The notes under the pieces are model-generated. The model ran no database searches and was not told where the DNA came from. It was given only the letters and a program-made list of their open reading frames with translations. A stretch of DNA of 64,000 bases. Origin: Pseudomonas resinovorans NBRC 106553 (lineage in GTDB: Bacteria; Pseudomonadota; Gammaproteobacteria; Pseudomonadales; Pseudomonadaceae). Positions 1 through 64,000 of the stretch are shown in pieces (within the stretch, counting starts at the first letter, position 1; the number at the start of each line of letters is the position of its first letter). Both the position numbers and the translations under genes were made by a program. The stretch is from the NCBI RefSeq assembly GCF_000412695.1, contig NC_021499.1, positions 5,704,001 to 5,768,000 of the forward strand, in the 5' to 3' direction.

Positions 1-559
1 TGTAGCCCATGGGGTTGAGGGTGCCGGCGCGGCGATCGAGCAGCGCGGCGGCGATCTTGTCGGTGCCGGTGGCCTCGCGGCAGGCATCGCCGGTCAGCAG
101 TTCCACCGGCGCGCCACGACGCTGCCACTGTGCGCAGCGGCTGGCGAGGTCGGCCTGGCCACGGGCGTTGTGGGCCATGTGCAGGGTGCCTTCGCGACGC
201 AGCTGGCAATCGATGTCGTAGCGGTCCACCAGGGAGAACACCAGTGACGGCGCCGCCCCCAGGGTGCGGTTGAGGCGTTCGCCGACCGTGCGGCCGAGGC
301 CCGCTTCGATCTCGTCCGGCGGGATCCACATGCCAGCGTTGACGAGGCCGACATTGCGCCCCGAACCGCCATGGCCGGCGGTATGGGCTTCCAGCAGGCA
401 GACGCGCTTGCCCGCCTCCAGCAGGTGCAGCGCGGCGGAGAGGCCGGTGAACCCGGCCCCGATCACGCACACGTCCGCCCGGACCTCGCCGTGCAGCACG
501 GGGCTTTCCGGCAGTTGCGGCGTCAGATGTTCCCAGAGGCATTCCTGGCGCAGGGTCAT
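1..559 (-). CDS. amaA: FAD-dependent oxidoreductase, L-pipecolate oxidase-like (5' part only)
   Basis: Only the first 186 codons are inside the window; the gene runs off the left edge. The start is the ATG at 557-559 (MTLRQECLWEHL). A dinucleotide-binding motif VIGAGFTGLSAALHLLEAGK lies near residue 31, followed by an acidic strand end (CLLEAH) and GGSGRNVGLVNAG, which is typical of D-amino-acid-oxidase/GlpD-type flavoproteins. In pseudomonads the gene next to the aminoadipate semialdehyde dehydrogenase amaB encodes AmaA, which oxidises L-pipecolate to piperideine-6-carboxylate in the D-lysine branch. Here it lies 29 nt downstream of amaB on the same strand, so the pair is probably cotranscribed. 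The family is clear; the substrate is inferred from the neighbour. Confidence 0.8.
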   Translation of the reverse strand, partial: MTLRQECLWEHLTPQLPESPVLHGEVRADVCVIGAGFTGLSAALHLLEAGKRVCLLEAHTAGHGGSGRNVGLVNAGMWIPPDEIEAGLGRTVGERLNRTLGAAPSLVFSLVDRYDIDCQLRREGTLHMAHNARGQADLASRCAQWQRRGAPVELLTGDACREATGTDKIAAALLDRRAGTLNPMGY

Positions 560-588
560 GGATGCCGATCCTTAGGGCGGGTGCCCGA

Positions 589-2079
589 TCAATCGAAAGT
601 AATGCCCTGGGCCAGCGGCAATTCGTGGGAGTAGTTCACTGTGTTGGTCTGGCGGCGCATGTAGGCCTTCCAGGCATCGGAGCCGGACTCGCGGCCACCG
701 CCGGTTTCCTTCTCGCCACCGAAGGCGCCGCCGATCTCCGCGCCGCTCGGGCCGATGTTGACGTTGGCGATGCCGCAGTCGCTGCCGACCGCTGACTGGA
801 ACAGCTCGGCTTCGCGGACATCGGTGGTGAACACGCAGGACGACAGCCCCTGGGGCACGGCGTTGTTGAGGGCGACGGCGTCGGCGAAATCGCGGTAGCC
901 GACCACGTAGAGGATGGGCGCGAAGGTTTCATGGCAGACCACGGCGCTCTGGCCCGGCATCTCCACGATGGCGGGGGACACGTAGTAGGCGTCGGGGTAG
1001 CGCTCGGCCAGTTGGCGTTCGCCGCCGAAGACCTTGCCGCCCTCGGCGCGGGCCTGTTCCAGGGCGCGCTGCATGCCCTCGTAGCTCTGCTTGTCGATCA
1101 GCGGGCCGATCAGGTTGCCTTCCAGCGGGTGGCCGATGCGCACCTTGGCGTAGGCCGCCTGGAGGCGCTCGACGATCTCGGCCTTGACCGATTCGTGGGC
1201 GATCAGCCGGCGCAGGGTGGTGCAGCGCTGGCCGGCGGTGCCGACGGCGCTGAAGAGGATGGCACGCACCGCCAGGTCGAGGTCGGCGCTGGGGGCGAGG
1301 ATCATGGCGTTGTTGCCGCCCAGTTCCAGCACGCTGCGGGCGAAGCGCGCCGCCACCCGGGGGGCGACCTCGCGTCCCATGCGGGTGCTGCCGGTGGCGC
1401 TGACCAGGGCCACGCGCGGGTCGTCCACCAGGGCTTCACCGGCGTCGCGGGCGCCGATCACCACCTGGCTGAGGTGGGCCGGGGCCTCGCTGAAGTTCTT
1501 CGCCACGCGCTCGAACAGGGCCTGGCAGGCCAGGGCCGTGAGCGGAGTCTTTTCCGAGGGCTTCCACACCACCGGGTTGCCGCATACCAGCGCCAGCGCG
1601 GTGTTCCAGCTCCACACCGCGACCGGGAAGTTGAATGCGCTGATGACGCCGACCACACCCAACGGATGCCAGGTCTCGCGCATGTGATGGCCGGGGCGCT
1701 CGGAGGCGATGGTCAGGCCGTAGAGCTGGCGCGACAGGCCGACGGCGAAGTCGCAGATGTCGATCATTTCCTGCACTTCGCCCAGGCCTTCCTGGGTGAT
1801 CTTGCCGGCTTCCCAGGACACCAGTTCGCCCAGCTCGGCCTTGTACTGGCGCAGCGCTTCGCCGTACAGGCGGATCAGTTCGCCGCGACGCGGCGCCGGC
1901 ACCTTGCGCCAGGCCTGGAAGGCTTCGGCGGCGCGGGTGATCTTCGCTTCCACCTCGGCGCGGCTCTCCAGGCGCACGCGGCCGATGCGACTGCCATCGA
2001 TGGGCGAATGCACGGCGTGATCGCCTTGCTGGTAGAGGGACGGATCGACACCGAGGCGATCGAGCAGTGCGGCAACCAT
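589..2079 (-). CDS. amaB: L-2-aminoadipate-6-semialdehyde dehydrogenase (aldehyde dehydrogenase family)
   Basis: This 496-residue NAD(P)-dependent aldehyde dehydrogenase is of usual family length. Visible landmarks are FNFPVAVWSWNTALAL (cofactor fold), KPSEKTPLTA, LELGGNNAM with the catalytic Glu, and AGQRCTTLRRL with the catalytic Cys. It matches the AmaB/ALDH7-type enzymes that oxidise aminoadipate semialdehyde (in equilibrium with piperideine-6-carboxylate) to 2-aminoadipate. An upstream extension to 2175 is open, but the ATG at 2077-2079 has AGGAG seven bases before it and starts MVAALLDRLGVDP, so that start is preferred. It is followed by amaA and is divergent from a LysR gene. The pathway is inferred from this context. 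Confidence 0.9.
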   Translation of the reverse strand: MVAALLDRLGVDPSLYQQGDHAVHSPIDGSRIGRVRLESRAEVEAKITRAAEAFQAWRKVPAPRRGELIRLYGEALRQYKAELGELVSWEAGKITQEGLGEVQEMIDICDFAVGLSRQLYGLTIASERPGHHMRETWHPLGVVGVISAFNFPVAVWSWNTALALVCGNPVVWKPSEKTPLTALACQALFERVAKNFSEAPAHLSQVVIGARDAGEALVDDPRVALVSATGSTRMGREVAPRVAARFARSVLELGGNNAMILAPSADLDLAVRAILFSAVGTAGQRCTTLRRLIAHESVKAEIVERLQAAYAKVRIGHPLEGNLIGPLIDKQSYEGMQRALEQARAEGGKVFGGERQLAERYPDAYYVSPAIVEMPGQSAVVCHETFAPILYVVGYRDFADAVALNNAVPQGLSSCVFTTDVREAELFQSAVGSDCGIANVNIGPSGAEIGGAFGGEKETGGGRESGSDAWKAYMRRQTNTVNYSHELPLAQGITFD

Positions 2080-2215
2080 GGGAACTCCTGTTTCTTCAAT
2101 CGGGCAGATCGTGAGGCCCCCAGTAATAGCCGTGAAAAGGGCTTGCCAACAAACGACCTTTCCGACACATATCATTCCGATTATTCATGATGCGGATCGC
2201 CCACGAGAAATCCCG

Positions 2216-3115
2216 ATGCTCAAGCGCCACATGCCCTCGATCACCGCCCTGCAATGCTTCGAAGCGGTGGCCCGGCACCTCAGTTTCACCCGCGCCTCCG
2301 AAGAGCTCGCGCTGACCCAGAGCGCGGTGAGCAAGCAGGTGGCGCAACTGGAGGAGCTGCTCCAGCACCTGCTGTTCCGACGCGTGCGCCGCCGCCTGCA
2401 GCTGACCCCGGCGGGTTCGCTGTACCTCACCGAGGTGCGCAAGATCCTCGCCCAGGTGGAGATGTCCACCCACTACATGCTGTCCTATGGCGGCGACACC
2501 GAGGTGCTGCGGGTGGCCACCCCGCCCACCTTCGGCGCGCGCTGGCTGATCCCGCGCCTGAAGGGCTGGCGCCTGCGCCACCCGAACATCCACCTGGACC
2601 TGCGCAACGAGCTGGAGCCCAACGCCCTGGCCCAGGGCCGCAGCGACGTGGCCTTCTACTTCGGCCAGGGCGCCCAGCCCGGCGCCGAATGCATCCGCCT
2701 GTTCGGCGAGGAAGTGGTGCCGGTGTGTGCCCCGGGGGCGATGCCCGAGCGGCCCTTCAGCGAACCCACCCAGCTCACCGACCTGGTGCTGCTGCAGAAC
2801 GCCACCCGCCCGGAAGCCTGGCACGAGTGGTTCCAGAGCCAGGGCCGGCACACCGAGCACAGCTACCACGGGCCACGTTTCGACACCTCCTACATGTGCA
2901 TCCGCGCCGCCCAGGCCGGCTGCGGCGTGGCCCTGCTGCCGCGCTTCCTGGTGGAGGAAGAACTGGCCGAAGGCAAGCTGGTGATCCCCTGGGACCACCC
3001 GTTGCCCAGCCGCAATGCCTACTACCTGGCCTACCCCGAGCACGCCGCCGAGGTGCCCAAGGTGCGCGACTTCGTGCGCTGGATGCTCGAACAATTGGAC
3101 CGAGAACCACTGTAA
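2216..3115 (+). CDS. LysR-family transcriptional regulator, GcvA-like
   Basis: The 299-residue protein has an N-terminal winged helix-turn-helix (SITALQCFEAVARHLSFTRA, then ALTQSAVSKQVAQLEELL, about residues 8-50) and a LysR substrate-binding domain ending PEHAAEVPKVRDFVRWML. The ATG at 2216 begins MLKRHMPS, the normal N-terminus of GcvA-type regulators; the longer open frame to 2078 reads into the amaB promoter and is unlikely to be translated. The gene is divergent from amaBA across about 136 nt, the classic arrangement for a LysR protein that controls its neighbour and itself. It is therefore a likely activator of the lysine/aminoadipate genes. The inducer is unknown. Confidence 0.85.
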   Translation: MLKRHMPSITALQCFEAVARHLSFTRASEELALTQSAVSKQVAQLEELLQHLLFRRVRRRLQLTPAGSLYLTEVRKILAQVEMSTHYMLSYGGDTEVLRVATPPTFGARWLIPRLKGWRLRHPNIHLDLRNELEPNALAQGRSDVAFYFGQGAQPGAECIRLFGEEVVPVCAPGAMPERPFSEPTQLTDLVLLQNATRPEAWHEWFQSQGRHTEHSYHGPRFDTSYMCIRAAQAGCGVALLPRFLVEEELAEGKLVIPWDHPLPSRNAYYLAYPEHAAEVPKVRDFVRWMLEQLDREPL

Positions 3116-3138
3116 CCAGGGGACTGCGATCTGCTTCC

Positions 3139-3213
3139 TGTAGGAGCGAATTCATTCGCGAAGGGCCGCGGAGCGGTCCGTGGGTCCGTATCGCGAATGA
3201 ATTCGCTCCTACA
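3139..3213. repeat. REPIN: two inverted REP units (GTAGGAGCG class)
   Basis: Two perfect 23-nt inverted arms (3139-3161 and 3191-3213) of the form TGTAGGAGCGAAT-TC-ATTCGCGA flank a short spacer. Each arm is itself a small hairpin (GCGAAT/ATTCGC) headed by GTAG, the hallmark of REP units. It fills most of the 216 nt between the LysR gene and the DUF1338 gene and could also slow transcription leaving either side. Confidence 0.9.
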
Positions 3214-3331
3214 ACGCTGGCATTACCACGCCATATGTTCAGGAAAAAACGGAATGAACCCGCCGGTTTTTTTCGTTTGCCCGCAAGGCGGCGGGCTGCT
3301 TGGATAGGCAACAGATCCCCGTCAGCCCGGA

Positions 3332-4366
3332 ATGCCCCGAATGTCCGCCAACGAACGCCTGCTTGCCCTGGTCGCCAGCGTGATCGGCGAGCCCGCCGCC
3401 CGCTGGGTCGACACCCATGTGGAAGTCCCCGCCGCCCTCCAGGCCCTGCCCTTCAGCGAAACCCTGGTGCACCGCGCCTGGCTGGCCGAGGCGCTCAACC
3501 TCTGCCTGTTCCACAAGCTGGTGGAAGCGGTGCCCATCGGCCGCACCTATGTCGAGGAGCAACGCGCCAAGGGCCGCCAGGTGCTGTTCGACCACGGCGC
3601 CATCCGCACCGTCGACTGGCCGGACAACGGCGCCCTGCCCCGTGGCCGCCAGGCCTTCGCCCGCCTGCTGGAACCACTGGGCTTCGCCGATGTGCGCACC
3701 TATCCGCTGACCAGGCTGAAGATGACCGGTTACGCCTACCGGCAGATGGACCTGCCCGAGGACATCGCCCAGTTCTTCGTTTCCGAGCTGCACCCGGGGC
3801 GTTTCAGTGAAGCCTTCCAGCAGGCGGTCAGCCGCGTCGTGGGCGACAGCCGCGACCCGCTGGATGCCAGCCACAAGGCCATCCTCGATAGCCTCTGGCG
3901 CCAGCGCCATTGCAGCCTGAGCGACGCCCGGCACCTGCTGCCGGCGCTCTACCGCGCCTTCGACCGCCAGCACGGCGTTGTCCACGAAAGCGACTACCAG
4001 CTGCTGCGCGATGAAAGCGTGGAGATGGCCTGGATCGCCACCGAGGGCAACATGTTCAACCACCTCACCGACCGGGTCGTCGACCTGCAGGCGGTGGTGG
4101 ACGAACAGAACGCCAAGGGCCGGCCGATGAAGGCCAGCATCGAGGTCTCGGCGTCCGGCCGGGTGATGCAGACCGCCTACCGCGCGGTGCAGGTGCAAAG
4201 GGATTTCGTCGACTCCAGCGGCTGCGCGGTGCAGCGCGAGGTGCCGGGCTCCTTCGTCGAGTTCATCCAGCGCGACATCGATCCGGACAGCCGCGAGCTG
4301 GACTTGAACTTCGACAGTTCCAACGCCCAGGGCATCTTCAAGATGACCTCGGGTGGAAACCTGTAG
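3332..4366 (+). CDS. hglS: DUF1338 protein, 2-oxoadipate dioxygenase/decarboxylase (HglS family, short form)
   Basis: The 344-residue protein carries the DUF1338 signature FDHGAIRTV (metal-ligand His near residue 89) and later VHESDYQLLRDESVEMAWIA and RVMQTAYRAVQVQRDFVD. Members studied in P. putida and plants use Fe(II) and O2 to convert 2-oxoadipate to D-2-hydroxyglutarate, the step after 2-aminoadipate transamination, which fits amaA-amaB nearby. The best-known P. putida enzyme is about 460 residues; this one resembles the shorter class, and I see no frameshift. The start may be ATG 3332 or ATG 3341; neither has a strong ribosome-binding site. The TAG stop lies inside a REP unit. Family is confident, exact substrate less so. 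Confidence 0.75.
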   Translation: MPRMSANERLLALVASVIGEPAARWVDTHVEVPAALQALPFSETLVHRAWLAEALNLCLFHKLVEAVPIGRTYVEEQRAKGRQVLFDHGAIRTVDWPDNGALPRGRQAFARLLEPLGFADVRTYPLTRLKMTGYAYRQMDLPEDIAQFFVSELHPGRFSEAFQQAVSRVVGDSRDPLDASHKAILDSLWRQRHCSLSDARHLLPALYRAFDRQHGVVHESDYQLLRDESVEMAWIATEGNMFNHLTDRVVDLQAVVDEQNAKGRPMKASIEVSASGRVMQTAYRAVQVQRDFVDSSGCAVQREVPGSFVEFIQRDIDPDSRELDLNFDSSNAQGIFKMTSGGNL

Positions 4367-4451
4367 GAGCGAATTCATTCGCGAAACGGGCCGCAGGTCC
4401 GCCCTGCCAGGGCCTGCTGCGCAGGCCAATCGCGATTGAAATCGCTCCTAC
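4363..4451. repeat. REPIN: two inverted REP units (GTAGGAGCG class) overlapping a stop codon
   Basis: Arms at 4363-4384 and 4430-4451 are inverted copies that differ at two positions (GCGAAT/ATTCGC versus GCGATT/AATCGC); the two changes compensate, so each arm still folds. The GTAG head of the first arm supplies the TAG stop of the DUF1338 gene. Confidence 0.88.
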
Positions 4452-4456
4452 GAATG

Positions 4457-4486
4457 AAAAAGGCCGCTACACGGAGCGGCCTTTTT
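4457..4486. terminator. Bidirectional rho-independent terminator
   Basis: Twelve-base arms (AAAAAGGCCGCT / AGCGGCCTTTTT) with a 6-nt loop lie between the convergent DUF1338 and azurin genes. A-tract and T-tract give a U-run on either strand. Confidence 0.9.
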
Positions 4487-4502
4487 GTCTTCACCTGATA
4501 GG

Positions 4503-4952
4503 TCAGTCGACCAGGGCCAGGGTACCCTTCATCATCGACACGTGACCCGGGAAGGAGCAGAAGAATTCGTAGCTCTCACCGGCGGCCAGCTTGGCCACGT
4601 CGAAGGTTACGCTGGTGCTCTGGCCGCCACCGATCATCTCGGTGTGGGCGATGATGCGCGGGTCATCGGCCTTCAGGTAACCCTTGTCGATACCGGCGGT
4701 CATGCCTTCAGTGGCGATGGCCTGGGCATCGGCGGTCTTGCTCAGCACCCAGTTGTGGCCCATTACGTTCTTGGCCAGCGCACCGACGTGCTTCAGGTTC
4801 ACGGTGAAGGTTTTGCAACTTTTGCTGACCTTGATCTCTTTGGTATCGAACGTCATCTGGTCAGTGCCTTGCACATCCACGGTACATTCAGCAGCCAGCA
4901 GAGGTGCACTGGCCAGGGCCAGCACGGATGCAACGACGAGCTTGCGAATCAT
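4503..4952 (-). CDS. azu: Azurin, periplasmic type I copper protein
   Basis: This 149-residue precursor has a Sec signal peptide ([20 protein letters not shown]) followed by the mature start [13 protein letters not shown]. Mature copper ligands are visible: the His in VMGHNWVLS and the C-terminal cluster [20 protein letters not shown] (Cys, His, axial Met). The disulphide Cys pair is in AECTVD and KSCKTF. Azurin carries single electrons in the periplasm, classically between cytochromes and denitrification or stress-response partners. The ATG at 4952 has AAGGAG eight bases upstream, so the open frame to 5069 is rejected. I found no convincing ANR box (TTGAT-N4-ATCAA) upstream. It diverges from the LysE-type gene. 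Confidence 0.97.
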
Positions 4953-5074
4953 GGGAGTCTCCTTGGCAGAATGGGCGAAAGGCCCAACTAGGAAGACTGC
5001 CCGAATTACCGGCGAGTTCCCATCACCTGCGGCAACTGGCCGCGCTTTACTGATTACAAGGATTTTCAAGCGCC

Positions 5075-5698
5075 ATGCTGTCTTTCTTCATCGCCGCGAT
5101 GCTCCTCGGCTTCATCTTCAACGCCGCGCCCGGCGCGGTCTTCAGCGAAACCCTGCGACGCGGCCTGCGGGACGGCTACCGGCCGGCACTGATGGTGCAG
5201 ATCGGCTCCCTGGTGGGCGATGCCACCTGGGCCGCGCTGGGCCTTACCGGCCTCGCCCTGCTGCTGGACAGCGCCACCGTGCGCTACCCGCTGACCATCG
5301 CCAGCGCCCTGTACCTGGGTTGGCTGGGCCTGCAGTCGCTGCGTGACGCCCGGCACCCGCCGCAACCGTCCGCCGACGACGCCGGTGCCAGCGGTGGCGC
5401 CTTCGCCTCGGGGGCGGCGCTGTCGCTGACCAACCCGCAGAACATCGTCTACTGGGCCGCCATGGGTGGCGCCATGGCGGCGGTGGGCGTGGCCGAGCCG
5501 ACGCCTACCCACCTGGCGGTGTTCTTCGCCGGGTTCATGCTCTCGTCGCTGCTCTGGTGTTTCATCTGCGCCGGCCTGGTGGACTGGTTCCGCCGCGCCG
5601 CCTCGACCCTCTGGCACCGCCTTACCTATCTCGCCTGCGGCCTCTGCCTGCTGGGGTTGTCCGGCATGACGGCGGCCGAACTGCTCAAGCTGGTCTGA
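5075..5698 (+). CDS. LysE/RhtB-family amino acid exporter
   Basis: The 207-residue inner-membrane protein has about six hydrophobic segments. The family landmark is an N-terminal helix with [19 protein letters not shown], and a mid-protein helix contains [17 protein letters not shown]. LysE/RhtB proteins export amino acids such as lysine, homoserine or threonine by proton exchange. The substrate cannot be read from sequence. The gene stands alone, divergent from azurin, and is followed after 49 nt by a MITE. Confidence 0.85.
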
Positions 5699-5747
5699 GC
5701 TATCGGGGCCATCGACACAATCAACGGACGGGCCGCCGGACGCGGCC

Positions 5748-5894
5748 CTAGGTCTTGTACGAAAAGTCGTCGAGCGAAGGTCAGGCAAGGCGAAATCGGC
5801 CGAAGAAGCGCAGTTTACGTGTTGTAAATGAGCATTCTGAGGCCGATTTCAACGCAGCATCACCGAGCGCAGACACTTTTCGTACAGAACCTAG
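5748..5894. mobile_element. MITE-like element with 20-bp terminal inverted repeats
   Basis: The ends CTAGGTCTTGTACGAAAAGT and, inverted, CTAGGTTCTGTACGAAAAGT match at 18 of 20 positions. CTAG at both ends is self-complementary and could be the target duplication. The 147-bp interior has no credible ORF. An inner core on the minus strand (GAATGCTCATTTACA, then GTAAACT) recurs in the element at 48724-48921. No transposase is present, so it would be non-autonomous. Confidence 0.8.
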
Positions 5895-5926
5895 CATGGC
5901 GCCATGCATCAACAAGGAGATGTGCC

Positions 5927-5992
5927 ATGGACTTCCTGCAAAGCCTGCTCGCCGCCTACGCCGCCGGTGCCTGCGGCGGCTGCGCCGAGTGA
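5927..5992 (+). CDS. Possible 21-residue peptide with Cys-rich tail
   Basis: ATG at 5927 is preceded by AAGGAG at correct spacing and reads MDFLQSLLAAYAAGACGGCA plus E, then TGA. A hydrophobic half is followed by a CGGC motif. It sits between the MITE and the LOG gene, 99 nt before the latter. I do not recognise it. It could be a small membrane peptide, a leader peptide for the downstream gene, or chance. Confidence 0.35.
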   Translation: MDFLQSLLAAYAAGACGGCAE

Positions 5993-6091
5993 CCTGAGCC
6001 CCTACCGTTCGGAAGCTGCCTCCTCGCACCGCTTGGAGCGCGGGGACGAAATCGGTACTCTTGCGCGCTTTTTTCGCACCAGGAGTCCCCC

Positions 6092-6679
6092 ATGTCCTTG
6101 CGTTCCGTCTGCGTCTTCTGCGGCGCCAGCCCCGGCGCCAAGCCGATCTACCGTGAAACCGCGGCCATGCTGGGGCATACCCTGGCCGAGCGCGGCATCA
6201 CGCTGGTCTACGGCGGCGGCGCAGTGGGCCTGATGGGCACCGTGGCCGATGCGGCCCTGGCCGCCGGCGGCGAGGTCATCGGGGTGATTCCGCAGAGCCT
6301 GGTGGACGCCGAGGTGGGCCACAACGGCCTGACTCGCCTGGAAGTGGTGGACGGCATGCACGCGCGCAAGGCGCGCATGGCCGAGCTGTCCGACGCCTTC
6401 ATCGCATTGCCCGGCGGCCTCGGCACCCTGGAAGAGCTCTTCGAGATCTGGACCTGGGGCCAGTTGGGCTATCACAACAAGCCCCTGGGCCTGCTGGAAG
6501 TGAACAGTTTCTACGACAAGCTCACCGACTTCCTCGACCACCTGGTGGAAGAGCGCTTCGTCCGCGACCAGCACCGCGGCATGCTGCAGGTCGGCGGCCA
6601 CCCGGAAATCCTGCTGGACCGACTGGAAGCCTGGCGCCCGAGCGCCGCCCCCAAGTGGGTCGATCGCAAGCCGCACTGA
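6092..6679 (+). CDS. LOG-family nucleotide 5'-monophosphate phosphoribohydrolase
   Basis: The 195-residue protein has the Rossmann-like LOG/lysine-decarboxylase-like fold. Signature segments are [18 protein letters not shown] and [22 protein letters not shown], containing the PGGxGTxxE active-site motif. Enzymes of this family hydrolyse cytokinin riboside monophosphates or AMP to the free base and ribose 5-phosphate; older lysine decarboxylase labels are wrong. ATG 6092 has AGGAG seven bases upstream. The next gene (DUF393) starts 53 nt later on the same strand with its own good ribosome-binding site. In P. aeruginosa a LOG gene is also next to azurin, from memory. Confidence 0.92.
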
Positions 6680-6732
6680 CCGCCACGCCGTCGCGCTAGA
6701 CTGGGGCATCGCGCGCAGCGCCAGGAGCCCCC

Positions 6733-7104
6733 ATGGCTGACGACGAACGGATCAAGGTCTACTACAACAGCGCCTGCCCGGTGTGCAAAGCCGGTATCGA
6801 AGGCCAGATGGGCAAGACCACCGCCTGCCAGGTGGAATGGGCCGACGTCCACCGGGATAACGACGCGGTGATTGAGATCGGCGAGAACCTGGAGTACGTC
6901 CGCGAACGCCTGCACCTGGTGGACGAACAGGGCGTCAAGCGCATGGGGATGGACGCCTTCATCGTGCTCTGGCGGCACTCGCCGGGGGAACGCTGGAAAG
7001 CCCGGCTATTCTCCCTGCCGCTGATCCACGGCGCGGCGCAACTGGCCTACAAGGCCTTCGCCCGCCTCCTCTATCGCTGGAACAAGGCCAAGCGCCACTG
7101 GTGA
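6733..7104 (+). CDS. DUF393 (DCC-family) thiol-disulphide oxidoreductase-like protein
   Basis: The 123-residue protein starts after AGGAG and carries the family motif YYNSACPVCKAGI, a CxxC close to the N-terminus in a thioredoxin-like context, followed by WADVH and a GMDAFIVLW segment. DCC proteins are predicted thiol-disulphide oxidoreductases of unknown substrate. Its stop overlaps the first possible start of the next gene (GTGA), so the two are probably cotranscribed and translationally coupled. Confidence 0.85.
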   Translation: MADDERIKVYYNSACPVCKAGIEGQMGKTTACQVEWADVHRDNDAVIEIGENLEYVRERLHLVDEQGVKRMGMDAFIVLWRHSPGERWKARLFSLPLIHGAAQLAYKAFARLLYRWNKAKRHW

Positions 7105-7556
7105 AACGGATGACCACCACACTCGAAACCCTCGACAGCATTTCCCCCGCCGACCGCCAGCGCCTGGTGGAGGTCTGGGAGGCCGCCGTGCGCGCCACCC
7201 ATCACTTCCTCAGCGAGGACGACATCCAGTTCTTCCGCCCCCTGGTGCGCGACGCCTACCTGGATTCGGTACGACTGGCCTGCCTGCGCGATGCCGAAGG
7301 CCGGATCGCCGGCTTCATCGGCACCGGTGGCGACAGCGTGGAAATGCTCTTCGTCGATCCGGCGCAGCATGGCCGTGGCATCGGCCGCGCGCTGCTGCGG
7401 CACGCCCTGGAACGGGGTGCGCGAAAGGTCGATGTGAACGAGCAGAATCCCCAGGCGCTGGGCTTCTACCAGCACCTGGGGTTCGTCCAGTACGCCCGCT
7501 CGGAGCTGGACGGTTCGGGCAAACCCTTCCCCATCCTGCATCTGCACAGGCCCTGA
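7101..7556 (+). CDS. GNAT-family N-acetyltransferase
   Basis: The protein of up to 151 residues has GNAT core features: IAGFIGTGGDSVEMLFVDPAQHGRGIGRALL contains the acetyl-CoA pyrophosphate loop (HGRGIGRALL), followed by DVNEQNPQALGFYQHLGF, typical of the C-terminal strand and helix. The closest general type is a YjaB/YafP-like small acetyltransferase; the acceptor is unknown. The start may be GTG 7101, overlapping the upstream stop, or ATG 7110. It is convergent with the mechanosensitive channel gene. Confidence 0.85.
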   Translation: MKRMTTTLETLDSISPADRQRLVEVWEAAVRATHHFLSEDDIQFFRPLVRDAYLDSVRLACLRDAEGRIAGFIGTGGDSVEMLFVDPAQHGRGIGRALLRHALERGARKVDVNEQNPQALGFYQHLGFVQYARSELDGSGKPFPILHLHRP

Positions 7557-7576
7557 CCTTGAAGGCGGCTCCGAAG

Positions 7577-7605
7577 GTGGACCGCTGACGCCCGATCCAC
7601 CCTAC
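7577..7605 (-). repeat. REP-like hairpin (GTAGG-GTGGAT class)
   Basis: On the minus strand this reads GTAGG, stem GTGGAT, loop, stem GTCCAC. It belongs to the GTAGG-N-TGG series found also at 8726, 59542, 62613, 62665 and 62777. Confidence 0.65.
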
Positions 7606-7631
7606 CCTGCTCACCGGTCCCCTCACCCCAA

Positions 7632-7652
7632 CCCTCTCCCGGAGGGAGAGGG
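7632..7652. terminator. Intergenic hairpin between convergent genes
   Basis: CCCTCTCCC-GGA-GGGAGAGGG forms a perfect 9-bp stem with a 3-nt loop. There is no T-run, so it may be a repeat or a weak terminator. It separates the acetyltransferase and mscS genes. Confidence 0.5.
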
Positions 7653-7669
7653 AGCGGATTGCGTTCGGC

Positions 7670-8518
7670 CTAACCCTGGGGCTGCTGCACGATGATGGTC
7701 TGCGCCGGCATGGGTGCAGGGAAGTCGGTCCCCAGGGCGTCCTTGATGGTGCGGTTGGTGTCGAAGTACACCTGCCAGTAGTTGTCGTTGTGGCAGAAAG
7801 GCCGCACCGCCAGCACCGGACCCACCAGGTTGAACTCGAGGATTTCCACGTCCACCGGCGGCTCGCTGAGCACATTGGGGATGGCCGCGATACGCTCCTT
7901 GAGCACGGCCGCGGCGGCGTGCCAGTCGGCGGCGCCGGAGAGCTGGGCCTTCAGCTCCACACGACGGAAATCGTTGTGGCTGAAGTTCTGGATGGTGTCA
8001 CTGAAGATCTTGTTGTTGCCCACCAGGGTCATCACGTTGTCCGGCGTGTTGATGGCGGTGGCGAACAGGCCGATCTCCTTCACGGTGCCGACGACGCCGC
8101 CGGCACTGATGAAATCGCCCACCTTGAACGGCCGCAGGACGATGATGAAGCCGCCCGCCGCCAGGTTGGCCAGCAGACCCGACCAGGCCATGCCGATGGC
8201 CAGGCCGACCGCCGCGATCAGCGCCGCCAAACTGGTGGTCTGGATACCGAAGAAGCCCAGGATGCCCACCACCAGGAGGATGTTCAGGGTCACGGTGATG
8301 AAGGAGCCGACATAGCGCAGCACCGTGGGATCGACCCGCTGTCGCTCCAGGGAACGCTGGACCAGGCGTACCGCGAAGGTGATCAACCAGCGGCCCACCA
8401 CCCAGAAGGCGATGGCCGCGAGAATCTTGACGCCGAAGGTGGTGGCGTACTGCGTGACGGTGGTCATGAACGCGCTGACCTTCTCGGTACCCACGTTGAC
8501 GATCGTTGTTTCATCCAT
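7670..8518 (-). CDS. mscS: Small-conductance mechanosensitive channel (MscS family)
   Basis: The 282-residue protein is the length of E. coli MscS. Three N-terminal membrane helices are visible; the pore-lining TM3 is rich in Gly/Ala (LAALIAAVGLAIGMAWSGLLANLAAGGFIIVLRPF). The beta domain follows with KVGDFISAGGVVGTVKEIGLFAT and NNKIFSDTIQNFSHNDFRRVEL. MscS channels open under membrane tension during osmotic downshock. No other gene appears coupled to it. The upstream 250 nt hold REP-like palindromes. Confidence 0.93.
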   Translation of the reverse strand: MDETTIVNVGTEKVSAFMTTVTQYATTFGVKILAAIAFWVVGRWLITFAVRLVQRSLERQRVDPTVLRYVGSFITVTLNILLVVGILGFFGIQTTSLAALIAAVGLAIGMAWSGLLANLAAGGFIIVLRPFKVGDFISAGGVVGTVKEIGLFATAINTPDNVMTLVGNNKIFSDTIQNFSHNDFRRVELKAQLSGAADWHAAAAVLKERIAAIPNVLSEPPVDVEILEFNLVGPVLAVRPFCHNDNYWQVYFDTNRTIKDALGTDFPAPMPAQTIIVQQPQG

Positions 8519-8607
8519 GGCGAAGCACCTTGCAGGAAAGAAGTGGCTTCGAAAAAGCTAGCACGGTGTCGGTAAAGTGCCCGTCCGGGGCGCAATGTGC
8601 TCTGCGT

Positions 8608-8701
8608 GGATGGGTCGGTCGGCGTTCCGGGAACTCGCGGTTCCCATCGACCGCCACTGATGGGTATCGCTCCGCTCAGCGGAACGCCGCCCGACCCATC
8701 C
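8608..8701. repeat. Long inverted repeat containing REP-like hairpins (GTAGG-ATGGGT class)
   Basis: Arms at 8608-8629 and 8680-8701 are inverted copies of 22 nt with one mismatch. The right arm merges with a hairpin (8660-8704, minus strand GTAGG-ATGGGT ... ACCCAT) of the same series as 59542-59573. Confidence 0.75.
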
Positions 8702-8725
8702 TACGAGCTGGCACAGACGCGTTCC

Positions 8726-8755
8726 GTAGGTTGGGCAGAGGAACGAAGCCCAACG
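8726..8755 (+). repeat. REP-like hairpin (GTAGG-TTGGGC class)
   Basis: GTAGG, stem TTGGGC, loop, stem GCCCAA, CG. The last stem pair is C/G here and T/A in the copy at 62665-62696, a compensatory change. Confidence 0.7.
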
Positions 8756-8768
8756 AACCAGCAGAACC

Positions 8769-9704
8769 TCAGACCGCCAGTTCCCAGAGCGGCATCACGG
8801 TGACGCGCACGTCCGGATCGTGGCTGCCGCCGCCGAGGATCACCCCGCGCAGGGGCGAGACATCGGAGAAATCGCGGCCCCAGGCCAGGGTGATGTGTTC
8901 CAGATTGGGCAGGATGTTGTTGGTGGGGTCGAAGTCCACCCAGCCGTTGCGCGGGCAGTAGACCGACACCCAGGCGTGGGAGGCGTCGGCGCCGATCAGG
9001 CGCGGCTGGCCGGGTGGCGGCTGGGTCAGCAGGTAGCCGCTGACGTAGCGCACCGCCAGCCCACGGGAGCGCAGGCAGGCCAGCATCAGGTGGGCGAAGT
9101 CCTGGCAGACGCCACGGCGGCGTTCCAGCACCTCGGTGAGCGGTGTCGCCACCTGGGTCGCTTCGGCATCGAAGGCGAACTCGCTGAAGATCTTCTCCAT
9201 CAACGCCGCAGCCCCTTGCAGCAACGGCCGTCCGGCCGGGAAGCAGGCGGCCCCGAACTCGCTGAACTGGCGCTTGATCCGCACATAGGGCGACTCCACC
9301 CGGTAGCGGCAGGCTTCCAGCTCGATGGGCGACAGCGCCCGGCCGCTGAAGGCCAGGCTGGCGGCTACCTGCTCCCAGGCCGGCGAGGCGGCCAGGTCCA
9401 GCGGGCCGTGGGGCAGCACCTCGACTTGCAGGCGGGCGCTGACCCGCAGCTCGTCGTGGGGGCGCTCGAAGGCCAGGCGGGTCAGGGGGTTGCCGAACAC
9501 GTCCACGAGGTCCTGGCGCAGGGTGGGCTCGGGCTCGATCAGCAGTTGCTGGCCATTGCACAGTTGCCAGGGGCACTCCCGTGGCCAGAGGTGCACCAGC
9601 TGCTGGGACAGGGACACCGGCGCCGAATAGCGGTAGTGGGTGTCGTGGAACACCTGGTAACGGGCGCCCTGCACGGGGGCGATGGATTGGGCTTGCGCGT
9701 GCAT
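8769..9704 (-). CDS. Transglutaminase-like cysteine protease-fold protein
   Basis: The 311-residue protein has an N-terminal beta domain (RYQVFHDTHYRYSAPVSLSQ, seen in bacterial transglutaminase-like proteins) and a catalytic domain with the Cys in RRGVCQDFAHLMLACLRSRG, the His in GADASHAWVSVYCP and the Asp in GWVDFDPTNN. Such proteins are predicted peptidases or amide-bond transferases. The ATG at 9704 overlaps the stop of the upstream ATP-grasp gene by one base (TGATG), so the two are translationally coupled. This is the last gene of the three-gene operon. Substrate unknown. Confidence 0.88.
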   Translation of the reverse strand: MHAQAQSIAPVQGARYQVFHDTHYRYSAPVSLSQQLVHLWPRECPWQLCNGQQLLIEPEPTLRQDLVDVFGNPLTRLAFERPHDELRVSARLQVEVLPHGPLDLAASPAWEQVAASLAFSGRALSPIELEACRYRVESPYVRIKRQFSEFGAACFPAGRPLLQGAAALMEKIFSEFAFDAEATQVATPLTEVLERRRGVCQDFAHLMLACLRSRGLAVRYVSGYLLTQPPPGQPRLIGADASHAWVSVYCPRNGWVDFDPTNNILPNLEHITLAWGRDFSDVSPLRGVILGGGSHDPDVRVTVMPLWELAV

Positions 9705-12202
9705 CAGGTGGATACCGTTTGCTGGCTGACGTCGTCGACGTGGGCAAAATAGCGCAATCCGAGGCGATCGGAGACCAGTCCGACGTTCAGTGCGATTTCC
9801 CGCAGCAGCCCGGCCAGCCCGGCGAGCACCTCGTCCAGGCTTTCGTTGCCGAACAGGGGGTTTTCCAGCGTGCCCAGGTCGAAGGCCAGCAGGCGGCCGA
9901 TCAGGCCACTCAGCACCAGCTCCTGGGGCGCGCCGAAGTCCTGGTGCAGGCGGCCCAGGGAGCGCTCCAGGGCCTGCAGCTGGAAGCGCAGGGAGTGGGG
10001 GTTCTGCTCGTGCAGCAGGAGCAGGTCGAGCACCGGGATCAATTGGGGCGAGGCCAGGTAGCGCGAGCGGTAGGTGATGGTGCTGTTGCCCAGTTCCAGC
10101 AGCCACTCCAGGGCCACCGGGTCCCAGGCGGCGCCCCCTTCGAGGAAGCCGGCGATGGCCTCGGCGTAGAACTGCACCCGCTCGATGCGCCGGCCGATCA
10201 TCAGGAAGCGCCAGCCGTCGTCGCGGGTCATGTCGTCCAGGGCGAAGCCGGACAGCGCGGCCAGGGACATCAGCAGGCGGTTGAGGAATTCCAGGGCCTC
10301 GCCCAGGTCGGTGCGTGTCGGGTCCAGGGCCTGCGCATCACGGTGTAGCTCCAGCACCGCGTGCCAGTTCTCCCGCGACAGCCGGCCGCGCACCTGGGCC
10401 GCCGTCCAATGCAGGCGGCGCAGGTTGGCGCTGATGCTGCTCGGCCACTCGTCGTCCAGCAGGGCCGCCAGCAGGCGCTGCTCCAGGGGCTCGGCGCCGC
10501 GCGGCACCAGGCCCACGGCCTGGGCCAGCTGCAGGGCCGTCTGCAGCGCCTGTTCGTCGCCATCGGCGTCCACGTAGCGCGACAGCACCACCCGCAGCAG
10601 GCGCGCGCCGTCGTCGCAGCGTTCCCCATAGCGGCCGAACCAGTAGAGGTTCTCCACCACCCGCGACGGCAGGTAGGGGTCCTGGCGGATCAGCTCGCGC
10701 ACGCCAAGGGTGCGCGGGCGCAGCGGCTCGCCCACCACCGGCAGGTCGGCCAGGACCCAGGTGTCCTTGCTGGCGCCACCGCGCTGCATGGACACCACTT
10801 CCGCGTCGGCCGCCGACGCCACCCGCGTGAGGCCGCCGGGCATCACCCAGTAGCTGCCGTCGCTGCCGGCCACGGCGAAGACGCGCATGCCGATGGCCCG
10901 CGATTGCAGCTCGCCGACCTCGCCATCGCCCTGCCAGACCGGCGCCAGGGACAGCCGCGCCATGCGCTGGGCCACATAGACATGGGGATGGGCCAGCAGG
11001 CGCTTGCGCAGGGCCAGCAGGGCGCCGTCTTCCAGGGCATGGCCGAACAGCGGTTCGAAGCTCTGGCTGGGGAAGGCCGGCTTGATCACCAGCCCGGCCA
11101 GGTCCTCCCGGGACTTGCCCAGCAACTGCCCCTGGCTGCACCAGGACGTCTCCAGGGTGGGCAGCAGCAGGTCTTCACCCAGCAGGCGCCGGCCGACCTC
11201 GGGCAGGAAGCCCAGCAGCCCCGGCGACTCCAGCACGCCGCTGCCCAGGGCGTTGGCCACCAGCACCCGGCCCCGGCGCACGGCGTCCAGCAGGCCGGGC
11301 ACGCCCAGGGCCGAGTCGGTGCGCAGTTCCAGGGGGTCGCAGTAGTCGTCGTCGAGGCGCCGCAGCACCGCGTGGACACGCTTCAGGCCACCCAGGGTCT
11401 TGAGGTAGAGGGTGGCATCGCGCACCGTCAAGTCATGACCCTCCACCAGGGGGAAGCCGAGCTGGCGGGCGAGGTAGAGGTGCTCGAAATAGGTTTCGTT
11501 GAAGCGCCCCGGCGTGAGCAGCACCACCAGGGGCGTCTCGCCGTCGCTGGGGGCCTGGCGGATCAGGGTTTCCTGCAGGGTGCGGAAGTAGCCGGCCAGG
11601 TACTGCACCCGCAGGTCGCGATAGAGCTCCGGCAAGGCGCGGGAAACGATCTGCCGGTTCTCCAGGGCATAGCCGGCGCCCGAAGGCGCCTGGGTACGGT
11701 CGGCGAGCACGTGCCAGCGGCCATCGAGGTCGCGGGCCAGGTCCACCGCGTAGCTGTGCAGGTAGATGCCGCCGGGCGGCCGCACGCCCTGGCAGGGCCA
11801 GAGGAAGTTGGGATGGCCGTAGACCAGCTCGCTGGGCAGCAGCCCCTCGGCGAGCAGTTGCTGCTCGCCATAGAGGTCGGCCAGCACGGCATTGAGCAGC
11901 CGCGCGCGCTGGGCAACCCCGGCCGCGATGGGCTGCCATTCCTCGGCCGAGAGCAGGTTGGGCAGCAGGTCGAGCTCCCAGGGGCGATCGGTGCCCTTGG
12001 GGTCGGCGTAGACGTTGTAGGTAACGCCGTTTTCCTGGATCTGCCGCACCAGCAGTTCCTGGCGCTGGCGCATCTGCGCCGGGCTGCTGCGCTCCAACCG
12101 TTTGAACAGGCGCCGCCAGTGGGGGCGTACCTGGCCATCGGCGTCCAGCAACTCGTGGTAGGCCGTGGAGGTCAGGGGATAGTTGGCTAGCAGCTCGGGC
12201 AT
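9704..12202 (-). CDS. Circularly permuted ATP-grasp / alpha-E domain fusion
   Basis: This 832-residue fusion has an N-terminal circularly permuted ATP-grasp domain (about 1-480) with YGHPNFLWPCQGVRPPGGIY, NALGSGVLESPGLLGFLPEV, LAGLVIKPAFPSQSFEPLFG and the SWVMPGG-like SYWVMPGGLTRVA. A helical alpha-E domain follows (about 520-830), beginning PSRVVENLYWFGRYGERCDDGARLLR. Published comparative genomics predicts that such proteins, found with transglutaminases, are amidoligases making peptide-type metabolites. No product is known. The gene is preceded by the DUF2126 gene after 89 nt and coupled to the transglutaminase downstream. Often the two domains are separate proteins; here they are fused. 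Confidence 0.88.
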   Translation of the reverse strand: MPELLANYPLTSTAYHELLDADGQVRPHWRRLFKRLERSSPAQMRQRQELLVRQIQENGVTYNVYADPKGTDRPWELDLLPNLLSAEEWQPIAAGVAQRARLLNAVLADLYGEQQLLAEGLLPSELVYGHPNFLWPCQGVRPPGGIYLHSYAVDLARDLDGRWHVLADRTQAPSGAGYALENRQIVSRALPELYRDLRVQYLAGYFRTLQETLIRQAPSDGETPLVVLLTPGRFNETYFEHLYLARQLGFPLVEGHDLTVRDATLYLKTLGGLKRVHAVLRRLDDDYCDPLELRTDSALGVPGLLDAVRRGRVLVANALGSGVLESPGLLGFLPEVGRRLLGEDLLLPTLETSWCSQGQLLGKSREDLAGLVIKPAFPSQSFEPLFGHALEDGALLALRKRLLAHPHVYVAQRMARLSLAPVWQGDGEVGELQSRAIGMRVFAVAGSDGSYWVMPGGLTRVASAADAEVVSMQRGGASKDTWVLADLPVVGEPLRPRTLGVRELIRQDPYLPSRVVENLYWFGRYGERCDDGARLLRVVLSRYVDADGDEQALQTALQLAQAVGLVPRGAEPLEQRLLAALLDDEWPSSISANLRRLHWTAAQVRGRLSRENWHAVLELHRDAQALDPTRTDLGEALEFLNRLLMSLAALSGFALDDMTRDDGWRFLMIGRRIERVQFYAEAIAGFLEGGAAWDPVALEWLLELGNSTITYRSRYLASPQLIPVLDLLLLHEQNPHSLRFQLQALERSLGRLHQDFGAPQELVLSGLIGRLLAFDLGTLENPLFGNESLDEVLAGLAGLLREIALNVGLVSDRLGLRYFAHVDDVSQQTVST

Positions 12203-12291
12203 CGGTGAACTCGGCAGACAGGCAGCAGGGAAACTTTAGCGGACGACGCGGGGCCCGGACGCGATACCGCCGGCCGGGCCAACCGGGCCGC

Positions 12292-15200
12292 CTAACGGCG
12301 GCGCAGGTCCAGGGTCATGGGCAATTCGTCGTTCACCACGGGCGCGCCGACCTGCAGCTTGCCTGGTGTATGCCCGTGACGGAAGAAGCGCGCCAGGCGG
12401 CGGCTCTCGGCTTCGTAGGCGTTCACCGGGAAACTGTCGTAGCTGCGCCCGCCGGGATGGGCCACATGGTACTGGCAGCCACCCAGGGAGCGCTGCATCC
12501 AGGTGTCCACCAGGTCGAACACCAGGGGCACCTGCACGCCGATGGTGGGCTGCAGACAGGAAGCCGGCTGCCAGGCGCGGTAGCGCACCCCGGCGACGAA
12601 TTCGCCCACCCGCCCGGTGGACCGCAGCGGCACCGGTTCACCGTTGCAGGTGAGCACGTAGCGATCCGGCGTCATGCCGGCGACTTTCACCTGTACCCGC
12701 TCGAGGGACGAATCCACGTAGCGCACGGTGCTGCCGGCGGAGCCCTCCTCCCCCAGCACATGCCAGGGCTCCAGCGCCTGGCGCAGCTCCAGGTCGATGC
12801 CCTTGACCTGGTAGTCGCCGTACTTGGGGAAGCGGAACTCGAAGTGCGGCGCGAACCATTCCGCGCGCAACGGGTAACCCGCCGCGTTGAATTCATGCAC
12901 CACATCCTCGAAGTCCTGCTGGACGAAATGCGGTAGCAGGAAGCGGTCGTGCAGCTCGGTGCCCCAGCGCACCAGCTTGGGCGGGGTGTAGGGTTCGTTC
13001 CAGAAGCGCGCCACCATGCCACGCAGCAGCAACTGCTGGGCCAGGCTCATGCGCGCGTGGGGCGGCATCTCGAAGGCACGCAGTTCCAGCAGGCCGAGGC
13101 GGCCGCTGGCGCTGTCGGGCGAATAGAGCTTGTCGATGCAGAACTCGGCCCGATGGGTGTTGCCGGTGACGTCCACCAGCAGGTTGCGCAGCAGGCGGTC
13201 CACCAGCCAGGGCGGACAGTCGGCGCCGGGTTCGGGCATCTGCGCGAAGGCGATCTCCAGCTCGTAGAGGGCGTCGTTGCGCGCCTCGTCGACCCGCGGC
13301 GCCTGGGAGGTGGGCCCGATGAACAGCCCGGAGAACAGGTAGGACAGCGACGGGTGGTTGTGCCAGTAGCTGACCAGGCTGCGCAGCAGGTCCGGCCGGC
13401 GCAGGAAGGGCGAGTCGGCAGCGGTGGCGCCGCCGAGGACGAAGTGGTTGCCGCCGCCGGTCCCGACATGGCGGCCATCGACCATGAACTTCTCGCTGGA
13501 GAGCCGGCACTGCCGCGCCGCCTCGTAGAGGAATTCGGTGCGCTCCACCAGCTCCTCCCAATTGGCCGAGGGGTGGATGTTCACCTCGATCACGCCCGGG
13601 TCGGGGGTGACGCGGAAGTTGCTCAGGCGCGGGTCGCTGGGGGGCTCGTAGCCTTCCAGCAGCACCGGGCACGCCAGCTCGCCGGCGGTGGCTTCGATGG
13701 CCGCCACCAGCTCCAGGTAATCCTCCAGTTCGGCCAGGGGCGGCATGAACAGGTAGAGCCGGCCCTCGCGGGGTTCGGCGCAGAGGGCGGTGCGGGTGAT
13801 GCCGGCGGCGGACCGGTGCAGGGCCGGCTGGCGGTCTTCGCCCGGCGACCTGGCCGCACCCGCGCGCAGCTGCTGGCGAATCTGCGCGGCACGTTGCAGC
13901 GGCGGGAAGGCCTGGCTGGGGTCGGCCGGGTTCACGTAGGGGTAGTCGGCTTCGCTGGCCCAGGGCTGGGAGTCCAGCGGCAGGCGGTAGCCCATGGCGG
14001 AGTCGCCGGGCATCAGCCGGCAATGCTCGTCGCGCAGGAACCAGCGGCCGCTTTCCCAGGCGTCACCTGCTGCATTACGCGCCAGGGGCAGGATCTGCCC
14101 GACCACCTCACCCAGGCCACGCTCGAACAGCTTGCGCAGGCGCTCGCGCTCCAGCGGGTCGGCCAGGCGGGCGTCGTCCGGGGTCACGTTGACGGGCAGC
14201 TTGCGCTCGCGCCAGAGGTAGTAGAACCAGTCCTCATAGGCCGGGAACTGGTAGTCCGCCGACACGCCGAGGCGGCTGGCCACGCCGCTGAGGAAACGTG
14301 CGGCGAGCGGGGCGTCGGCGCCGTAGTTGCGGCTTTCGTCGGCGTAGAGGGCGGCGTCCTGCCAGATCGGCTCACCGTCCTTGCGCCAGAAGCAATTCAG
14401 CGACCAGCGCGGCAGTTGCTCGCCGGGGTACCACTTGCCCTGGCCGAAGTGCACCAGGCCGGCGGGCGCGTAGTGGCCGCGCAGGCGCTGGAACAGGTCG
14501 ACGGCCAGACGCCGCTTGTTGGGGCCGAGCGCGGTGGTGTTCCACTCCGGATCGTCGGGGTAGTCGATGGCGATGAAGGTGGGCTCACCGCCCATGGTCA
14601 GGCGCACATCGGCGGCGGCCAGGTCGGCGTCGATGCGGGCGCCCAGTTCACGGATGGCCTGCCACTGCTCGTCGCTGTAGGGCTTGGTCACCCGTGGCGC
14701 TTCCCAGACCCGCTCGACGCGCATGTCGTGGGAGAACTCGCACTCGGACTCATCCACCCCGCCGCTGATGGGGGCCGCCGAGGAGGGTTCCGGGCTGCAG
14801 GCCAGCGGGATGTGGCCCTCGCCGGCGAACAGGCCGGAGGTCGGGTCCAGGCCGACCCAGCCGGCGCCCGGCAGGTAGACCTCGCACCAGGCGTGCAGGT
14901 CGGTGAAGTCCACCTCGGTGCCACTGGGGCCGTCGAGGGATTTCTGGTCGGCGGTGAGCTGGATCAGGTAGCCGGAGACGAAACGCGCCGCCAGGCCCAG
15001 GTGGCGCAACAGCCGCACCAGCAGCCAGGCGGAGTCGCGGCAGGAACCGGAGCCCTTCTCCAGGCTCTGTTCCGGGCTCTGCACGCCGGGTTCCAGGCGG
15101 ATCAGGTAGCGGATGTCCCGCGACAACCGCTGGTTGAGCGCCACCAGGAAGTCCACGCTGCGCATCGGCGTGAGGTCGATGCCGGCCAGGTAATCGGCGA

Positions 15201-15579
15201 ACAGCGGGGTCGCCGGCAGGCGGCTGAGGTAGGGGGCCAGCTCGCGCTGGTCGTCGGCGGTGTAGCTGAAGGGGATCTGCTCGGCGTAGGGCTCGAGGAA
15301 GAAGTCGAAGGGGTTGAACACCGCCATCTCGGCGACCAGATCCACCTCCACCTTCATTTCCCGGGTCTTGCCCGGGAACACCAGGCGCGCCAGGTAGTTG
15401 CCCTGGGGGTCCTGCTGCCAGTTGATGAAGTGCTTGCCCGGGGTGACCTTCAGGGAGTAACCGAGGATTCGCGTGCGGCTGTGGGGAGCCGGGCGCAGAC
15501 GAATGATCTGCGGACCTAGGTTGACCTCACGATCGTAGCGATAGTGGGTGACGTGATGCAGTGCGACATGGATCGACAC
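12292..15579 (-). CDS. Transglutaminase-like / DUF2126 fusion protein
   Basis: This large protein has 1095 residues. Its N-terminus ([20 protein letters not shown]) and transglutaminase core, with the Cys in [19 protein letters not shown] and the His in [18 protein letters not shown], occupy about 1-300. The rest matches DUF2126: [35 protein letters not shown] segments and [17 protein letters not shown] at 15577-15579 is chosen because GGAGG precedes it by six bases and the conserved N-terminus begins there; the frame upstream to 15711 has no family similarity. It is the first gene of the operon with ATP-grasp/alpha-E and a second transglutaminase. Function unknown. Confidence 0.9.
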
Positions 15580-15822
15580 GGCGTGCCTCCTGCGGGCCTG
15601 GGCGATAGCGGGAGTCGCGCAAGACTTGTGCCAGCCCCCGAACCGTTGATTTCGGCCCCTCCAAGCACTGCAAAGGGGCCACCTGCGCACCCGAATCGCC
15701 CGGCCGCACAAAAATGGTTCGCGGGCCGTGGCAACGGGTGTGGTTCAAGCCTAGCGAGGGAAGATGAAGGAGAAGGGAATTCCCGGCAGATTGTTTAGGC
15801 CGATTGGGCATATGTAGCAACC

Positions 15823-15915
15823 GTGGGGGCGAATTCATTCGCCAAGCAGGCCGAAGGCCTGCCTTTTGCCGCACGGGGCAGCTTCCCTGCCCTTGGCGAA
15901 TGAATTCGCCCCTAC
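15823..15915. repeat. REPIN: two inverted REP units (GTAGGGGCG variant)
   Basis: Arms 15823-15846 and 15892-15915 are inverted 24-nt copies with one mismatch (GTGGGGGCGAAT... and, inverted, GTAGGGGCGAAT...). Each arm contains a GCGAAT-TC-ATTCGC hairpin. It lies in the 362-nt gap between the DUF2126 gene and the cytochrome gene; the rest of that gap should hold the DUF2126 operon promoter, but I could not assign one. Confidence 0.88.
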
Positions 15916-15941
15916 AAGAGCGACGCATCCATGCGTCCAGG

Positions 15942-17051
15942 TCAGCAACCGCCGGGGAGGCTGGCGATCCAGCGGGTCAGCAGTTCCAGGCCCTCGCGGT
16001 GGGCGGTGGAGCGGCCGAGCTCAGGCATCATCACGCTGGGGTCGGTGCTTTGCACCCGGTAGACCAGCACCGAGGCGTCGGGCTGGCCGGGATGGATGTC
16101 CACCAGGCGGTCGCCGGAGCCCTTGCCGGCGGCCACCGGCTGCTTGCACAGGCCATAGGGGATGCCCAGCGCGGTGGCCGGGTCGAGGTAGAGGCCGGAG
16201 GTGCGCGCCGGGCCCTTGGGGTTGTGGCAGTGCGCGCAGTTGATGTCGAGGTAGCTGCGCGCCTGCTGCTCCAGGCTTTCCCCGGCGCGGGGTGCGCCGG
16301 CCAGGGCATTGCGTGGCAGTCCTTCGGGCGCCGGCAGGCCCTGCAATAGGCCCAGGCGTTGCCAGTGCTGCAGCTGGTTCTCCACACCGTCGGCATAGGC
16401 CAGGTCGCGGTTCAAGTGGCGGGCCTTGGGCCCCAGTGGCTTGAGGCCCTCGCCGTGGCGTTCCTCGTGGCAACCGGCGCACTGGTTGGCGTCGGGCACC
16501 TGGTAGTCCACCGCCAGGCTGTCGCCCCGCTCGTCATGCAGGGTCAACGCCGCGCTGGCGCCCGCCCACTCCAGGGTGGCTTCCTGCTGGGCCTCGTCCC
16601 ACACATAGGGCAGCGCCACCCAGCCCTGCCGCTGGCGCAGCAGCACGCGGGTCTCCACCAGGCGTACCCGTTCGAGATCCAGGCCCCGGGCCGGGTCGCG
16701 GTCGTCCCGGGTGTTTTTCAGCAAACGGCCCTGAGCATCCTTGGGGTAATAGAAGGTCTTGGTGAGCACGGTGCCGACGGGAAAGTCGAAGTCCTTCTCG
16801 GCATAGCGGGCGCTCTCCCCCGGCGGCAGCCAGAGGGTGCGCAGCTTGTGGGCGTAGTCGCTGTACAGCGGGGTGTTGAGGTCGTAGGCCTGGGCCGTGG
16901 CGGCCGGCTGCAAGTGGCCGTCGGCGCGCTGCAGCATGCCCCAGCCGCTGAGTGTTTCCGGGTAGGCCTCGCCGTCGGGCAGGTAGAGCGGCTCCACTGG
17001 CCGGTCGCAGCCGGCCAGCAGCAGGAGCATCAGGCACAGCGCGCCCCTCAT
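15942..17051 (-). CDS. Di-haem c-type cytochrome lipoprotein (TIGR03806/HNE_0200-like)
   Basis: This 369-residue protein has a lipoprotein signal (MRGALCLMLLLLAGC). Two haem c motifs are visible: CAGCHEERH near residue 190 and CAHCHNPKG near residue 270. A distal Met occurs in PSVMMPELG. It resembles the family regularly encoded beside a beta-helix protein, for which no function is established. Its start overlaps the stop of the beta-helix gene (ATGA), so the two are translated together. Likely location is the periplasmic face of a membrane, where it could pass electrons. The substrate is not inferable from sequence. Confidence 0.82.
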   Translation of the reverse strand: MRGALCLMLLLLAGCDRPVEPLYLPDGEAYPETLSGWGMLQRADGHLQPAATAQAYDLNTPLYSDYAHKLRTLWLPPGESARYAEKDFDFPVGTVLTKTFYYPKDAQGRLLKNTRDDRDPARGLDLERVRLVETRVLLRQRQGWVALPYVWDEAQQEATLEWAGASAALTLHDERGDSLAVDYQVPDANQCAGCHEERHGEGLKPLGPKARHLNRDLAYADGVENQLQHWQRLGLLQGLPAPEGLPRNALAGAPRAGESLEQQARSYLDINCAHCHNPKGPARTSGLYLDPATALGIPYGLCKQPVAAGKGSGDRLVDIHPGQPDASVLVYRVQSTDPSVMMPELGRSTAHREGLELLTRWIASLPGGC

Positions 17052-18283
17052 GAGCCCTTCTGCTCCCCGGCGCTGGCCAGCACCACTTCGGGCAGCGGCG
17101 GCAGTGTGCAGCGGTGGGCGCTCATGTCGGTACTGATGTTCTTGAAGTTGTTCGGCCCATCGACGTTGACCAGGGTGGCCGCGCCGTTGTCGACGCAGAT
17201 GCCCATCGCCGCCGGCAGTTTGCCGTCCACCAGCTTCGCCGGGTTCACGTAGCCGTCCCAGAGGATGTCCGGCAGGCGGCCGTTGAGACCGAACTTGGCG
17301 ATCCGCAGGGCCTTCAGCTCGATATGGTCGGGGCTGTCGCCGCCTGGGCCGAAGCGGTTGCCGTGGATGGCGATGCGCTCGGGATAGGGGTCGAAGTCCG
17401 CGCTGGTGGAGAGGTCGCTGTAGCCGGTGCTGAAGTAGCTGCTGACGATGACGTTGGCGGTGCGGTGGTTGCCGATGTCGTTGTCGAAAATCTCCACATC
17501 ATCGTTGGAGTTGATCACCACGCCGGAGCCGGCCGGCACGCTGGCCACCGGGGTGCCCTTGTGGCCGAAGTTGTCGTGGTTGTTGCCCTCCACCTTGTTG
17601 CGGTGGATGCGCGTGCCGTGCCCCGGCTGCTGCAGGTTGGGCATGTTGAACACCAGGATGCCGCCGGTATTGCCGGTGGCGAGGTTGTCGTAGACGTCGG
17701 CGCCGATGGTGTTCTCGATCTCGATGCCGGCGACGTTGCGCTCGGCGCGGCTGTTGCGCACTACCACGTTGCGCGACTGGCCGACGTAGATGCCGGCATC
17801 CGACGCGCCGATGGCCACCGCGCCCTCGATCAGGGTGTTTTCCGTCTGCACCGGGTAGATGCCGTAGGCGCCGTTCTCGGTGGCCGGGCCGTTGGTCCAT
17901 TCGGTGCGCACATTGCGGATCACGATGTTCTTGCCGCCCACCACCTTGAGGGCGTCGCCCTTGCTGTCTTCCAGGGCGAGGTCTTCGATGGTGAAGTCCG
18001 AGGCATCCACCAGCAGCCCTTCGGCGCCGGCCTTCTGGCCCTTGAAGCTGAGGATGGTCTTGTCCATGCCGGCGCCCTTGATGGTGACGCCGCTGACCTT
18101 GAGGCTGAGGCCACGGTCCAGGTGCCAGGTGCCGGCCGGTATCTCGATGACGCTACCGGGCTTGGCCTTGATCAGCCGGGCCTGCAGGTCCTTCTGGAAA
18201 TCGGCGTGGGCGACGGGGGTGTCGGCCTGGTCGCCGCAGCCGGCGAGCAGCATGGCGAGGGCAAGAAGGGAGAGAGGACGCAT
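17048..18283 (-). CDS. Parallel beta-helix repeat lipoprotein (TIGR03805-like)
   Basis: This 411-residue protein has a lipobox (MRPLSLLALAMLLAGC, next residue G, which favours release to the outer membrane). The body is a run of right-handed beta-helix turns: NIVIRNVRTEW, NTLIEGAVAIGASDAGIYVG, NVVVRNSRAERNVAGIEIEN and NLATGNTGGILVFNMPNLQQ. Such folds often bind or cleave polysaccharides, but no catalytic set is recognisable. It is the first gene of a pair with the di-haem lipoprotein. The ATG at 18283 is preferred over the GTG three codons earlier, since the lipoprotein signal starts there. A 24-bp palindrome lies just upstream. Confidence 0.85.
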   Translation of the reverse strand: MRPLSLLALAMLLAGCGDQADTPVAHADFQKDLQARLIKAKPGSVIEIPAGTWHLDRGLSLKVSGVTIKGAGMDKTILSFKGQKAGAEGLLVDASDFTIEDLALEDSKGDALKVVGGKNIVIRNVRTEWTNGPATENGAYGIYPVQTENTLIEGAVAIGASDAGIYVGQSRNVVVRNSRAERNVAGIEIENTIGADVYDNLATGNTGGILVFNMPNLQQPGHGTRIHRNKVEGNNHDNFGHKGTPVASVPAGSGVVINSNDDVEIFDNDIGNHRTANVIVSSYFSTGYSDLSTSADFDPYPERIAIHGNRFGPGGDSPDHIELKALRIAKFGLNGRLPDILWDGYVNPAKLVDGKLPAAMGICVDNGAATLVNVDGPNNFKNISTDMSAHRCTLPPLPEVVLASAGEQKGS

Positions 18284-18306
18284 GGCGGGCACCGGTTCTT
18301 ATCGTA

Positions 18307-18330
18307 ATATTGGCACTATAGTACCAATAT
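18307..18330. promoter_or_regulatory. Palindromic operator candidate before the beta-helix/cytochrome pair
   Basis: ATATTGGCACTATAGT followed by ACCAATAT is a 24-bp palindrome with one mismatched pair (18314/18323). It ends 24 nt before the gene start and contains a possible -10 (TATAGT), so a bound repressor would block transcription. The form fits a TetR- or GntR-type homodimer. No regulator gene is adjacent. Confidence 0.6.
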
Positions 18331-18377
18331 CTTCGATTCAGGAAGAAGCCGACGGATGAACCTGCGAGCACGGAGGT

Positions 18378-18400
18378 TCGCGAGCAGAGCTCGCTCCTAC
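18378..18400 (-). repeat. Single REP unit (GTAGGAGCG class, GC-stem variant)
   Basis: On the minus strand GTAGGAGCGAGC-TCT-GCTCGCGA: same head and closing CGCGA as the other units, but with stem GCGAGC/GCTCGC instead of GCGAAT/ATTCGC. Confidence 0.8.
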
Positions 18401-18418
18401 AGGCCAGGTAGAAAGTAA

Positions 18419-18442
18419 AACGCCAGCCCGAGGGCTGGCGTT
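18419..18442 (-). terminator. Rho-independent terminator of ygiQ
   Basis: Read on the minus strand: AACGCCAGCCC-TC-GGGCTGGCGTTTT, immediately after the ygiQ stop codon. Confidence 0.85.
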
Positions 18443-18446
18443 GCGC

Positions 18447-20744
<2,298 letters not shown>

Positions 20745-20853
20745 ATTTTTTGACCAGCGGGCTTTTTCACGGGGCGCGGAATATAGCACAAATTTTGAGC
20801 AAATCCGACGACTCCGCTTGGTTTCTGAAAGACCAACTGCAAGGCTGTACGAA

Positions 20854-20870
20854 ATCACGTACAACGTGAT
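20854..20870. promoter_or_regulatory. Palindrome upstream of the GGDEF gene
   Basis: ATCACGT-ACA-ACGTGAT has perfect 7-nt arms. It touches the expected -35 region of a promoter with -10 TATACT at 20890-20895. It could be an operator for the downstream gene or for divergent ygiQ. Confidence 0.45.
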
Positions 20871-20955
20871 GAAAGATTCTCCAGGTCGCTATACTCCTGC
20901 CGAAACAAAAAGCCGCCCAGCCGCAGTAGTAAAAATCTTACAAGGAGCGTGTGCG

Positions 20956-22863
20956 GTGCGACGTCCGATCCTTACCCTCTTCCTGCTGCTCTGCTGGCTG
21001 GGCCTGAACCTGCCGGCGCGGGCGGCCTTTGAGCTGACGCCGCAAAGCAGCGGGGCCAGCCTCAATGGCGCGATCGACCTGCTGGAAGACCCGGAGGGCA
21101 AGCTGGGTATCCAGGACATGGCCAACCCCGAGGTGCAGCAGCGCTTCGTTCCGGCCGATGGCCGCGCCACCGTGGGCCAGAGCCGCAGCACCTGGTGGGT
21201 TAGGGTGCAGCTCGGCCGCAGCTTTGACGCGCCCAAGCAGTGGTGGCTGGAGAACTCCGGGATCACCGTCCATCGGGTCAGCCTGTTCCTCCCCGATGGC
21301 CGGGGCGGCTGGACCGAGAGGGAGTCCAGCGAGTCCCGGCCCTTCGCCGACACCCGCGACCATTCCTACCGGCGCATGCTGTTCAAGCTGCCGGAAATCG
21401 GCCCCCAGCCCCTGACCCTCTACTTCCGCAGCTTCGACCCGGCGGGCAACTCCTTTCCCCTGAAGATCTGGCAGCTGGATGACCTGAAGGAGCTGAAGTC
21501 CACCGAGAACCTGTGGTTCGGCCTGGTCTATGGCGTGATCCTGGCGCTGTTCCTCTACAACCTGTTCATCCTCGCCGCCCTGCGTGATACGGCCTACCTC
21601 TGGTACGTGCTGGCCACGGCCTCGGCGCTGGTGTTCATCCTCAGCATGACCGGCCACGGCTTCCAGTACTTCTGGCCCGACGCGCCGGTGCCCGTCTGGC
21701 TGGATCGCATCACCTTGCCGGCGCTCTGGGGCATCTTCGTGATGCGCTTCACCCAGGAGCTGCTGTACACCCGCCGGGGCCTGCCCTGGGCCAATCGGCT
21801 GTTCAACGTGGCCTGCGTGCTCTACGCCATCGCCATCCTGATCAATGCCTTCGGTTTTCGCGCCGAAGGCGCCATCCTGATCGCCATCACCCCGATCGTG
21901 ACCGTACCAACCGCCCTGATCAGCGCGGTGATCCGCTGGCGCCAGGGCTTCATCCCGGCGCGCTTCTACCTGATCGGCTACGGCACCGTGCTGGTCAGCA
22001 CCGCGGTGCTGGTGATGCGCGCGGCCGGCCTGATCCAGCCGATCAATTTCACCGCCTACATGTTCCCCGTCGCCGTCGCCACCGAGTCGATCCTGTTCTC
22101 CTTCGCCCTCGCCTACCGCATCCAGATGCTCAAGCAGGAACGCGCCGCCGCGGTGGAACAGGCCGACCGCGAGAAGGCCGCCCGCCTGGCGCAGATGCAG
22201 GCCAGCGCCGACGAACTGCAGGCGGCGGTGACCATCCGCACCGCCGAGCTGGCCGCCGCCAACCAGCGCCTCAGCGAGCGCGAGCGCGAGCTGCAGCACG
22301 CCGCCTTCCATGATTCGCTGACCGAGCTGCCGAACCGCCGCTACCTGATCGAGCGCACCGAATCGGCCCTGGCCAACGCCAAGCGCCACGACGAGCCGCT
22401 GGCGCTGATGCTGATCGACCTGGACCACTTCAAACCGATCAACGACCGCTTCGGCCACGATGCCGGCGACGAGATGCTGCGCACCATCGGCCAGCGCCTG
22501 CGCAAGCACGTGCGCGGCGGCGACGCGGTGGCACGCCTGGGTGGTGACGAGTTCGCCGTGCTGATCGGCGGGCCGGACGCCGAAACCGAGGCCGGCGAAC
22601 TGGCCCAGCGCCTGCTGGACGAACTGGCGGCGCCGATGTGCTACGGCGCCGAGCAGCTGTCGGTGAGCATCAGCATCGGCATGGCCCTGTTCCCCCAGCA
22701 CGCCCGGCACTTCTCCGGGCTGTACCAGACCGCCGACCACGCCCTCTACAAGGTCAAGGCCCGTGGCCGCTCAGGCGTGGCGGTGTTCGGCGAGGACGGC
22801 GAGCTGTCCGAGGAGGCCAGCCTGCACCTGGATGTGCTGAAGATCCGTACCGGGTTGATCTAA
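20956..22863 (+). CDS. 7TM-DISM receptor diguanylate cyclase
   Basis: The 635-residue protein has a Sec signal (VRRPILTLFLLLCWLGLNLPARA), a periplasmic 7TMR-DISMED2 sensor (about 25-165), seven membrane helices (about 185-385, including LWFGLVYGVILALFLYNLFILAALRD), a short coiled coil and a C-terminal GGDEF domain. The catalytic motif RLGGDEFAVLIGG is intact, and RGGD five residues before it matches the inhibitory I-site, so it should make c-di-GMP and be feedback-controlled. GTG at 20956 follows AAGGAG by eight bases. Extracellular ligand unknown; the ectodomain is of a kind proposed to bind carbohydrates. PAO1 has a homologue at this place, from memory. Confidence 0.9.
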   Translation: MRRPILTLFLLLCWLGLNLPARAAFELTPQSSGASLNGAIDLLEDPEGKLGIQDMANPEVQQRFVPADGRATVGQSRSTWWVRVQLGRSFDAPKQWWLENSGITVHRVSLFLPDGRGGWTERESSESRPFADTRDHSYRRMLFKLPEIGPQPLTLYFRSFDPAGNSFPLKIWQLDDLKELKSTENLWFGLVYGVILALFLYNLFILAALRDTAYLWYVLATASALVFILSMTGHGFQYFWPDAPVPVWLDRITLPALWGIFVMRFTQELLYTRRGLPWANRLFNVACVLYAIAILINAFGFRAEGAILIAITPIVTVPTALISAVIRWRQGFIPARFYLIGYGTVLVSTAVLVMRAAGLIQPINFTAYMFPVAVATESILFSFALAYRIQMLKQERAAAVEQADREKAARLAQMQASADELQAAVTIRTAELAAANQRLSERERELQHAAFHDSLTELPNRRYLIERTESALANAKRHDEPLALMLIDLDHFKPINDRFGHDAGDEMLRTIGQRLRKHVRGGDAVARLGGDEFAVLIGGPDAETEAGELAQRLLDELAAPMCYGAEQLSVSISIGMALFPQHARHFSGLYQTADHALYKVKARGRSGVAVFGEDGELSEEASLHLDVLKIRTGLI

Positions 22864-22871
22864 GGCCCCGT

Positions 22872-23948
22872 TCAGGCCAGGTAGCGGCGCGGAACCCGCG
22901 CGGTGACCTTGGTCAGCAGCTCGTAGCCGATGGTGCCGCAGGCGCTGGCCAGCTCGTCCACCGGCAGTTGCGCGCCCCAGAGCTCCACCGGGTCGCCGAC
23001 CTTGGCGTTCGGCAGTTCGGACAGGTCCACCGCCAGCATGTCCATGGAAACCCGCCCGACCAGGGGCACTCGACGGCCGTTTACCACCACCGGGGTGCCG
23101 CTGGGCGCGTGGCGCGGGTAGCCGTCGGCGTAGCCGCAGCTCACGGTGCCGATGCGCGACGGCCGCGCGGCTTCCCAGGCGGCGCCATAGCCCACGCTCT
23201 CCCCTGCCGCGACCTCGCGCACCGCGATCAATTGGGCGCTGAGGCTCATGGCGGGTTTCAGGCCCAGTTCGGCGGCGCCGAGATCGGCGAACGGCGAGGC
23301 GCCGTAGAGCATGATGCCGGGACGCACCCAGTCCATATGGGCGGCAGGCATGGTCAGGATCGCCGCCGAGTTGGCCAGGCTGCGCTGGTCGAAATCCAGG
23401 TCGAGCAGGCCGAGGAAGCTTTCCAGTTGGTCCTCGTTCAACCCATGGCCACGCAGGTCGGCGCAGGCGAAGTGACTGATCAGGTTGAGTTCGGCCACCT
23501 GCGCGGCAGCGCGCAGGCGGGCGTGGCACTGGCGCAGTGCGTCGGCGGCGAACCCCAGGCGATGCATGCCCGAATCCAGTTTGAGCCAGACGTTCAACGG
23601 CCGCGACAGGCTGGCCGCAAGCAGCGCCTCGACCTGCTCCGGGCCTTGTACCACCAGGTCCAGGCCCAGCTGGGCGGCCAGTGGGTATTCGCCCGGTTCG
23701 AAGCAGCCTTCCAGCAGCAGGACCCGCGAGCGGTCGTCGAGGGCGCGCACCTCCGCGGCCTCCTCCAGACTGGCGACGGCAAAACCGTCGACCTCGCCGC
23801 GCAGGCTGGTCACCACCTCACGCACGCCATGCCCGTAGGCGTTTGCCTTGACCACCGCGAAGGCCTGGCGCCCGGGGGCGCAGCGCTTGGCGACGGCGTA
23901 ATTGTGGCGGATGGCGGAGAGGTCTACGGCGGCGATCAGCGGGCGCAT
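22872..23948 (-). CDS. alr: Alanine racemase
   Basis: The 358-residue PLP enzyme interconverts L- and D-alanine for peptidoglycan. The PLP lysine lies in AVVKANAYGHG near residue 34. The catalytic tyrosine is in the C-terminal half (ESVGYGAAW), and the substrate-binding strand SMDMLAVDLSELP follows. Length is normal. It is convergent with the GGDEF gene (8 nt between stops) and lies 71 nt downstream of dnaB. P. aeruginosa has two racemases, a biosynthetic Alr at this locus and a catabolic DadX; the position suggests Alr. Confidence 0.93.
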   Translation of the reverse strand: MRPLIAAVDLSAIRHNYAVAKRCAPGRQAFAVVKANAYGHGVREVVTSLRGEVDGFAVASLEEAAEVRALDDRSRVLLLEGCFEPGEYPLAAQLGLDLVVQGPEQVEALLAASLSRPLNVWLKLDSGMHRLGFAADALRQCHARLRAAAQVAELNLISHFACADLRGHGLNEDQLESFLGLLDLDFDQRSLANSAAILTMPAAHMDWVRPGIMLYGASPFADLGAAELGLKPAMSLSAQLIAVREVAAGESVGYGAAWEAARPSRIGTVSCGYADGYPRHAPSGTPVVVNGRRVPLVGRVSMDMLAVDLSELPNAKVGDPVELWGAQLPVDELASACGTIGYELLTKVTARVPRRYLA

Positions 23949-24019
23949 CGAGGCGGGCTCATGAACGAAAACGGGCGCCCATCATACCGCCTGGGCGCCC
24001 GTGTTCATTGATCTGCGGC

Positions 24020-25414
24020 TTATTCGTCTTCGAAGTTGTAGGCGCCCGGCGCCAGGTTCTCGAAGCGCGAGTACTTTCCCAGGAAGGCCAGGCGCGCGGT
24101 GCCCAGGGGACCGTTACGCTGCTTGCCGATGATGATCTCGGCCACACCCTTGAACTCGGTCTCGGGGTGGTAGACCTCGTCGCGGTAGACGAACAGGATG
24201 ATGTCGGCGTCCTGCTCGATCGCTCCGGATTCACGCAAGTCGGAGTTGATCGGGCGCTTGTTCGGGCGCTGTTCGAGGCCCCGGTTCAGCTGCGACAGCG
24301 CGATCACCGGGCAGTTGAATTCCTTGGCCAGGGCCTTGAGGGAGCGCGAGATCTCGGAGATCTCGTTCACCCGGCTGTCGCCACTGGAACCCGGGATCTG
24401 CATCAGCTGCAGGTAGTCGACCATGATCAGGCCGATCTCGCCGTGCTCACGGGCCAGGCGACGGGTACGGGCGCGCATCTCGGAAGGCGAGATGCCGGCG
24501 GTATCGTCGATGAACAGCTTGCGGTCGTTGAGCAGGTTGACCGCAGAGGTCAGGCGCGGCCAGTCGTCGTCGTCCAGGCGGCCGGCACGCACCTTGGTCT
24601 GGTCGATGCGGCCGAGGGACGCGAGCATACGAATCACGATGGATTCGGAGGGCATCTCCAGGGAATACACCAGGATCGCCTTGTCGCTGCGCATCAGGGC
24701 GTTTTCCACCAGGTTCATGGCGAAGGTGGTCTTACCCATGGACGGACGGCCGGCGACGATGATCATGTCGGCGGGTTGCAGGCCGCTGGTCAGGTTGTCC
24801 AGGTCGTTGAAGCCGGTGGACAGGCCGGTGATGGCGTCGCCGTTGTTGAACAGCTCGTCGATACGGTCGATGGCCTTGACCAGGATGTCGTTGATGCCGA
24901 CCGGGCCGCCGGTCTTGGGCCGCGCCTCGGCGATCTGGAAGATCAGCCGCTCGGCTTCGTCGAGGATCTCTTCGCCGGTCCGCCCCTGGGGCGCGTAGGC
25001 GCTGTCGGCGATCCCGCTGCTGATGCTGATCAGCTGACGCAGGGTCGCTCGCTCGCGAATGATCTGGGCGTAGGCCTTGATGTTGGCCACGGACGGGGTG
25101 TTCTTCGCCAGTTCGCCGAGATAGGCCAGGCCGCCGACCTGTGGCAACTGGCCTTCCTTGTCCAACTGTTCGGACAGGGTGACCACGTCGAAGGGCATGT
25201 TGCGCTCGGCGAGCTTGTAGATGGCGCGGAAGATCAGTCGATGATCATGGCGATAGAAGTCGCCGTCGGACACCTGGTCGAGCACTCGCTCCCAGGCGTT
25301 GTTGTCCAGCATCAGGCCACCGAGGACGGCCTGCTCGGCCTCGACGGAGTGCGGCGGCACCTTGAGGGCGGCAGTCTGCAGGTCGAACTGTTCCGGGACG
25401 GTGATTTCGTTCAT
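24020..25414 (-). CDS. dnaB: Replicative DNA helicase DnaB
   Basis: The 464-residue hexameric helicase has an N-terminal DnaG-interacting domain (PPHSVEAEQAVLGGLMLDN) and a RecA-like C-terminal motor with Walker A GRPSMGKTTFAMNL, Walker B LIMVDYLQLM and the arginine-finger region DLRESGAIEQDADIILFVYR. It unwinds DNA at the replication fork. ATG 25414 starts MNEITVPEQF; the upstream 13 codons are not conserved. A terminator separates it from rplI, so it probably has its own promoter in the 112-nt gap. Confidence 0.97.
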   Translation of the reverse strand: MNEITVPEQFDLQTAALKVPPHSVEAEQAVLGGLMLDNNAWERVLDQVSDGDFYRHDHRLIFRAIYKLAERNMPFDVVTLSEQLDKEGQLPQVGGLAYLGELAKNTPSVANIKAYAQIIRERATLRQLISISSGIADSAYAPQGRTGEEILDEAERLIFQIAEARPKTGGPVGINDILVKAIDRIDELFNNGDAITGLSTGFNDLDNLTSGLQPADMIIVAGRPSMGKTTFAMNLVENALMRSDKAILVYSLEMPSESIVIRMLASLGRIDQTKVRAGRLDDDDWPRLTSAVNLLNDRKLFIDDTAGISPSEMRARTRRLAREHGEIGLIMVDYLQLMQIPGSSGDSRVNEISEISRSLKALAKEFNCPVIALSQLNRGLEQRPNKRPINSDLRESGAIEQDADIILFVYRDEVYHPETEFKGVAEIIIGKQRNGPLGTARLAFLGKYSRFENLAPGAYNFEDE

Positions 25415-25447
25415 GAGCTCGGAAAATTCTAGGGCTGGAAAGACAAA

Positions 25448-25479
25448 GGGCACGTCACCGCTTTCACGATGACGTGCCC
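25448..25479 (-). terminator. Terminator of the rpsF-rplI operon
   Basis: GGGCACGTCA and TGACGTGCCC pair across a 12-nt loop; on the minus strand the stem is followed by TTTGTCTTT. It lies between rplI and dnaB. Confidence 0.8.
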
Positions 25480-25526
25480 GATGTTAGCGAGCCGGCACCT
25501 GAGTGCAAGCCCGCTCGGCGGCTAAC

Positions 25527-25973
25527 TTAGCCGCCAATGACGATCAGCTTGACCGCGGCTTCGACGTCGGTGTGCAGGTGCAGTGCAACGTCGTACTCGC
25601 CAACTTGGCGAATGGTGCCGTTCGGCAGGCGGACTTCGGCTTTGGCAACCGGAACGCCAGCGGCGGTCAGGGCGTCAGCGATGTCGTGGGTGCCGATGGA
25701 ACCGAACAGCTTGCCTTCGTCGCCGGCGCTGGCAGTGATGGTCACTTCCAGTTCGGACAGCTGGGCAGCACGGGCTTCAGCGGTGGCTTTCTTGTCGGCA
25801 GCCTGCTTTTCCAGCTCGGCGCGGCGGGCTTCGAACGCAGCAACGTTCTCGGCGGTAGCAGCGGTAGCCTTGCCTTTCGGCAGCAGGAAGTTACGGCCGT
25901 AGCCGGACTTTACGTTCACCTTGTCGCCCAGGTTGCCCAGGTTGGCGATTTTTTCGAGCAGGATGACTTCCAT
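25527..25973 (-). CDS. rplI: 50S ribosomal protein bL9
   Basis: The 148-residue protein matches L9 end to end: [36 protein letters not shown] (N-terminal RNA-binding domain), a long charged central helix and a C-terminal domain with [14 protein letters not shown] and a final VIGG. It binds 23S rRNA at the base of L1 and affects reading-frame maintenance. It is the last gene of the rpsF-rpsR-DUF2232-rplI operon, 21 nt after the DUF2232 gene. Confidence 0.98.
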
Positions 25974-25994
25974 TTGAGTCTTACCTCTTAACTT

Positions 25995-26888
25995 TTAACC
26001 TTCACCGTTCGCGGGGCCGGCGCCATTCTTGCGCGCCTTGCGTCCGCGGAAATCAATCAGGCTGTCGACGATGGCCAAGACCACCAGCAACGGATAGATC
26101 AGTTGCATGAACAGCAGCAGCGACACGTAGAGCCCCACCAGCCAGAAACCGGCCAGCCCACCCTGCTTCGCCAGACCGTGCACCAGGGCAAGGCCGGCGA
26201 TCGCCAGCGGCACGCTGCAGATCGGCGTCAGCATCGCCAGCTCCAGGCCCAGGTTCGGACCCAGCAGCATGGCGGCCAGCAAACCGAATGCCAGTGCCGG
26301 CGGTAGCTTCAGCGCGCGAAACTCGCTGCCGAAGCCACCGGGGTTATACAGGGCTGCCTGCCAGTAACGGCCGAGCATCAGGCTCAGCACGCTGACCAAC
26401 TGCAGCAGCGCCGCGATCAGACCGGTCAGGACCGGCGCGACCATGGCTCCCAGACGCGCTCGCTCGTCATCCGCCAATTGCGAATAGACGCCACCCATCA
26501 CCTGCGGCATGAGCTTCTGCAGCTCTACCGCCATGGCGGTTATGGGCTCGCGGAACACCGCGCCCAGCACCAGGCCGTACAACAGACCCAGCGCCACGCT
26601 GATCATCAGCACCCGCGTCCAGGACACGCTGGAACGCAGTACCAGGGCCAACCCCAGCGCACCGAGCAACACCATCAGGGTGCGCGGCTCACCGAAGTAC
26701 CACCAGCCAAGAGCTGGCAGCAGGGCCCAGGCAATGATGCCGATTGCATCGTTCACACCACGCCGCAGCAACACGAGGCTGCCCGCGGCCGCGCTCAACC
26801 AGAACATCAACGGCAGAGCCGCAGCGCCCGCCACCACCAGGATGGCTTGCTTGCGACCGCGCATGATGAACTCAGCCAGAGCGCGCAT
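25995..26888 (-). CDS. DUF2232 membrane protein (YybS-like)
   Basis: The 297-residue inner-membrane protein has about eight hydrophobic segments (for example AILVVAGAAALPLMFWLSAAA and FWLVGLYVSLLLFMQLIYPLL). Pseudomonads keep this gene between rpsR and rplI. DUF2232 proteins are of unknown function; membership was judged by position and topology. It starts 31 nt after rpsR on the same strand, so it is in the ribosomal protein operon. No enzymatic motif is seen. Confidence 0.8.
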   Translation of the reverse strand: MRALAEFIMRGRKQAILVVAGAAALPLMFWLSAAAGSLVLLRRGVNDAIGIIAWALLPALGWWYFGEPRTLMVLLGALGLALVLRSSVSWTRVLMISVALGLLYGLVLGAVFREPITAMAVELQKLMPQVMGGVYSQLADDERARLGAMVAPVLTGLIAALLQLVSVLSLMLGRYWQAALYNPGGFGSEFRALKLPPALAFGLLAAMLLGPNLGLELAMLTPICSVPLAIAGLALVHGLAKQGGLAGFWLVGLYVSLLLFMQLIYPLLVVLAIVDSLIDFRGRKARKNGAGPANGEG

Positions 26889-26919
26889 CAGTATCTATCC
26901 CTTGGTCGACAGACCGAGA

Positions 26920-27150
26920 TCAACGGCCGTGGCTGTCGGTGTAGGGCAGCAGGGCCAGGTAACGGGCGCGCTTGATAGCGGTAGCCAGCTGACGCTGATA
27001 CTTGGCTTTGGTGCCGGTGATACGGCTCGGAACGATTTTGCCGGTTTCGGAGACGTATGCCTTCAGGGTGTTGAGATCCTTGAAGTCGATCTCTTTCACG
27101 CCTTCAGCGGTGAAACGGCAGAACTTACGACGACGGAAGAAACGTGCCAT
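26920..27150 (-). CDS. rpsR: 30S ribosomal protein bS18
   Basis: The 76-residue protein has the S18 pattern: [25 protein letters not shown], then [33 protein letters not shown]. It forms a dimer with S6 on the 16S platform. It lies 28 nt after rpsF. Confidence 0.98.
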
Positions 27151-27178
27151 GAACTTGGCTCCTCAATAGATCCGTGGA

Positions 27179-27586
27179 TTACTCGTCAGCGTTGTCGCTG
27201 TCTTCGCCTTCGGCGACAGCGTCAGTCTCAACGCGCTCACGGCGCTCGCGGCGCTCGTTGCGGTTTTCCTCGGCCTTGAGCATCTCGGACTGGCCGGTTA
27301 CGGCTTCGTCGCGACGGATGACCAGGTTACGGATGACGGCGTCGTTGTAGCGGAAGTTGTCTTCCAGCTCGGCCAGGGCTTTGCCGCTGCACTCAACGTT
27401 CAGCATCACGTAGTGAGCCTTGTGAACGTTGTTGATGGCGTAGGCCAGCTGACGACGGCCCCAGTCTTCCAGGCGGTGAATCTTGCCACCGTCTTCTTCG
27501 ATGAGCTTGGTGTAGCGCTCAACCATGCCGCCAACCTGCTCGCTCTGGTCCGGGTGAACCAGGAAGATGATTTCGTAATGACGCAT
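27179..27586 (-). CDS. rpsF: 30S ribosomal protein bS6
   Basis: The 135-residue S6 begins [21 protein letters not shown] and shows the conserved [24 protein letters not shown] charged C-terminal tail ([13 protein letters not shown] then acidic) extends beyond the folded domain; in enterobacteria the S6 tail receives glutamates from RimK. The start follows AAGGAG. A leader of about 110 nt from the promoter at 27704-27732 holds a hairpin that might mediate S6:S18 feedback. Confidence 0.98.
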
Positions 27587-27607
27587 AAATGCTCCTTACG
27601 GGTTGTA

Positions 27608-27630
27608 GCCTGCCAACGTAGTGGTCAGGC
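27608..27630 (-). promoter_or_regulatory. Hairpin in the rpsF leader, possible S6:S18 feedback site
   Basis: On the minus strand GCCTG-A-CCA-CTACGT-TGG-CAGGC folds into an 8-bp stem with a bulged A, 20-odd bases before the rpsF start. Feedback by the S6:S18 dimer on rpsF leaders is established in other bacteria; that this hairpin is the site is inference. Confidence 0.4.
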
Positions 27631-27703
27631 AAGGAGTGAATATCTCGTTTGGGCTTGCCGAGGCTGGGGCGTGCATGAGCCTGCCCCCACGGCAAGGGGC
27701 GAC

Positions 27704-27732
27704 ATTCTAGAGAAGGCCTGAATGCCGCGCAA
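27704..27732 (-). promoter_or_regulatory. Sigma-70 promoter for the rpsF operon
   Basis: On the minus strand TTGCGC, 17-nt spacer, TAGAAT. It is the only clear promoter between rlmB and rpsF. Confidence 0.75.
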
Positions 27733-27788
27733 GGAAGATTGTCGATTATTTGAACAACTGGCGAGCTGAAAGCGCCACAGGATAAACC

Positions 27789-27851
27789 GTAGCCCGGATG
27801 CAATCCGGGGAATGCCCGTACTCCTGCTTCCCGGATTTCATCCGGGCTACG
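27789..27851. repeat. REPIN-like pair (GTAGCCCGGAT class)
   Basis: GTAGCCCGGAT-GCA-ATCCGGG at the left and its inverted partner ending CCCGGATTTCATCCGGGCTAC at the right; both units fold as hairpins headed by GTAG. It lies 7 nt after the rlmB stop and may also end that transcript. Confidence 0.85.
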
Positions 27852-27857
27852 ACTGGG

Positions 27858-28604
27858 TCAGGCCTTGGACCTGCGCTGGCGCACCGCTTCGAACAGGCAC
27901 ACCCCGGTGGCTACCGAGACGTTCAGACTGCTGACGCTGCCGCCCATGGGCAGCTTGACCAGGTAATCGCAGTGCTCGCGGGTCAGGCGACGCATGCCTT
28001 TGCCCTCGGCACCCATGACCAGCACGGTGGGCCCGGTCATGTCCTGGTCGAAGACTTCCTGCTCCGCCTCACCGGCGGTGCCGACCACCCACAGCCCCTT
28101 CTTCTGGAGTTTCTCCAGGGTGCGGGAGAGGTTGGTCACGGCCACCAGCGGCATGACTTCCGCCGCGCCACAGGCCACCTTGCGCACCGTGGCGTTGAGG
28201 GTGGCGGACTTGTCCTTGGGCACTATCACCGCCAGCACGCCGGCGGCGTCGGCGGTGCGCAGGCAGGCGCCGAGGTTGTGCGGATCGGTGACGCCATCCA
28301 GCGCCAGCAACAGCGGCGCGCCCGGGGTGCGCTCGAGCAACTCGTCGAGCATGTTCTCGCCCCAGACCTGGCTGGGGCTGACCTCGGCCACCACGCCCTG
28401 GTGCACGCCTTCGGCCCACTCGTCCAGCTCGTGGCGATCCTTGTGGCCGACCGCGACGCGGTGCTGGCCGGCCAGGTCGAGGAGCACCTGGACTCTCGGG
28501 TCATTTCGGCTTTCCGCAAGCCACAGCTGCTTGACGCGCTTGGGGTGGTGACGCAGCAACGCTTCCACGGCATGCACGCCGTAGACTTTCTCCAACTGAC
28601 TCAT
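27858..28604 (-). CDS. rlmB: 23S rRNA (guanosine-2'-O-)-methyltransferase RlmB
   Basis: The 248-residue SpoU-family enzyme has an N-terminal L30e-like RNA-binding domain (MSQLEKVYGVHAVEALLRHHPKRVKQLWLA) and a knotted SPOUT domain with the three motifs DGVTDPHNLGACLRTADAAG, VMGAEGKGMRRLTREHCD and LPMGGSVSSLNVSVATGVCLFE. It methylates G2251 of 23S rRNA. It overlaps the rnr stop by four bases, so the two are coupled, as in other gammaproteobacteria. Confidence 0.97.
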   Translation of the reverse strand: MSQLEKVYGVHAVEALLRHHPKRVKQLWLAESRNDPRVQVLLDLAGQHRVAVGHKDRHELDEWAEGVHQGVVAEVSPSQVWGENMLDELLERTPGAPLLLALDGVTDPHNLGACLRTADAAGVLAVIVPKDKSATLNATVRKVACGAAEVMPLVAVTNLSRTLEKLQKKGLWVVGTAGEAEQEVFDQDMTGPTVLVMGAEGKGMRRLTREHCDYLVKLPMGGSVSSLNVSVATGVCLFEAVRQRRSKA

Positions 28605-31339
28605 TTCTTGACCTTGCTGTTGGGCGCCTTGGGTTTGGGCGGCCCTTTACGGTGTTTCGATGGCTTGCTGGCGGCCTTGGCCTTGGCTGCCTTGGACTTC
28701 TTCTTCGGCGGCTTGGCGCTGCCCTCGGCCTGTGCGTTGGCCGGCTTGTCCAGGGGCTTCTGCGCCGGACGCGTGCCCTTGCTCGCCTTGGCGCCCTGAC
28801 GAGCTTCGCTTAGCAACGCCTGCTTGAGCGCGCGACTGCGGTTCACGTCGGTATTGCCGAGCTGCTCTTCGGCCTGGGCGAGCATTTCCGGCGGTACCGC
28901 GGGCAGCGCCTGGACCTTGCCGGCTCGCGCGCGGCGCGGCGCCACGGCAGCCCTGGGCTCGCGCGGGGCATTATCCTGCACCGCGGCGGCGGCGCGCGCG
29001 GCACCCTTGGCGCCACGACTGCGGCCCTTGCCGAAGCGGGGCTCCGCCTTGGCCGGTGCGGCTGGTTCGGCACCGCGTTTCTTGCGACCGACCGGCGCGC
29101 TGAGCACGTTCTCGGAAAGCTCGAAGTCGATCTTGCGCTCGTCCAGGTCGACGCGGGCCACCACCACTTCCACCTGGTCACCGAGACGGAAGCTGCGACC
29201 GCTGCGCTCGCCCGACAGGCGATGGTGGATCGGGTCGAAGTGGTAGTAGTCGCCCGGCAGCGCGGTAACGTGCACCAGGCCTTCGACATAGATGTCGATC
29301 AATTCGACGAAGATACCGAAGCCGGTCACCGCCGAAATCACACCGGGGAAGGTTTCGCCCACGCGGTCACGCATGTACTCGCATTTCAGCCAGTTGCTGA
29401 CATCACGGGTGGCTTCGTCGGCGCGGCGCTCGGTCATCGAGCACTGCTCGCCCAGCTGCACCAGGCGGGCTTCGTCGTAGGGATAGATGCGCGCCTTGGG
29501 CATGCTCGCCGCGCCCGCGCGACGGACGTGGGCGCTTTCCCGCTTGGAGCGGATCAGGCCACGGATGGCGCGATGCACCAGCAGGTCCGGGTAGCGGCGG
29601 ATCGGCGAGGTGAAGTGGGTGTAGGCGTCGTAGTTGAGGCCGAAGTGGCCCTCGTTCTCCGGGCTGTACACCGCCTGGCTCAGGGAGCGCAGCATCACCG
29701 TCTGGATCAGGTGGTAATCCGGACGCTCGCGGATTTTCTCCAGCAGCGCCTGGTAATCGCTCGGCGTCGGATCGTCCTTGCCACGATTGAGGGACAGGCC
29801 CAGCTCGGCGAGGAACTGCCGCAGCTTGTCCAGGCGCTCGCTGGGCGGGCCGTCGTGGACGCGGTAGAGCGCCGGGATCTCGTGCTGCATGAGGAAGCGC
29901 GCCGTGGCCACGTTGGCGCAGAGCATGCACTCCTCGATCAGCTTGTGGGCGTCGTTGCGCTGGGTCGGCCGGATCTCCGAGATCTTCCGGTCGGCGCCGA
30001 AGACGATGCGGGTCTCCTGGGTCTCGAAGTCGATGGCGCCACGCACCTGGCGCGCCGCCAACAGCGCCTGATAGAGCTTGTAGAGCTGCTGCAGGGGCTT
30101 GACCAGGTTGGGCAGTTGCTCGGCGAACTGCGCGGCCTCGGTGGACTCGGGGGTTTCCAGGAACTGGCTGACCTTGGTGTAGGTGAGCCGCGCGTGGGAG
30201 TGGATGACCGCTTCGTAGAACTCGTAGCCGGTTAGCTTGCCGGCACGGGAGATGGTCATGTCGCAGACCATGGCCAGGCGGTCCACCAGGGGGTTCAGCG
30301 AGCAGAGGCCGTTGGACAGGACCTCCGGCAGCATCGGGATGACCTTCTCGGGGAAGTACACCGAGTTGCCGCGATTGGTCGCTTCCTCATCCAGTGCCGA
30401 CCCCACCTTTACGTAGTGGGAAACGTCGGCGATGGCGACGATCAGGCGCCAGCCGCCGCCCTTGCGGGCCTCGGCATAGACCGCATCGTCGAAGTCGCGG
30501 GCGTCCTCGCCATCGATGGTGACCAAGGGCAGGTCGCGCAGGTCGATGCGCTTTTCCTTGTCCTTCTCGGCCACTTCGGGCTTGAGCTTGGCCGCTTCCT
30601 TGATCACGGCGGCGGGCCACTCGTGGGGGATGTCGTAGCTGCGCAGGGCAACCTCGATCTCCATGCCCGGCGCCATGTAGTCGCCCAGCACTTCCACCAC
30701 TTCGCCCTGGGCCAGGCGGAAGTTGCTCGGCCACTGTTCGATCTTCACCTGCACGAACTGGCCGTGCTTGGCCGCGCCCTGCTTGCCATGGGGCACCAGG
30801 ACTTCCTGCTGGATCTTCGGGTTGTCGGCGACCACCCGGGCGATACCGCTTTCTTCATAGAAACGGCCCACCAGGATTTCGTGGGCACGCGCGATGACCT
30901 CGACCAGGGCACCTTCGCGGCGCCCACGGCGATCGACGCCGGAAACCCGCGCCAACGCGCGGTCGCCGTCGAACACCAGGCGCATCTGCGCCGGGCTGAG
31001 GAAGAGGTCTTCGGATGCATCGTCGGGAATGAGGAAGCCGAAGCCGTCGCGGTGACCGCTGATGCGGCCGCAGATCAGATCGAGCTTGTCCACCGGGGCA
31101 TAGGTGCCCCGACGCGTATAGATAAGCTGACCGTCGCGTTCCATGGCGCGGAGGCGTCGACGCAGTGCCTCCAGCTGCTCATCGGTGGTCAGGCCGAATT
31201 CTTCTACCAGTTGCTCACGACTGGCAGGGGCACCGCGCTCGTCGAGGCGCTGCAGGATCAGCTCGCGGCTGGGGATGGGGTTTTCGTATTTTTCCGCCTC
31301 GCGGGCGGCCTCGGGATCGAGGTTCTGCCAATCGGCCAT
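28601..31339 (-). CDS. rnr: Ribonuclease R
   Basis: The 912-residue 3'-5' exoribonuclease has an N-terminal winged helix (GAPASREQLVEEFGLTTDEQ), cold-shock domains, an RNB catalytic domain with the Asp-rich motif TIDGEDARDFDDAVYA, and an S1 domain (FPGVISAVTGFGIFVELIDIYVEGLV). The last 150 residues are low-complexity and Lys/Ala/Pro-rich, which is longer than in E. coli and is likely to hold RNA or ribosomes. It degrades structured RNA and works in stress responses and quality control. It is the first gene of the rnr-rlmB unit, and the start MADWQNLDPEAAREAE is family-typical. Confidence 0.97.
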   Translation of the reverse strand: MADWQNLDPEAAREAEKYENPIPSRELILQRLDERGAPASREQLVEEFGLTTDEQLEALRRRLRAMERDGQLIYTRRGTYAPVDKLDLICGRISGHRDGFGFLIPDDASEDLFLSPAQMRLVFDGDRALARVSGVDRRGRREGALVEVIARAHEILVGRFYEESGIARVVADNPKIQQEVLVPHGKQGAAKHGQFVQVKIEQWPSNFRLAQGEVVEVLGDYMAPGMEIEVALRSYDIPHEWPAAVIKEAAKLKPEVAEKDKEKRIDLRDLPLVTIDGEDARDFDDAVYAEARKGGGWRLIVAIADVSHYVKVGSALDEEATNRGNSVYFPEKVIPMLPEVLSNGLCSLNPLVDRLAMVCDMTISRAGKLTGYEFYEAVIHSHARLTYTKVSQFLETPESTEAAQFAEQLPNLVKPLQQLYKLYQALLAARQVRGAIDFETQETRIVFGADRKISEIRPTQRNDAHKLIEECMLCANVATARFLMQHEIPALYRVHDGPPSERLDKLRQFLAELGLSLNRGKDDPTPSDYQALLEKIRERPDYHLIQTVMLRSLSQAVYSPENEGHFGLNYDAYTHFTSPIRRYPDLLVHRAIRGLIRSKRESAHVRRAGAASMPKARIYPYDEARLVQLGEQCSMTERRADEATRDVSNWLKCEYMRDRVGETFPGVISAVTGFGIFVELIDIYVEGLVHVTALPGDYYHFDPIHHRLSGERSGRSFRLGDQVEVVVARVDLDERKIDFELSENVLSAPVGRKKRGAEPAAPAKAEPRFGKGRSRGAKGAARAAAAVQDNAPREPRAAVAPRRARAGKVQALPAVPPEMLAQAEEQLGNTDVNRSRALKQALLSEARQGAKASKGTRPAQKPLDKPANAQAEGSAKPPKKKSKAAKAKAASKPSKHRKGPPKPKAPNSKVKK

Positions 31340-31453
31340 TAGGGGGTGATCGCCTTTTTATCCATAGAGGGATGTGCCATGTGTCTTATTGAAGCGCGAA
31401 TTCCAATTGTCGGTCAGCTTAGCCGGAAGAATAATTTTTTTCTCGCTCAGGGG

Positions 31454-31482
31454 TTTACAACACAAAAGTCGGCTCGTATAGT
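31454..31482 (+). promoter_or_regulatory. Strong sigma-70 promoter for the tRNA-Leu genes
   Basis: TTTACA, 17-nt spacer, TATAGT, followed by a GC-rich discriminator (TCGCGCCC) typical of stringently controlled stable RNA promoters. The first tRNA starts about 56 nt downstream. Confidence 0.85.
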
Positions 31483-31544
31483 TCGCGCCCACAGCGTCGC
31501 TGAGACGTTGTGAAGGAAGCGGATGAGCAATCATCGCATCCAGT

Positions 31545-31631
31545 GCCCAGGTGGCGGAATTGGTAGACGCACTAGGTTCAGGTCCTAGCGGTGGCAACAC
31601 CGTGGAAGTTCGAGTCTTCTCCTGGGCACCA
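31545..31631 (+). tRNA. tRNA-Leu (anticodon CAG), copy 1
   Basis: The 87-nt gene folds with acceptor GCCCAGG/CCTGGGC, discriminator A and encoded CCA. The anticodon stem CTAGG/CCTAG encloses TTCAGGT, giving anticodon CAG, which reads CUG. A long variable arm (about GGTGGCAACACC) confirms a class II tRNA. The T arm has GTTCGAGTC. Same sequence as copy 2. Confidence 0.96.
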
Positions 31632-31742
31632 TTTATTCAGAATCCGAGCTGAAAAGCTTGGCTTCTTGCTCCAACGGATCGTATGGTTCCGTGTCGTCCA
31701 ACGATGAACACCATATAAGTCGATGAGCGATCATCGCAATGT

Positions 31743-31829
31743 GCCCAGGTGGCGGAATTGGTAGACGCACTAGGTTCAGGTCCTAGCGGTGGCAACACCG
31801 TGGAAGTTCGAGTCTTCTCCTGGGCACCA
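31743..31829 (+). tRNA. tRNA-Leu (anticodon CAG), copy 2
   Basis: Identical over its 87 nt to copy 1, and the 20 nt in front (GATGAGC-ATCATCGCA) are also duplicated, so the unit arose by tandem duplication. The two probably come from one transcript ended at 31837-31863. Confidence 0.96.
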
Positions 31830-31836
31830 CTCTTAA

Positions 31837-31863
31837 ACAAAGCCGAGCTCTGCTCGGCTTTGT
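31837..31863 (+). terminator. Terminator after the tRNA-Leu pair
   Basis: ACAAAGCCGAGC-TCT-GCTCGGCTTTGT is a 12-bp stem with a 3-nt loop, followed by GCTTTCT. It may serve also for the convergent chemoreceptor gene. Confidence 0.8.
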
Positions 31864-31938
31864 GCTTTCTGGCGTTTGGATATTTCGCCACCCGGCTCAA
31901 GGGGCGACCATTCGGCTCGCCCCCTCCCCCACCACTCC

Positions 31939-33873
31939 CTATGCCTTGAACTGCCCCAGGCTGGCCTTGAGCTGTTCGGCCAGGCCGGCGAGCACACGCC
32001 CGCTGCTGGCGGTCGCCGCCACGGCCTCGGAGGCCAGGCTGGCTTCGGCATGGATCACATCCACTCGGCCACGAACGCCATCGGCGCCCGCCGCCTGCTG
32101 CTCGGCAGCGCGGGCCGCGGCCTGCACGGCACCATGCACCTGTTCCACCGCCTGCTGCACGCTCTGTTGCAGGCGCTCGCTGTCACGCAGCGCGTCCAGG
32201 CCTTCCACCGCGCGCTCGCGCGCCTGGGCTATCGCCGAAACGGCCTCGCGCGCGCCCGTCTGCAACGCCGCGATGTGCTCCTGGATATCCCCGGTGGACT
32301 GCTGGGTCTTGCTGGCCAGCGCGCGAACCTCGTCAGCGACCACGGCAAATCCACGACCGCTCTCCCCCGCCCTGGCCGCCTCGATCGCGGCGTTCAAGGC
32401 CAGCAGGTTGGTCTGCTCGGCAATACCGTGGATCACCGACAGCACCATTTCGATCTGCTCGCTCTGCCGCGCCAGGCGCTCGATCACGGCCGAGCCGTTT
32501 TGCACCCGCTCTTCCAGGGTCTCGATCAGACCACCGACCCGCCGCGCGATTGCCGCGTTGTCCTGGGCCGCCTGGCGTATCTCGCCCACCTGGCGCAGGG
32601 TGTCCTGCATCGCCCGACTCTCCGCCTGCGCCTCGGAAACCATGCCGGCCAACGCACTCAGGCTGCCTTCCACTTCACTGCGCTGGCGGTGTGCGGCCGC
32701 CTCGGCGGTCTGGCTGCGCTGCGAAAGCGCAACGATTTCCACACCGGTGCGATGTGCCACATCACCCGCCTCGCGGACGATGGGCTGCAGCTTGTCGACG
32801 AACCGGTTCACCGCGGTCGCCATTTCACCCACTTCGTCGCGGCTGTCGAGCTTGACCCGACGGGTCAGGTCGCCGTCGCCTGCGGCCAGGTCGTCGAGGG
32901 CGTCGATCAGCAGGCGCAAGCGCACCACCACTCGCCGTCCGAGCACCACCGCCAGCGCCAGCAACACGCCGAGGCCGACCAGCGCCAGGCCCACGCCAAT
33001 GCGCCAGCGCAACTCGCCCGCTGCCGACTCCACCGCTTCGCGGGTGCCGCTATTCATGTTGGCAGCCGCCTCGCGGGCCGACTGCAGGCGGGCGGTGAGC
33101 GTGGCGCTGCTTTCGCTGGCCGCGCCCGAAAGGCTTTCACTGACCAGCTCGCCGCCACTGGCGATCAACGCGTCGAAGCGCTGATCCAGCGCCTTCAGCT
33201 GTTCTTCCACCGCCGCCGTGGAAACCCCCATGCGCACCTTGCCGATCTCCACGCCATTGGGGCTGATGGGGGCGTCGACCAGGTACACGGTCGGATCATT
33301 GGCCGCCGCATTCAGCACCTTGTCCAGCGCCCGCTCGCCCTGCCCCTTGGCCAGCAAGGCCTTGATCTGCGGGTTCTCGCGATTGAGATAGCGAGTCAGG
33401 TGCTGGCCATTGGCGTCGTCGTAGATGACGAAGAGCACATTGGGATTGCGCTGGGCACGGCGGGCGAACTCGGAAAGCGTGGGCACGTCGTTGTCCCACA
33501 TGGCCCGGGGCGCCACGGCCGCCAGCAATTGAGCGAGGTCGCCGGCCGACTCCTTGAGGTTCTGCTCCAGGGTCTGACGAAGCTGGCCCTGCTCCTGCTG
33601 GAGGCGCGCGCTGAGGGCGGCCCCCAGGCGCTCACGGGTCTTGGTGGAAAGCGCCCCGAGGCTACCGGACACTTCCTGCCCGGCCTGTTCGAGATCACCG
33701 GCCAGGCGCTGGGTATCTCCCCCCAGGCGCACGCCGAGCTCGTCCACCAGGGTGTTCACGGTGCTCCGCGTCAGGGCAACGGCCACCACCACCTGCACCA
33801 GCAGGGCGAGCCCCAGGGCGATGAAGACCGGACGCAGCAAACGGCTTTGCAGCAAAGACAGGATGGCTGACAC
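31939..33873 (-). CDS. Methyl-accepting chemotaxis protein
   Basis: The 644-residue receptor has an N-terminal TM ([22 protein letters not shown]), a periplasmic sensor of about 230 residues containing [21 protein letters not shown], a second TM ([21 protein letters not shown], about 285-310), a HAMP domain and a cytoplasmic signalling hairpin. The hairpin tip is [20 protein letters not shown], continuing [22 protein letters not shown] at 33873 follows AAAGGAG by nine bases. Ligand unknown. It lies between tRNA-Leu and purA; I remember no receptor at this place in PAO1, but do in P. putida. Confidence 0.92.
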
Positions 33874-33986
33874 GACTTGTGACTCCTTTACGACCGTTAC
33901 CGCTGTAACGGCGACAACTCGGATTTATAAAGTGCCAGCAAGGTACGTGCCGACCAACCGTGCGACATTCGCGGCCGTAGAAACGA

Positions 33987-34013
33987 CGAAGGGCCGCACT
34001 AGGCGGCCCTTCG
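33987..34013 (-). terminator. Terminator of the hisZ-purA transcript
   Basis: CGAAGGGCCGC and GCGGCCCTTCG pair across a 5-nt loop just after the purA stop on the minus strand. No long T-run follows. Confidence 0.65.
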
Positions 34014-34028
34014 GGGGAGTCGGGAGAC

Positions 34029-35387
<1,359 letters not shown>

Positions 35388-35427
35388 TTAGTGGCCGACC
35401 CCAAGGCGCCGGCCATGAAGCCGCTCC

Positions 35428-36612
35428 CTAGGAGAGCGCTGCCACTTGCCAGCGCCCGTCACGCAGGACCAGCTGGCGATCGCAATCCGCCTCTGTGGCA
35501 CTTGCCACTTCCTGCCCCGGCAGGGCCTGCACGACGCGCTGCCCGTCGGCACGCAGTCGCTTGACCTCGTACCAGAGGTAGGGGTCGCGGCTGTCCGGCG
35601 CCCAGACACCAGGGGCCGGCTGATCCAGCGCCATGTTGCCCAGGGTCACCAGGGTCTTCAGGTCGGTAGAGAAGCCGGTGGCGGGACGGGCACGACCGAA
35701 GTCCGCGCCGATGTCGTCATAACGGCCGCCCTGGGCGATGGACTGCCCGACACCCGGCACGAAGGCGGCGAACACCACCCCGGTGTGGTAGCGGTAGCCA
35801 CGCAATTCGCCCAGGTCGAAGTACAGCGGCAGCTCCGGATAGCGCAACTCCAGGGCGTCGGCGATGGCGATCAACTCGTCCAGCGCGCGGTGCACTTCGG
35901 TCGGGGCATCCATCAGCACGCCCTGGGCCAGGTCCAGCACTTCGCGGCCGCCACAGAGCTCGGCCAGGGAACGCAGCATGGAAGCCAGCTCGTGCGGCAA
36001 CCCTTCCGTGAGCTGGGCGACTTCGTCCACCGCCTTGCGCTGCAGGGCGTCGAACAGATCGCGCTCGGCTTCGCCGGAAAGGCCTGCGGCCTTGGCCAGG
36101 CCGCGGTAGATGCCGACATGACCGAGGTCCATGTGCACGTCCGGCACGGCGGCGAGCTCGAGCATTTCCAGCATCAGGCTGATGACTTCTACGTCACTGG
36201 CCGGGCTGGCGTCGCCATAGAGCTCGGCACCCAACTGGATCGGGCTGCGCGACGTGGACAGCGCACGCGGCTTGGCGTGCAGCACGCTGCCGGCATAGCA
36301 CAGGCGGTTCGGGCCTTCGCGACGCAGGGTGTGGGCGTCGATGCGCGCCACCTGCGGCGTGATGTCGGCGCGGAATCCCATCAGGTGGCCCGACTGCGGG
36401 TCGGTCACCTTGAAGGTACGCAGGTCGAGGTCCTGGCCGGCACCGGTCAGGAGAGACTCGAGATATTCGATGTGCGGAGTGACCACGAAGTCGTAGCCCC
36501 AACGCTGGAACAGATCCAGCACCTGGCGGCGGGCTGCCTCGATGCGTGCCGCTTCGGGCGGCAGTACTTCTTCGATACCGTCTGGCAGCAGCCAGCGATC
36601 TACCGTTGCCAT
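35428..36612 (-). CDS. hisZ: ATP phosphoribosyltransferase regulatory subunit HisZ
   Basis: The 394-residue protein is a histidyl-tRNA synthetase paralogue without aminoacylation function: it begins [25 protein letters not shown] and has class II motifs such as [15 protein letters not shown] and [15 protein letters not shown]. With short-form HisG it makes the histidine-responsive first enzyme of histidine synthesis. The HisRS-type anticodon-binding domain is missing, as expected. It lies 34 nt after the DUF2065 gene. Confidence 0.95.
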
Positions 36613-36646
36613 TTCGCCAATCCCCTCTCAGCCGGGCGGCATGTCA

Positions 36647-36832
36647 TCAGTGAAGCAAATACAGGAGGCCAGTCCCCAGCAACATGCTGGACAGGCCCAT
36701 CAGGCGGAGATGGCGGTCCTTGAACCCCGCCACCCCAAGCACCGCGGCGCGCCAACGGCGCGGATAGAGGAAGGGCAGGATGCCTTCCAGCACCAGCATC
36801 AGACAAAACGCAATGCCGAGTTCCTGCCACAT
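36647..36832 (-). CDS. DUF2065 small membrane protein (YjeT-like)
   Basis: The 61-residue protein starts MWQELGIAFCLMLVLEGILPFLYPRRWR and ends in a second hydrophobic helix (LMGLSSMLLGTGLLYLL), so two membrane helices with an Arg-rich turn. E. coli yjeT sits at the same place downstream of hflC. Function unknown. The frame is open to 36877, but this start matches the family. It follows the terminator at 36849-36870. Confidence 0.88.
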   Translation of the reverse strand: MWQELGIAFCLMLVLEGILPFLYPRRWRAAVLGVAGFKDRHLRLMGLSSMLLGTGLLYLLH

Positions 36833-36848
36833 GATTCCCGCGGACGCA

Positions 36849-36870
36849 AAAAAGCCGGGATTTCCCGGCT
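36849..36870 (-). terminator. Terminator after hflC
   Basis: On the minus strand AGCCGGGAAATCCCGGCT is followed by TTTTTT. A second hairpin (36904-36930, CCCGGCGGAC ... GTCCGCCGGG) lies between it and the hflC stop. Both separate hflC from the DUF2065-hisZ-purA group. Confidence 0.85.
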
Positions 36871-36938
36871 GACCCATGATAACACGTTTTCCCTGACGGT
36901 CACCCCGGCGGACGATGAGCGTCCGCCGGGAGACTGGG

Positions 36939-37808
36939 TCAGCGTACGGACTTGTCCAGATAGCGGAAGAAATCGCTATCGGAATCCAGGACCATCACGT
37001 CGCTCTTGTTCGAGAAGCTTTCACGATAGGCCTGGAGACTACGGTGGAACGCGTAGAACTCCTGGTCCGCCCCGAAGGCCTTGGCGTAGATGGCGGCCGC
37101 CTTGGCGTCACCCTCACCGCGGGCTTCCTCGGCTTCGCGATAGGCCTCGGCCAGCAGCACGCGGCGCTGACGGTCGGCGTCGGCACGGATACCCTCGGCC
37201 AGCTCCGCACCCTTGGCGCGGTGCTCGCGAGCCTCACGCTCACGCTCGGTGCTCATCCGCTCGAAGACGCTGCGGTTGACTTCCTTGGGCAGGTCGATGG
37301 CCTTGACCCGCACGTCCACCACCTCGATGCCCAACTCCTTGTTGGCCATGCGATTGAGGGAGCCGGTGATCTCGGCCATCAGCGCATCGCGCTCACCCGA
37401 CACCACTTCGTGCAGGGTGCGCTTGCCGAACTGGTCGCGCAGGCCCGCTTCCAGACGGCGGGACAGGCGCTCGTCGGCGATCTGCTTCATGCCGGAGGTC
37501 GCGGTGTAGAAACGCTCGGCATCGGCCACGCGCCATTTGGCGAACGCATCCACCATCACCGCTTTCTTCTCGAGAGTGAGGAAGCGCTGGGTCGGCGAAT
37601 CCAGGGTCAGCAGGCGGGCGTCGAACTTGCGCACCTGGTTGACGAACGGAATCTTGAAGTGCAAGCCAGGCTGCAGATCAGCGTTGACGATACGACCAAA
37701 CTGCAGCAGGACCGCCTTTTCGGTCTGCGACACGATGAACAGGCTGCTCCACAGGACCAGTGCCAGCACCACACCGCCAATCAGGGCGAATAGCGATTTA
37801 TTGCTCAT
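36939..37808 (-). CDS. hflC: HflC, FtsH protease modulator
   Basis: The 289-residue SPFH/prohibitin protein has one N-terminal membrane anchor (LFALIGGVVLALVLWSSLFIV), then VSQTEKAVLLQFGRI and the band-7 domain, then a long coiled coil rich in EREREAREHRAKG-type repeats. With HflK it forms a large cage around FtsH. Its ATG overlaps the hflK stop by one base (TGATG). Confidence 0.96.
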   Translation of the reverse strand: MSNKSLFALIGGVVLALVLWSSLFIVSQTEKAVLLQFGRIVNADLQPGLHFKIPFVNQVRKFDARLLTLDSPTQRFLTLEKKAVMVDAFAKWRVADAERFYTATSGMKQIADERLSRRLEAGLRDQFGKRTLHEVVSGERDALMAEITGSLNRMANKELGIEVVDVRVKAIDLPKEVNRSVFERMSTEREREAREHRAKGAELAEGIRADADRQRRVLLAEAYREAEEARGEGDAKAAAIYAKAFGADQEFYAFHRSLQAYRESFSNKSDVMVLDSDSDFFRYLDKSVR

Positions 37809-38986
37809 CAGCGACTCTCCCTGGAACGCGAATTGCGCTGCTGCAAGTCAGTGGCGACGCGCGATCCGAGGTCGCTGCCAGTGGCGGCGGCCGATCCTGC
37901 CGGCGCTGCCGGGGCCGGACTGGCGCCACGGTTGTCGATCATCTTGTCCAGCGGCAGGTAAAGCAGGTTGCTTTGCCCTTCCTTGCCGGCCATCAGGACC
38001 TTGCTGGTGCTGGACAGTACGTCCTGCATGTTTTCCAGGTACAGGCGCTGACGGGTGATTTCCGGTGCCTTGTGGTACTCGGTGAGCAGCATGCCGAAGC
38101 GATTGGCCTCACCCTCGGCGCGAGCCACCACCTCATCGCGGTAGCCGTGGGCATCCTCGATGATTCGCTGGGCCTGGCCACGGGCCTCAGGGACCACGGC
38201 GTTGGCATAGGCCTCGGCCTGGTTCTTGGCTCGCTGTTCGTCTTCGCGGGCGCGGATCACGTCGTCGAAGGCTTCCTGCACTTCCCGCGGGGCAGCCGCG
38301 CTCTGTACGTTGACCTGGGTGACGGTGATACCGGTGCCATAGGTGTCGAGGAAGCGCTGCAGGCGCTCCTTGATCTCGCTGGCCATGAGCTCGCGACCTT
38401 CAGTCAGCACCTGATCCATCTCGGTGGAGCCGACCACGTGGCGCAGGGCGCTTTCGGTGGCGTGCTGCAGGCTGATCTCGGGCTGGTCGACGTTCAGCAC
38501 GAAGTCCTTGAGGTTGCTGATCTTGTATTGGACGGTGAGCGGTACTTCGACGATGTTCTCGTCCTCGGTGAGCATCTGCCCCTGCTTGCTGTAGGCACGC
38601 TCGCGGGTGACGTTCTCCTGGAATCGGCGATCGATCGGCGGGAAGTAGATGTTCAGGCCAGGGCCGACGGTCTCATGGTATTTGCCGAAGCGCAGCACCA
38701 CGGCCTGCTCCTGCTCATCCACCACGTAGACGGCGCTGTACAGCCAGACCGCAGCCAGGACGGCCAGGCTGATGCCGATCAGGCCGAAACCGCCCGACCT
38801 GCCACTGCCACCATCGTCGCCGCCACTGCCGCCACGTTTCTTGCCGCTGCCAAACAGTCCGTTCAGGCTGTCCTGCAGCTTGCGGAAGGCCTCATCCAGG
38901 TCCGGTGGTCCTTTGCGATCGCCACCACGGCGTCCGCCCCACGGGTCCTGGTTATTCGAGTTGCCACCCGGCTCATTCCAAGCCAT
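37808..38986 (-). CDS. hflK: HflK, FtsH protease modulator
   Basis: The 392-residue SPFH protein has a Gly/Asp-rich cytoplasmic N-terminus (AWNEPGGNSNNQDPWGGRRG), one TM (FGLIGISLAVLAAVWLYSAVYVV), the band-7 domain (DEQEQAVVLRFGKYHETVGPG) and a C-terminal coiled coil ending in a Ser/Arg-rich tail. ATG at 38986 follows GGAGAG. It is 96 nt downstream of hflX, in the hfq-hflX-hflK-hflC cluster. Confidence 0.96.
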   Translation of the reverse strand: MAWNEPGGNSNNQDPWGGRRGGDRKGPPDLDEAFRKLQDSLNGLFGSGKKRGGSGGDDGGSGRSGGFGLIGISLAVLAAVWLYSAVYVVDEQEQAVVLRFGKYHETVGPGLNIYFPPIDRRFQENVTRERAYSKQGQMLTEDENIVEVPLTVQYKISNLKDFVLNVDQPEISLQHATESALRHVVGSTEMDQVLTEGRELMASEIKERLQRFLDTYGTGITVTQVNVQSAAAPREVQEAFDDVIRAREDEQRAKNQAEAYANAVVPEARGQAQRIIEDAHGYRDEVVARAEGEANRFGMLLTEYHKAPEITRQRLYLENMQDVLSSTSKVLMAGKEGQSNLLYLPLDKMIDNRGASPAPAAPAGSAAATGSDLGSRVATDLQQRNSRSRESR

Positions 38987-39082
38987 AGCGCTCTCCATAC
39001 TGATAAAGCAAAGACGCGCCCACGGCGCGCCCGCCCATGCTACCCAAGCCTGCGGCCCGCCGCAAAACCACCTAAACGGGCT

Positions 39083-40384
39083 TTATTGCAAAGTGTGTTG
39101 CTCGAGAAACTCGCTCGGCTGCCAACCTTCGCGGCTGACCAACCGGTTCAGTTCAACGCGCGGCAAGCGCACGGCGAGCAGTATGTCACCCGCCTCATTG
39201 TGATCCTCGGTCTGCACCGCACCAAGCGCAAAGAATTGCGCCCGTAACCGGCCAAAACGCTGCGGCAGGCACAGGGTACCCACGAACAGATCATCGCCCA
39301 GCAACTCGGCGACCGCCTGCTCCAGCAACTCCACGCCGCTGCCCTCGCGCGCCGAAAGCCAGACCCGCTCGGGCTTGCCATCGGCATCGCGCTGGATGTG
39401 CGGCTCGACGTTCTCCAGGAGGTCGACCTTGTTGTAGACCTCCAGCATTGGCAGCCCTTCGGCACCGATTTCGCCCAGCACCGCCAACACCTGCTCGATC
39501 TGTGCCATGCGCTCGGGCTCATGGGCGTCGATCACATGCAGCAGCAGGTCGGCGTTGGCGGATTCTTCAAGGGTAGCCCGGAAGGCCTCCACCAGCTTGT
39601 GCGGCAGGTGACGAATGAAGCCCACGGTGTCGGCCAGGACCACCGGACCCAGGTCGTCCAGCTCGAGCCGGCGCAAGGTCGGGTCGAGGGTGGCGAACAA
39701 CTGGTCGGCCGCGTAGACCTCGGAGGTGGTCAGGGAATTGAACAGCGTGGACTTGCCGGCGTTGGTATAGCCGACCAGGGAAACCACCGGGATATCCGCG
39801 CGCTTGCGCCCGCGGCGGGCCTGTTCGCGCTGACTGCGCACCTTCTCCAGGCGCTGCTTGATCTGGCGGATGCGTACGCGCAGCAGTCGACGGTCGGTTT
39901 CCAGCTGGGTTTCACCCGGGCCGCGCAGGCCGATACCGCCCTTCTGCCGCTCAAGGTGGGTCCAGCCGCGTACCAGCCGCGTGCTCATGTGCTCAAGCTG
40001 GGCCAGTTCGACCTGCAGCTTGCCCTCGTGGGTCCGGGCGCGCTGGGCGAAGATATCGAGAATCAGACCGGTACGGTCGAGCACCCGGCACTCGAAGGCG
40101 CGCTCGAGGTTGCGCTCCTGACTGGGTGTGAGGGTATGGTTGAAGATGACCAGTTCAGCTTTTTCGGCTTGAACCAGGTCATGCAGCTCGTCGACCTTGC
40201 CGCTACCGATCAGGTACTTGGCCGTTGGCTGGTGACGGGTAACGGAGATGAAAGCCACCGTTTCCGCACCGGCCGAACGTGCAAGTTCCAGGAACTCCTG
40301 CGGGTCTTCGCGCGCCTCGGGATCTTGGCCTTCCAGATGAACCAGGATGGCCCGTTCACCACCACCAGGGCGTTCGAAAAACAA
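39083..40384 (-). CDS. hflX: GTPase HflX, ribosome-splitting factor
   Basis: The 433-residue protein has an N-terminal HflX domain (RSAGAETVAFISVTRHQPTAKYLIGSGKVDEL), a Gly-rich linker GGIGLRGPGETQLETDRR, and a TRAFAC GTPase domain with G1 GYTNAGKSTLFN, G3 DTVGFIRHLP and G4 NKVD. HflX splits stalled or heat-damaged ribosomes. It starts 13 nt after hfq. Confidence 0.97.
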   Translation of the reverse strand: MFFERPGGGERAILVHLEGQDPEAREDPQEFLELARSAGAETVAFISVTRHQPTAKYLIGSGKVDELHDLVQAEKAELVIFNHTLTPSQERNLERAFECRVLDRTGLILDIFAQRARTHEGKLQVELAQLEHMSTRLVRGWTHLERQKGGIGLRGPGETQLETDRRLLRVRIRQIKQRLEKVRSQREQARRGRKRADIPVVSLVGYTNAGKSTLFNSLTTSEVYAADQLFATLDPTLRRLELDDLGPVVLADTVGFIRHLPHKLVEAFRATLEESANADLLLHVIDAHEPERMAQIEQVLAVLGEIGAEGLPMLEVYNKVDLLENVEPHIQRDADGKPERVWLSAREGSGVELLEQAVAELLGDDLFVGTLCLPQRFGRLRAQFFALGAVQTEDHNEAGDILLAVRLPRVELNRLVSREGWQPSEFLEQHTLQ

Positions 40385-40397
40385 AGCAGTCTCCTAT

Positions 40398-40652
40398 TTA
40401 GGCGTTGCCCGGCTCGGGCTGCTCCTGCTCGGAAGCACTCGGCAGGCGTACAGGGCGACTCGGCACCACAGTGGAGATGGCGTGTTTGTAGACCATCTGG
40501 CTGACAGTGTTCTTCAGCAGAATCACGAACTGGTCGAAGGATTCGATCTGGCCTTGCAGCTTGATGCCGTTCACCAGATAGATGGAAACCGGTACGCGTT
40601 CCTTACGCAGGGTATTGAGGTAAGGGTCTTGTAGCGAATGCCCTTTTGACAT
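40398..40652 (-). CDS. hfq: RNA chaperone Hfq
   Basis: The 84-residue protein contains the Sm1 and Sm2 motifs: [41 protein letters not shown] and [15 protein letters not shown], ending in a short acidic tail like the P. aeruginosa protein. It pairs small RNAs with targets and with Crc represses catabolic genes. ATG 40652 follows AAAGGAG. It lies downstream of miaA by 102 nt; hfq promoters in related species lie partly inside miaA. Confidence 0.98.
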
Positions 40653-40754
40653 GTGCCGCACTCCTTTAGGGAAAAATCGTTTTAGTTTTCAAATGAGAAG
40701 AAAGATGACTGGTATCCACCCTAGCCCCAAGGATAGACGGTAACCAGTAAGGTC

Positions 40755-41729
40755 TCAGTTCAATATGGAGACTGACTTCAGGTATTTCAAGGTACGCGGC
40801 AGATTGTCGCAAGCCAGGCTATCCAACCAGTACAGGTCGGACCAACTGCGCAACCAGGTGAACTGTCGTTTGGCGAGTTGGCGGGTAGCGATGATGCCCC
40901 GTTCTTCCATCTCCGCCCGGGTCAGTCCGCCATCCAGGTAATCCCAGACCTGGCGGTAGCCGACCGCCCTTATCGACGGTAGTCCTGCATGCAAGTCGCT
41001 TCTGCGGCGCAGCGCTTGGACCTCATCGATGAAGCCCTGTTCCAGCATCAGGCGAAATCGTTGCGCAATTCTTTCGTGCAATACCTGACGTTGCGCCGGA
41101 GCGATGGCCAGATGCGCGACAGTATACGGCAAATGCCCCGATCCTGACGCCTCGCCGAGCGCATTCTGCGCAGCCTGCCGCTGTCGATGGGCGGTCATGC
41201 TGAGTCCGCTGACCTTGTACACCTCCAGCGCCCGGGTAAGGCGCTGGGGATCATTGGGGTGAATGCGGGCGGCCGACTCCGGGTCCACCGCCGCCAACTC
41301 ACGATGCAGCGCAGCCCAGCCTTCGCGGGCGGCGCGGGCTTCCAGCTCGGCGCGCACCTCGGGATCCGCGCTGGGCATGTCCGCCAGACCTTCGAGCAAG
41401 GCCTTGTAATAGAGCATGGTGCCACCCACCAGCAGCGGAATCCGGCCCCGACCGCTGATTTCGGCCATGGCCGCCAGGGCGTCGGCACGAAACTCCGCGG
41501 CCGAGTAACTCTCGGCGGGATCGCGGATATCGATCAGGCGGTGGGGGAATTCGGCCAGGGTCGCCTTGTCCGGCTTGGCCGTTCCTATATCCATGTCGCG
41601 GTAGATCAGCGCCGAATCGACGCTGACCAGCTCACAGGGCAGGGTACGCGCGAGTTCCAGCGCCAGGTCGGTCTTGCCGGCGGCGGTGGGACCCATGAGG
41701 AAGATTGCCGGCGGCAGGCGTTCAGCCAT
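40755..41729 (-). CDS. miaA: tRNA dimethylallyltransferase MiaA
   Basis: The 324-residue enzyme adds the isopentenyl group to A37 of UNN-reading tRNAs. P-loop [32 protein letters not shown] and the DSAxxYR motif are visible, as is [21 protein letters not shown]. The ATG at 41729 ([15 protein letters not shown]) is chosen; the reported longer start is a TTG two codons earlier. It starts 2 nt after mutL. Confidence 0.97.
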
Positions 41730-41731
41730 CG

Positions 41732-43612
41732 TCAACGACCGCGCAGGAACAGCTTGTCCAGCTCATCCATGCCCAATTGGGTCCAGGTCGGACGCCCATG
41801 GTTGCACTGGCCGCTGCGCTCGGTGTGTTCCATGTCCCGCAGCAGGGCATTCATCTCCGGCTGGGTGAGGCGGCGATTGGCGCGCACGGCGCCGTGGCAG
41901 GCCATGGTCCCCAGGAGTTCGTTCAGGTGCGCCTGGATGCGGTCGCTGGTGCCGTACTCCAGCAGGTCGGACAGCACGTCGCGCACCAGCTGCGAGGCCT
42001 CGGCCTGCTTCAGCAGCGCGGGAATCTGCCGGATCGCCAGGGTTTCCGGACCGAGGCGCTGCAGCTCGAAGCCCAGGCGACGGAACCACTCGCCGTGTTC
42101 TTCCGCGCAATCGGCCTCGCGCTGGCTCACCGCGATGGATTCGGGCACCAGCAGCGGCTGCCCCTTGAGCCCTTCACTGGCCATGGCCACTTTCAGGCGC
42201 TCGTAGGTAATGCGCTCATGGGCCGCGTGCATGTCCACCAGCACCAGTCCGAGGGCGTTTTCCGCCAGGATGTAGATACCCTTGAGCTGGGCCAGCGCAT
42301 AGCCCAGGGGCGGGATATCGCCCTGGGATTCCGGCAGCGCAGCCGGGGCGGAGCCCGTCGGCAGCGGCGCGAAGTATTCGCGGTAGGCGCCCTGGGCCTC
42401 GGCAATCGGCACCACGGGCTGCGGACGGGGCGCCTGGTAGCCGGCGCCAGCCGGAGGACGCCAGGACGGTTCGGCCGTCGGTCGCTCCAGCACATTGGCG
42501 GCGAGGCTCATCTCGCCCTGCGGGCCGAACTCGCCGGCGGCGATGCCGGTGGGACGCACCACCGCGTCGGTGGCGGCCGGCGCGGCCAGTTGATCCTCGG
42601 GACGCACCTCGCCCAGCGCGCGATGCAGCGTGCCGTAGAGGAAGTCATGCACCATGCGCCCGTCGCGGAAGCGCACTTCGTGCTTGGTCGGGTGCACGTT
42701 GACGTCGACCACCGCCGGATCGACCTCGAAGAACAGCACGAACGTCGGGTGCCGGCCGTTGTAGAGCACGTCGCGGTAGGCCTGGCGCACGGCATGGGCC
42801 ACCAGTTTGTCGCGCACCATGCGCCCGTTCACGTAGAAGTACTGCAGGTCCGCCTGGCTGCGGGAGAAGGTCGGCAGGCCGACCCAGCCCCAGAGGTGCA
42901 GGCCATTGCGCTCCACTTCGATGGGCAGCGCCTGCTCGAGGAAGGCCGGGCCGCAGACGGTGGCCACGCGGCGGGCACGGGCGATGGCGTCGCGCGCCTC
43001 GTGCAGGGCGAAGATGGTCTTGCCGTTATGGCGCAGGTTGAAGGCCACGTCGAAGCGGGCCAGGGCCAGGCGCTTGATGACTTCCTGCAGGTGGTCGAAC
43101 TCGGTCTTCTCCGCGCGCAGGAACTTGCGCCGCGCCGGGGTATTGAAGAACAGGTCGCGCACCTCCACCGAGGTGCCCACGGGGTGTGCGGCGGGTTGCA
43201 CCCGCGCTTCCATGTCGCGGCCTTCGGTTTCCACCTGCCAGGCCTGGTCGGCGTCGGCGGTGCGCGAGGTCATGGTCAGGCGCGCCACCGAACTGATGGA
43301 CGCCAGGGCCTCGCCCCGGAAGCCGAGGCTCATCACCCGTTCCAGGTCTTCCAGGTCGCGGATCTTGCTGGTGGCGTGACGGGCCAGCGCCAGGGGCAGG
43401 TCTTCGGCGGGGATGCCGCCGCCGTCGTCGCGCACCCGCAACAGCTTGATGCCGCCCTGCTCCACGTCGACGTCAATGCGCCGAGCGCCTGCATCGAGGC
43501 TGTTCTCCAGCAATTCCTTGATGACTGACGCCGGGCGTTCGACCACTTCACCGGCGGCAATCTGGTTCGCCAGCCGCGGCGTGAGCAGCTGGATGCGGGG
43601 CAATTCACTCAT
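41732..43612 (-). CDS. mutL: DNA mismatch repair protein MutL
   Basis: The 626-residue protein has an N-terminal GHKL ATPase with [37 protein letters not shown] and [15 protein letters not shown], a Pro-rich linker (about 340-430) and a C-terminal dimerisation domain. The latter contains [12 protein letters not shown], matching the endonuclease metal motif DQHA(X)2E(X)4E, which agrees with Pseudomonas lacking MutH. Start overlaps the amiB stop by four bases (ATGA). Confidence 0.98.
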
Positions 43613-45054
43613 GGCTGGGCCGCCAGAGCCGCGGCGGGAATCTTGAGGGTCTGGCCGGCCTTGAGGTTGTCGCTGGTCAGGGAGTTGGCCTTGCGCAGGG
43701 TGGCCATGCTCACTTCGTAGCGCTGGGCGATCAGCGCCAGGCTCTCGCCGGAGGTCACCAGGTGTTCACGGGGCCCCATGGCGATCTTGCCCTGGTCACG
43801 CAGCATGGCGATGTAGGTGCCGGGCGGCGGGTTCTGCTGGAAGAACTGCTTCACGCCGGTCCTGATCGAGCGCGCCAGCGCCTGCTGGTGGCTCGGGCTC
43901 GCCAGTTTCTGGGATTCGTTGTGGTTGGAGATGAATCCGGTTTCCACCAGGATCGAGGGGATGTCCGGGGATTTCAGCACCATGAAGCCGGCCTGTTCCA
44001 CGCGGCGCTTGTGCAGCGAAGTCACCTGGCCGACGTTGGACAGCACCTTCTGCCCGACATTGAGGCTGGAGGACATGGTCGCGGTCATCGACAGGTCCAG
44101 CAGCACACCGGCCAGCATGCGGTCCTTGTCATCCAGGCTGACGCTGCCCACGCCGCCGATCAGGTCGGAGCGGTTTTCGTTGTCGGCCAGCCAGCGTGCG
44201 GTTTCCGAGGTGGCGCCACGGTCCGACAGGGCGAACACCGAGGCACCGAAGGCGCTGCGACTGGGCGCGGCATCGGCGTGGATGGAGACGAACAGGTCGG
44301 CGCCCTTCTTACGGGCGATCTCGGTGCGCTTGCGCAGCGGGATGAAGTAGTCGCCGGTACGCACCAGCTCACCACGGAAACCCTTCTCCTGGTTGATCTG
44401 CCGCTGCAGCTCCTTGGCAATCGCCAGGGTCACGTTCTTCTCGTGCTGGCCCTTGGGCCCGAGGGCGCCGGGGTCTTCACCACCATGGCCGGCGTCGATG
44501 GCGATCACGATGTCGCGCTTGCCACCCGGAACCGGCGGCAGGTTGCTCGGCGCCGGCTGGGTCGGGGTGACCGGGGGTTGCGGCGTGCTCGGTGCGACCG
44601 CTACCCGAGGCGCGGTGGCTTCGCCGGCGGCCTCCGGATCGAACAGGTCCACCACCAGGCGGTTGCCGTATTGCTGGTTGGGCGCCAGGGAGAAGCTCTT
44701 GGGCGTCACCGACGTGGAGACGTCGATCACCACGCGCAGGTCAGTGGGGCTGCGCTGGGCGGAGCGGACGCTGGTGATCGGCGTGTTGCTGAGGGACAGC
44801 TGCTCCAGCTTGGTGGCCAGCTGGGCGCCGTTGATGTCGATGACGATGCGATTGGGCGACGTCAGCGTGAACACCGAATGCTGCACGGGCCCGGACAGGT
44901 CGAAGACCAGCCGCGTGTTGTCGGGAGCTCGCCACAGGCGCACCCCGCGAACCTCCGCGGCGGCCAGGACATCAGCGGCGAACGCCGCAAGCAGAACCCC
45001 AATCCCGGCAAACAGTGCGCGCGAGCGCATACCCCACCCCATCTTTGTTTTCAT
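43609..45054 (-). CDS. amiB: N-acetylmuramoyl-L-alanine amidase AmiB
   Basis: This exported protein of about 481 residues has a signal peptide ([22 protein letters not shown]), an AMIN targeting domain (about 40-140), an amidase_3 zinc domain with [13 protein letters not shown], the Glu in [10 protein letters not shown] and the His in [10 protein letters not shown], and one C-terminal LysM ([20 protein letters not shown]). It splits septal peptidoglycan for daughter separation, usually activated by EnvC/NlpD. ATG 45054 overlaps the tsaE stop (ATGA), which supports it over starts at 45042 and 45030. Confidence 0.95.
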
Positions 45055-45518
45055 GCTCCCAAGGCCAGGGCGGCACACCATGCTTCGCCACGCGCTGTGT
45101 GTGGCGTGAAACGCAGCGAACGGCCGCCCGCTTGCGGCGTAATGTTAATGTCCAGGTCGGCCTTTGGCAAAACGCCGACGCCTCGCTGAGGCCACTCGAT
45201 CAGGCACAGGACATCGCCGTCGAAGTAATCGCGGATGCCCATAAATTCCAGTTCTTCCGGGTCGGCCAGACGGTATAGATCGAAATGGAAGGCGCGCTTG
45301 TCACCTATTTCATAAGGCTCGACCAGGGTGAAGGTGGGGCTCTTCACCGCCCCGGCATGGCCCAGCCCCCGCAGCAGGCCGCGAGATAGCGTGGTCTTGC
45401 CCGCTCCCAGGTCGCCATGCAGGTAGAGGATGCCGCGCCCTCCGGTAACGGTGGCCAGGCGGGCCCCGAGGGCCATCATGGCGTCCTCGCCCTCGGCATG
45501 CAGGATCACTTCAGGCAC
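45051..45518 (-). CDS. tsaE: tRNA threonylcarbamoyladenosine biosynthesis ATPase TsaE
   Basis: The 155-residue P-loop protein has GDLGAGKTTLSRGLL (Walker A), KSPTFTLVEPYE and FHFDLYRLADPEELEFMG, the complete TsaE signature. With TsaB and TsaD it installs t6A on ANN-reading tRNAs. Its start overlaps the preceding nnr gene by 13 nt, and its end overlaps amiB, so it sits inside a tightly packed unit nnr-tsaE-amiB-mutL-miaA-hfq. Confidence 0.97.
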   Translation of the reverse strand: MPEVILHAEGEDAMMALGARLATVTGGRGILYLHGDLGAGKTTLSRGLLRGLGHAGAVKSPTFTLVEPYEIGDKRAFHFDLYRLADPEELEFMGIRDYFDGDVLCLIEWPQRGVGVLPKADLDINITPQAGGRSLRFTPHTARGEAWCAALALGA

Positions 45519-47005
45519 GGTGCAAACTCCTCGAGCAACTGACGAATGGTCGGAATCAGGTCACTGGCCGCCAGCCCCCGCCCCTGACGGGCCAGGCTCT
45601 CGCCCGCGTGGGCATGCAGCCAGACGGCCAGGCAGGTGGCGGCGTAGCCGTCCATGCCTTGGGCCAGCAGGGCGCCGATCAGCCCGGCGAGCACGTCGCC
45701 AAGCCCGGCGCCGGCCATCACTGGATGGCCTCGGTCGCACAGCGCGATGCGGCCATCGGAGGCGGCCACCAGACTACCGGCCCCCTTGAGCAGCACAACA
45801 GCGTCGAAACGTCGCGCCAAGGCCAGGACCGCGCGCGGTCGGTCCGCCTGCACCTCGGCCGTGGAAATGCCCAGCAGGCGCGCGGCCTCGCCCGGATGGG
45901 GGGTGATCACGCAGCGGCCACCCAGACGGATCTCGCCGCCGGCCAGCAGATTGAGCGCATCGGCATCCCAGACCTGGGGCACGGCCAGGCCGGCGACCGC
46001 GCTGAGCAGGCTACGGCCCCAGGCCCCCTGCCCCAGGCCCGGCCCCAGCACCAGTACATCGGCTTTCTCCGCCAGGCCCAGCAACTGGTTGGCGGAGCTC
46101 ACCCCGGCGCACATCACTTCCGGACGTCGCGCCAGGGCGGCTGCTACATGTTCAGGCCGGGTTGCCAGGGACACCAGCCCGGCGCCGCTGCGCAGGGCGC
46201 TTTCCGCCGAGAGCAGCGCCGCACCACCCAGGCCGCGATCCCCGCCCACCACCAGCAGGTGGCCGAACTGCCCCTTGTGTGCGGTGCGCGGGCGCGGCGC
46301 AAGACGCTGCAGGCTGCCTACCGCCATGCGCTCGGCGACCCTTGGCGTCGCCGCGACCAGCGCCGGATCGGCCTGGAGGTCATCGAACACCAGCTCACCC
46401 ACCTGGTTTGGCGCGTCGGCGGTGAACAGGCCGAGCTTGAGGCCGATGAAACTGACCGTCAGGTCCGCCCGCACGGCGACACCCAGCATGCGGCCGGTAT
46501 CCGCGCAGAGGCCGGAGGGAATGTCCACGGCCAGCACCGGCAAGCCGCTGGCGTTGAGCAGGCGAATGGCCTGGGCGTAGGGTTCGCGCACCGCCCCGGA
46601 CAGACCGGTGCCCAGCAGTGCGTCCACCACCACGCCTTCCAGCACCGTGCATTCGGTCCAGGGCTGGATCTGGTTGCCGGCGGCGACGGCCTCGTCCTTC
46701 GCCAGGGCGGCGTCGCCCACCAGCGCATCGGCCGCGCCCACCGCGAGGAGCTTCACCCGCCAGCCGGCACGCAAGGCCAGGGCGGCCACCAGGTAACCAT
46801 CGCCGGCATTGTTGCCCTTGCCGACCAGCACACTGACGCAACCCGCCTCCGGCCAGCGGCGGCGCAGGGCTCGCCAGGTGGCGTGGGCGGCGCGCCGCAT
46901 CAGTTCGAAACCGGGAGTTCCGGCCGCGATCAGGCGCGCGTCGAGGTCCCGCACCTGGGCGGCGGAGTGGAGCGAAATGGGCAGGTCGTCGCGCGAAGCA
47001 AGCAT
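45506..47005 (-). CDS. nnr: Bifunctional NAD(P)H-hydrate repair enzyme
   Basis: The 499-residue fusion has an N-terminal YjeF_N epimerase domain (VLVGKGNNAGDGYLVAALAL, VVDALLGTGLSG, VDIPSGLCADTGRMLG) and a C-terminal ribokinase-like dehydratase domain (GHLLVVGGDRGLGGAALL, VITPHPGEAARLLG, MAGAGLGDVLAGLIGALLAQG). It restores NAD(P)H from its damaged hydrated form. It is divergent from queG across 68 nt, which must hold both promoters. Confidence 0.96.
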   Translation of the reverse strand: MLASRDDLPISLHSAAQVRDLDARLIAAGTPGFELMRRAAHATWRALRRRWPEAGCVSVLVGKGNNAGDGYLVAALALRAGWRVKLLAVGAADALVGDAALAKDEAVAAGNQIQPWTECTVLEGVVVDALLGTGLSGAVREPYAQAIRLLNASGLPVLAVDIPSGLCADTGRMLGVAVRADLTVSFIGLKLGLFTADAPNQVGELVFDDLQADPALVAATPRVAERMAVGSLQRLAPRPRTAHKGQFGHLLVVGGDRGLGGAALLSAESALRSGAGLVSLATRPEHVAAALARRPEVMCAGVSSANQLLGLAEKADVLVLGPGLGQGAWGRSLLSAVAGLAVPQVWDADALNLLAGGEIRLGGRCVITPHPGEAARLLGISTAEVQADRPRAVLALARRFDAVVLLKGAGSLVAASDGRIALCDRGHPVMAGAGLGDVLAGLIGALLAQGMDGYAATCLAVWLHAHAGESLARQGRGLAASDLIPTIRQLLEEFAPCLK

Positions 47006-47073
47006 CGGATTCGGCTGGGGCAGTGAGGTCTGGCAGAATTATATCCACCTCGGTACCGGTTTCCCGCCCCAGA

Positions 47074-48156
47074 ATGAGCCTTTCCACGCAAGAACTCGCC
47101 ACGCTGGCCCAATCCATCAAGGAATGGGGGCGCGAACTCGGCTTCCAGCAAGTGGGCATCAGCGGTGTCGAACTGGGCGAGCACGAGGCCCACCTGCAAC
47201 GCTGGCTGGACGCCGGCTACCAGGGCGAGATGGACTACATGGCCGCCCATGGCAGCAAGCGCTCCCACCCGGACGAACTGGTGCCCGGCACCCTGCGGGT
47301 GATCTCCCTGCGCATGGACTACCTGGCCGGCGACACCCGCATGGCCCAGGTGCTGGGACAGCCGGAGAAGGCCTACGTTTCCCGCTACGCCCTGGGCCGC
47401 GACTACCACAAGCTGATCCGCAAGCGCCTGCAGCAGCTGGCCGAGCGCATCGAACAGGCCGTCGGGCCGTTCAGCTACCGCGCCTTCGTCGACAGCGCAC
47501 CGGTGCTGGAGAAAGCCATCGCCGAGCAGGCGGGGCTTGGCTGGATCGGCAAGAACACCCTGGTGCTCAACCGCAAGGCCGGCAGCTACTTCTTCCTCGG
47601 CGAGCTGTTCGTCGACGCGCCCCTCCCGGTGGATGAGCCCCACGGCAGCGAGCATTGCGGACGCTGTTCGGCCTGCCTGGACATCTGCCCGACCGCCGCC
47701 TTCGTCGGCCCCTACCAGCTCGATGCCCGGCGCTGCATTTCCTACCTGACCATCGAGTACAAGGGCAGCATTCCCGAAGAGCTGCGCCCGCTCATCGGCA
47801 ACCGGGTCTTCGGTTGCGACGACTGCCAGATGGTCTGCCCCTGGAACCGCTTCGCCCGCCCATCGGGTGAAGGCGACTTCCAGCCACGCCACGGCCTGGA
47901 CAACGCCGAGTTGGCCGAGCTGTTCCGCTGGAGCGAAGAGGAGTTCCTCAGCCGCACCGAAGGCTCGCCGCTACGCCGCGCCGGCTACGAGCGCTGGCTG
48001 CGCAACCTGGCGGTAGGACTGGGCAATGCGCCCTCGAGCATTCCGGTACTGGAGGCCCTGCACCTGCGCCGCGAGCATCCCTCGGCTCTGGTGCGCGAGC
48101 ATGTGGAGTGGGCGCTGGCCCGGCACCGGGCCAGCGCGCGCGACGTCAGATCTTGA
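47074..48156 (+). CDS. queG: Epoxyqueuosine reductase QueG
   Basis: The 360-residue protein reduces epoxyqueuosine to queuosine in tRNA. Two 4Fe-4S ligand sets are present: [18 protein letters not shown] and [15 protein letters not shown]. Cobalamin-binding segments ([37 protein letters not shown]) precede them and a HEAT-like end follows ([20 protein letters not shown]). ATG 47074 ([14 protein letters not shown]) fits the family. Its last 11 bases overlap the convergent orn gene. Confidence 0.96.
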
Positions 48157-48688
48157 AGAAGTGTTCGCGGTAGTGCTGCAGCTCGGCAATCGAGTCGCGG
48201 ATATCGTCCAGCGCCAGGTGGGTGCTGCTCTTCTTCACCCCGTCGCGTACTGCCGGCGCCCAGCGCGCGGCCAGCTCCTTGACGGTGGAAACGTCCAGGT
48301 TGCGGTAGTGGAAGTAGGCTTCCAGCTGCGGCATGTGGCGATAGAGGAAGCGGCGGTCCTGGCAGATGCTGTTGCCGCAGATCGGCGACTTGCCCTTGGG
48401 CACCCATTGCTCGAGGAAAGCCAGCGTCTGGGCTTCGGCTTCGGCAGCGCTGATGCGGCTGTCACGCACACGCTGGGTCAGGCCGCTCTGGCCGTGCTGG
48501 CGGGTGTTCCACTCGTCCATGCCGGCGAGGATCTCGTCGCTCTGGTGGATGGCGATGGTCGGCCCCTCGGCCAGCACGTTGAGGTCGCTGTCGGTGACGA
48601 TGGTGGCCATCTCGATGATGACGTCCGTGTCCGGGTTCAGGCCGGTCATTTCCAGATCGATCCAGATCAGGTTCAGGGCATTGGGCAT
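48146..48688 (-). CDS. orn: Oligoribonuclease
   Basis: The 180-residue DEDDh exonuclease has [17 protein letters not shown] (first Asp and Glu), [20 protein letters not shown] and a C-terminal [22 protein letters not shown] with the His and last Asp. It degrades diribonucleotides including pGpG, the last step of c-di-GMP removal, and is essential in many pseudomonads. ATG 48688 follows GGAG. Confidence 0.98.
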
Positions 48689-48723
48689 AGTCGGTCTCCA
48701 GGGCAAGACGCGCATTCTAGCTC

Positions 48724-48921
48724 AGAGCCTATCCACGATTTGCTGCGCGTCGGCCCTGCTGCGTTAAAAGCAGGCTCGGAATGCTCATTTACAGCTGTAA
48801 ACTCCGCTTCCTCGCCTGTTTGATTCGCTGGCGCTCACCCTGTGGGCCAGCCTGCGGCTGTTACTCCCGTTGGTCGTTGCGCCTTGCATGACTCTAGCTC
48901 GCGAAATCGTGAACCGGCTCT
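48724..48921. mobile_element. MITE-like element between orn and rsgA
   Basis: Ends AGAGCCTATCCACGATTT and, inverted, AGAGCCGGTTCACGATTT match at 14 of 18 positions. An 8-bp direct repeat TCTAGCTC occurs at 48716-48723 and again inside the right end at 48893-48900. The core GAATGCTCATTTACA-GCT-GTAAACT is shared with the element at 5748-5894. No credible ORF. It fills most of the orn-rsgA gap. Confidence 0.75.
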
Positions 48922-48982
48922 TGGAGCCTGAGGATGTGGGCCGCGTGCTAAACTCGCGCGGTTTTTTCCAAGCGGAACCACC

Positions 48983-50014
48983 ATGGCCAAACGCCAACTG
49001 ACACGCCGGCAAAGCTGGCGCATCGAGAAGATTCAGGAAGAGCGCGCTGCTCGTGCAGCCAAGCGGGAGTCGCGCGCGGTCGAAGAACTCGAAGGCGGCG
49101 ACCTCGGCCCCGAGCAGACCGGCCTGGTAATCGCCCACTTCGGCGTCCAGGTGGAGGTCGAGGCCCTGGAAGGCGATCAGGCCGGCCAGATCATGCGCTG
49201 CCACCTGCGCGCCAACCTGCCGCCGCTGGTGACCGGCGACCGCGTGGTCTGGCGCTCCGGCAACCAGGGCATTGGCGTGATCGTGGCTCAACTGCCGCGC
49301 ACGTCGGAGCTTTGCCGCCCGGACATGCGCGGCGTGCTCAAGCCGGTGGCGGCCAACGTCGACCAGATCGTCATCGTCTTCGCCCCCCTGCCCCATCCCC
49401 ACGCCAACCTGATCGACCGCTACCTGATCGCCGCCGAGCATGCCGGCATCCGCCCGCTGCTGCTGCTGAACAAGGCCGACCTGGTGGATGACGAGAACGG
49501 CGCCATGCTCGACGCGCTGCTCGGCGTCTACCGGGATCTGGGCTATCCGCTGCTGGAAGTCTCGGCCAGCCAGGGCGGCGGCATGGAAGACCTGATGACG
49601 CGGCTCGACGGCCATATCAGCGTGTTCGTCGGCCAGTCCGGGGTGGGCAAGTCATCCCTGGTCAACAGCCTGCTCCCGGGGGTGGATACCCGTGTCGGCC
49701 CCCTCTCCGAACTCACCGGCAAGGGCACCCACACCACCACCACCGCGCGGCTGTTCCACTTCCCCGGCGGCGGCGAGCTGATCGACTCCCCCGGTATCCG
49801 CGAATTCGGCCTGGGCCATGTCAGCCGTGACGACGTGGAAGCCGGCTTCATCGAGTTCAACGAGCTGATCGGCACCTGCCGCTTCCGCGACTGCAAGCAC
49901 GACCGCGAGCCCGGCTGCGCGCTGCTCAAGGCCCTGGAAGACGGCCGCGTGCACCCGCAACGCATGGCGAGCTATCGGCATATTCTCGCCAGCATGCCCG
50001 AGAGCGAGTATTGA
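48983..50014 (+). CDS. rsgA: Ribosome small subunit-dependent GTPase RsgA
   Basis: The 343-residue protein has an OB domain (about 35-110), a circularly permuted GTPase where G4 ([11 protein letters not shown]) precedes G1 ([16 protein letters not shown]) and G3 ([15 protein letters not shown]), and a C-terminal zinc motif [14 protein letters not shown]. It acts late in 30S maturation. The Lys/Arg-rich N-terminus is typical of gammaproteobacteria. Confidence 0.97.
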
Positions 50015-50043
50015 GCCTCGGGCCGACTTGATCGCCAGAAATG

Positions 50044-50074
50044 AAAAAGGCCACGCAATGCGTGGCCTTTTTTT
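50044..50074. terminator. Bidirectional terminator between rsgA and motB
   Basis: AAAAAGGCCACGC-AAT-GCGTGGCCTTTTTTT: 13-bp stem with a long T-run for rsgA and an A-run serving motB. Confidence 0.95.
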
Positions 50075-50088
50075 CATTCCCGACGGAA

Positions 50089-51138
50089 TCACTGCCCCTT
50101 GGGCTCATCCATCTTCAGTACGCCGTCTTCGAAGATATTCAGTTTCTCCCGAAGTTCGCGGGGCTGTACCGGCGCGGACTGCTCCCCGCCCGGAGCCTGG
50201 GGCGCGGCGCCATCGATGGGCGCCTGGGGCTGCCCAGGCGCAGGCTCGGCGGCCTTGTCGCCATCGCCCTGCTCACCCTCGATGGCGCGCTGGGCCTTCT
50301 TGGTCAGGACGATGATGTCGATGCGGCGGTTGACCGGATTGAAGGGGTCCTTGCGATCGAACAGCGCCGAGGAGGCGTAGCCCACCACGCGCGCCACCTG
50401 CTCGTCGGGGTAACCACCGGCGATCAGGGTCCGGCGCGCGGCGTTGGCGCGGCCGGCGGAAAGCTCCCAGTTGCCGAACTCGCCATCGCCGGCATAGGGC
50501 TTGGCGTCGGTGTGGCCGCTGATGCTGATCTTGTTCGGCACGGCTTTGATGGTTTCGGCGAGGATCAGCAGGATGTCCTCGAAATAGGGCTGCAGGCGCG
50601 CACTGCCGAGATCGAACATCGGCCGGTTGGCGGCGTCCATGATCTGGATACGCAGGCCGTCCTGGGTGATCTCGAAGAGGATCTGGTCCTTGAACTTGCG
50701 CAGCTCGGGGTTCTCTTCGACCTTGTTCTGCAACTCCTGCAGCAGCAGTTCCAGGCGCTCGCGTTCGATCTGGTCGGCCAGGGTTTCCACCTGGCTGGCG
50801 TCGACGGGCGTGGTGTCGGTGGAGTCGATGGCCGCTTCCTGGGAATCGGGGGCATCCTTCAACTCGGGGTTCAGGGTGCGGTCAGGTGCGGGGGTCGGCG
50901 TACCGCCCAGGTCGATGACGTAGGGGCTGGCGCTCTCGGTGAACCCGATGGGGTCCTTGAAATAGCCGGAGATGGCCTTCTTCTGTTCCGGGGTGGCCGA
51001 GGACATCAGCCAGAGCACCAGGAAGAAGGCCATCATCGCCGTGGCGAAGTCGGCGAAGGCGATCTTCCAGGCGCCGCCGTGGTGCCCGGCGGCGTAGCGC
51101 TTGACGCGCTTGACGATGATCGGCTGATTGTTCTCCAT
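50089..51138 (-). CDS. motB: Flagellar stator protein MotB
   Basis: The 349-residue protein has one N-terminal TM with the proton-carrying Asp (AFADFATAMMAFFLVLWLMS), a plug and linker, and an OmpA-like peptidoglycan-binding domain with ISISGHTDAKPYAG and NWELSAGRANAARRTLI. A Pro/Gly/Glu-rich tail follows. It anchors the stator to the cell wall. It lies 10 nt after motA. Confidence 0.97.
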   Translation of the reverse strand: MENNQPIIVKRVKRYAAGHHGGAWKIAFADFATAMMAFFLVLWLMSSATPEQKKAISGYFKDPIGFTESASPYVIDLGGTPTPAPDRTLNPELKDAPDSQEAAIDSTDTTPVDASQVETLADQIERERLELLLQELQNKVEENPELRKFKDQILFEITQDGLRIQIMDAANRPMFDLGSARLQPYFEDILLILAETIKAVPNKISISGHTDAKPYAGDGEFGNWELSAGRANAARRTLIAGGYPDEQVARVVGYASSALFDRKDPFNPVNRRIDIIVLTKKAQRAIEGEQGDGDKAAEPAPGQPQAPIDGAAPQAPGGEQSAPVQPRELREKLNIFEDGVLKMDEPKGQ

Positions 51139-51148
51139 GACTCAGCCT

Positions 51149-52000
51149 TCAGCTGCCGCGCACGGCCTGCTCCAGCTCGCTGAAGCTCGGCCGGTGCGCC
51201 GGGAACAGCGTCTTGCGGCCGAACTCCACGGCCAGGGACGGCGGCATGCCGGAAGCCGATGCCACCAGGCAGGCCTTGATCGACTCGAACACGTTCAACT
51301 CTTCGCGAGCGTCATGCTCCAGGGACACCGCCAGCGGGCCGAAGAAGCCATAGGCCGCGAGAATACCGAGGAAGGTACCCACCAGCGCCGCACCCACGTG
51401 CTGGCCCAGCGCGGCCTGCTCGGCCTCGCCCAGCATGGCCATGGTCACCACGATGCCGAGTACCGCGGCGACAATACCGAAGCCCGGCAGGCCGTCGGCG
51501 ATGCGGTTGACAGCGTGGGCCGGGTGTTCCAGCTCTTCCTTCATGCTGGCCAGCTCCATGTCGAACAGGCCTTCCAGTTCGTGGGGCGCCATGTTGCCGG
51601 ACGACATGATGCGCAGGTAGTCGCAGATATAGGCGGTCATCCGGTCATCCTTGAGGATACCGGGGTACTTGCTGAAGATCGGGCTGGCGGCGGCGTCCTC
51701 GATGTCGGCCTCGATGGCCATCATCCCTTCGCGGCGGCTCTTGTTGAGGATCTCGTAGAGCAGGCGCAGCACTTCCAGGTAGAAACCATGGGTGAAGCGG
51801 GTGCCGAACATCTTCAGCGACTTCTTGAAGACGATCATGGTCGTGCTGCCGGGGTTGGCCTGCAGGAACGCGCCAAGCGCCGCACCGCCGATGATCAGCA
51901 CTTCGAAGGGCTGGATCAGCGCGCCGACCTTACCGTGGGACAGGATGTATCCGCCGAGCACACTGGCGAATACGACGATGATGCCGATGATTTTTGCCAT
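51149..52000 (-). CDS. motA: Flagellar stator protein MotA
   Basis: The 283-residue four-TM protein has GYILSHGKVGALIQPFEVLIIGGAALGAFL at the N-terminus, a cytoplasmic charged loop, and GLPGFGIVAAVLGIVVTMA plus VGTFLGILAAYGFFGPLAV for the last helices. With MotB it forms the proton-driven stator. It is preceded by a sigma-28 type promoter at 52055-52081. Confidence 0.97.
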   Translation of the reverse strand: MAKIIGIIVVFASVLGGYILSHGKVGALIQPFEVLIIGGAALGAFLQANPGSTTMIVFKKSLKMFGTRFTHGFYLEVLRLLYEILNKSRREGMMAIEADIEDAAASPIFSKYPGILKDDRMTAYICDYLRIMSSGNMAPHELEGLFDMELASMKEELEHPAHAVNRIADGLPGFGIVAAVLGIVVTMAMLGEAEQAALGQHVGAALVGTFLGILAAYGFFGPLAVSLEHDAREELNVFESIKACLVASASGMPPSLAVEFGRKTLFPAHRPSFSELEQAVRGS

Positions 52001-52054
52001 AGGAAGGAAGCTTGATGAGTCAGTAGAAAGGGTTATGAAAAGTGCCCCTTCTAA

Positions 52055-52081
52055 TTATCGGAAGATATGCGCCAGACTATA
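52055..52081 (-). promoter_or_regulatory. Sigma-28 (FliA) type promoter for motAB
   Basis: On the minus strand TATAGTCT, 11-nt spacer, TCCGATAA, against the flagellar consensus TAAAGTTT-N11-GCCGATAA. It lies 55 nt before motA. Confidence 0.75.
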
Positions 52082-52117
52082 GCCTGTTCAGGCGAAAAGC
52101 CAGATTGGCGGCCCCCC

Positions 52118-53641
52118 ATGTCAACCGCAAAGCCCATGCCACGCAGCCTTGATGGATGGATCAAGCACCTCGATGGAGTTCGCTTGCCCGTCCCCGCCGC
52201 CGCCCACGAGAAAGTTCGCCGGGCATTGGGCGACAACCGCCGCTCCCTGCGCGATATCGCCGACCTGACCCAGGAAAGCCCGGCGCTGGCCCTCAGCCTG
52301 CTGCGTGAGGCCAACGCCACCAGCAACATGCTGAGCAGCCCGGCCGAAAGCCTGGAGGTCGCCCTCACCCGCCTCGGGCTGAAACGCGCCGAAACACTCC
52401 TAAACCGCCTGCCGGCGGTGCCCGAGGAAGAAATCCCCCAGGCCCTGCGCCAATTGCTGCTCATCAGCCAGCACGCCACCCAGCAGGCCAACGGCCTGTT
52501 TGCCGCACGCCTGGCGCGCCTCTGGCAGGAAGTCCACTGGTGCAGCCTGCTGTTCCTTTCGCCACTGTGGCCGCTGCTGGCCAGCCACCCGGAGCTGTTC
52601 GCCAACTGGGAAAAACGCGTGCTGGGCGCAGGCGAGCCGGCCCTCAAGGTCGAGCGCGAGCTGCTCGGCGTGCCCCTGCTGCAGCTCTGCCAACGCCTGG
52701 CCGAGCACTGGAAACTGCCCGACTGGATCATCCAGGGCTACCGCCTGCTGAGCGATGATCGCCGCCTGCTGGTCAAGGCCCTGCACATCGCCCGCGACAA
52801 CGAACATCCGCTGCAGCAGCAACAGCAACTGGACGCCAACCCGATCCTGGGTCGCTGGCTCACCCAGCCGGGCAATACGGTGCTGCTGGCCAACGGCCTG
52901 GCGATTTCCGCCCATGTCGGCTGGGGCGACGACCACAGCTTGCGCTGGCAGCGGCTCACCGGGCTGTTCCTCAAGACCCCTCTCGACGAACTGCAGCAAC
53001 AGGTTCACCAGCATGCGGCCCAGAGCGGGCGCCTGCATGCCCGCGGCGACCTCTGGCACCCCGCCGAGGCGCTGCTCTGGCCCTGGCACCAGCAACGCCT
53101 GCGTCCGGAGCCCGTGGCCGCGCCAACGCCGAACGCCGCCGCCCTGGACGACTGGCGCCGTCACTGCGGCGAACTGCTGCGCGAGCCCAGCCCCTTCGCC
53201 AACGTGGTGCAACTCTCCGCCTGCGCCCGCGACGCCCTGCACAGCGGCGGCATGAGCCGGGTCCTGGTGCTGTTGGCCGACCGCAACCACAGCCGCCTGA
53301 TGGTCCAGCAACAGGCCGGCATGCCCAAGGAGGCCAACGGCCTGCAACTGGACCCCGGCCAGAGCCAGGTCCTGCGCCGCTTGCTGAGCCAGGCCGGGCA
53401 GCTGCGCCTGGGGCCGGACAACATGGCGCAGTTCTCCGCGCTGCTGCCGGGCCAGCTGAAGGGCCTGCTCCCGGGCAACTACCTGCTGCTGCGCTCCCTG
53501 GCGGTGAACGGCCGGGTGGCCATGCTCGTGGTGGCCGACCAGGATGGCGCGCCGTTCTCCGAACTCGGCCTGCGCGCCTTCGCCAAGACCGCCCAGTGCA
53601 TCGAACGAGCCCTCGCCGCTTTCGCCAGTCGCGGCCGCTAG
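52118..53641 (+). CDS. HDOD-domain signalling protein
   Basis: The 507-residue protein begins with an HDOD domain (about 15-210): RLPVPAAAHEKVRRALGDN, DIADLTQESPALALSLLREANA, and SPAESLEVALTRLGLKRAETLL. The catalytic HD residues are absent, as in HDOD proteins. The C-terminal 200 residues resemble a GAF-like sensory fold (RDALHSGGMSRVLVLLADRN). Such proteins act in signalling or motility control without a known reaction. It is divergent from motAB and 40 nt before rhdA. The start at 52118 lacks a good ribosome-binding site. Confidence 0.82.
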   Translation: MSTAKPMPRSLDGWIKHLDGVRLPVPAAAHEKVRRALGDNRRSLRDIADLTQESPALALSLLREANATSNMLSSPAESLEVALTRLGLKRAETLLNRLPAVPEEEIPQALRQLLLISQHATQQANGLFAARLARLWQEVHWCSLLFLSPLWPLLASHPELFANWEKRVLGAGEPALKVERELLGVPLLQLCQRLAEHWKLPDWIIQGYRLLSDDRRLLVKALHIARDNEHPLQQQQQLDANPILGRWLTQPGNTVLLANGLAISAHVGWGDDHSLRWQRLTGLFLKTPLDELQQQVHQHAAQSGRLHARGDLWHPAEALLWPWHQQRLRPEPVAAPTPNAAALDDWRRHCGELLREPSPFANVVQLSACARDALHSGGMSRVLVLLADRNHSRLMVQQQAGMPKEANGLQLDPGQSQVLRRLLSQAGQLRLGPDNMAQFSALLPGQLKGLLPGNYLLLRSLAVNGRVAMLVVADQDGAPFSELGLRAFAKTAQCIERALAAFASRGR

Positions 53642-53681
53642 GCGCTACAATCCGCCACTTTGCCCATTAATGGAGGCTTCC

Positions 53682-54497
53682 ATGTCCGCCTTCTCCAACC
53701 TGCCGCTGGTGATCGAGCCGGCCGACCTGGCCTCCCGCCTCGACGCCGCCGACCTGATCCTGGTCGACCTCACCAGCACCGCGCGCTATACCGCCGGCCA
53801 CCTGCCGGGCGCTCGTTTCGTCGACCCCAAGCGCACCCAGCTCGGCCAGCCGCCGGCGCCGGGCCTGCTGCCGGCCAAGGCCGACCTCGAAGCGCTGTTC
53901 GGTGAGCTCGGCCACCGCAGCGACGCCACCTACGTGGTCTACGACGACGAAGGCGGTGGCTGGGCCGGACGTTTCATCTGGCTGCTGGATGTGATCGGCC
54001 ACCACCGCTACCACTACCTGGACGGCGGCCTGCACGCCTGGCTGGCCGAAGGCCGGGAAACCTCCGATCTGGTACCGGCGCCGGTAGGCGGCCCGCTCGC
54101 CCTGCCCCTGCATGACGAACCCACCGCCACCCGCGAGTACCTGCAAAGCCGTCTCGGTGCGGCCGACCTGGCCATCTGGGACGCCCGCGGCCCCGGTGAG
54201 TACAACGGCACCAAGGTGCTGGCCGCCAAGGGCGGACACATTCCGGGCGCGGTCAATTTCGAGTGGACCGCCGGCATGGACCAGGCCCGTGCCCTGCGCA
54301 TCCGCACCGACATGGCGGAAATCCTCAAGTCGCTGGGCATCACCCCGGACAAGGAAATCGTCACCCACTGCCAGACCCATCACCGCTCGGGCTTCACCTA
54401 TCTGGTCGCCAAGGCCCTCGGTTATCCGCGGGTCAAGGGTTACGCCGGCTCCTGGTCCGAGTGGGGCAATCACCCAGATACCCCCGTAGAGCTCTGA
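53682..54497 (+). CDS. rhdA: Thiosulfate:cyanide sulfurtransferase (rhodanese) RhdA
   Basis: The 271-residue protein has two rhodanese domains; the second holds the active-site loop CQTHHRSGFTYLVAKALGYP, the form known from Azotobacter and Pseudomonas RhdA. The first domain has the non-catalytic DEGGGWAGRF. It transfers sulphane sulphur, to cyanide among others. ATG 53682 follows GGAGG. It lies 24 nt before psd. Confidence 0.96.
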   Translation: MSAFSNLPLVIEPADLASRLDAADLILVDLTSTARYTAGHLPGARFVDPKRTQLGQPPAPGLLPAKADLEALFGELGHRSDATYVVYDDEGGGWAGRFIWLLDVIGHHRYHYLDGGLHAWLAEGRETSDLVPAPVGGPLALPLHDEPTATREYLQSRLGAADLAIWDARGPGEYNGTKVLAAKGGHIPGAVNFEWTAGMDQARALRIRTDMAEILKSLGITPDKEIVTHCQTHHRSGFTYLVAKALGYPRVKGYAGSWSEWGNHPDTPVEL

Positions 54498-54521
54498 GAG
54501 CCTGCCCGCCAAGGAAACACC

Positions 54522-55385
54522 ATGAAAGAACGCCTTTTCATCATCAGCCAGTACCTGCTGCCGCATCACCTGCTGTCGCGCCTGGCCGGCGGCATCGCCG
54601 AGTGCCGCGTGCGCTGGTTCAAGAACGCCTTCACCGCCTGGTTCGCCAAGCGCTACCAGGTGAACATGGGTGAAGCGCTGGTCGAAGACCTCACCGCCTA
54701 CGAGCACTTCAACGCCTTCTTCACCCGTGCGCTGAAGCCCGGCGCGCGTCCGCTGGACGAAACCCCCGGCGCCATCCTCTGCCCGGCCGACGGCGCCATC
54801 AGCCAGATCGGCCCGATCGAGCACGGCCGCTGCTTCCAGGCCAAGGGCCACAGCTTCAGCGTGCTCGAACTGCTGGGTGGCGACGCCGAACTGGCGGCGC
54901 CCTTCATGGGCGGTGAGTTCGCCACGGTCTACCTGTCGCCGAAGGACTACCACCGCGTGCACGCGCCCCTGGGCGGCACCCTGCGGGAGATGGTCTACGT
55001 ACCCGGCCGCCTGTTCTCGGTGAACCAGAGCACCGCCGAGAACGTGCCGGAACTGTTCGCTCGCAACGAACGGGTGGTCTGCCTGTTCGACACCGAGCGC
55101 GGCCCCATGGCCGTGGTGCTGGTGGGGGCGATGATCGTCGCCTCGGTCGAAACCACCTGGGCCGGGCTGGTGACTCCGCCCAAGCGCGAACTCAAGACCT
55201 TCAGCTACGGCGAAGCGGCCCGCGCGCCGATCAAACTGGAGAAGGGCGAGGAACTCGGCCGCTTCAAGCTCGGCTCCACCGCCATCGTTCTTTTCGGGCC
55301 GGATCAGGTGCGCTGGGCCGAAAACGCCTGGCCGGGCAGCCAGGTGCGCATGGGCCAGCTGCTGGCCCTGCCCAAGGAAGCCTGA
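54522..55385 (+). CDS. psd: Phosphatidylserine decarboxylase proenzyme
   Basis: The 287-residue enzyme makes phosphatidylethanolamine. The self-cleavage LGST motif is in FKLGSTAIVLFG near residue 250, giving the pyruvoyl alpha chain. YEHFNAFFTRALKPGARP, CPADGAISQIG and YLSPKDYHRVHAPLGG are conserved landmarks. Membrane-bound. It follows rhdA closely on the same strand. Confidence 0.98.
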   Translation: MKERLFIISQYLLPHHLLSRLAGGIAECRVRWFKNAFTAWFAKRYQVNMGEALVEDLTAYEHFNAFFTRALKPGARPLDETPGAILCPADGAISQIGPIEHGRCFQAKGHSFSVLELLGGDAELAAPFMGGEFATVYLSPKDYHRVHAPLGGTLREMVYVPGRLFSVNQSTAENVPELFARNERVVCLFDTERGPMAVVLVGAMIVASVETTWAGLVTPPKRELKTFSYGEAARAPIKLEKGEELGRFKLGSTAIVLFGPDQVRWAENAWPGSQVRMGQLLALPKEA

Positions 55386-55392
55386 GGAAAAA

Positions 55393-55422
55393 CCCCGGCC
55401 GAACTGCACTATCCGGCCGGGG
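55393..55422 (+). terminator. Hairpin after psd
   Basis: CCCCGGCCG and CGGCCGGGG pair across a 12-nt loop, 8 nt after the psd stop. No T-run follows, so termination strength is uncertain. Confidence 0.5.
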
Positions 55423-55536
55423 TCCTATCATGGAAGACAGGTATTCGCAGCACCTGCCAACGCGTCGACAGTCCGCCCCCGGGATGGCTGCCAGCGCGCA
55501 AGGATGCTGTTAGAGTGCTGAAAACCAAGCCAATTC

Positions 55537-57396
55537 ATGTCGCACGAGCAATCGGAGAAGCCGATCCGGATGGACCACCAGAGCCCTCACCTGCTGTTGC
55601 GTGTCCCTACGCCTAGCAAACAGAGCCTGTCCTTCTGCGGTGCCACCCCTCGTGAGCTGAAAGGCTGGATCGCCCATCTGCCGAAGGCCAACCTCGGCGA
55701 GACCGCGCGCCAGCTCTACCAGGCGATGGTAGAGCTGAACCAACTGGAAACCCCCTGCGAAAACCGCCTGCAGCTGCTGGAACTGATGCGGCCGGAAATC
55801 TACTTCGTCTGCCAGCACCTGGAACGCCACTTCCTCAGCCAGTCCATCGTGCTCGACGAGCGGCCCCGCAAGGTCGCCAACCTCTGCCAGGCCCTGCAGA
55901 ACCACCTGGCCATCGGTTACAAACTGATCGTCGTGCAGGAGTCGCCGCGACCCAGCCGCGACCGCGAACGCGTGCAACTCCTGGCCATCGCCCTGCAGCG
56001 CGCCGTGCACAGCCTGAACGGCCCGCTGATCCGCTCCAACCAGCTGTACTGCCCGGTCCCGGAAGGCCTCTGGCTGGAACTGCACCAGCTCTATCAACTG
56101 GCCCAGGGCCGCCAGCTGCATCGTGTGACCGTGCGCGACCCGCTGGCCCGTCACACCCAGGGCCTGAGCGTCGAGCAGACCTACCTGGTGGCCCTGCTGC
56201 TGGGCTGCTCCCGCTGCAACCAGATGCGCCAGAACGGCATCGCCCGTCTCGCGGAAGTCCTCGAACCCTGGAGCGCGCTGGTCAGCCTGCAGCCGGCCGA
56301 CCTGCCGTCCAGCCTGTTCGCCGTGGCGCCGCAGCTGGACGGGCCGCCGCGCTACAAATCCCTGTTCAGCGAAGCCGACCCGCGCACCCTGCTGGGGTTC
56401 GACCCGTTGCCGCTGGTGGACGCCATCAAGGAATACCTGCTGCTGCCGGCCGAACAGCGCGGCCAATCGCGCCTGCTTATGCCCGAGGGCCTGAGCGTCG
56501 ACCTGCTGCAGCACCTGAGCTCGGCCTGGGGCGACATCTCCGAGCGCACCTTCCAGCGCAACCCCGGCCAGGGCAGCCTGACCCTGTGCATCGGCATGAG
56601 CGCGCTGCATTTCTACCTGGCCGGCAGCCGCCCATTCAGCGAAGTGCTGAAGATCCCCTTGGACATTGGCCAGGCGGTCTTCGACAGCGTGGCCAAGCCG
56701 GTCGCCAAGGACGTCTGGTCCAAGGCATTCGACGCCCAGCCCAACCAGGGCTGGCAGCCAGGCATGCCACTCGAGGAAATCGAATACACCCGCCCCGTCG
56801 CCGAAAGCAACGCACAGCCCACCCAGGCCAGCGCGGCGCCGGAGAGCTACCCGACCTTCAGTGTCGCGGTGGTCAACCACAGCCCGGGCGGCTACTGCCT
56901 GAGCTGGCCCAAGGAAGTGCCCAGCCAGTTGCAGGCCGGCGAACTGCTCGGCGTACAGGACATCCCCGGCCAGGGCTGGAGCATCGCCGTGGTGCGCTGG
57001 ATCCGCCAGGTACGCGGCGGCGGCACCCAGATGGGCATCGAACTGGTGGCCCCCCAGGCGCAATCCTGCGGCGTACTGCTGCTGCGCAAGGGCGAGCAGA
57101 ACAGCCACTACCTGCGCGCCCTGCTGCTGCCGGCCATCGGCGCCATTTCCCGTCCGGCCACGCTGATCACGCCGCGCCTGCCCTTCCAGGAAGGCAACAA
57201 GGTGCAGATCAACCTGCATGGCGACGAGCACCGCGCGGTCCTCACCCGCCGCCTTACCAGCACGGGCAGTTTCAACCAGTTCGAATACCGGATCTTCGAG
57301 CAGCCGACACCGCCACAAGGGAAGCCCGTCACAGCACCGGGAAGCCAGTCGCCGGGGGGCGAGGAAGATTTTGACTCGCTCTGGAAGTCGCTGTAG
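55537..57396 (+). CDS. PilZ-like protein encoded next to fimX
   Basis: The 619-residue protein is mostly helical and unrecognised, ending in a PilZ-like region (about 450-540): VVNHSPGGYCLSWPKE resembles the D/N-x-S-x-x-G motif, followed by VRWIRQVRGGGTQMGIELV. The usual RxxxR c-di-GMP motif before it is not seen, so binding is doubtful. A homologue lies before fimX in PAO1, from memory. It ends 59 nt before fimX and may serve in the same pathway. ATG 55537 or ATG 55570 (after GGAG) could be the start. Confidence 0.72.
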   Translation: MSHEQSEKPIRMDHQSPHLLLRVPTPSKQSLSFCGATPRELKGWIAHLPKANLGETARQLYQAMVELNQLETPCENRLQLLELMRPEIYFVCQHLERHFLSQSIVLDERPRKVANLCQALQNHLAIGYKLIVVQESPRPSRDRERVQLLAIALQRAVHSLNGPLIRSNQLYCPVPEGLWLELHQLYQLAQGRQLHRVTVRDPLARHTQGLSVEQTYLVALLLGCSRCNQMRQNGIARLAEVLEPWSALVSLQPADLPSSLFAVAPQLDGPPRYKSLFSEADPRTLLGFDPLPLVDAIKEYLLLPAEQRGQSRLLMPEGLSVDLLQHLSSAWGDISERTFQRNPGQGSLTLCIGMSALHFYLAGSRPFSEVLKIPLDIGQAVFDSVAKPVAKDVWSKAFDAQPNQGWQPGMPLEEIEYTRPVAESNAQPTQASAAPESYPTFSVAVVNHSPGGYCLSWPKEVPSQLQAGELLGVQDIPGQGWSIAVVRWIRQVRGGGTQMGIELVAPQAQSCGVLLLRKGEQNSHYLRALLLPAIGAISRPATLITPRLPFQEGNKVQINLHGDEHRAVLTRRLTSTGSFNQFEYRIFEQPTPPQGKPVTAPGSQSPGGEEDFDSLWKSL

Positions 57397-57455
57397 ATTC
57401 GAGGCTTATCACCATTCGTCGCCTATTCGCGCTCGTTCGGCGCTAAGCACAGGCC

Positions 57456-59525
57456 ATGGCCATCGAAAAGAAAACGATCCGCCTCCTGATCCTGGAAGAC
57501 TCGCAGAACGAAGCCGAGCGTCTGGTCAGCCTATTTCGCAACGCCGGCCGCGCCACCCGCGTCCACCGCATCCTTGGCGGCGACGATCTCAATGAAGCCC
57601 TGCAGCAGAGCTGGGACCTTCTGATCGCCGCACCCACCAGCGAACTCCTGAGCCCGGGCGAAGCCCTCACCAGCATCCGCCGCCAGTCCAAGGACATCCC
57701 CTTCATCCAGCTGGTGCCGGACAACGACTCCGACCTCATTACCGAAGCCCTGGCCCTCGGCGCCCAGGATGCCTTGCCCCAGGGCGAGGACGAGCGCCTG
57801 GTACTGGTGGCCAACCGCGAACTGGCGAACCTCGAGCAACGCCGCGCCCGACGCGCCGCCGAAGTCAGCCTGCGGGAAGCCGAGAAGCGCTGCCAGCTGC
57901 TGCTCGACAGCTCGGTGGATGCCATCGCCTATGTCCACGACGGCATGCACATCTATGCCAACCGCGCCTACGTGGAGATGTTCGGCTACGACGACGGCGA
58001 CGAACTCGAAGGCATGCCGATGATCGACCTGATCGCCGGCACCGACCAATCCGGGTTCAAGGACTTCCTGAAGAACTACCGCGATGGCGAGGGCAGCGGC
58101 GAGCTGACCTGCAACGGTTGCAAGGTCGATGGCCAGAGCTTCCAGGCGCGCATGAGCTTCTCCCCCGCCACCTACGACGGCGAACCCTGCATCCAGGTGG
58201 TCATCCGCGCCGAAACCGATAGCGCCGAACTGGAAGAGAAGCTGCGCGAGATCAGCAGCCAGGACCTGGTCACCGGCCTGTTCAATCGCACCCACTTCAA
58301 CGAGATGCTCGACGTCGCGGCGGAACGCGCCGTCAACGCCGGGCAGCCGTCCAGCCTCGGCTACATCCGCGTCGCCCGCTATTCGAGCCTGTTGGCCGAA
58401 GTCGGCATCGCCGGCGTCGACCTGCTGCTCACGGACCTCGCCAACCTGCTGCGCGCCCATTTCGCCGGCGACGCCCAGCTGGCGCGCTATGGCGACGACG
58501 TGTTCGGCGTGCTGCTTCCGGGCCTCTCCCCGGAACAGGCCACCGAAAGCCTGCAGGCCTTGCTGAAAAAGATCGACATCCACCTGTTCGACGTCAGCAG
58601 CCGTACCGTACAGCTCAGCCTGTGCATCGGCGTCGCCGGCCTCAGCGAAACCACACCCAAGGCCCAGGACGTGGTGGACCGCGCCCATCGCTGCGCCGAT
58701 GAACTCGGCGACAATAACGGCCTCAAGCTCTACGACCCGGCGGAAGAACTGGCCGCCGCAGCCAATCGCGGCAACCTGGTGGCCATGGTCCAGCAGGCCC
58801 TGGAGAACAACAGCTTCCGCCTGCTGTTCCAACCGATCATCAGCCTGCGCGGCGACAGCTTCGAACACTACGAAGTGCTGCTGCGCCTGCTCAGCCCGCA
58901 GGGCGAGGAAGTGCCACCCGCCGACTTCCTCGACGCGGCCAGGGACGCCGGCCTGGCCGAGAAGATCGACCGCTGGGTGATCCTCAACTCCATCAAGCTG
59001 CTTGCCGAGCACCGCACCAAGGGCCACAACACGCGGCTGTTCGTGCACCTGTCGAGCTCCAGCCTGCAGGACCAGACCCTGCTACCGTGGCTCAGCGTGG
59101 CGCTCAAGGCGGCACGGCTACCCTCCGATGCGCTGATCTTCCAGTTCAGCGAGCCGGATGCCATCGCCTACCTGAAACAGGCCAAGCTGCTGACCCAGGG
59201 ATTGGCCGAGCTGCACTGCCAGGTCGCCCTGAGCCAGTTCGGCTGCGCGCTGACCCCCTTCAACACCCTCAAGCACCTCTCCATCGACTTCGTGAAGGTC
59301 GATGGTTCCTTCACCCAGGATCTCAGCCGTCCCGAGAACCAGGATGCGCTCAAGACGCTGCTCGCCAGCCTCCACGCCCAGGCCAAGCTGACCATCGTGC
59401 CCTTCGTCGAAACCGCCAGCGTACTGGCGACGCTCTGGCAGGCCGGCGTCAACTACATCCAGGGCTACTACCTGCAGGGCCCCAGCCAGGCGATGGATTA
59501 CGACTTCTCCTCCGAAGATGAATAA
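57456..59525 (+). CDS. fimX: FimX, c-di-GMP-binding twitching motility regulator
   Basis: The 689-residue protein matches FimX in length and order: a degenerate receiver (IRLLILEDSQNEAERLVSLF, with DLLIAAP where the phospho-Asp should be), PAS (about 140-255), a degenerate GGDEF (RYGDDVFGVLLPG) and a degenerate EAL (EVLLRLLSPQGEEV, with EVL for EAL). FimX binds c-di-GMP through the EAL domain without degrading it and promotes type IV pilus assembly at the pole. The loss of catalytic residues is the family norm. Confidence 0.95.
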   Translation: MAIEKKTIRLLILEDSQNEAERLVSLFRNAGRATRVHRILGGDDLNEALQQSWDLLIAAPTSELLSPGEALTSIRRQSKDIPFIQLVPDNDSDLITEALALGAQDALPQGEDERLVLVANRELANLEQRRARRAAEVSLREAEKRCQLLLDSSVDAIAYVHDGMHIYANRAYVEMFGYDDGDELEGMPMIDLIAGTDQSGFKDFLKNYRDGEGSGELTCNGCKVDGQSFQARMSFSPATYDGEPCIQVVIRAETDSAELEEKLREISSQDLVTGLFNRTHFNEMLDVAAERAVNAGQPSSLGYIRVARYSSLLAEVGIAGVDLLLTDLANLLRAHFAGDAQLARYGDDVFGVLLPGLSPEQATESLQALLKKIDIHLFDVSSRTVQLSLCIGVAGLSETTPKAQDVVDRAHRCADELGDNNGLKLYDPAEELAAAANRGNLVAMVQQALENNSFRLLFQPIISLRGDSFEHYEVLLRLLSPQGEEVPPADFLDAARDAGLAEKIDRWVILNSIKLLAEHRTKGHNTRLFVHLSSSSLQDQTLLPWLSVALKAARLPSDALIFQFSEPDAIAYLKQAKLLTQGLAELHCQVALSQFGCALTPFNTLKHLSIDFVKVDGSFTQDLSRPENQDALKTLLASLHAQAKLTIVPFVETASVLATLWQAGVNYIQGYYLQGPSQAMDYDFSSEDE

Positions 59526-59541
59526 GAGGTAGCGTGCCGCC

Positions 59542-59573
59542 GTAGGATGGGTCGAGCGAAGCGATACCCATCG
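59542..59573 (+). repeat. REP-like hairpin (GTAGG-ATGGGT class)
   Basis: GTAGG, stem ATGGGT, loop CGAGCGAAGCGAT, stem ACCCAT, CG. It lies between fimX and serB. Confidence 0.75.
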
Positions 59574-59581
59574 CGACGAAC

Positions 59582-59615
59582 CATGAAAAAGCCGCCCGAA
59601 GGCGGCTTTTTCATG
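59582..59615. terminator. Bidirectional terminator between fimX and serB
   Basis: CATGAAAAAGCCGCC-CGAA-GGCGGCTTTTTCATG: perfect 15-bp arms with A- and T-runs. Confidence 0.95.
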
Positions 59616-59628
59616 TCCGGCGAACGCC

Positions 59629-60843
59629 TCAGTCCTGGCCGTCGCGGTCGCGGAAGCCCAGCAGATAGAGGATGCCGTCCAGGCCCAGGGTGGAGATGGC
59701 CTGCTTGGCCGACTGCTTGACCAGCGGCTTGGCGCGGAAGGCCACGCCCAGGCCGGCCAGGCCGAGCATCGGCAGGTCGTTGGCGCCATCGCCCACGGCG
59801 ATGGTCTGCTCCAGGCGCAGGCCTTCCTTCTGGGCCAGCTCGCGCAGCAGGTCGGCCTTGCGCTGGGCGTCGACGATGGGCTCCACCGCCACGCCGGTCA
59901 GCTTGCCGTCGACGATCTGCAGCTCGTTGGCGAACACGTAGTCGATGCCCAGCTTGGCCTGCAGCTGCTTGGCGAAGTAGCTGAAGCCGCCGGAAAGGAT
60001 CGCGGTCTTGTAGCCCAGGCGCTTGAGCTCGGCGAACAGGGTTTCGGCGCCTTCGGTCAGGCGCAGGGAAGCGCCGATCTCTTCCAGCACCTCCTCCGAC
60101 AGGCCCTGGAGCAGGCCCAGGCGCTCCTTGAAGCTGGCGCGGAAGTCCAGTTCGCCGCGCATGGCGCGCTCGGTGATTTCCGCGACCTGGTCGCCCACCC
60201 CGGCGGCCTTGGCCAGCTCGTCGATCACCTCGGCCTCGATCAGCGTCGAATCCATGTCGAACACCGCCAGGCGGCGGTTGCGGCGGAACAGCGAGTCGCG
60301 CTGGAAGGCGATGTCGACGTTCAGCTCCTGGGCCACGCTGAGGAACTCGGCGCGCAATGCCACCGGATCAGCGGGCTCGCCACGCACGGAGAACTCGATG
60401 CAGCCCTTGCCCTGGTCGGCCGGCATATCCAATGGCATGCGGCCCGACAGACGGTCGATGTGATCGATGTTCAGGCCGTACTTGGCGGTGATGGAACTCA
60501 CCCGCTGCAACTGCTCGGCGGTCACCTTGCGGGTCAGCAGGGTGACGATGTAGCGGCTCTTGCCCTGGCCGCCGACCCACTGCTGGTAGTCGGACTCGGA
60601 AACCGGGGTGAAACGCACCTGCTGGTCCAGCTTGTAGGCGGTGAACAGCACGTCCTTGAGCACGGACGAGGCTTCGCCGTTGTCCGGGATTTCCACCAGG
60701 ATGCCGAACGACAGGGTGTCGTGGATCACCGCCTGGCCGATATCCAGAATGTTCACGCCACCCTGGGCCAGAACGCCGGTGATTGCGGCGGTCAGGCCGG
60801 GGCGATCCTCGCCAGTGATGTTGATCAGGACAATCTCGCGCAA
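59629..60843 (-). CDS. serB: Phosphoserine phosphatase SerB
   Basis: The 404-residue HAD enzyme has two N-terminal ACT-like domains (VLINITGEDRPGLTAAITGVL and VTLLTRKVTAEQLQRVSSI) and the catalytic domain with AVFDMDSTLIEAEVIDELA, AILSGGFSYFAKQL and AVGDGANDLPMLGLAGLGVA. It makes serine from phosphoserine. It is divergent from the SMP-like gene across 145 nt, as serB and smp are in E. coli. Confidence 0.97.
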   Translation of the reverse strand: MREIVLINITGEDRPGLTAAITGVLAQGGVNILDIGQAVIHDTLSFGILVEIPDNGEASSVLKDVLFTAYKLDQQVRFTPVSESDYQQWVGGQGKSRYIVTLLTRKVTAEQLQRVSSITAKYGLNIDHIDRLSGRMPLDMPADQGKGCIEFSVRGEPADPVALRAEFLSVAQELNVDIAFQRDSLFRRNRRLAVFDMDSTLIEAEVIDELAKAAGVGDQVAEITERAMRGELDFRASFKERLGLLQGLSEEVLEEIGASLRLTEGAETLFAELKRLGYKTAILSGGFSYFAKQLQAKLGIDYVFANELQIVDGKLTGVAVEPIVDAQRKADLLRELAQKEGLRLEQTIAVGDGANDLPMLGLAGLGVAFRAKPLVKQSAKQAISTLGLDGILYLLGFRDRDGQD

Positions 60844-60988
60844 GGCGCACCTCGTTCAACGCATGAAAAGGCGCACATTCTACCCACTTTCACGGCTTAC
60901 GCGGCATGCCTGGCATGCCCGGCGCTTTGCCCTGCAAGGGGCGCTCGCTATACTGCGGCACAATTTCGTTCGAGAAGAGCCGCGCTCT

Positions 60989-62512
60989 GTGAACCGGCCC
61001 ACGCCTGTCAAACCCGATAACTTCTTCCTGCTGATCTTCCACGCCCTCCGCCAGAGGCGCGTGCCACTTGCCCTGCGCATCGCCAGCCACAGTTTGCTGC
61101 TGGTGGCCCTGGCGCTGGTGATCTATGCCTGGGTCATGGGCATGCAGTTCAAGCAGGCCATGCAGCAGCAGGCCGACGCCCTTGGCCAGAGCCTGACGGC
61201 GCAGACGGCGGCCTCAGCCACCGAACTGCTGGTGTCCAACGACATCCTCAGCCTCAACGTGCTGCTCAACAACCTGGTGAAGAACCCACTGGTGGCCCAC
61301 GCGGCCATCTACAGCGTCGACAACCGCATCCTCGCCGAGGCCGGCTCGCGGCCCAAGCAGGGCCTGCTGGGCGAAGCCGAAGGCCTGTACTCCACGCCTA
61401 TCACCTTCCAGGAAGTGATAGCCGGGCACCTGCGCCTGAGCCTGGACATGGAGCAGTTCCAGCAGCCCATGACCATCAGCCTGCAGAGCATGGGCCTGCT
61501 CAGCCTGATCCTGCTGGCCCTGACCCTGTCCCTCAGCCTGCGCCTGGGCCGCCATATCTCCACACCGCTGCTGCAACTGCGGGTCTGGCTTCGCGACCCG
61601 GACGACCCCGCCCCTGGCGCCGGCCGCCAGGATGAGATCGGCGACCTCGCCCGCCAGCTGCAGGCCCGCCTGGTGCCGGAGAAGCCCGAGCCCGAGCCGG
61701 AGCCCATCCTGGAAGAAGAGGATTACGCCGAGGACGAAGAGCACTACCTGGACGAAGAACAGGACGCCGAGGAGAGCTTCGAGGTCCGCGACCTGCGCGA
61801 CGACAGCTACGACGTCGAGGAAGACACCCCGAGCAAGTTGTTCACCCCGGACGAGGAAGACCCCTTCGTCGACCTGCGCGAGGAGCTGGCCGAACCACAA
61901 CCCGCCCCGACGCCGGCGCCCGTGGCGCCCGCAGAGCCGCAGAACAGTGCCGTACTGGCCATCCAACTGGGTGCCCAGGACCAGCTGCGCCGCCTGCCAC
62001 GGGCCCGCCTGATGGACTTGCTGCAGCGCTACCGCGATTGCCTGGACCAGGCTGCGCGCCTCTACCATTGCCAGTTGCTGACCCTCAACGACGGCAGCAG
62101 CCTGATGCTCTTCCACAGCCGGGACGGTGGCGAGGACTACCTGACCCATGCCGTCTGCTGTGGCGAACTGATGCGCGCCCTCGGCCACGCCCTGCAGATC
62201 GAGGTGGCCGACAGCGGCATCACCCTGCAGCTGCAACTGGGCCTGACCCTGGGCGACGACCTCTTCGGCCTCGGCCAGGGCGACCTGCTGCTCAACGACA
62301 CCACCCAGAACGCCCTCGCGCTGTGCCAGCACAGCCGCAACCTGCTGCTGGTGGAACGCGCCATCGCTGACGACGACCTGCTGCGCCAGCGCGCCCGCAT
62401 CCGCTCCATCAGCAGCCCGGAAGGCGCCAGCTGCGTCGAACGCCTGCTGGAGCCCTACCCCTCGCTGCTGGAACGCCAGCTGTCGCGCATGCACGAAGCC
62501 CGCGCGCACTGA
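60989..62512 (+). CDS. SMP/AhpA-like membrane protein with cyclase-like C-terminal region
   Basis: The 507-residue protein has two TMs (HSLLLVALALVIYAWVMGMQ and SLQSMGLLSLILLALTLSLS) flanking a periplasmic domain of about 110 residues (VSNDILSLNVLLNNLVKNPLV), as in E. coli SMP/YtjB, also next to serB. An acidic Pro-rich linker (about 230-320) leads to a soluble domain not in SMP: LMDLLQRYRDCLDQAARLYH, CQLLTLNDGSSLMLFHSRDG and LLNDTTQNALALCQ recall the class III nucleotide cyclase fold, with metal and base residues not clearly kept. Start GTG 60989 is inferred from frame and lack of sequence before it. Function unknown. Confidence 0.75.
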   Translation: MNRPTPVKPDNFFLLIFHALRQRRVPLALRIASHSLLLVALALVIYAWVMGMQFKQAMQQQADALGQSLTAQTAASATELLVSNDILSLNVLLNNLVKNPLVAHAAIYSVDNRILAEAGSRPKQGLLGEAEGLYSTPITFQEVIAGHLRLSLDMEQFQQPMTISLQSMGLLSLILLALTLSLSLRLGRHISTPLLQLRVWLRDPDDPAPGAGRQDEIGDLARQLQARLVPEKPEPEPEPILEEEDYAEDEEHYLDEEQDAEESFEVRDLRDDSYDVEEDTPSKLFTPDEEDPFVDLREELAEPQPAPTPAPVAPAEPQNSAVLAIQLGAQDQLRRLPRARLMDLLQRYRDCLDQAARLYHCQLLTLNDGSSLMLFHSRDGGEDYLTHAVCCGELMRALGHALQIEVADSGITLQLQLGLTLGDDLFGLGQGDLLLNDTTQNALALCQHSRNLLLVERAIADDDLLRQRARIRSISSPEGASCVERLLEPYPSLLERQLSRMHEARAH

Positions 62513-62523
62513 ACCTCCCGCTG

Positions 62524-62555
62524 ATGAAAAAGCCCGCAGTTGCGGGCTTTTTCAT
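62524..62555 (+). terminator. Terminator after the SMP-like gene
   Basis: ATGAAAAAGCCCGC-AGTT-GCGGGCTTTTTCAT: 14-bp stem with T-run, 12 nt after the stop. Confidence 0.95.
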
Positions 62556-62612
62556 GCCGCCATTCCAGACCAACGGGGCCGAGCTGATCTCCGATTGATT
62601 GAAGGGGGGCGT

Positions 62613-62696
62613 GTAGGTTGTGGCTGAGCTATGCGAAGCCCAACGTTCGGCCTGCCTGGGGAATCGTTGGGTTTCGCTGCGCTCTACCCAACCTAC
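62613..62696. repeat. Inverted pair of REP-like hairpins (GTAGG-TTGGG class)
   Basis: Left unit 62613-62645 (GTAGGTTG-T-GGC ... GCCCAACG) and right unit 62665-62696 (minus strand GTAGGTTGGGT ... ACCCAACG) point at each other, a REPIN arrangement. It lies within the 398-nt gap between the SMP-like and PqiC-like genes, which holds only repeats and terminators. Confidence 0.75.
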
Positions 62697-62776
62697 AGGA
62701 GAGCCATCATCCGTCACTCGGTACAAGGGGGATGATGCTTTTCCATCCACCAGCGGCGCTATGCAGGGCATCGAAT

Positions 62777-62806
62777 GGTGGACCGGTGAAGCGTGGTCCA
62801 CCCTGC
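62777..62806 (-). repeat. REP-like hairpin (GCAGG-GTGGACC variant)
   Basis: On the minus strand GCAGG, stem GTGGACC, loop, stem GGTCCAC. Same design as 7577-7605 but with GCAG in place of GTAG. Confidence 0.55.
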
Positions 62807-62826
62807 AACCGGTATGACGGCTTGCA

Positions 62827-62848
62827 TCGCGATTGAAATCGCTCCTAC
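62827..62848 (-). repeat. Single REP unit (GTAGGAGCG class)
   Basis: On the minus strand GTAGGAGCGATT-TC-AATCGCGA, identical in stem type to the right arm at 4430-4451. Confidence 0.8.
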
Positions 62849-62866
62849 CGGTTATCCATAGGCATG

Positions 62867-62889
62867 AAAAAGCCCGCAAATAGCGGGCT
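62867..62889 (-). terminator. Terminator of the PqiC-like gene
   Basis: On the minus strand AGCCCGC-TATTT-GCGGGCT followed by TTTT, 21 nt after the stop. Confidence 0.9.
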
Positions 62890-62910
62890 CTTTCCAGGCG
62901 TGCTGCGCAC

Positions 62911-63615
62911 TCAGAAGCGGAACACTTCCACATCGGTACGCACCGGCGCCGCCATGGGGATCTTCGGCGGTTGCGGTTCCTTGGCCTTGGCCGGCGCCGC
63001 AGGCGCGGCCGGTTTGCGCACGGGCTCGACGGCCACCGGCTGACCTTCCAGCGGCTTGACCGCGGCGGCCAGTTGCTCGGCCAGTTGCTGCAGCAGTTCG
63101 CTCTGGGCACGCACCTGGTCGGCGGAAGTGCCGGCATGGCTCTCTTCCAGGCGCACCAGGCGGCTGTCACGCAGTTGGCCGGCGCGGTCCAGCAGGCGCC
63201 ATTGCGCCTCCAGCACTGCCGGACGCTGCGGGCCGGAGTCCAGGCGGCTGATGGTCAGCAGCACCTGCACTTCGGGCGTGAAGCCGGGGTTACCCGGGGC
63301 CAGCACCAGACGTTGGCTGTCCAGGCGCCAGGACAGCTGACGCAACAGAACCTGGTCGATATCCGCGGCCAGGCTACCGGCCCAGCGGCCATCCGGCGCA
63401 GCGGTCAGGCTGCCGTCGGGCTGACGTTGCAGCAGGGTTTCACGCTGCAGGTAGTCGGCCACGGTCACCGGGCCGAGCAGAACCTGAATCCCGGCATTCT
63501 TGGAGGGCACCTCCGGGGTGCCGGCATCCAGCTGGAACATCGGGACGGGGGGGCTATGTACACAACCGGCCAGCCCCAGGAGGCTGGCCAGCATCAAAGC
63601 CAGGGGAAAACGCAT
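62911..63615 (-). CDS. PqiC/DUF330-like outer membrane lipoprotein
   Basis: This protein of about 234 residues has a lipobox signal (MRFPLALMLASLLGLAGC, then VHSPPVPMFQLD). The body shows GIQVLLGPVTVADYLQRETLL and SWRLDSQRLVLAP, typical of the ABC-transport auxiliary lipoproteins (PqiC, DUF330) that work with MCE lipid-transfer systems. No mce or pqi gene is adjacent in the window, so its partner is elsewhere. A Pro/Ala/Lys-rich C-terminal tail is unusual. Starts at 63615 and 63621 are both possible. Confidence 0.75.
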   Translation of the reverse strand: MRFPLALMLASLLGLAGCVHSPPVPMFQLDAGTPEVPSKNAGIQVLLGPVTVADYLQRETLLQRQPDGSLTAAPDGRWAGSLAADIDQVLLRQLSWRLDSQRLVLAPGNPGFTPEVQVLLTISRLDSGPQRPAVLEAQWRLLDRAGQLRDSRLVRLEESHAGTSADQVRAQSELLQQLAEQLAAAVKPLEGQPVAVEPVRKPAAPAAPAKAKEPQPPKIPMAAPVRTDVEVFRF

Positions 63616-63763
63616 GATCATCAATCTCACCCACGGCTGCCTCGTGAGCAGCCTGCAGTCGCATTCGTTCGTCTTCGCCGCCATCCGGAGCGGCGAGGGG
63701 ACATATCATCCGTCAATGTGGCGCTGGACTCCAGAGCCCCACGTCAATTCGCTGTCGCCGGAC

Positions 63764-64000
63764 TCAGGCCACCGGTTCCACCTGTAGCGCGTCGACTCGC
63801 TGGAACCCGCGCGGGAGCTTGTTGCCACGGCGTCCGCGCTCGCCCTTGTAGTGCTCCAGGTCATCGGCCTTGAGCGACAGGGTGCGCTTGCCGGCCTGCA
63901 GAACCAGGGTCGCGCCGGCCGGCAATACCGCCAGGTCCGTCAGGTATTCCTCACGGCTGGCGACGCGATCGCCGGGGATGCCGATGATCTTGTTGCCCTT
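63764..64000 (-). CDS. parC: DNA topoisomerase IV subunit A, C-terminal end only
   Basis: The last 78 codons of a gene that enters from the right edge: KGNKIIGIPGDRVASREEYL, TLVLQAGKRTLSLKADDLEH and the end GNKLPRGFQRVDALQVEPVA match the ParC C-terminus. Topoisomerase IV separates linked daughter chromosomes. Its downstream neighbour is the PqiC-like lipoprotein gene, as I recall for P. aeruginosa. Confidence 0.88.
   Translation of the reverse strand, partial: KGNKIIGIPGDRVASREEYLTDLAVLPAGATLVLQAGKRTLSLKADDLEHYKGERGRRGNKLPRGFQRVDALQVEPVA

Follow-up and report, generated by a model that had tools for sequence, protein, structure and literature searches.

Introduction

Iyer et al. reportedly proposed in 2009 that three protein families, a circularly permuted ATP-grasp, Alpha-E and a transglutaminase, form a peptide synthesis or modification system. 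Predicted amidoligase systems (DUF2126/COG4196, COG2308, COG2307) draw on the same families as the locus described here, a three-gene operon of Pseudomonas resinovorans NBRC 106553 whose genes we call A, B and C. The locus may differ from those predictions in that its fused ATP-grasp is probably non-catalytic, an apparently live ATP-grasp/Alpha-E pair is encoded elsewhere, and an NtrC/sigma-54 type promoter precedes it. The same genome also carries an Anbu operon (ATP-grasp, Alpha-E, transglutaminase and Anbu), which has the same three families and promoter type as A-B-C. Unlike the Anbu operon, A-B-C has no Anbu, includes DUF2126, and encodes its ATP-grasp and Alpha-E as a fusion that lacks the E-x-N pair. 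In published reports, pull-downs revealed no specific interaction between Anbu-operon proteins (PMC6376114), and these proteins were dispensable for growth in non-stress conditions (PMC5666114).

The RloABC and RimK/RimB operons of Pseudomonas, as described in PMC12239564, resemble A-B-C in pairing an ATP-grasp with a peptidase, and Rlo additionally shares a transglutaminase fold; their families differ, however, comprising a RimK-related ATP-grasp, an inactive transglutaminase on seven membrane helices, and a retropepsin-like peptidase. In the literature cited here, no product has been demonstrated for the Anbu, Alpha-E and ATP-grasp families, which have been predicted enzymes since 2009. In pupylation, PafA, a ligase of glutamine-synthetase (GS) fold, works with the proteasome. 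The likeness to the present case would be one of logic: a GS-fold ligase, a proteasome relative, and nitrogen starvation.

Results

Operon anatomy and conservation

The window, a stretch of 64,000 nucleotides from contig NC_021499.1, contains at 8769-15579 three minus-strand genes that fill the whole span. Gene A (12292..15579) starts with a GTG at 15579 and stops at 12292, with its Shine-Dalgarno sequence, GGAGG, at 15586..15590 on the same strand; its 1095-aa product joins a transglutaminase fold to DUF2126, a predicted GS-fold amidoligase. Gene B (9704..12202) encodes 832 aa, a circularly permuted ATP-grasp (residues 81-462) fused to Alpha-E (511-819), and gene C (ATG at 9704, stop at 8769) encodes a transglutaminase-fold protein of 311 aa. 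Genes B and C meet in a TGATG, where the TGA of B (9706-9704) and the ATG of C (9704-9702) have one base in common. Pfam recovers Bact_transglu_N, Transglut_core and DUF2126 in A, CP_ATPgrasp_2 and Alpha-E in B, and Bact_transglu_N and Transglut_core in C (the query of C carried one extra leading residue), all above curated cut-offs. The coordinates confirm the gene order and overlap reported in the initial annotation, Pfam confirms its domain assignments, and its link to predicted amide-bond chemistry is upheld.

Among the best 80 of 592 relatives of A from one scan of public sequences, 74 have a fused B within the fetched stretch, and in 60 it immediately follows A in the same orientation; of the 74 loci with a fused B, at least 65 have C next to it. 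This arrangement is far beyond chance. Similarity clustering of 100 loci, given as a list of clusters, revealed no precursor or export gene beside the operon that is common to most loci.

The transglutaminase part of A consists of an N-terminal region (residues 6-84) and a core (140-246) in which C180, H229 and D245 are retained, as are the aligned positions in C. The triad, previously noted as intact in both proteins of the window, is also present in 97/97 A and 94/94 C sequences examined. These loci encode 17 other transglutaminase-fold proteins, three of them with Ser replacing Cys.

A degenerate ATP-grasp in protein B

The ATP-grasp fold is present in B and is of glutathione-synthetase type. 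The E-x-N pair of such enzymes is expected to bind Mg2+, as in glutathione synthetase; at its place in B (residues 167-169; 11696..11704, minus strand) stands A-D-R, versus E-D-N in unfused relatives. In the alignment, none of the 104 fused homologues has either the E or the N; of the 59 rows called unfused, 58 have both and the remaining one (L093) is a cut-off B. The nucleotide loop (GSGGYG or ESGGYG) is also lost from its place in B (residues 374-388, KPAFPSQSFEPLFGH; 11039..11083, minus strand). No GSGGYG was found in the window's B or in the fused rows shown of the alignment, and across the fused members shown the region is variable in length and not conserved in sequence. The CP_ATPgrasp_2 structure 3n6x retains both the EDN and the SGGYG that B has lost in the alignment, and its 474-residue chain stops at the point where the Alpha-E of B starts.

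Because the E-x-N pair and Gly-rich loop are missing, B is probably a pseudo-ligase with a non-catalytic ATP-grasp, and the earlier proposal that this domain forms an amide bond is not supported; a loss of nucleotide-binding residues on alignment is what that proposal itself had named as evidence against it. The substituted domain could still bind nucleotide or catalyze another reaction. Fused homologues have a residue pattern of their own, with Arg in place of the N in 90/104, Q171 in 89/104, K374 in 71/104, D285 in 101/104 and R440 in 104/104. The Alpha-E domain of B (9746..10672, minus strand; Pfam 233 bits) retains the E-R motifs E527 R528 and E674 R675, and is without four residues invariant across the 59 unfused Alpha-E examined.

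DUF2126 as a candidate ligase

The DUF2126 part of A (residues 276-1093; 12295..14754, minus strand; PF09899, 1352.6 bits) includes E332, E665, N667, H704, H712, R762, R810, E812, E832, R834 and E837, which are invariant in two alignments (15/15 and 52/52 sequences). Structure comparison matches the model of this region to the GS fold weakly (Foldseek E 0.019), and the model of A has a mean pLDDT of 74; for both reasons, the catalytic residues are assigned by pattern. DUF2126 is predicted to have a GS-like fold, which would make A, rather than B, the likely ligase, and A may be an active ATP-dependent amide ligase. The Pfam description of the family already reads 'putative amidoligase'; the possible ligase chemistry of DUF2126, this name included, was overlooked in the first reading.

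Companion genes and distribution

The usual companion of A-B-C is an unfused ATP-grasp/Alpha-E pair that appears, by its residues, to be catalytically complete. In this genome the pair lies within the Anbu operon, 3.3 Mb from the window (L052, G000:C1 2.46 Mb); Anbu is present in this paralogous operon, and a search with its profile found none in the window. In the order sample (n=194), at least two Alpha-E genes occur in 56/56 A-bearing genomes, and genome G076 of this sample has C and a cut-off B, with no second Alpha-E seen. In the phylum sample, Alpha-E is present in 171/299 genomes, and 6/92 genomes with A have only a single Alpha-E match. DUF2126 is absent from 5/8 genomes sampled within the same family.

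The conserved A-B-C order bears out part of the initial description of the trio as a self-contained system. Self-containment itself is not supported, because B-C occurs without A (11/194 genomes of the order) and A without B: three A-bearing genomes of the phylum sample (G244, G267, G477) yielded no B. Genomes with only part of the trio had been named in advance as evidence against the proposal, and these cases supply it in part. The steadier companion is the unfused pair, often elsewhere in the genome. The DUF2126 gene of G244 and G267 directly precedes Anbu, an arrangement that a common pathway for the two operons would predict.

A sigma-54 type promoter with NtrC-like sites

Sites were called with the consensus motifs, GG-N10-GC for sigma-54 and the dyad GCACYANNNTRGTGC for NtrC. 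A perfect GG-N10-GC match, TGGCACAAGTCTTGC (15619..15633, minus strand), lies upstream of A, its end 39 nt from the start codon. Upstream are an NtrC-like dyad, GAACCATTTTTGTGC (15706..15720, minus strand; 2 mismatches to the consensus), and a weaker second site, GCCCCTTTGCAGTGC (15665..15679, minus strand; 3 mismatches). The combination matches the pattern of an NtrC/sigma-54 regulon, and NtrC control of A-B-C is predicted from it. The Anbu operon is likewise preceded by a sigma-54 type promoter with an NtrC-like site; these putative promoters, before A and before the Anbu operon, are new here.

There are 29 perfect sigma-54 type sites in the 6.5 Mb genome, that of glnA included, and two of them fall on the paralogous A and Anbu operons. 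A dyad with two mismatches, as at the window operon, is reached by 3-4% of control regions. Many of the site-positive loci are from Pseudomonas and not independent, and outside Pseudomonas 30/55 A genes at the head of their operon have no good site.

Discussion

We give about an even chance to the reading that A-B-C is an accessory operon of a system of amide ligases and peptidases, induced by NtrC in nitrogen starvation, to which B would contribute as a non-catalytic partner. Under nitrogen shortage, A-B-C would be activated by phosphorylated NtrC and sigma-54, and the Anbu operon would be switched on from a like promoter elsewhere in the genome. From the latter would come the live pair of ATP-grasp ligase and Alpha-E, together with a protein of transglutaminase fold and Anbu, the proteasome relative. 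Protein A would add a second ligase, of GS fold and with its own transglutaminase-fold domain, and C another transglutaminase-fold hydrolase or transferase; B, as a non-catalytic ATP-grasp/Alpha-E copy, may form a complex with the live pair as its scaffold or control. Several results count against this reading: the weak GS match of DUF2126, the two mismatches in the dyad and the uneven spread of good sites, the pull-downs of Anbu-operon proteins, the A genomes with a single Alpha-E match, G076, and the absence of DUF2126 from 5/8 genomes of the family. The substrate may be a peptide, a protein or a small amide.

The nature of that substrate separates two further readings. It is quite possible, though short of an even chance, that the product is a small amide or peptide metabolite for storage or signaling, rather than a tagged protein, and that the transglutaminase folds and Anbu hydrolyze it when nitrogen is needed. 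Nitrogen-type promoters would suit such a role, as would the classic substrates of GS and ATP-grasp ligases, which are small amines and acids. An association of these domains with urea-metabolism domains in marine metagenomes, described in PMC3597751, points the same way, but the clustered loci hold no common precursor or export gene. There is a slim chance that the system is instead a Pup-independent tagging and recycling machine for nitrogen starvation: A and the live ATP-grasp would mark proteins or peptides, B would hetero-assemble with the live pair and gate it, and the transglutaminase folds and Anbu would cut the products, releasing nitrogen.

Other readings turn on the state of the ligase domains. 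The pseudokinase SelO sets a precedent for a degenerate-looking enzyme with other chemistry, and the tidy new pattern across the 104 fused homologues (R169, Q171, K374, D285, R440) could mean that B is changed rather than dead, with Arg169 in place of the metal or with other chemistry altogether; the variable nucleotide loop argues against this, and we consider it unlikely. It is highly doubtful that the trio works by itself, with the ATP-grasp of B as the amide-forming ligase and its product trimmed or transferred by the two transglutaminase folds. Conserved order, a glutathione-synthetase type fold and intact Cys-His-Asp residues would all fit, but the alignment largely contradicts this reading, with the E-x-N pair and Gly-loop lost. 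In addition, each of the 56 A-bearing genomes from the order has a further Alpha-E gene, and A and B-C are found apart. Equally improbable is a housekeeping peptidase pair with degenerate ligase domains and accidental promoter matches. One ligase domain is indeed degenerate, and Anbu-operon proteins are, according to PMC5666114, not essential under non-stress growth; yet the GS-like residues of A are invariant in 52/52 sequences, and the two paralogous operons hold two of the genome's 29 perfect sigma-54 type sites.

For the accessory system that we favor, the common NtrC/sigma-54 type promoter would point to nitrogen starvation as the time to look for activity. The fused pseudo-ligase B would be a protein from which ligation is not to be expected, and its companionship with the live ATP-grasp/Alpha-E pair may indicate which proteins to purify together.

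Results

Organization and surroundings of the operon

The operon lies on the minus strand of the window (8769-15579). Gene A (15579-12292, minus; GTG start with GGAGG) encodes a transglutaminase-fold domain followed by DUF2126, gene B (12202-9704, minus) a fusion of a circularly permuted ATP-grasp with Alpha-E, and gene C (9704-8769, minus) a transglutaminase-fold protein. One base of TGATG is common to the B stop and the C start. Some of the searches were run on C with a single additional N-terminal residue. Coordinates and domain content bear out the initial annotation of three same-strand genes with these domains and a B/C overlap. Upstream (15942-18292), genes for an SO2930-family diheme cytochrome and a parallel beta-helix protein (TIGR03806, TIGR03805) overlap by 4 bases; an inverted repeat with GGGGCGAATTCATTCGCC-like ends (~15824-15912), between the cytochrome gene and the operon, looks like a REP element or terminator.

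Catalytic residues of the fused ATP-grasp

An alignment covering the window and 120 loci compared the ATP-grasp domains of 104 fused (B-type) proteins with those of 59 unfused ones; an earlier, smaller alignment held 31 and 30, respectively. The unfused pattern is E-D-N plus a GSGGYG-type loop, with E and N both kept in 58 of 59; the 59th row counted as unfused, L093, is a B cut by a contig end. Neither E nor N is kept in any of the 104 fused domains aligned, where the site carries mostly A/S/G, then D or Q, then R, with T-Q-x-P-S/T-G next. Window B reads A167-D168-R169 here and KPAFPSQSFEPLFG at the nucleotide-loop site, whereas a solved relative, 3n6x, has both the E-D-N and the SGGYG that B lacks. 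The E-x-N motif presumably binds Mg2+, as in glutathione synthetase. Since the structure model of B (mean pLDDT 87) shows a good ATP-grasp fold, the fold is intact while the chemistry is probably lost. The initial proposal that this domain forms an amide bond is largely contradicted by the absence of E-x-N from 104/104 fused proteins. In the Alpha-E half of B both E-R motifs survive, but four residues are lost (positions 598, 617, 677 and 681 of window B), each of them invariant across the 59 unfused Alpha-E sequences compared.

In a tree of 150 ATP-grasp domains, built by a quick method, one branch (support 100) places 91 fused proteins and L093 on one side and the other 58 domains opposite. 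Judged from these sequences, this split indicates that the duplication is old and that the new fused motif has been maintained.

Co-occurrence of the genes

DUF2126 occurs in 18/18 genomes of the genus, own genome counted, and in only 3/8 sampled genomes of the family. Among 194 genomes of the order, DUF2126 was found in 56, all with at least two Alpha-E matches, and Alpha-E in 102; the 46 Alpha-E genomes without DUF2126 had one match (35) or two (11), and all 11 of the latter carry B and C without A. A phylum sample of 299 genomes, overlapping in part with the order sample, held DUF2126 in 92, and 86 of these showed at least two Alpha-E matches. As for the remaining six, A or a cut-off B lies at a contig edge in G256 and G281, the DUF2126 gene is broken in G407, and B was not found in G244, G267 and G477, where the unfused ATP-grasp/Alpha-E pair is present. 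In G244 and G267, Anbu directly follows the DUF2126 gene. At L155 (11732-16047) and L156 (9176-13736), where Anbu comes immediately after the DUF2126 gene and no fused B was found, unfused ATP-grasp, Alpha-E and transglutaminase genes are divergent or elsewhere. In G407 the DUF2126 gene survives only in pieces (L160), and the unfused pair is intact at L161.

Within the fetched stretch, 19 of 20 order-level loci with A have B and 16 have the unfused pair; eight (L034, L035, L036, L039, L046, L048, L049, L051) carry unfused ATP-grasp, unfused Alpha-E, A, B and C in that order on one strand. Among 80 named loci (the best 80 of 592 relatives of A), 28 have the pair within the fetched stretch. The companion rule, that A goes with the unfused pair, was assessed gene by gene in fetched loci only and elsewhere from Alpha-E counts; G076 may be an exception. 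At L037 (G040), A stands on its own, with one unfused and one fused-length Alpha-E gene together on another contig of that genome. The self-contained unit first proposed is not supported: B accompanies A at nearly all order-level loci, but A and B-C also occur apart in the order and phylum samples, as the 11 B-C genomes and the three with A and no found B attest.

A Zn-ribbon/Peptidase_Mx metallopeptidase gene adjoins the system in 14 loci (L042, L044, L063, L064, L100, L102, L110, L119, L122, L125, L128, L135, L139, L140) and in four of them runs a few bases into the end of the gene next to it. In eight non-Pseudomonas loci (L105, 7385-9880, and seven more) the system has a ComEC-like competence gene as a neighbour, which is probably synteny common to one lineage.

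Promoters and the Anbu operon

A sigma-54 type promoter, TGGCACAAGTCTTGC (15633-15619, minus), lies 39 nt before A. A site of the same kind occupies the matching place in 18/18 genus genomes and in L023-L025; none was present at the corresponding place in L026. Requiring at least 9/10 matching bases within 250 nt, such sites precede 47/100 A genes versus 29/1714 other ORFs (14/861 in a control with non-overlapping gene calls): 21/21 Pseudomonas-type loci, 25/55 other loci with no Alpha-E gene preceding A, and 1/24 with one. Unfused ATP-grasp genes are preceded by a site in 25/60. In the 200 nt above 71 sites, an NtrC-like dyad with at most two mismatches was found in 34, versus 2.9% of shuffles and 68/1711 and 27/861 real upstream control regions.

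The own genome (6.48 Mb) has 29 perfect TGGCAC-N5-TTGC sites, versus four for a reversed control pattern. Two belong to the A and Anbu operons; among the others that were identified, sites precede glnA, an allophanate hydrolase gene, flagellar genes and the gene of a protein nearest a branched-chain amino acid binding protein, with a match below its cut-off, as expected of a working sigma-54 scan. The dyads of glnA and the A operon have two mismatches each.

The genome's own unfused pair sits in a four-gene Anbu operon (L052, G000:C1:2459205-2463246) of ATP-grasp (7166-8665), Alpha-E (8668-9618), transglutaminase (9615-10412) and Anbu (10515-11246), with a perfect sigma-54 type site upstream and a one-mismatch dyad at -67. 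Two papers cite Anbu induction in nitrogen-limited P. putida (PMC5666114; PMC6376114), and the former describes expression as unchanged under various other conditions. Structures of Anbu exist, and the latter paper describes no peptidase activity detected for YbAnbu and release of phosphate from ATP by the ATP-grasp of its operon (PMC6376114).

Discussion

The joining of both domains in a single B chain suggests direct contact between ATP-grasp and Alpha-E in the live unfused pair as well.

Iyer et al. 2009 reportedly predicted these families and their tie to amide-bond synthesis and peptidases. Given that prediction and the Anbu literature, we file the operon as a variant within an already predicted type of amide-bond system. 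To that type we add, with caution, a probable pseudo-ligase, a companion rule and a promoter.

The most economical reading is a single nitrogen-starvation programme, yielding perhaps a protein conjugate, a peptide or a small amide, split over two operons: the Anbu operon would supply a live ATP-grasp/Alpha-E, a transglutaminase fold and Anbu, and the A-B-C operon a predicted GS-fold ligase, a pseudo-ATP-grasp/Alpha-E and transglutaminase folds.
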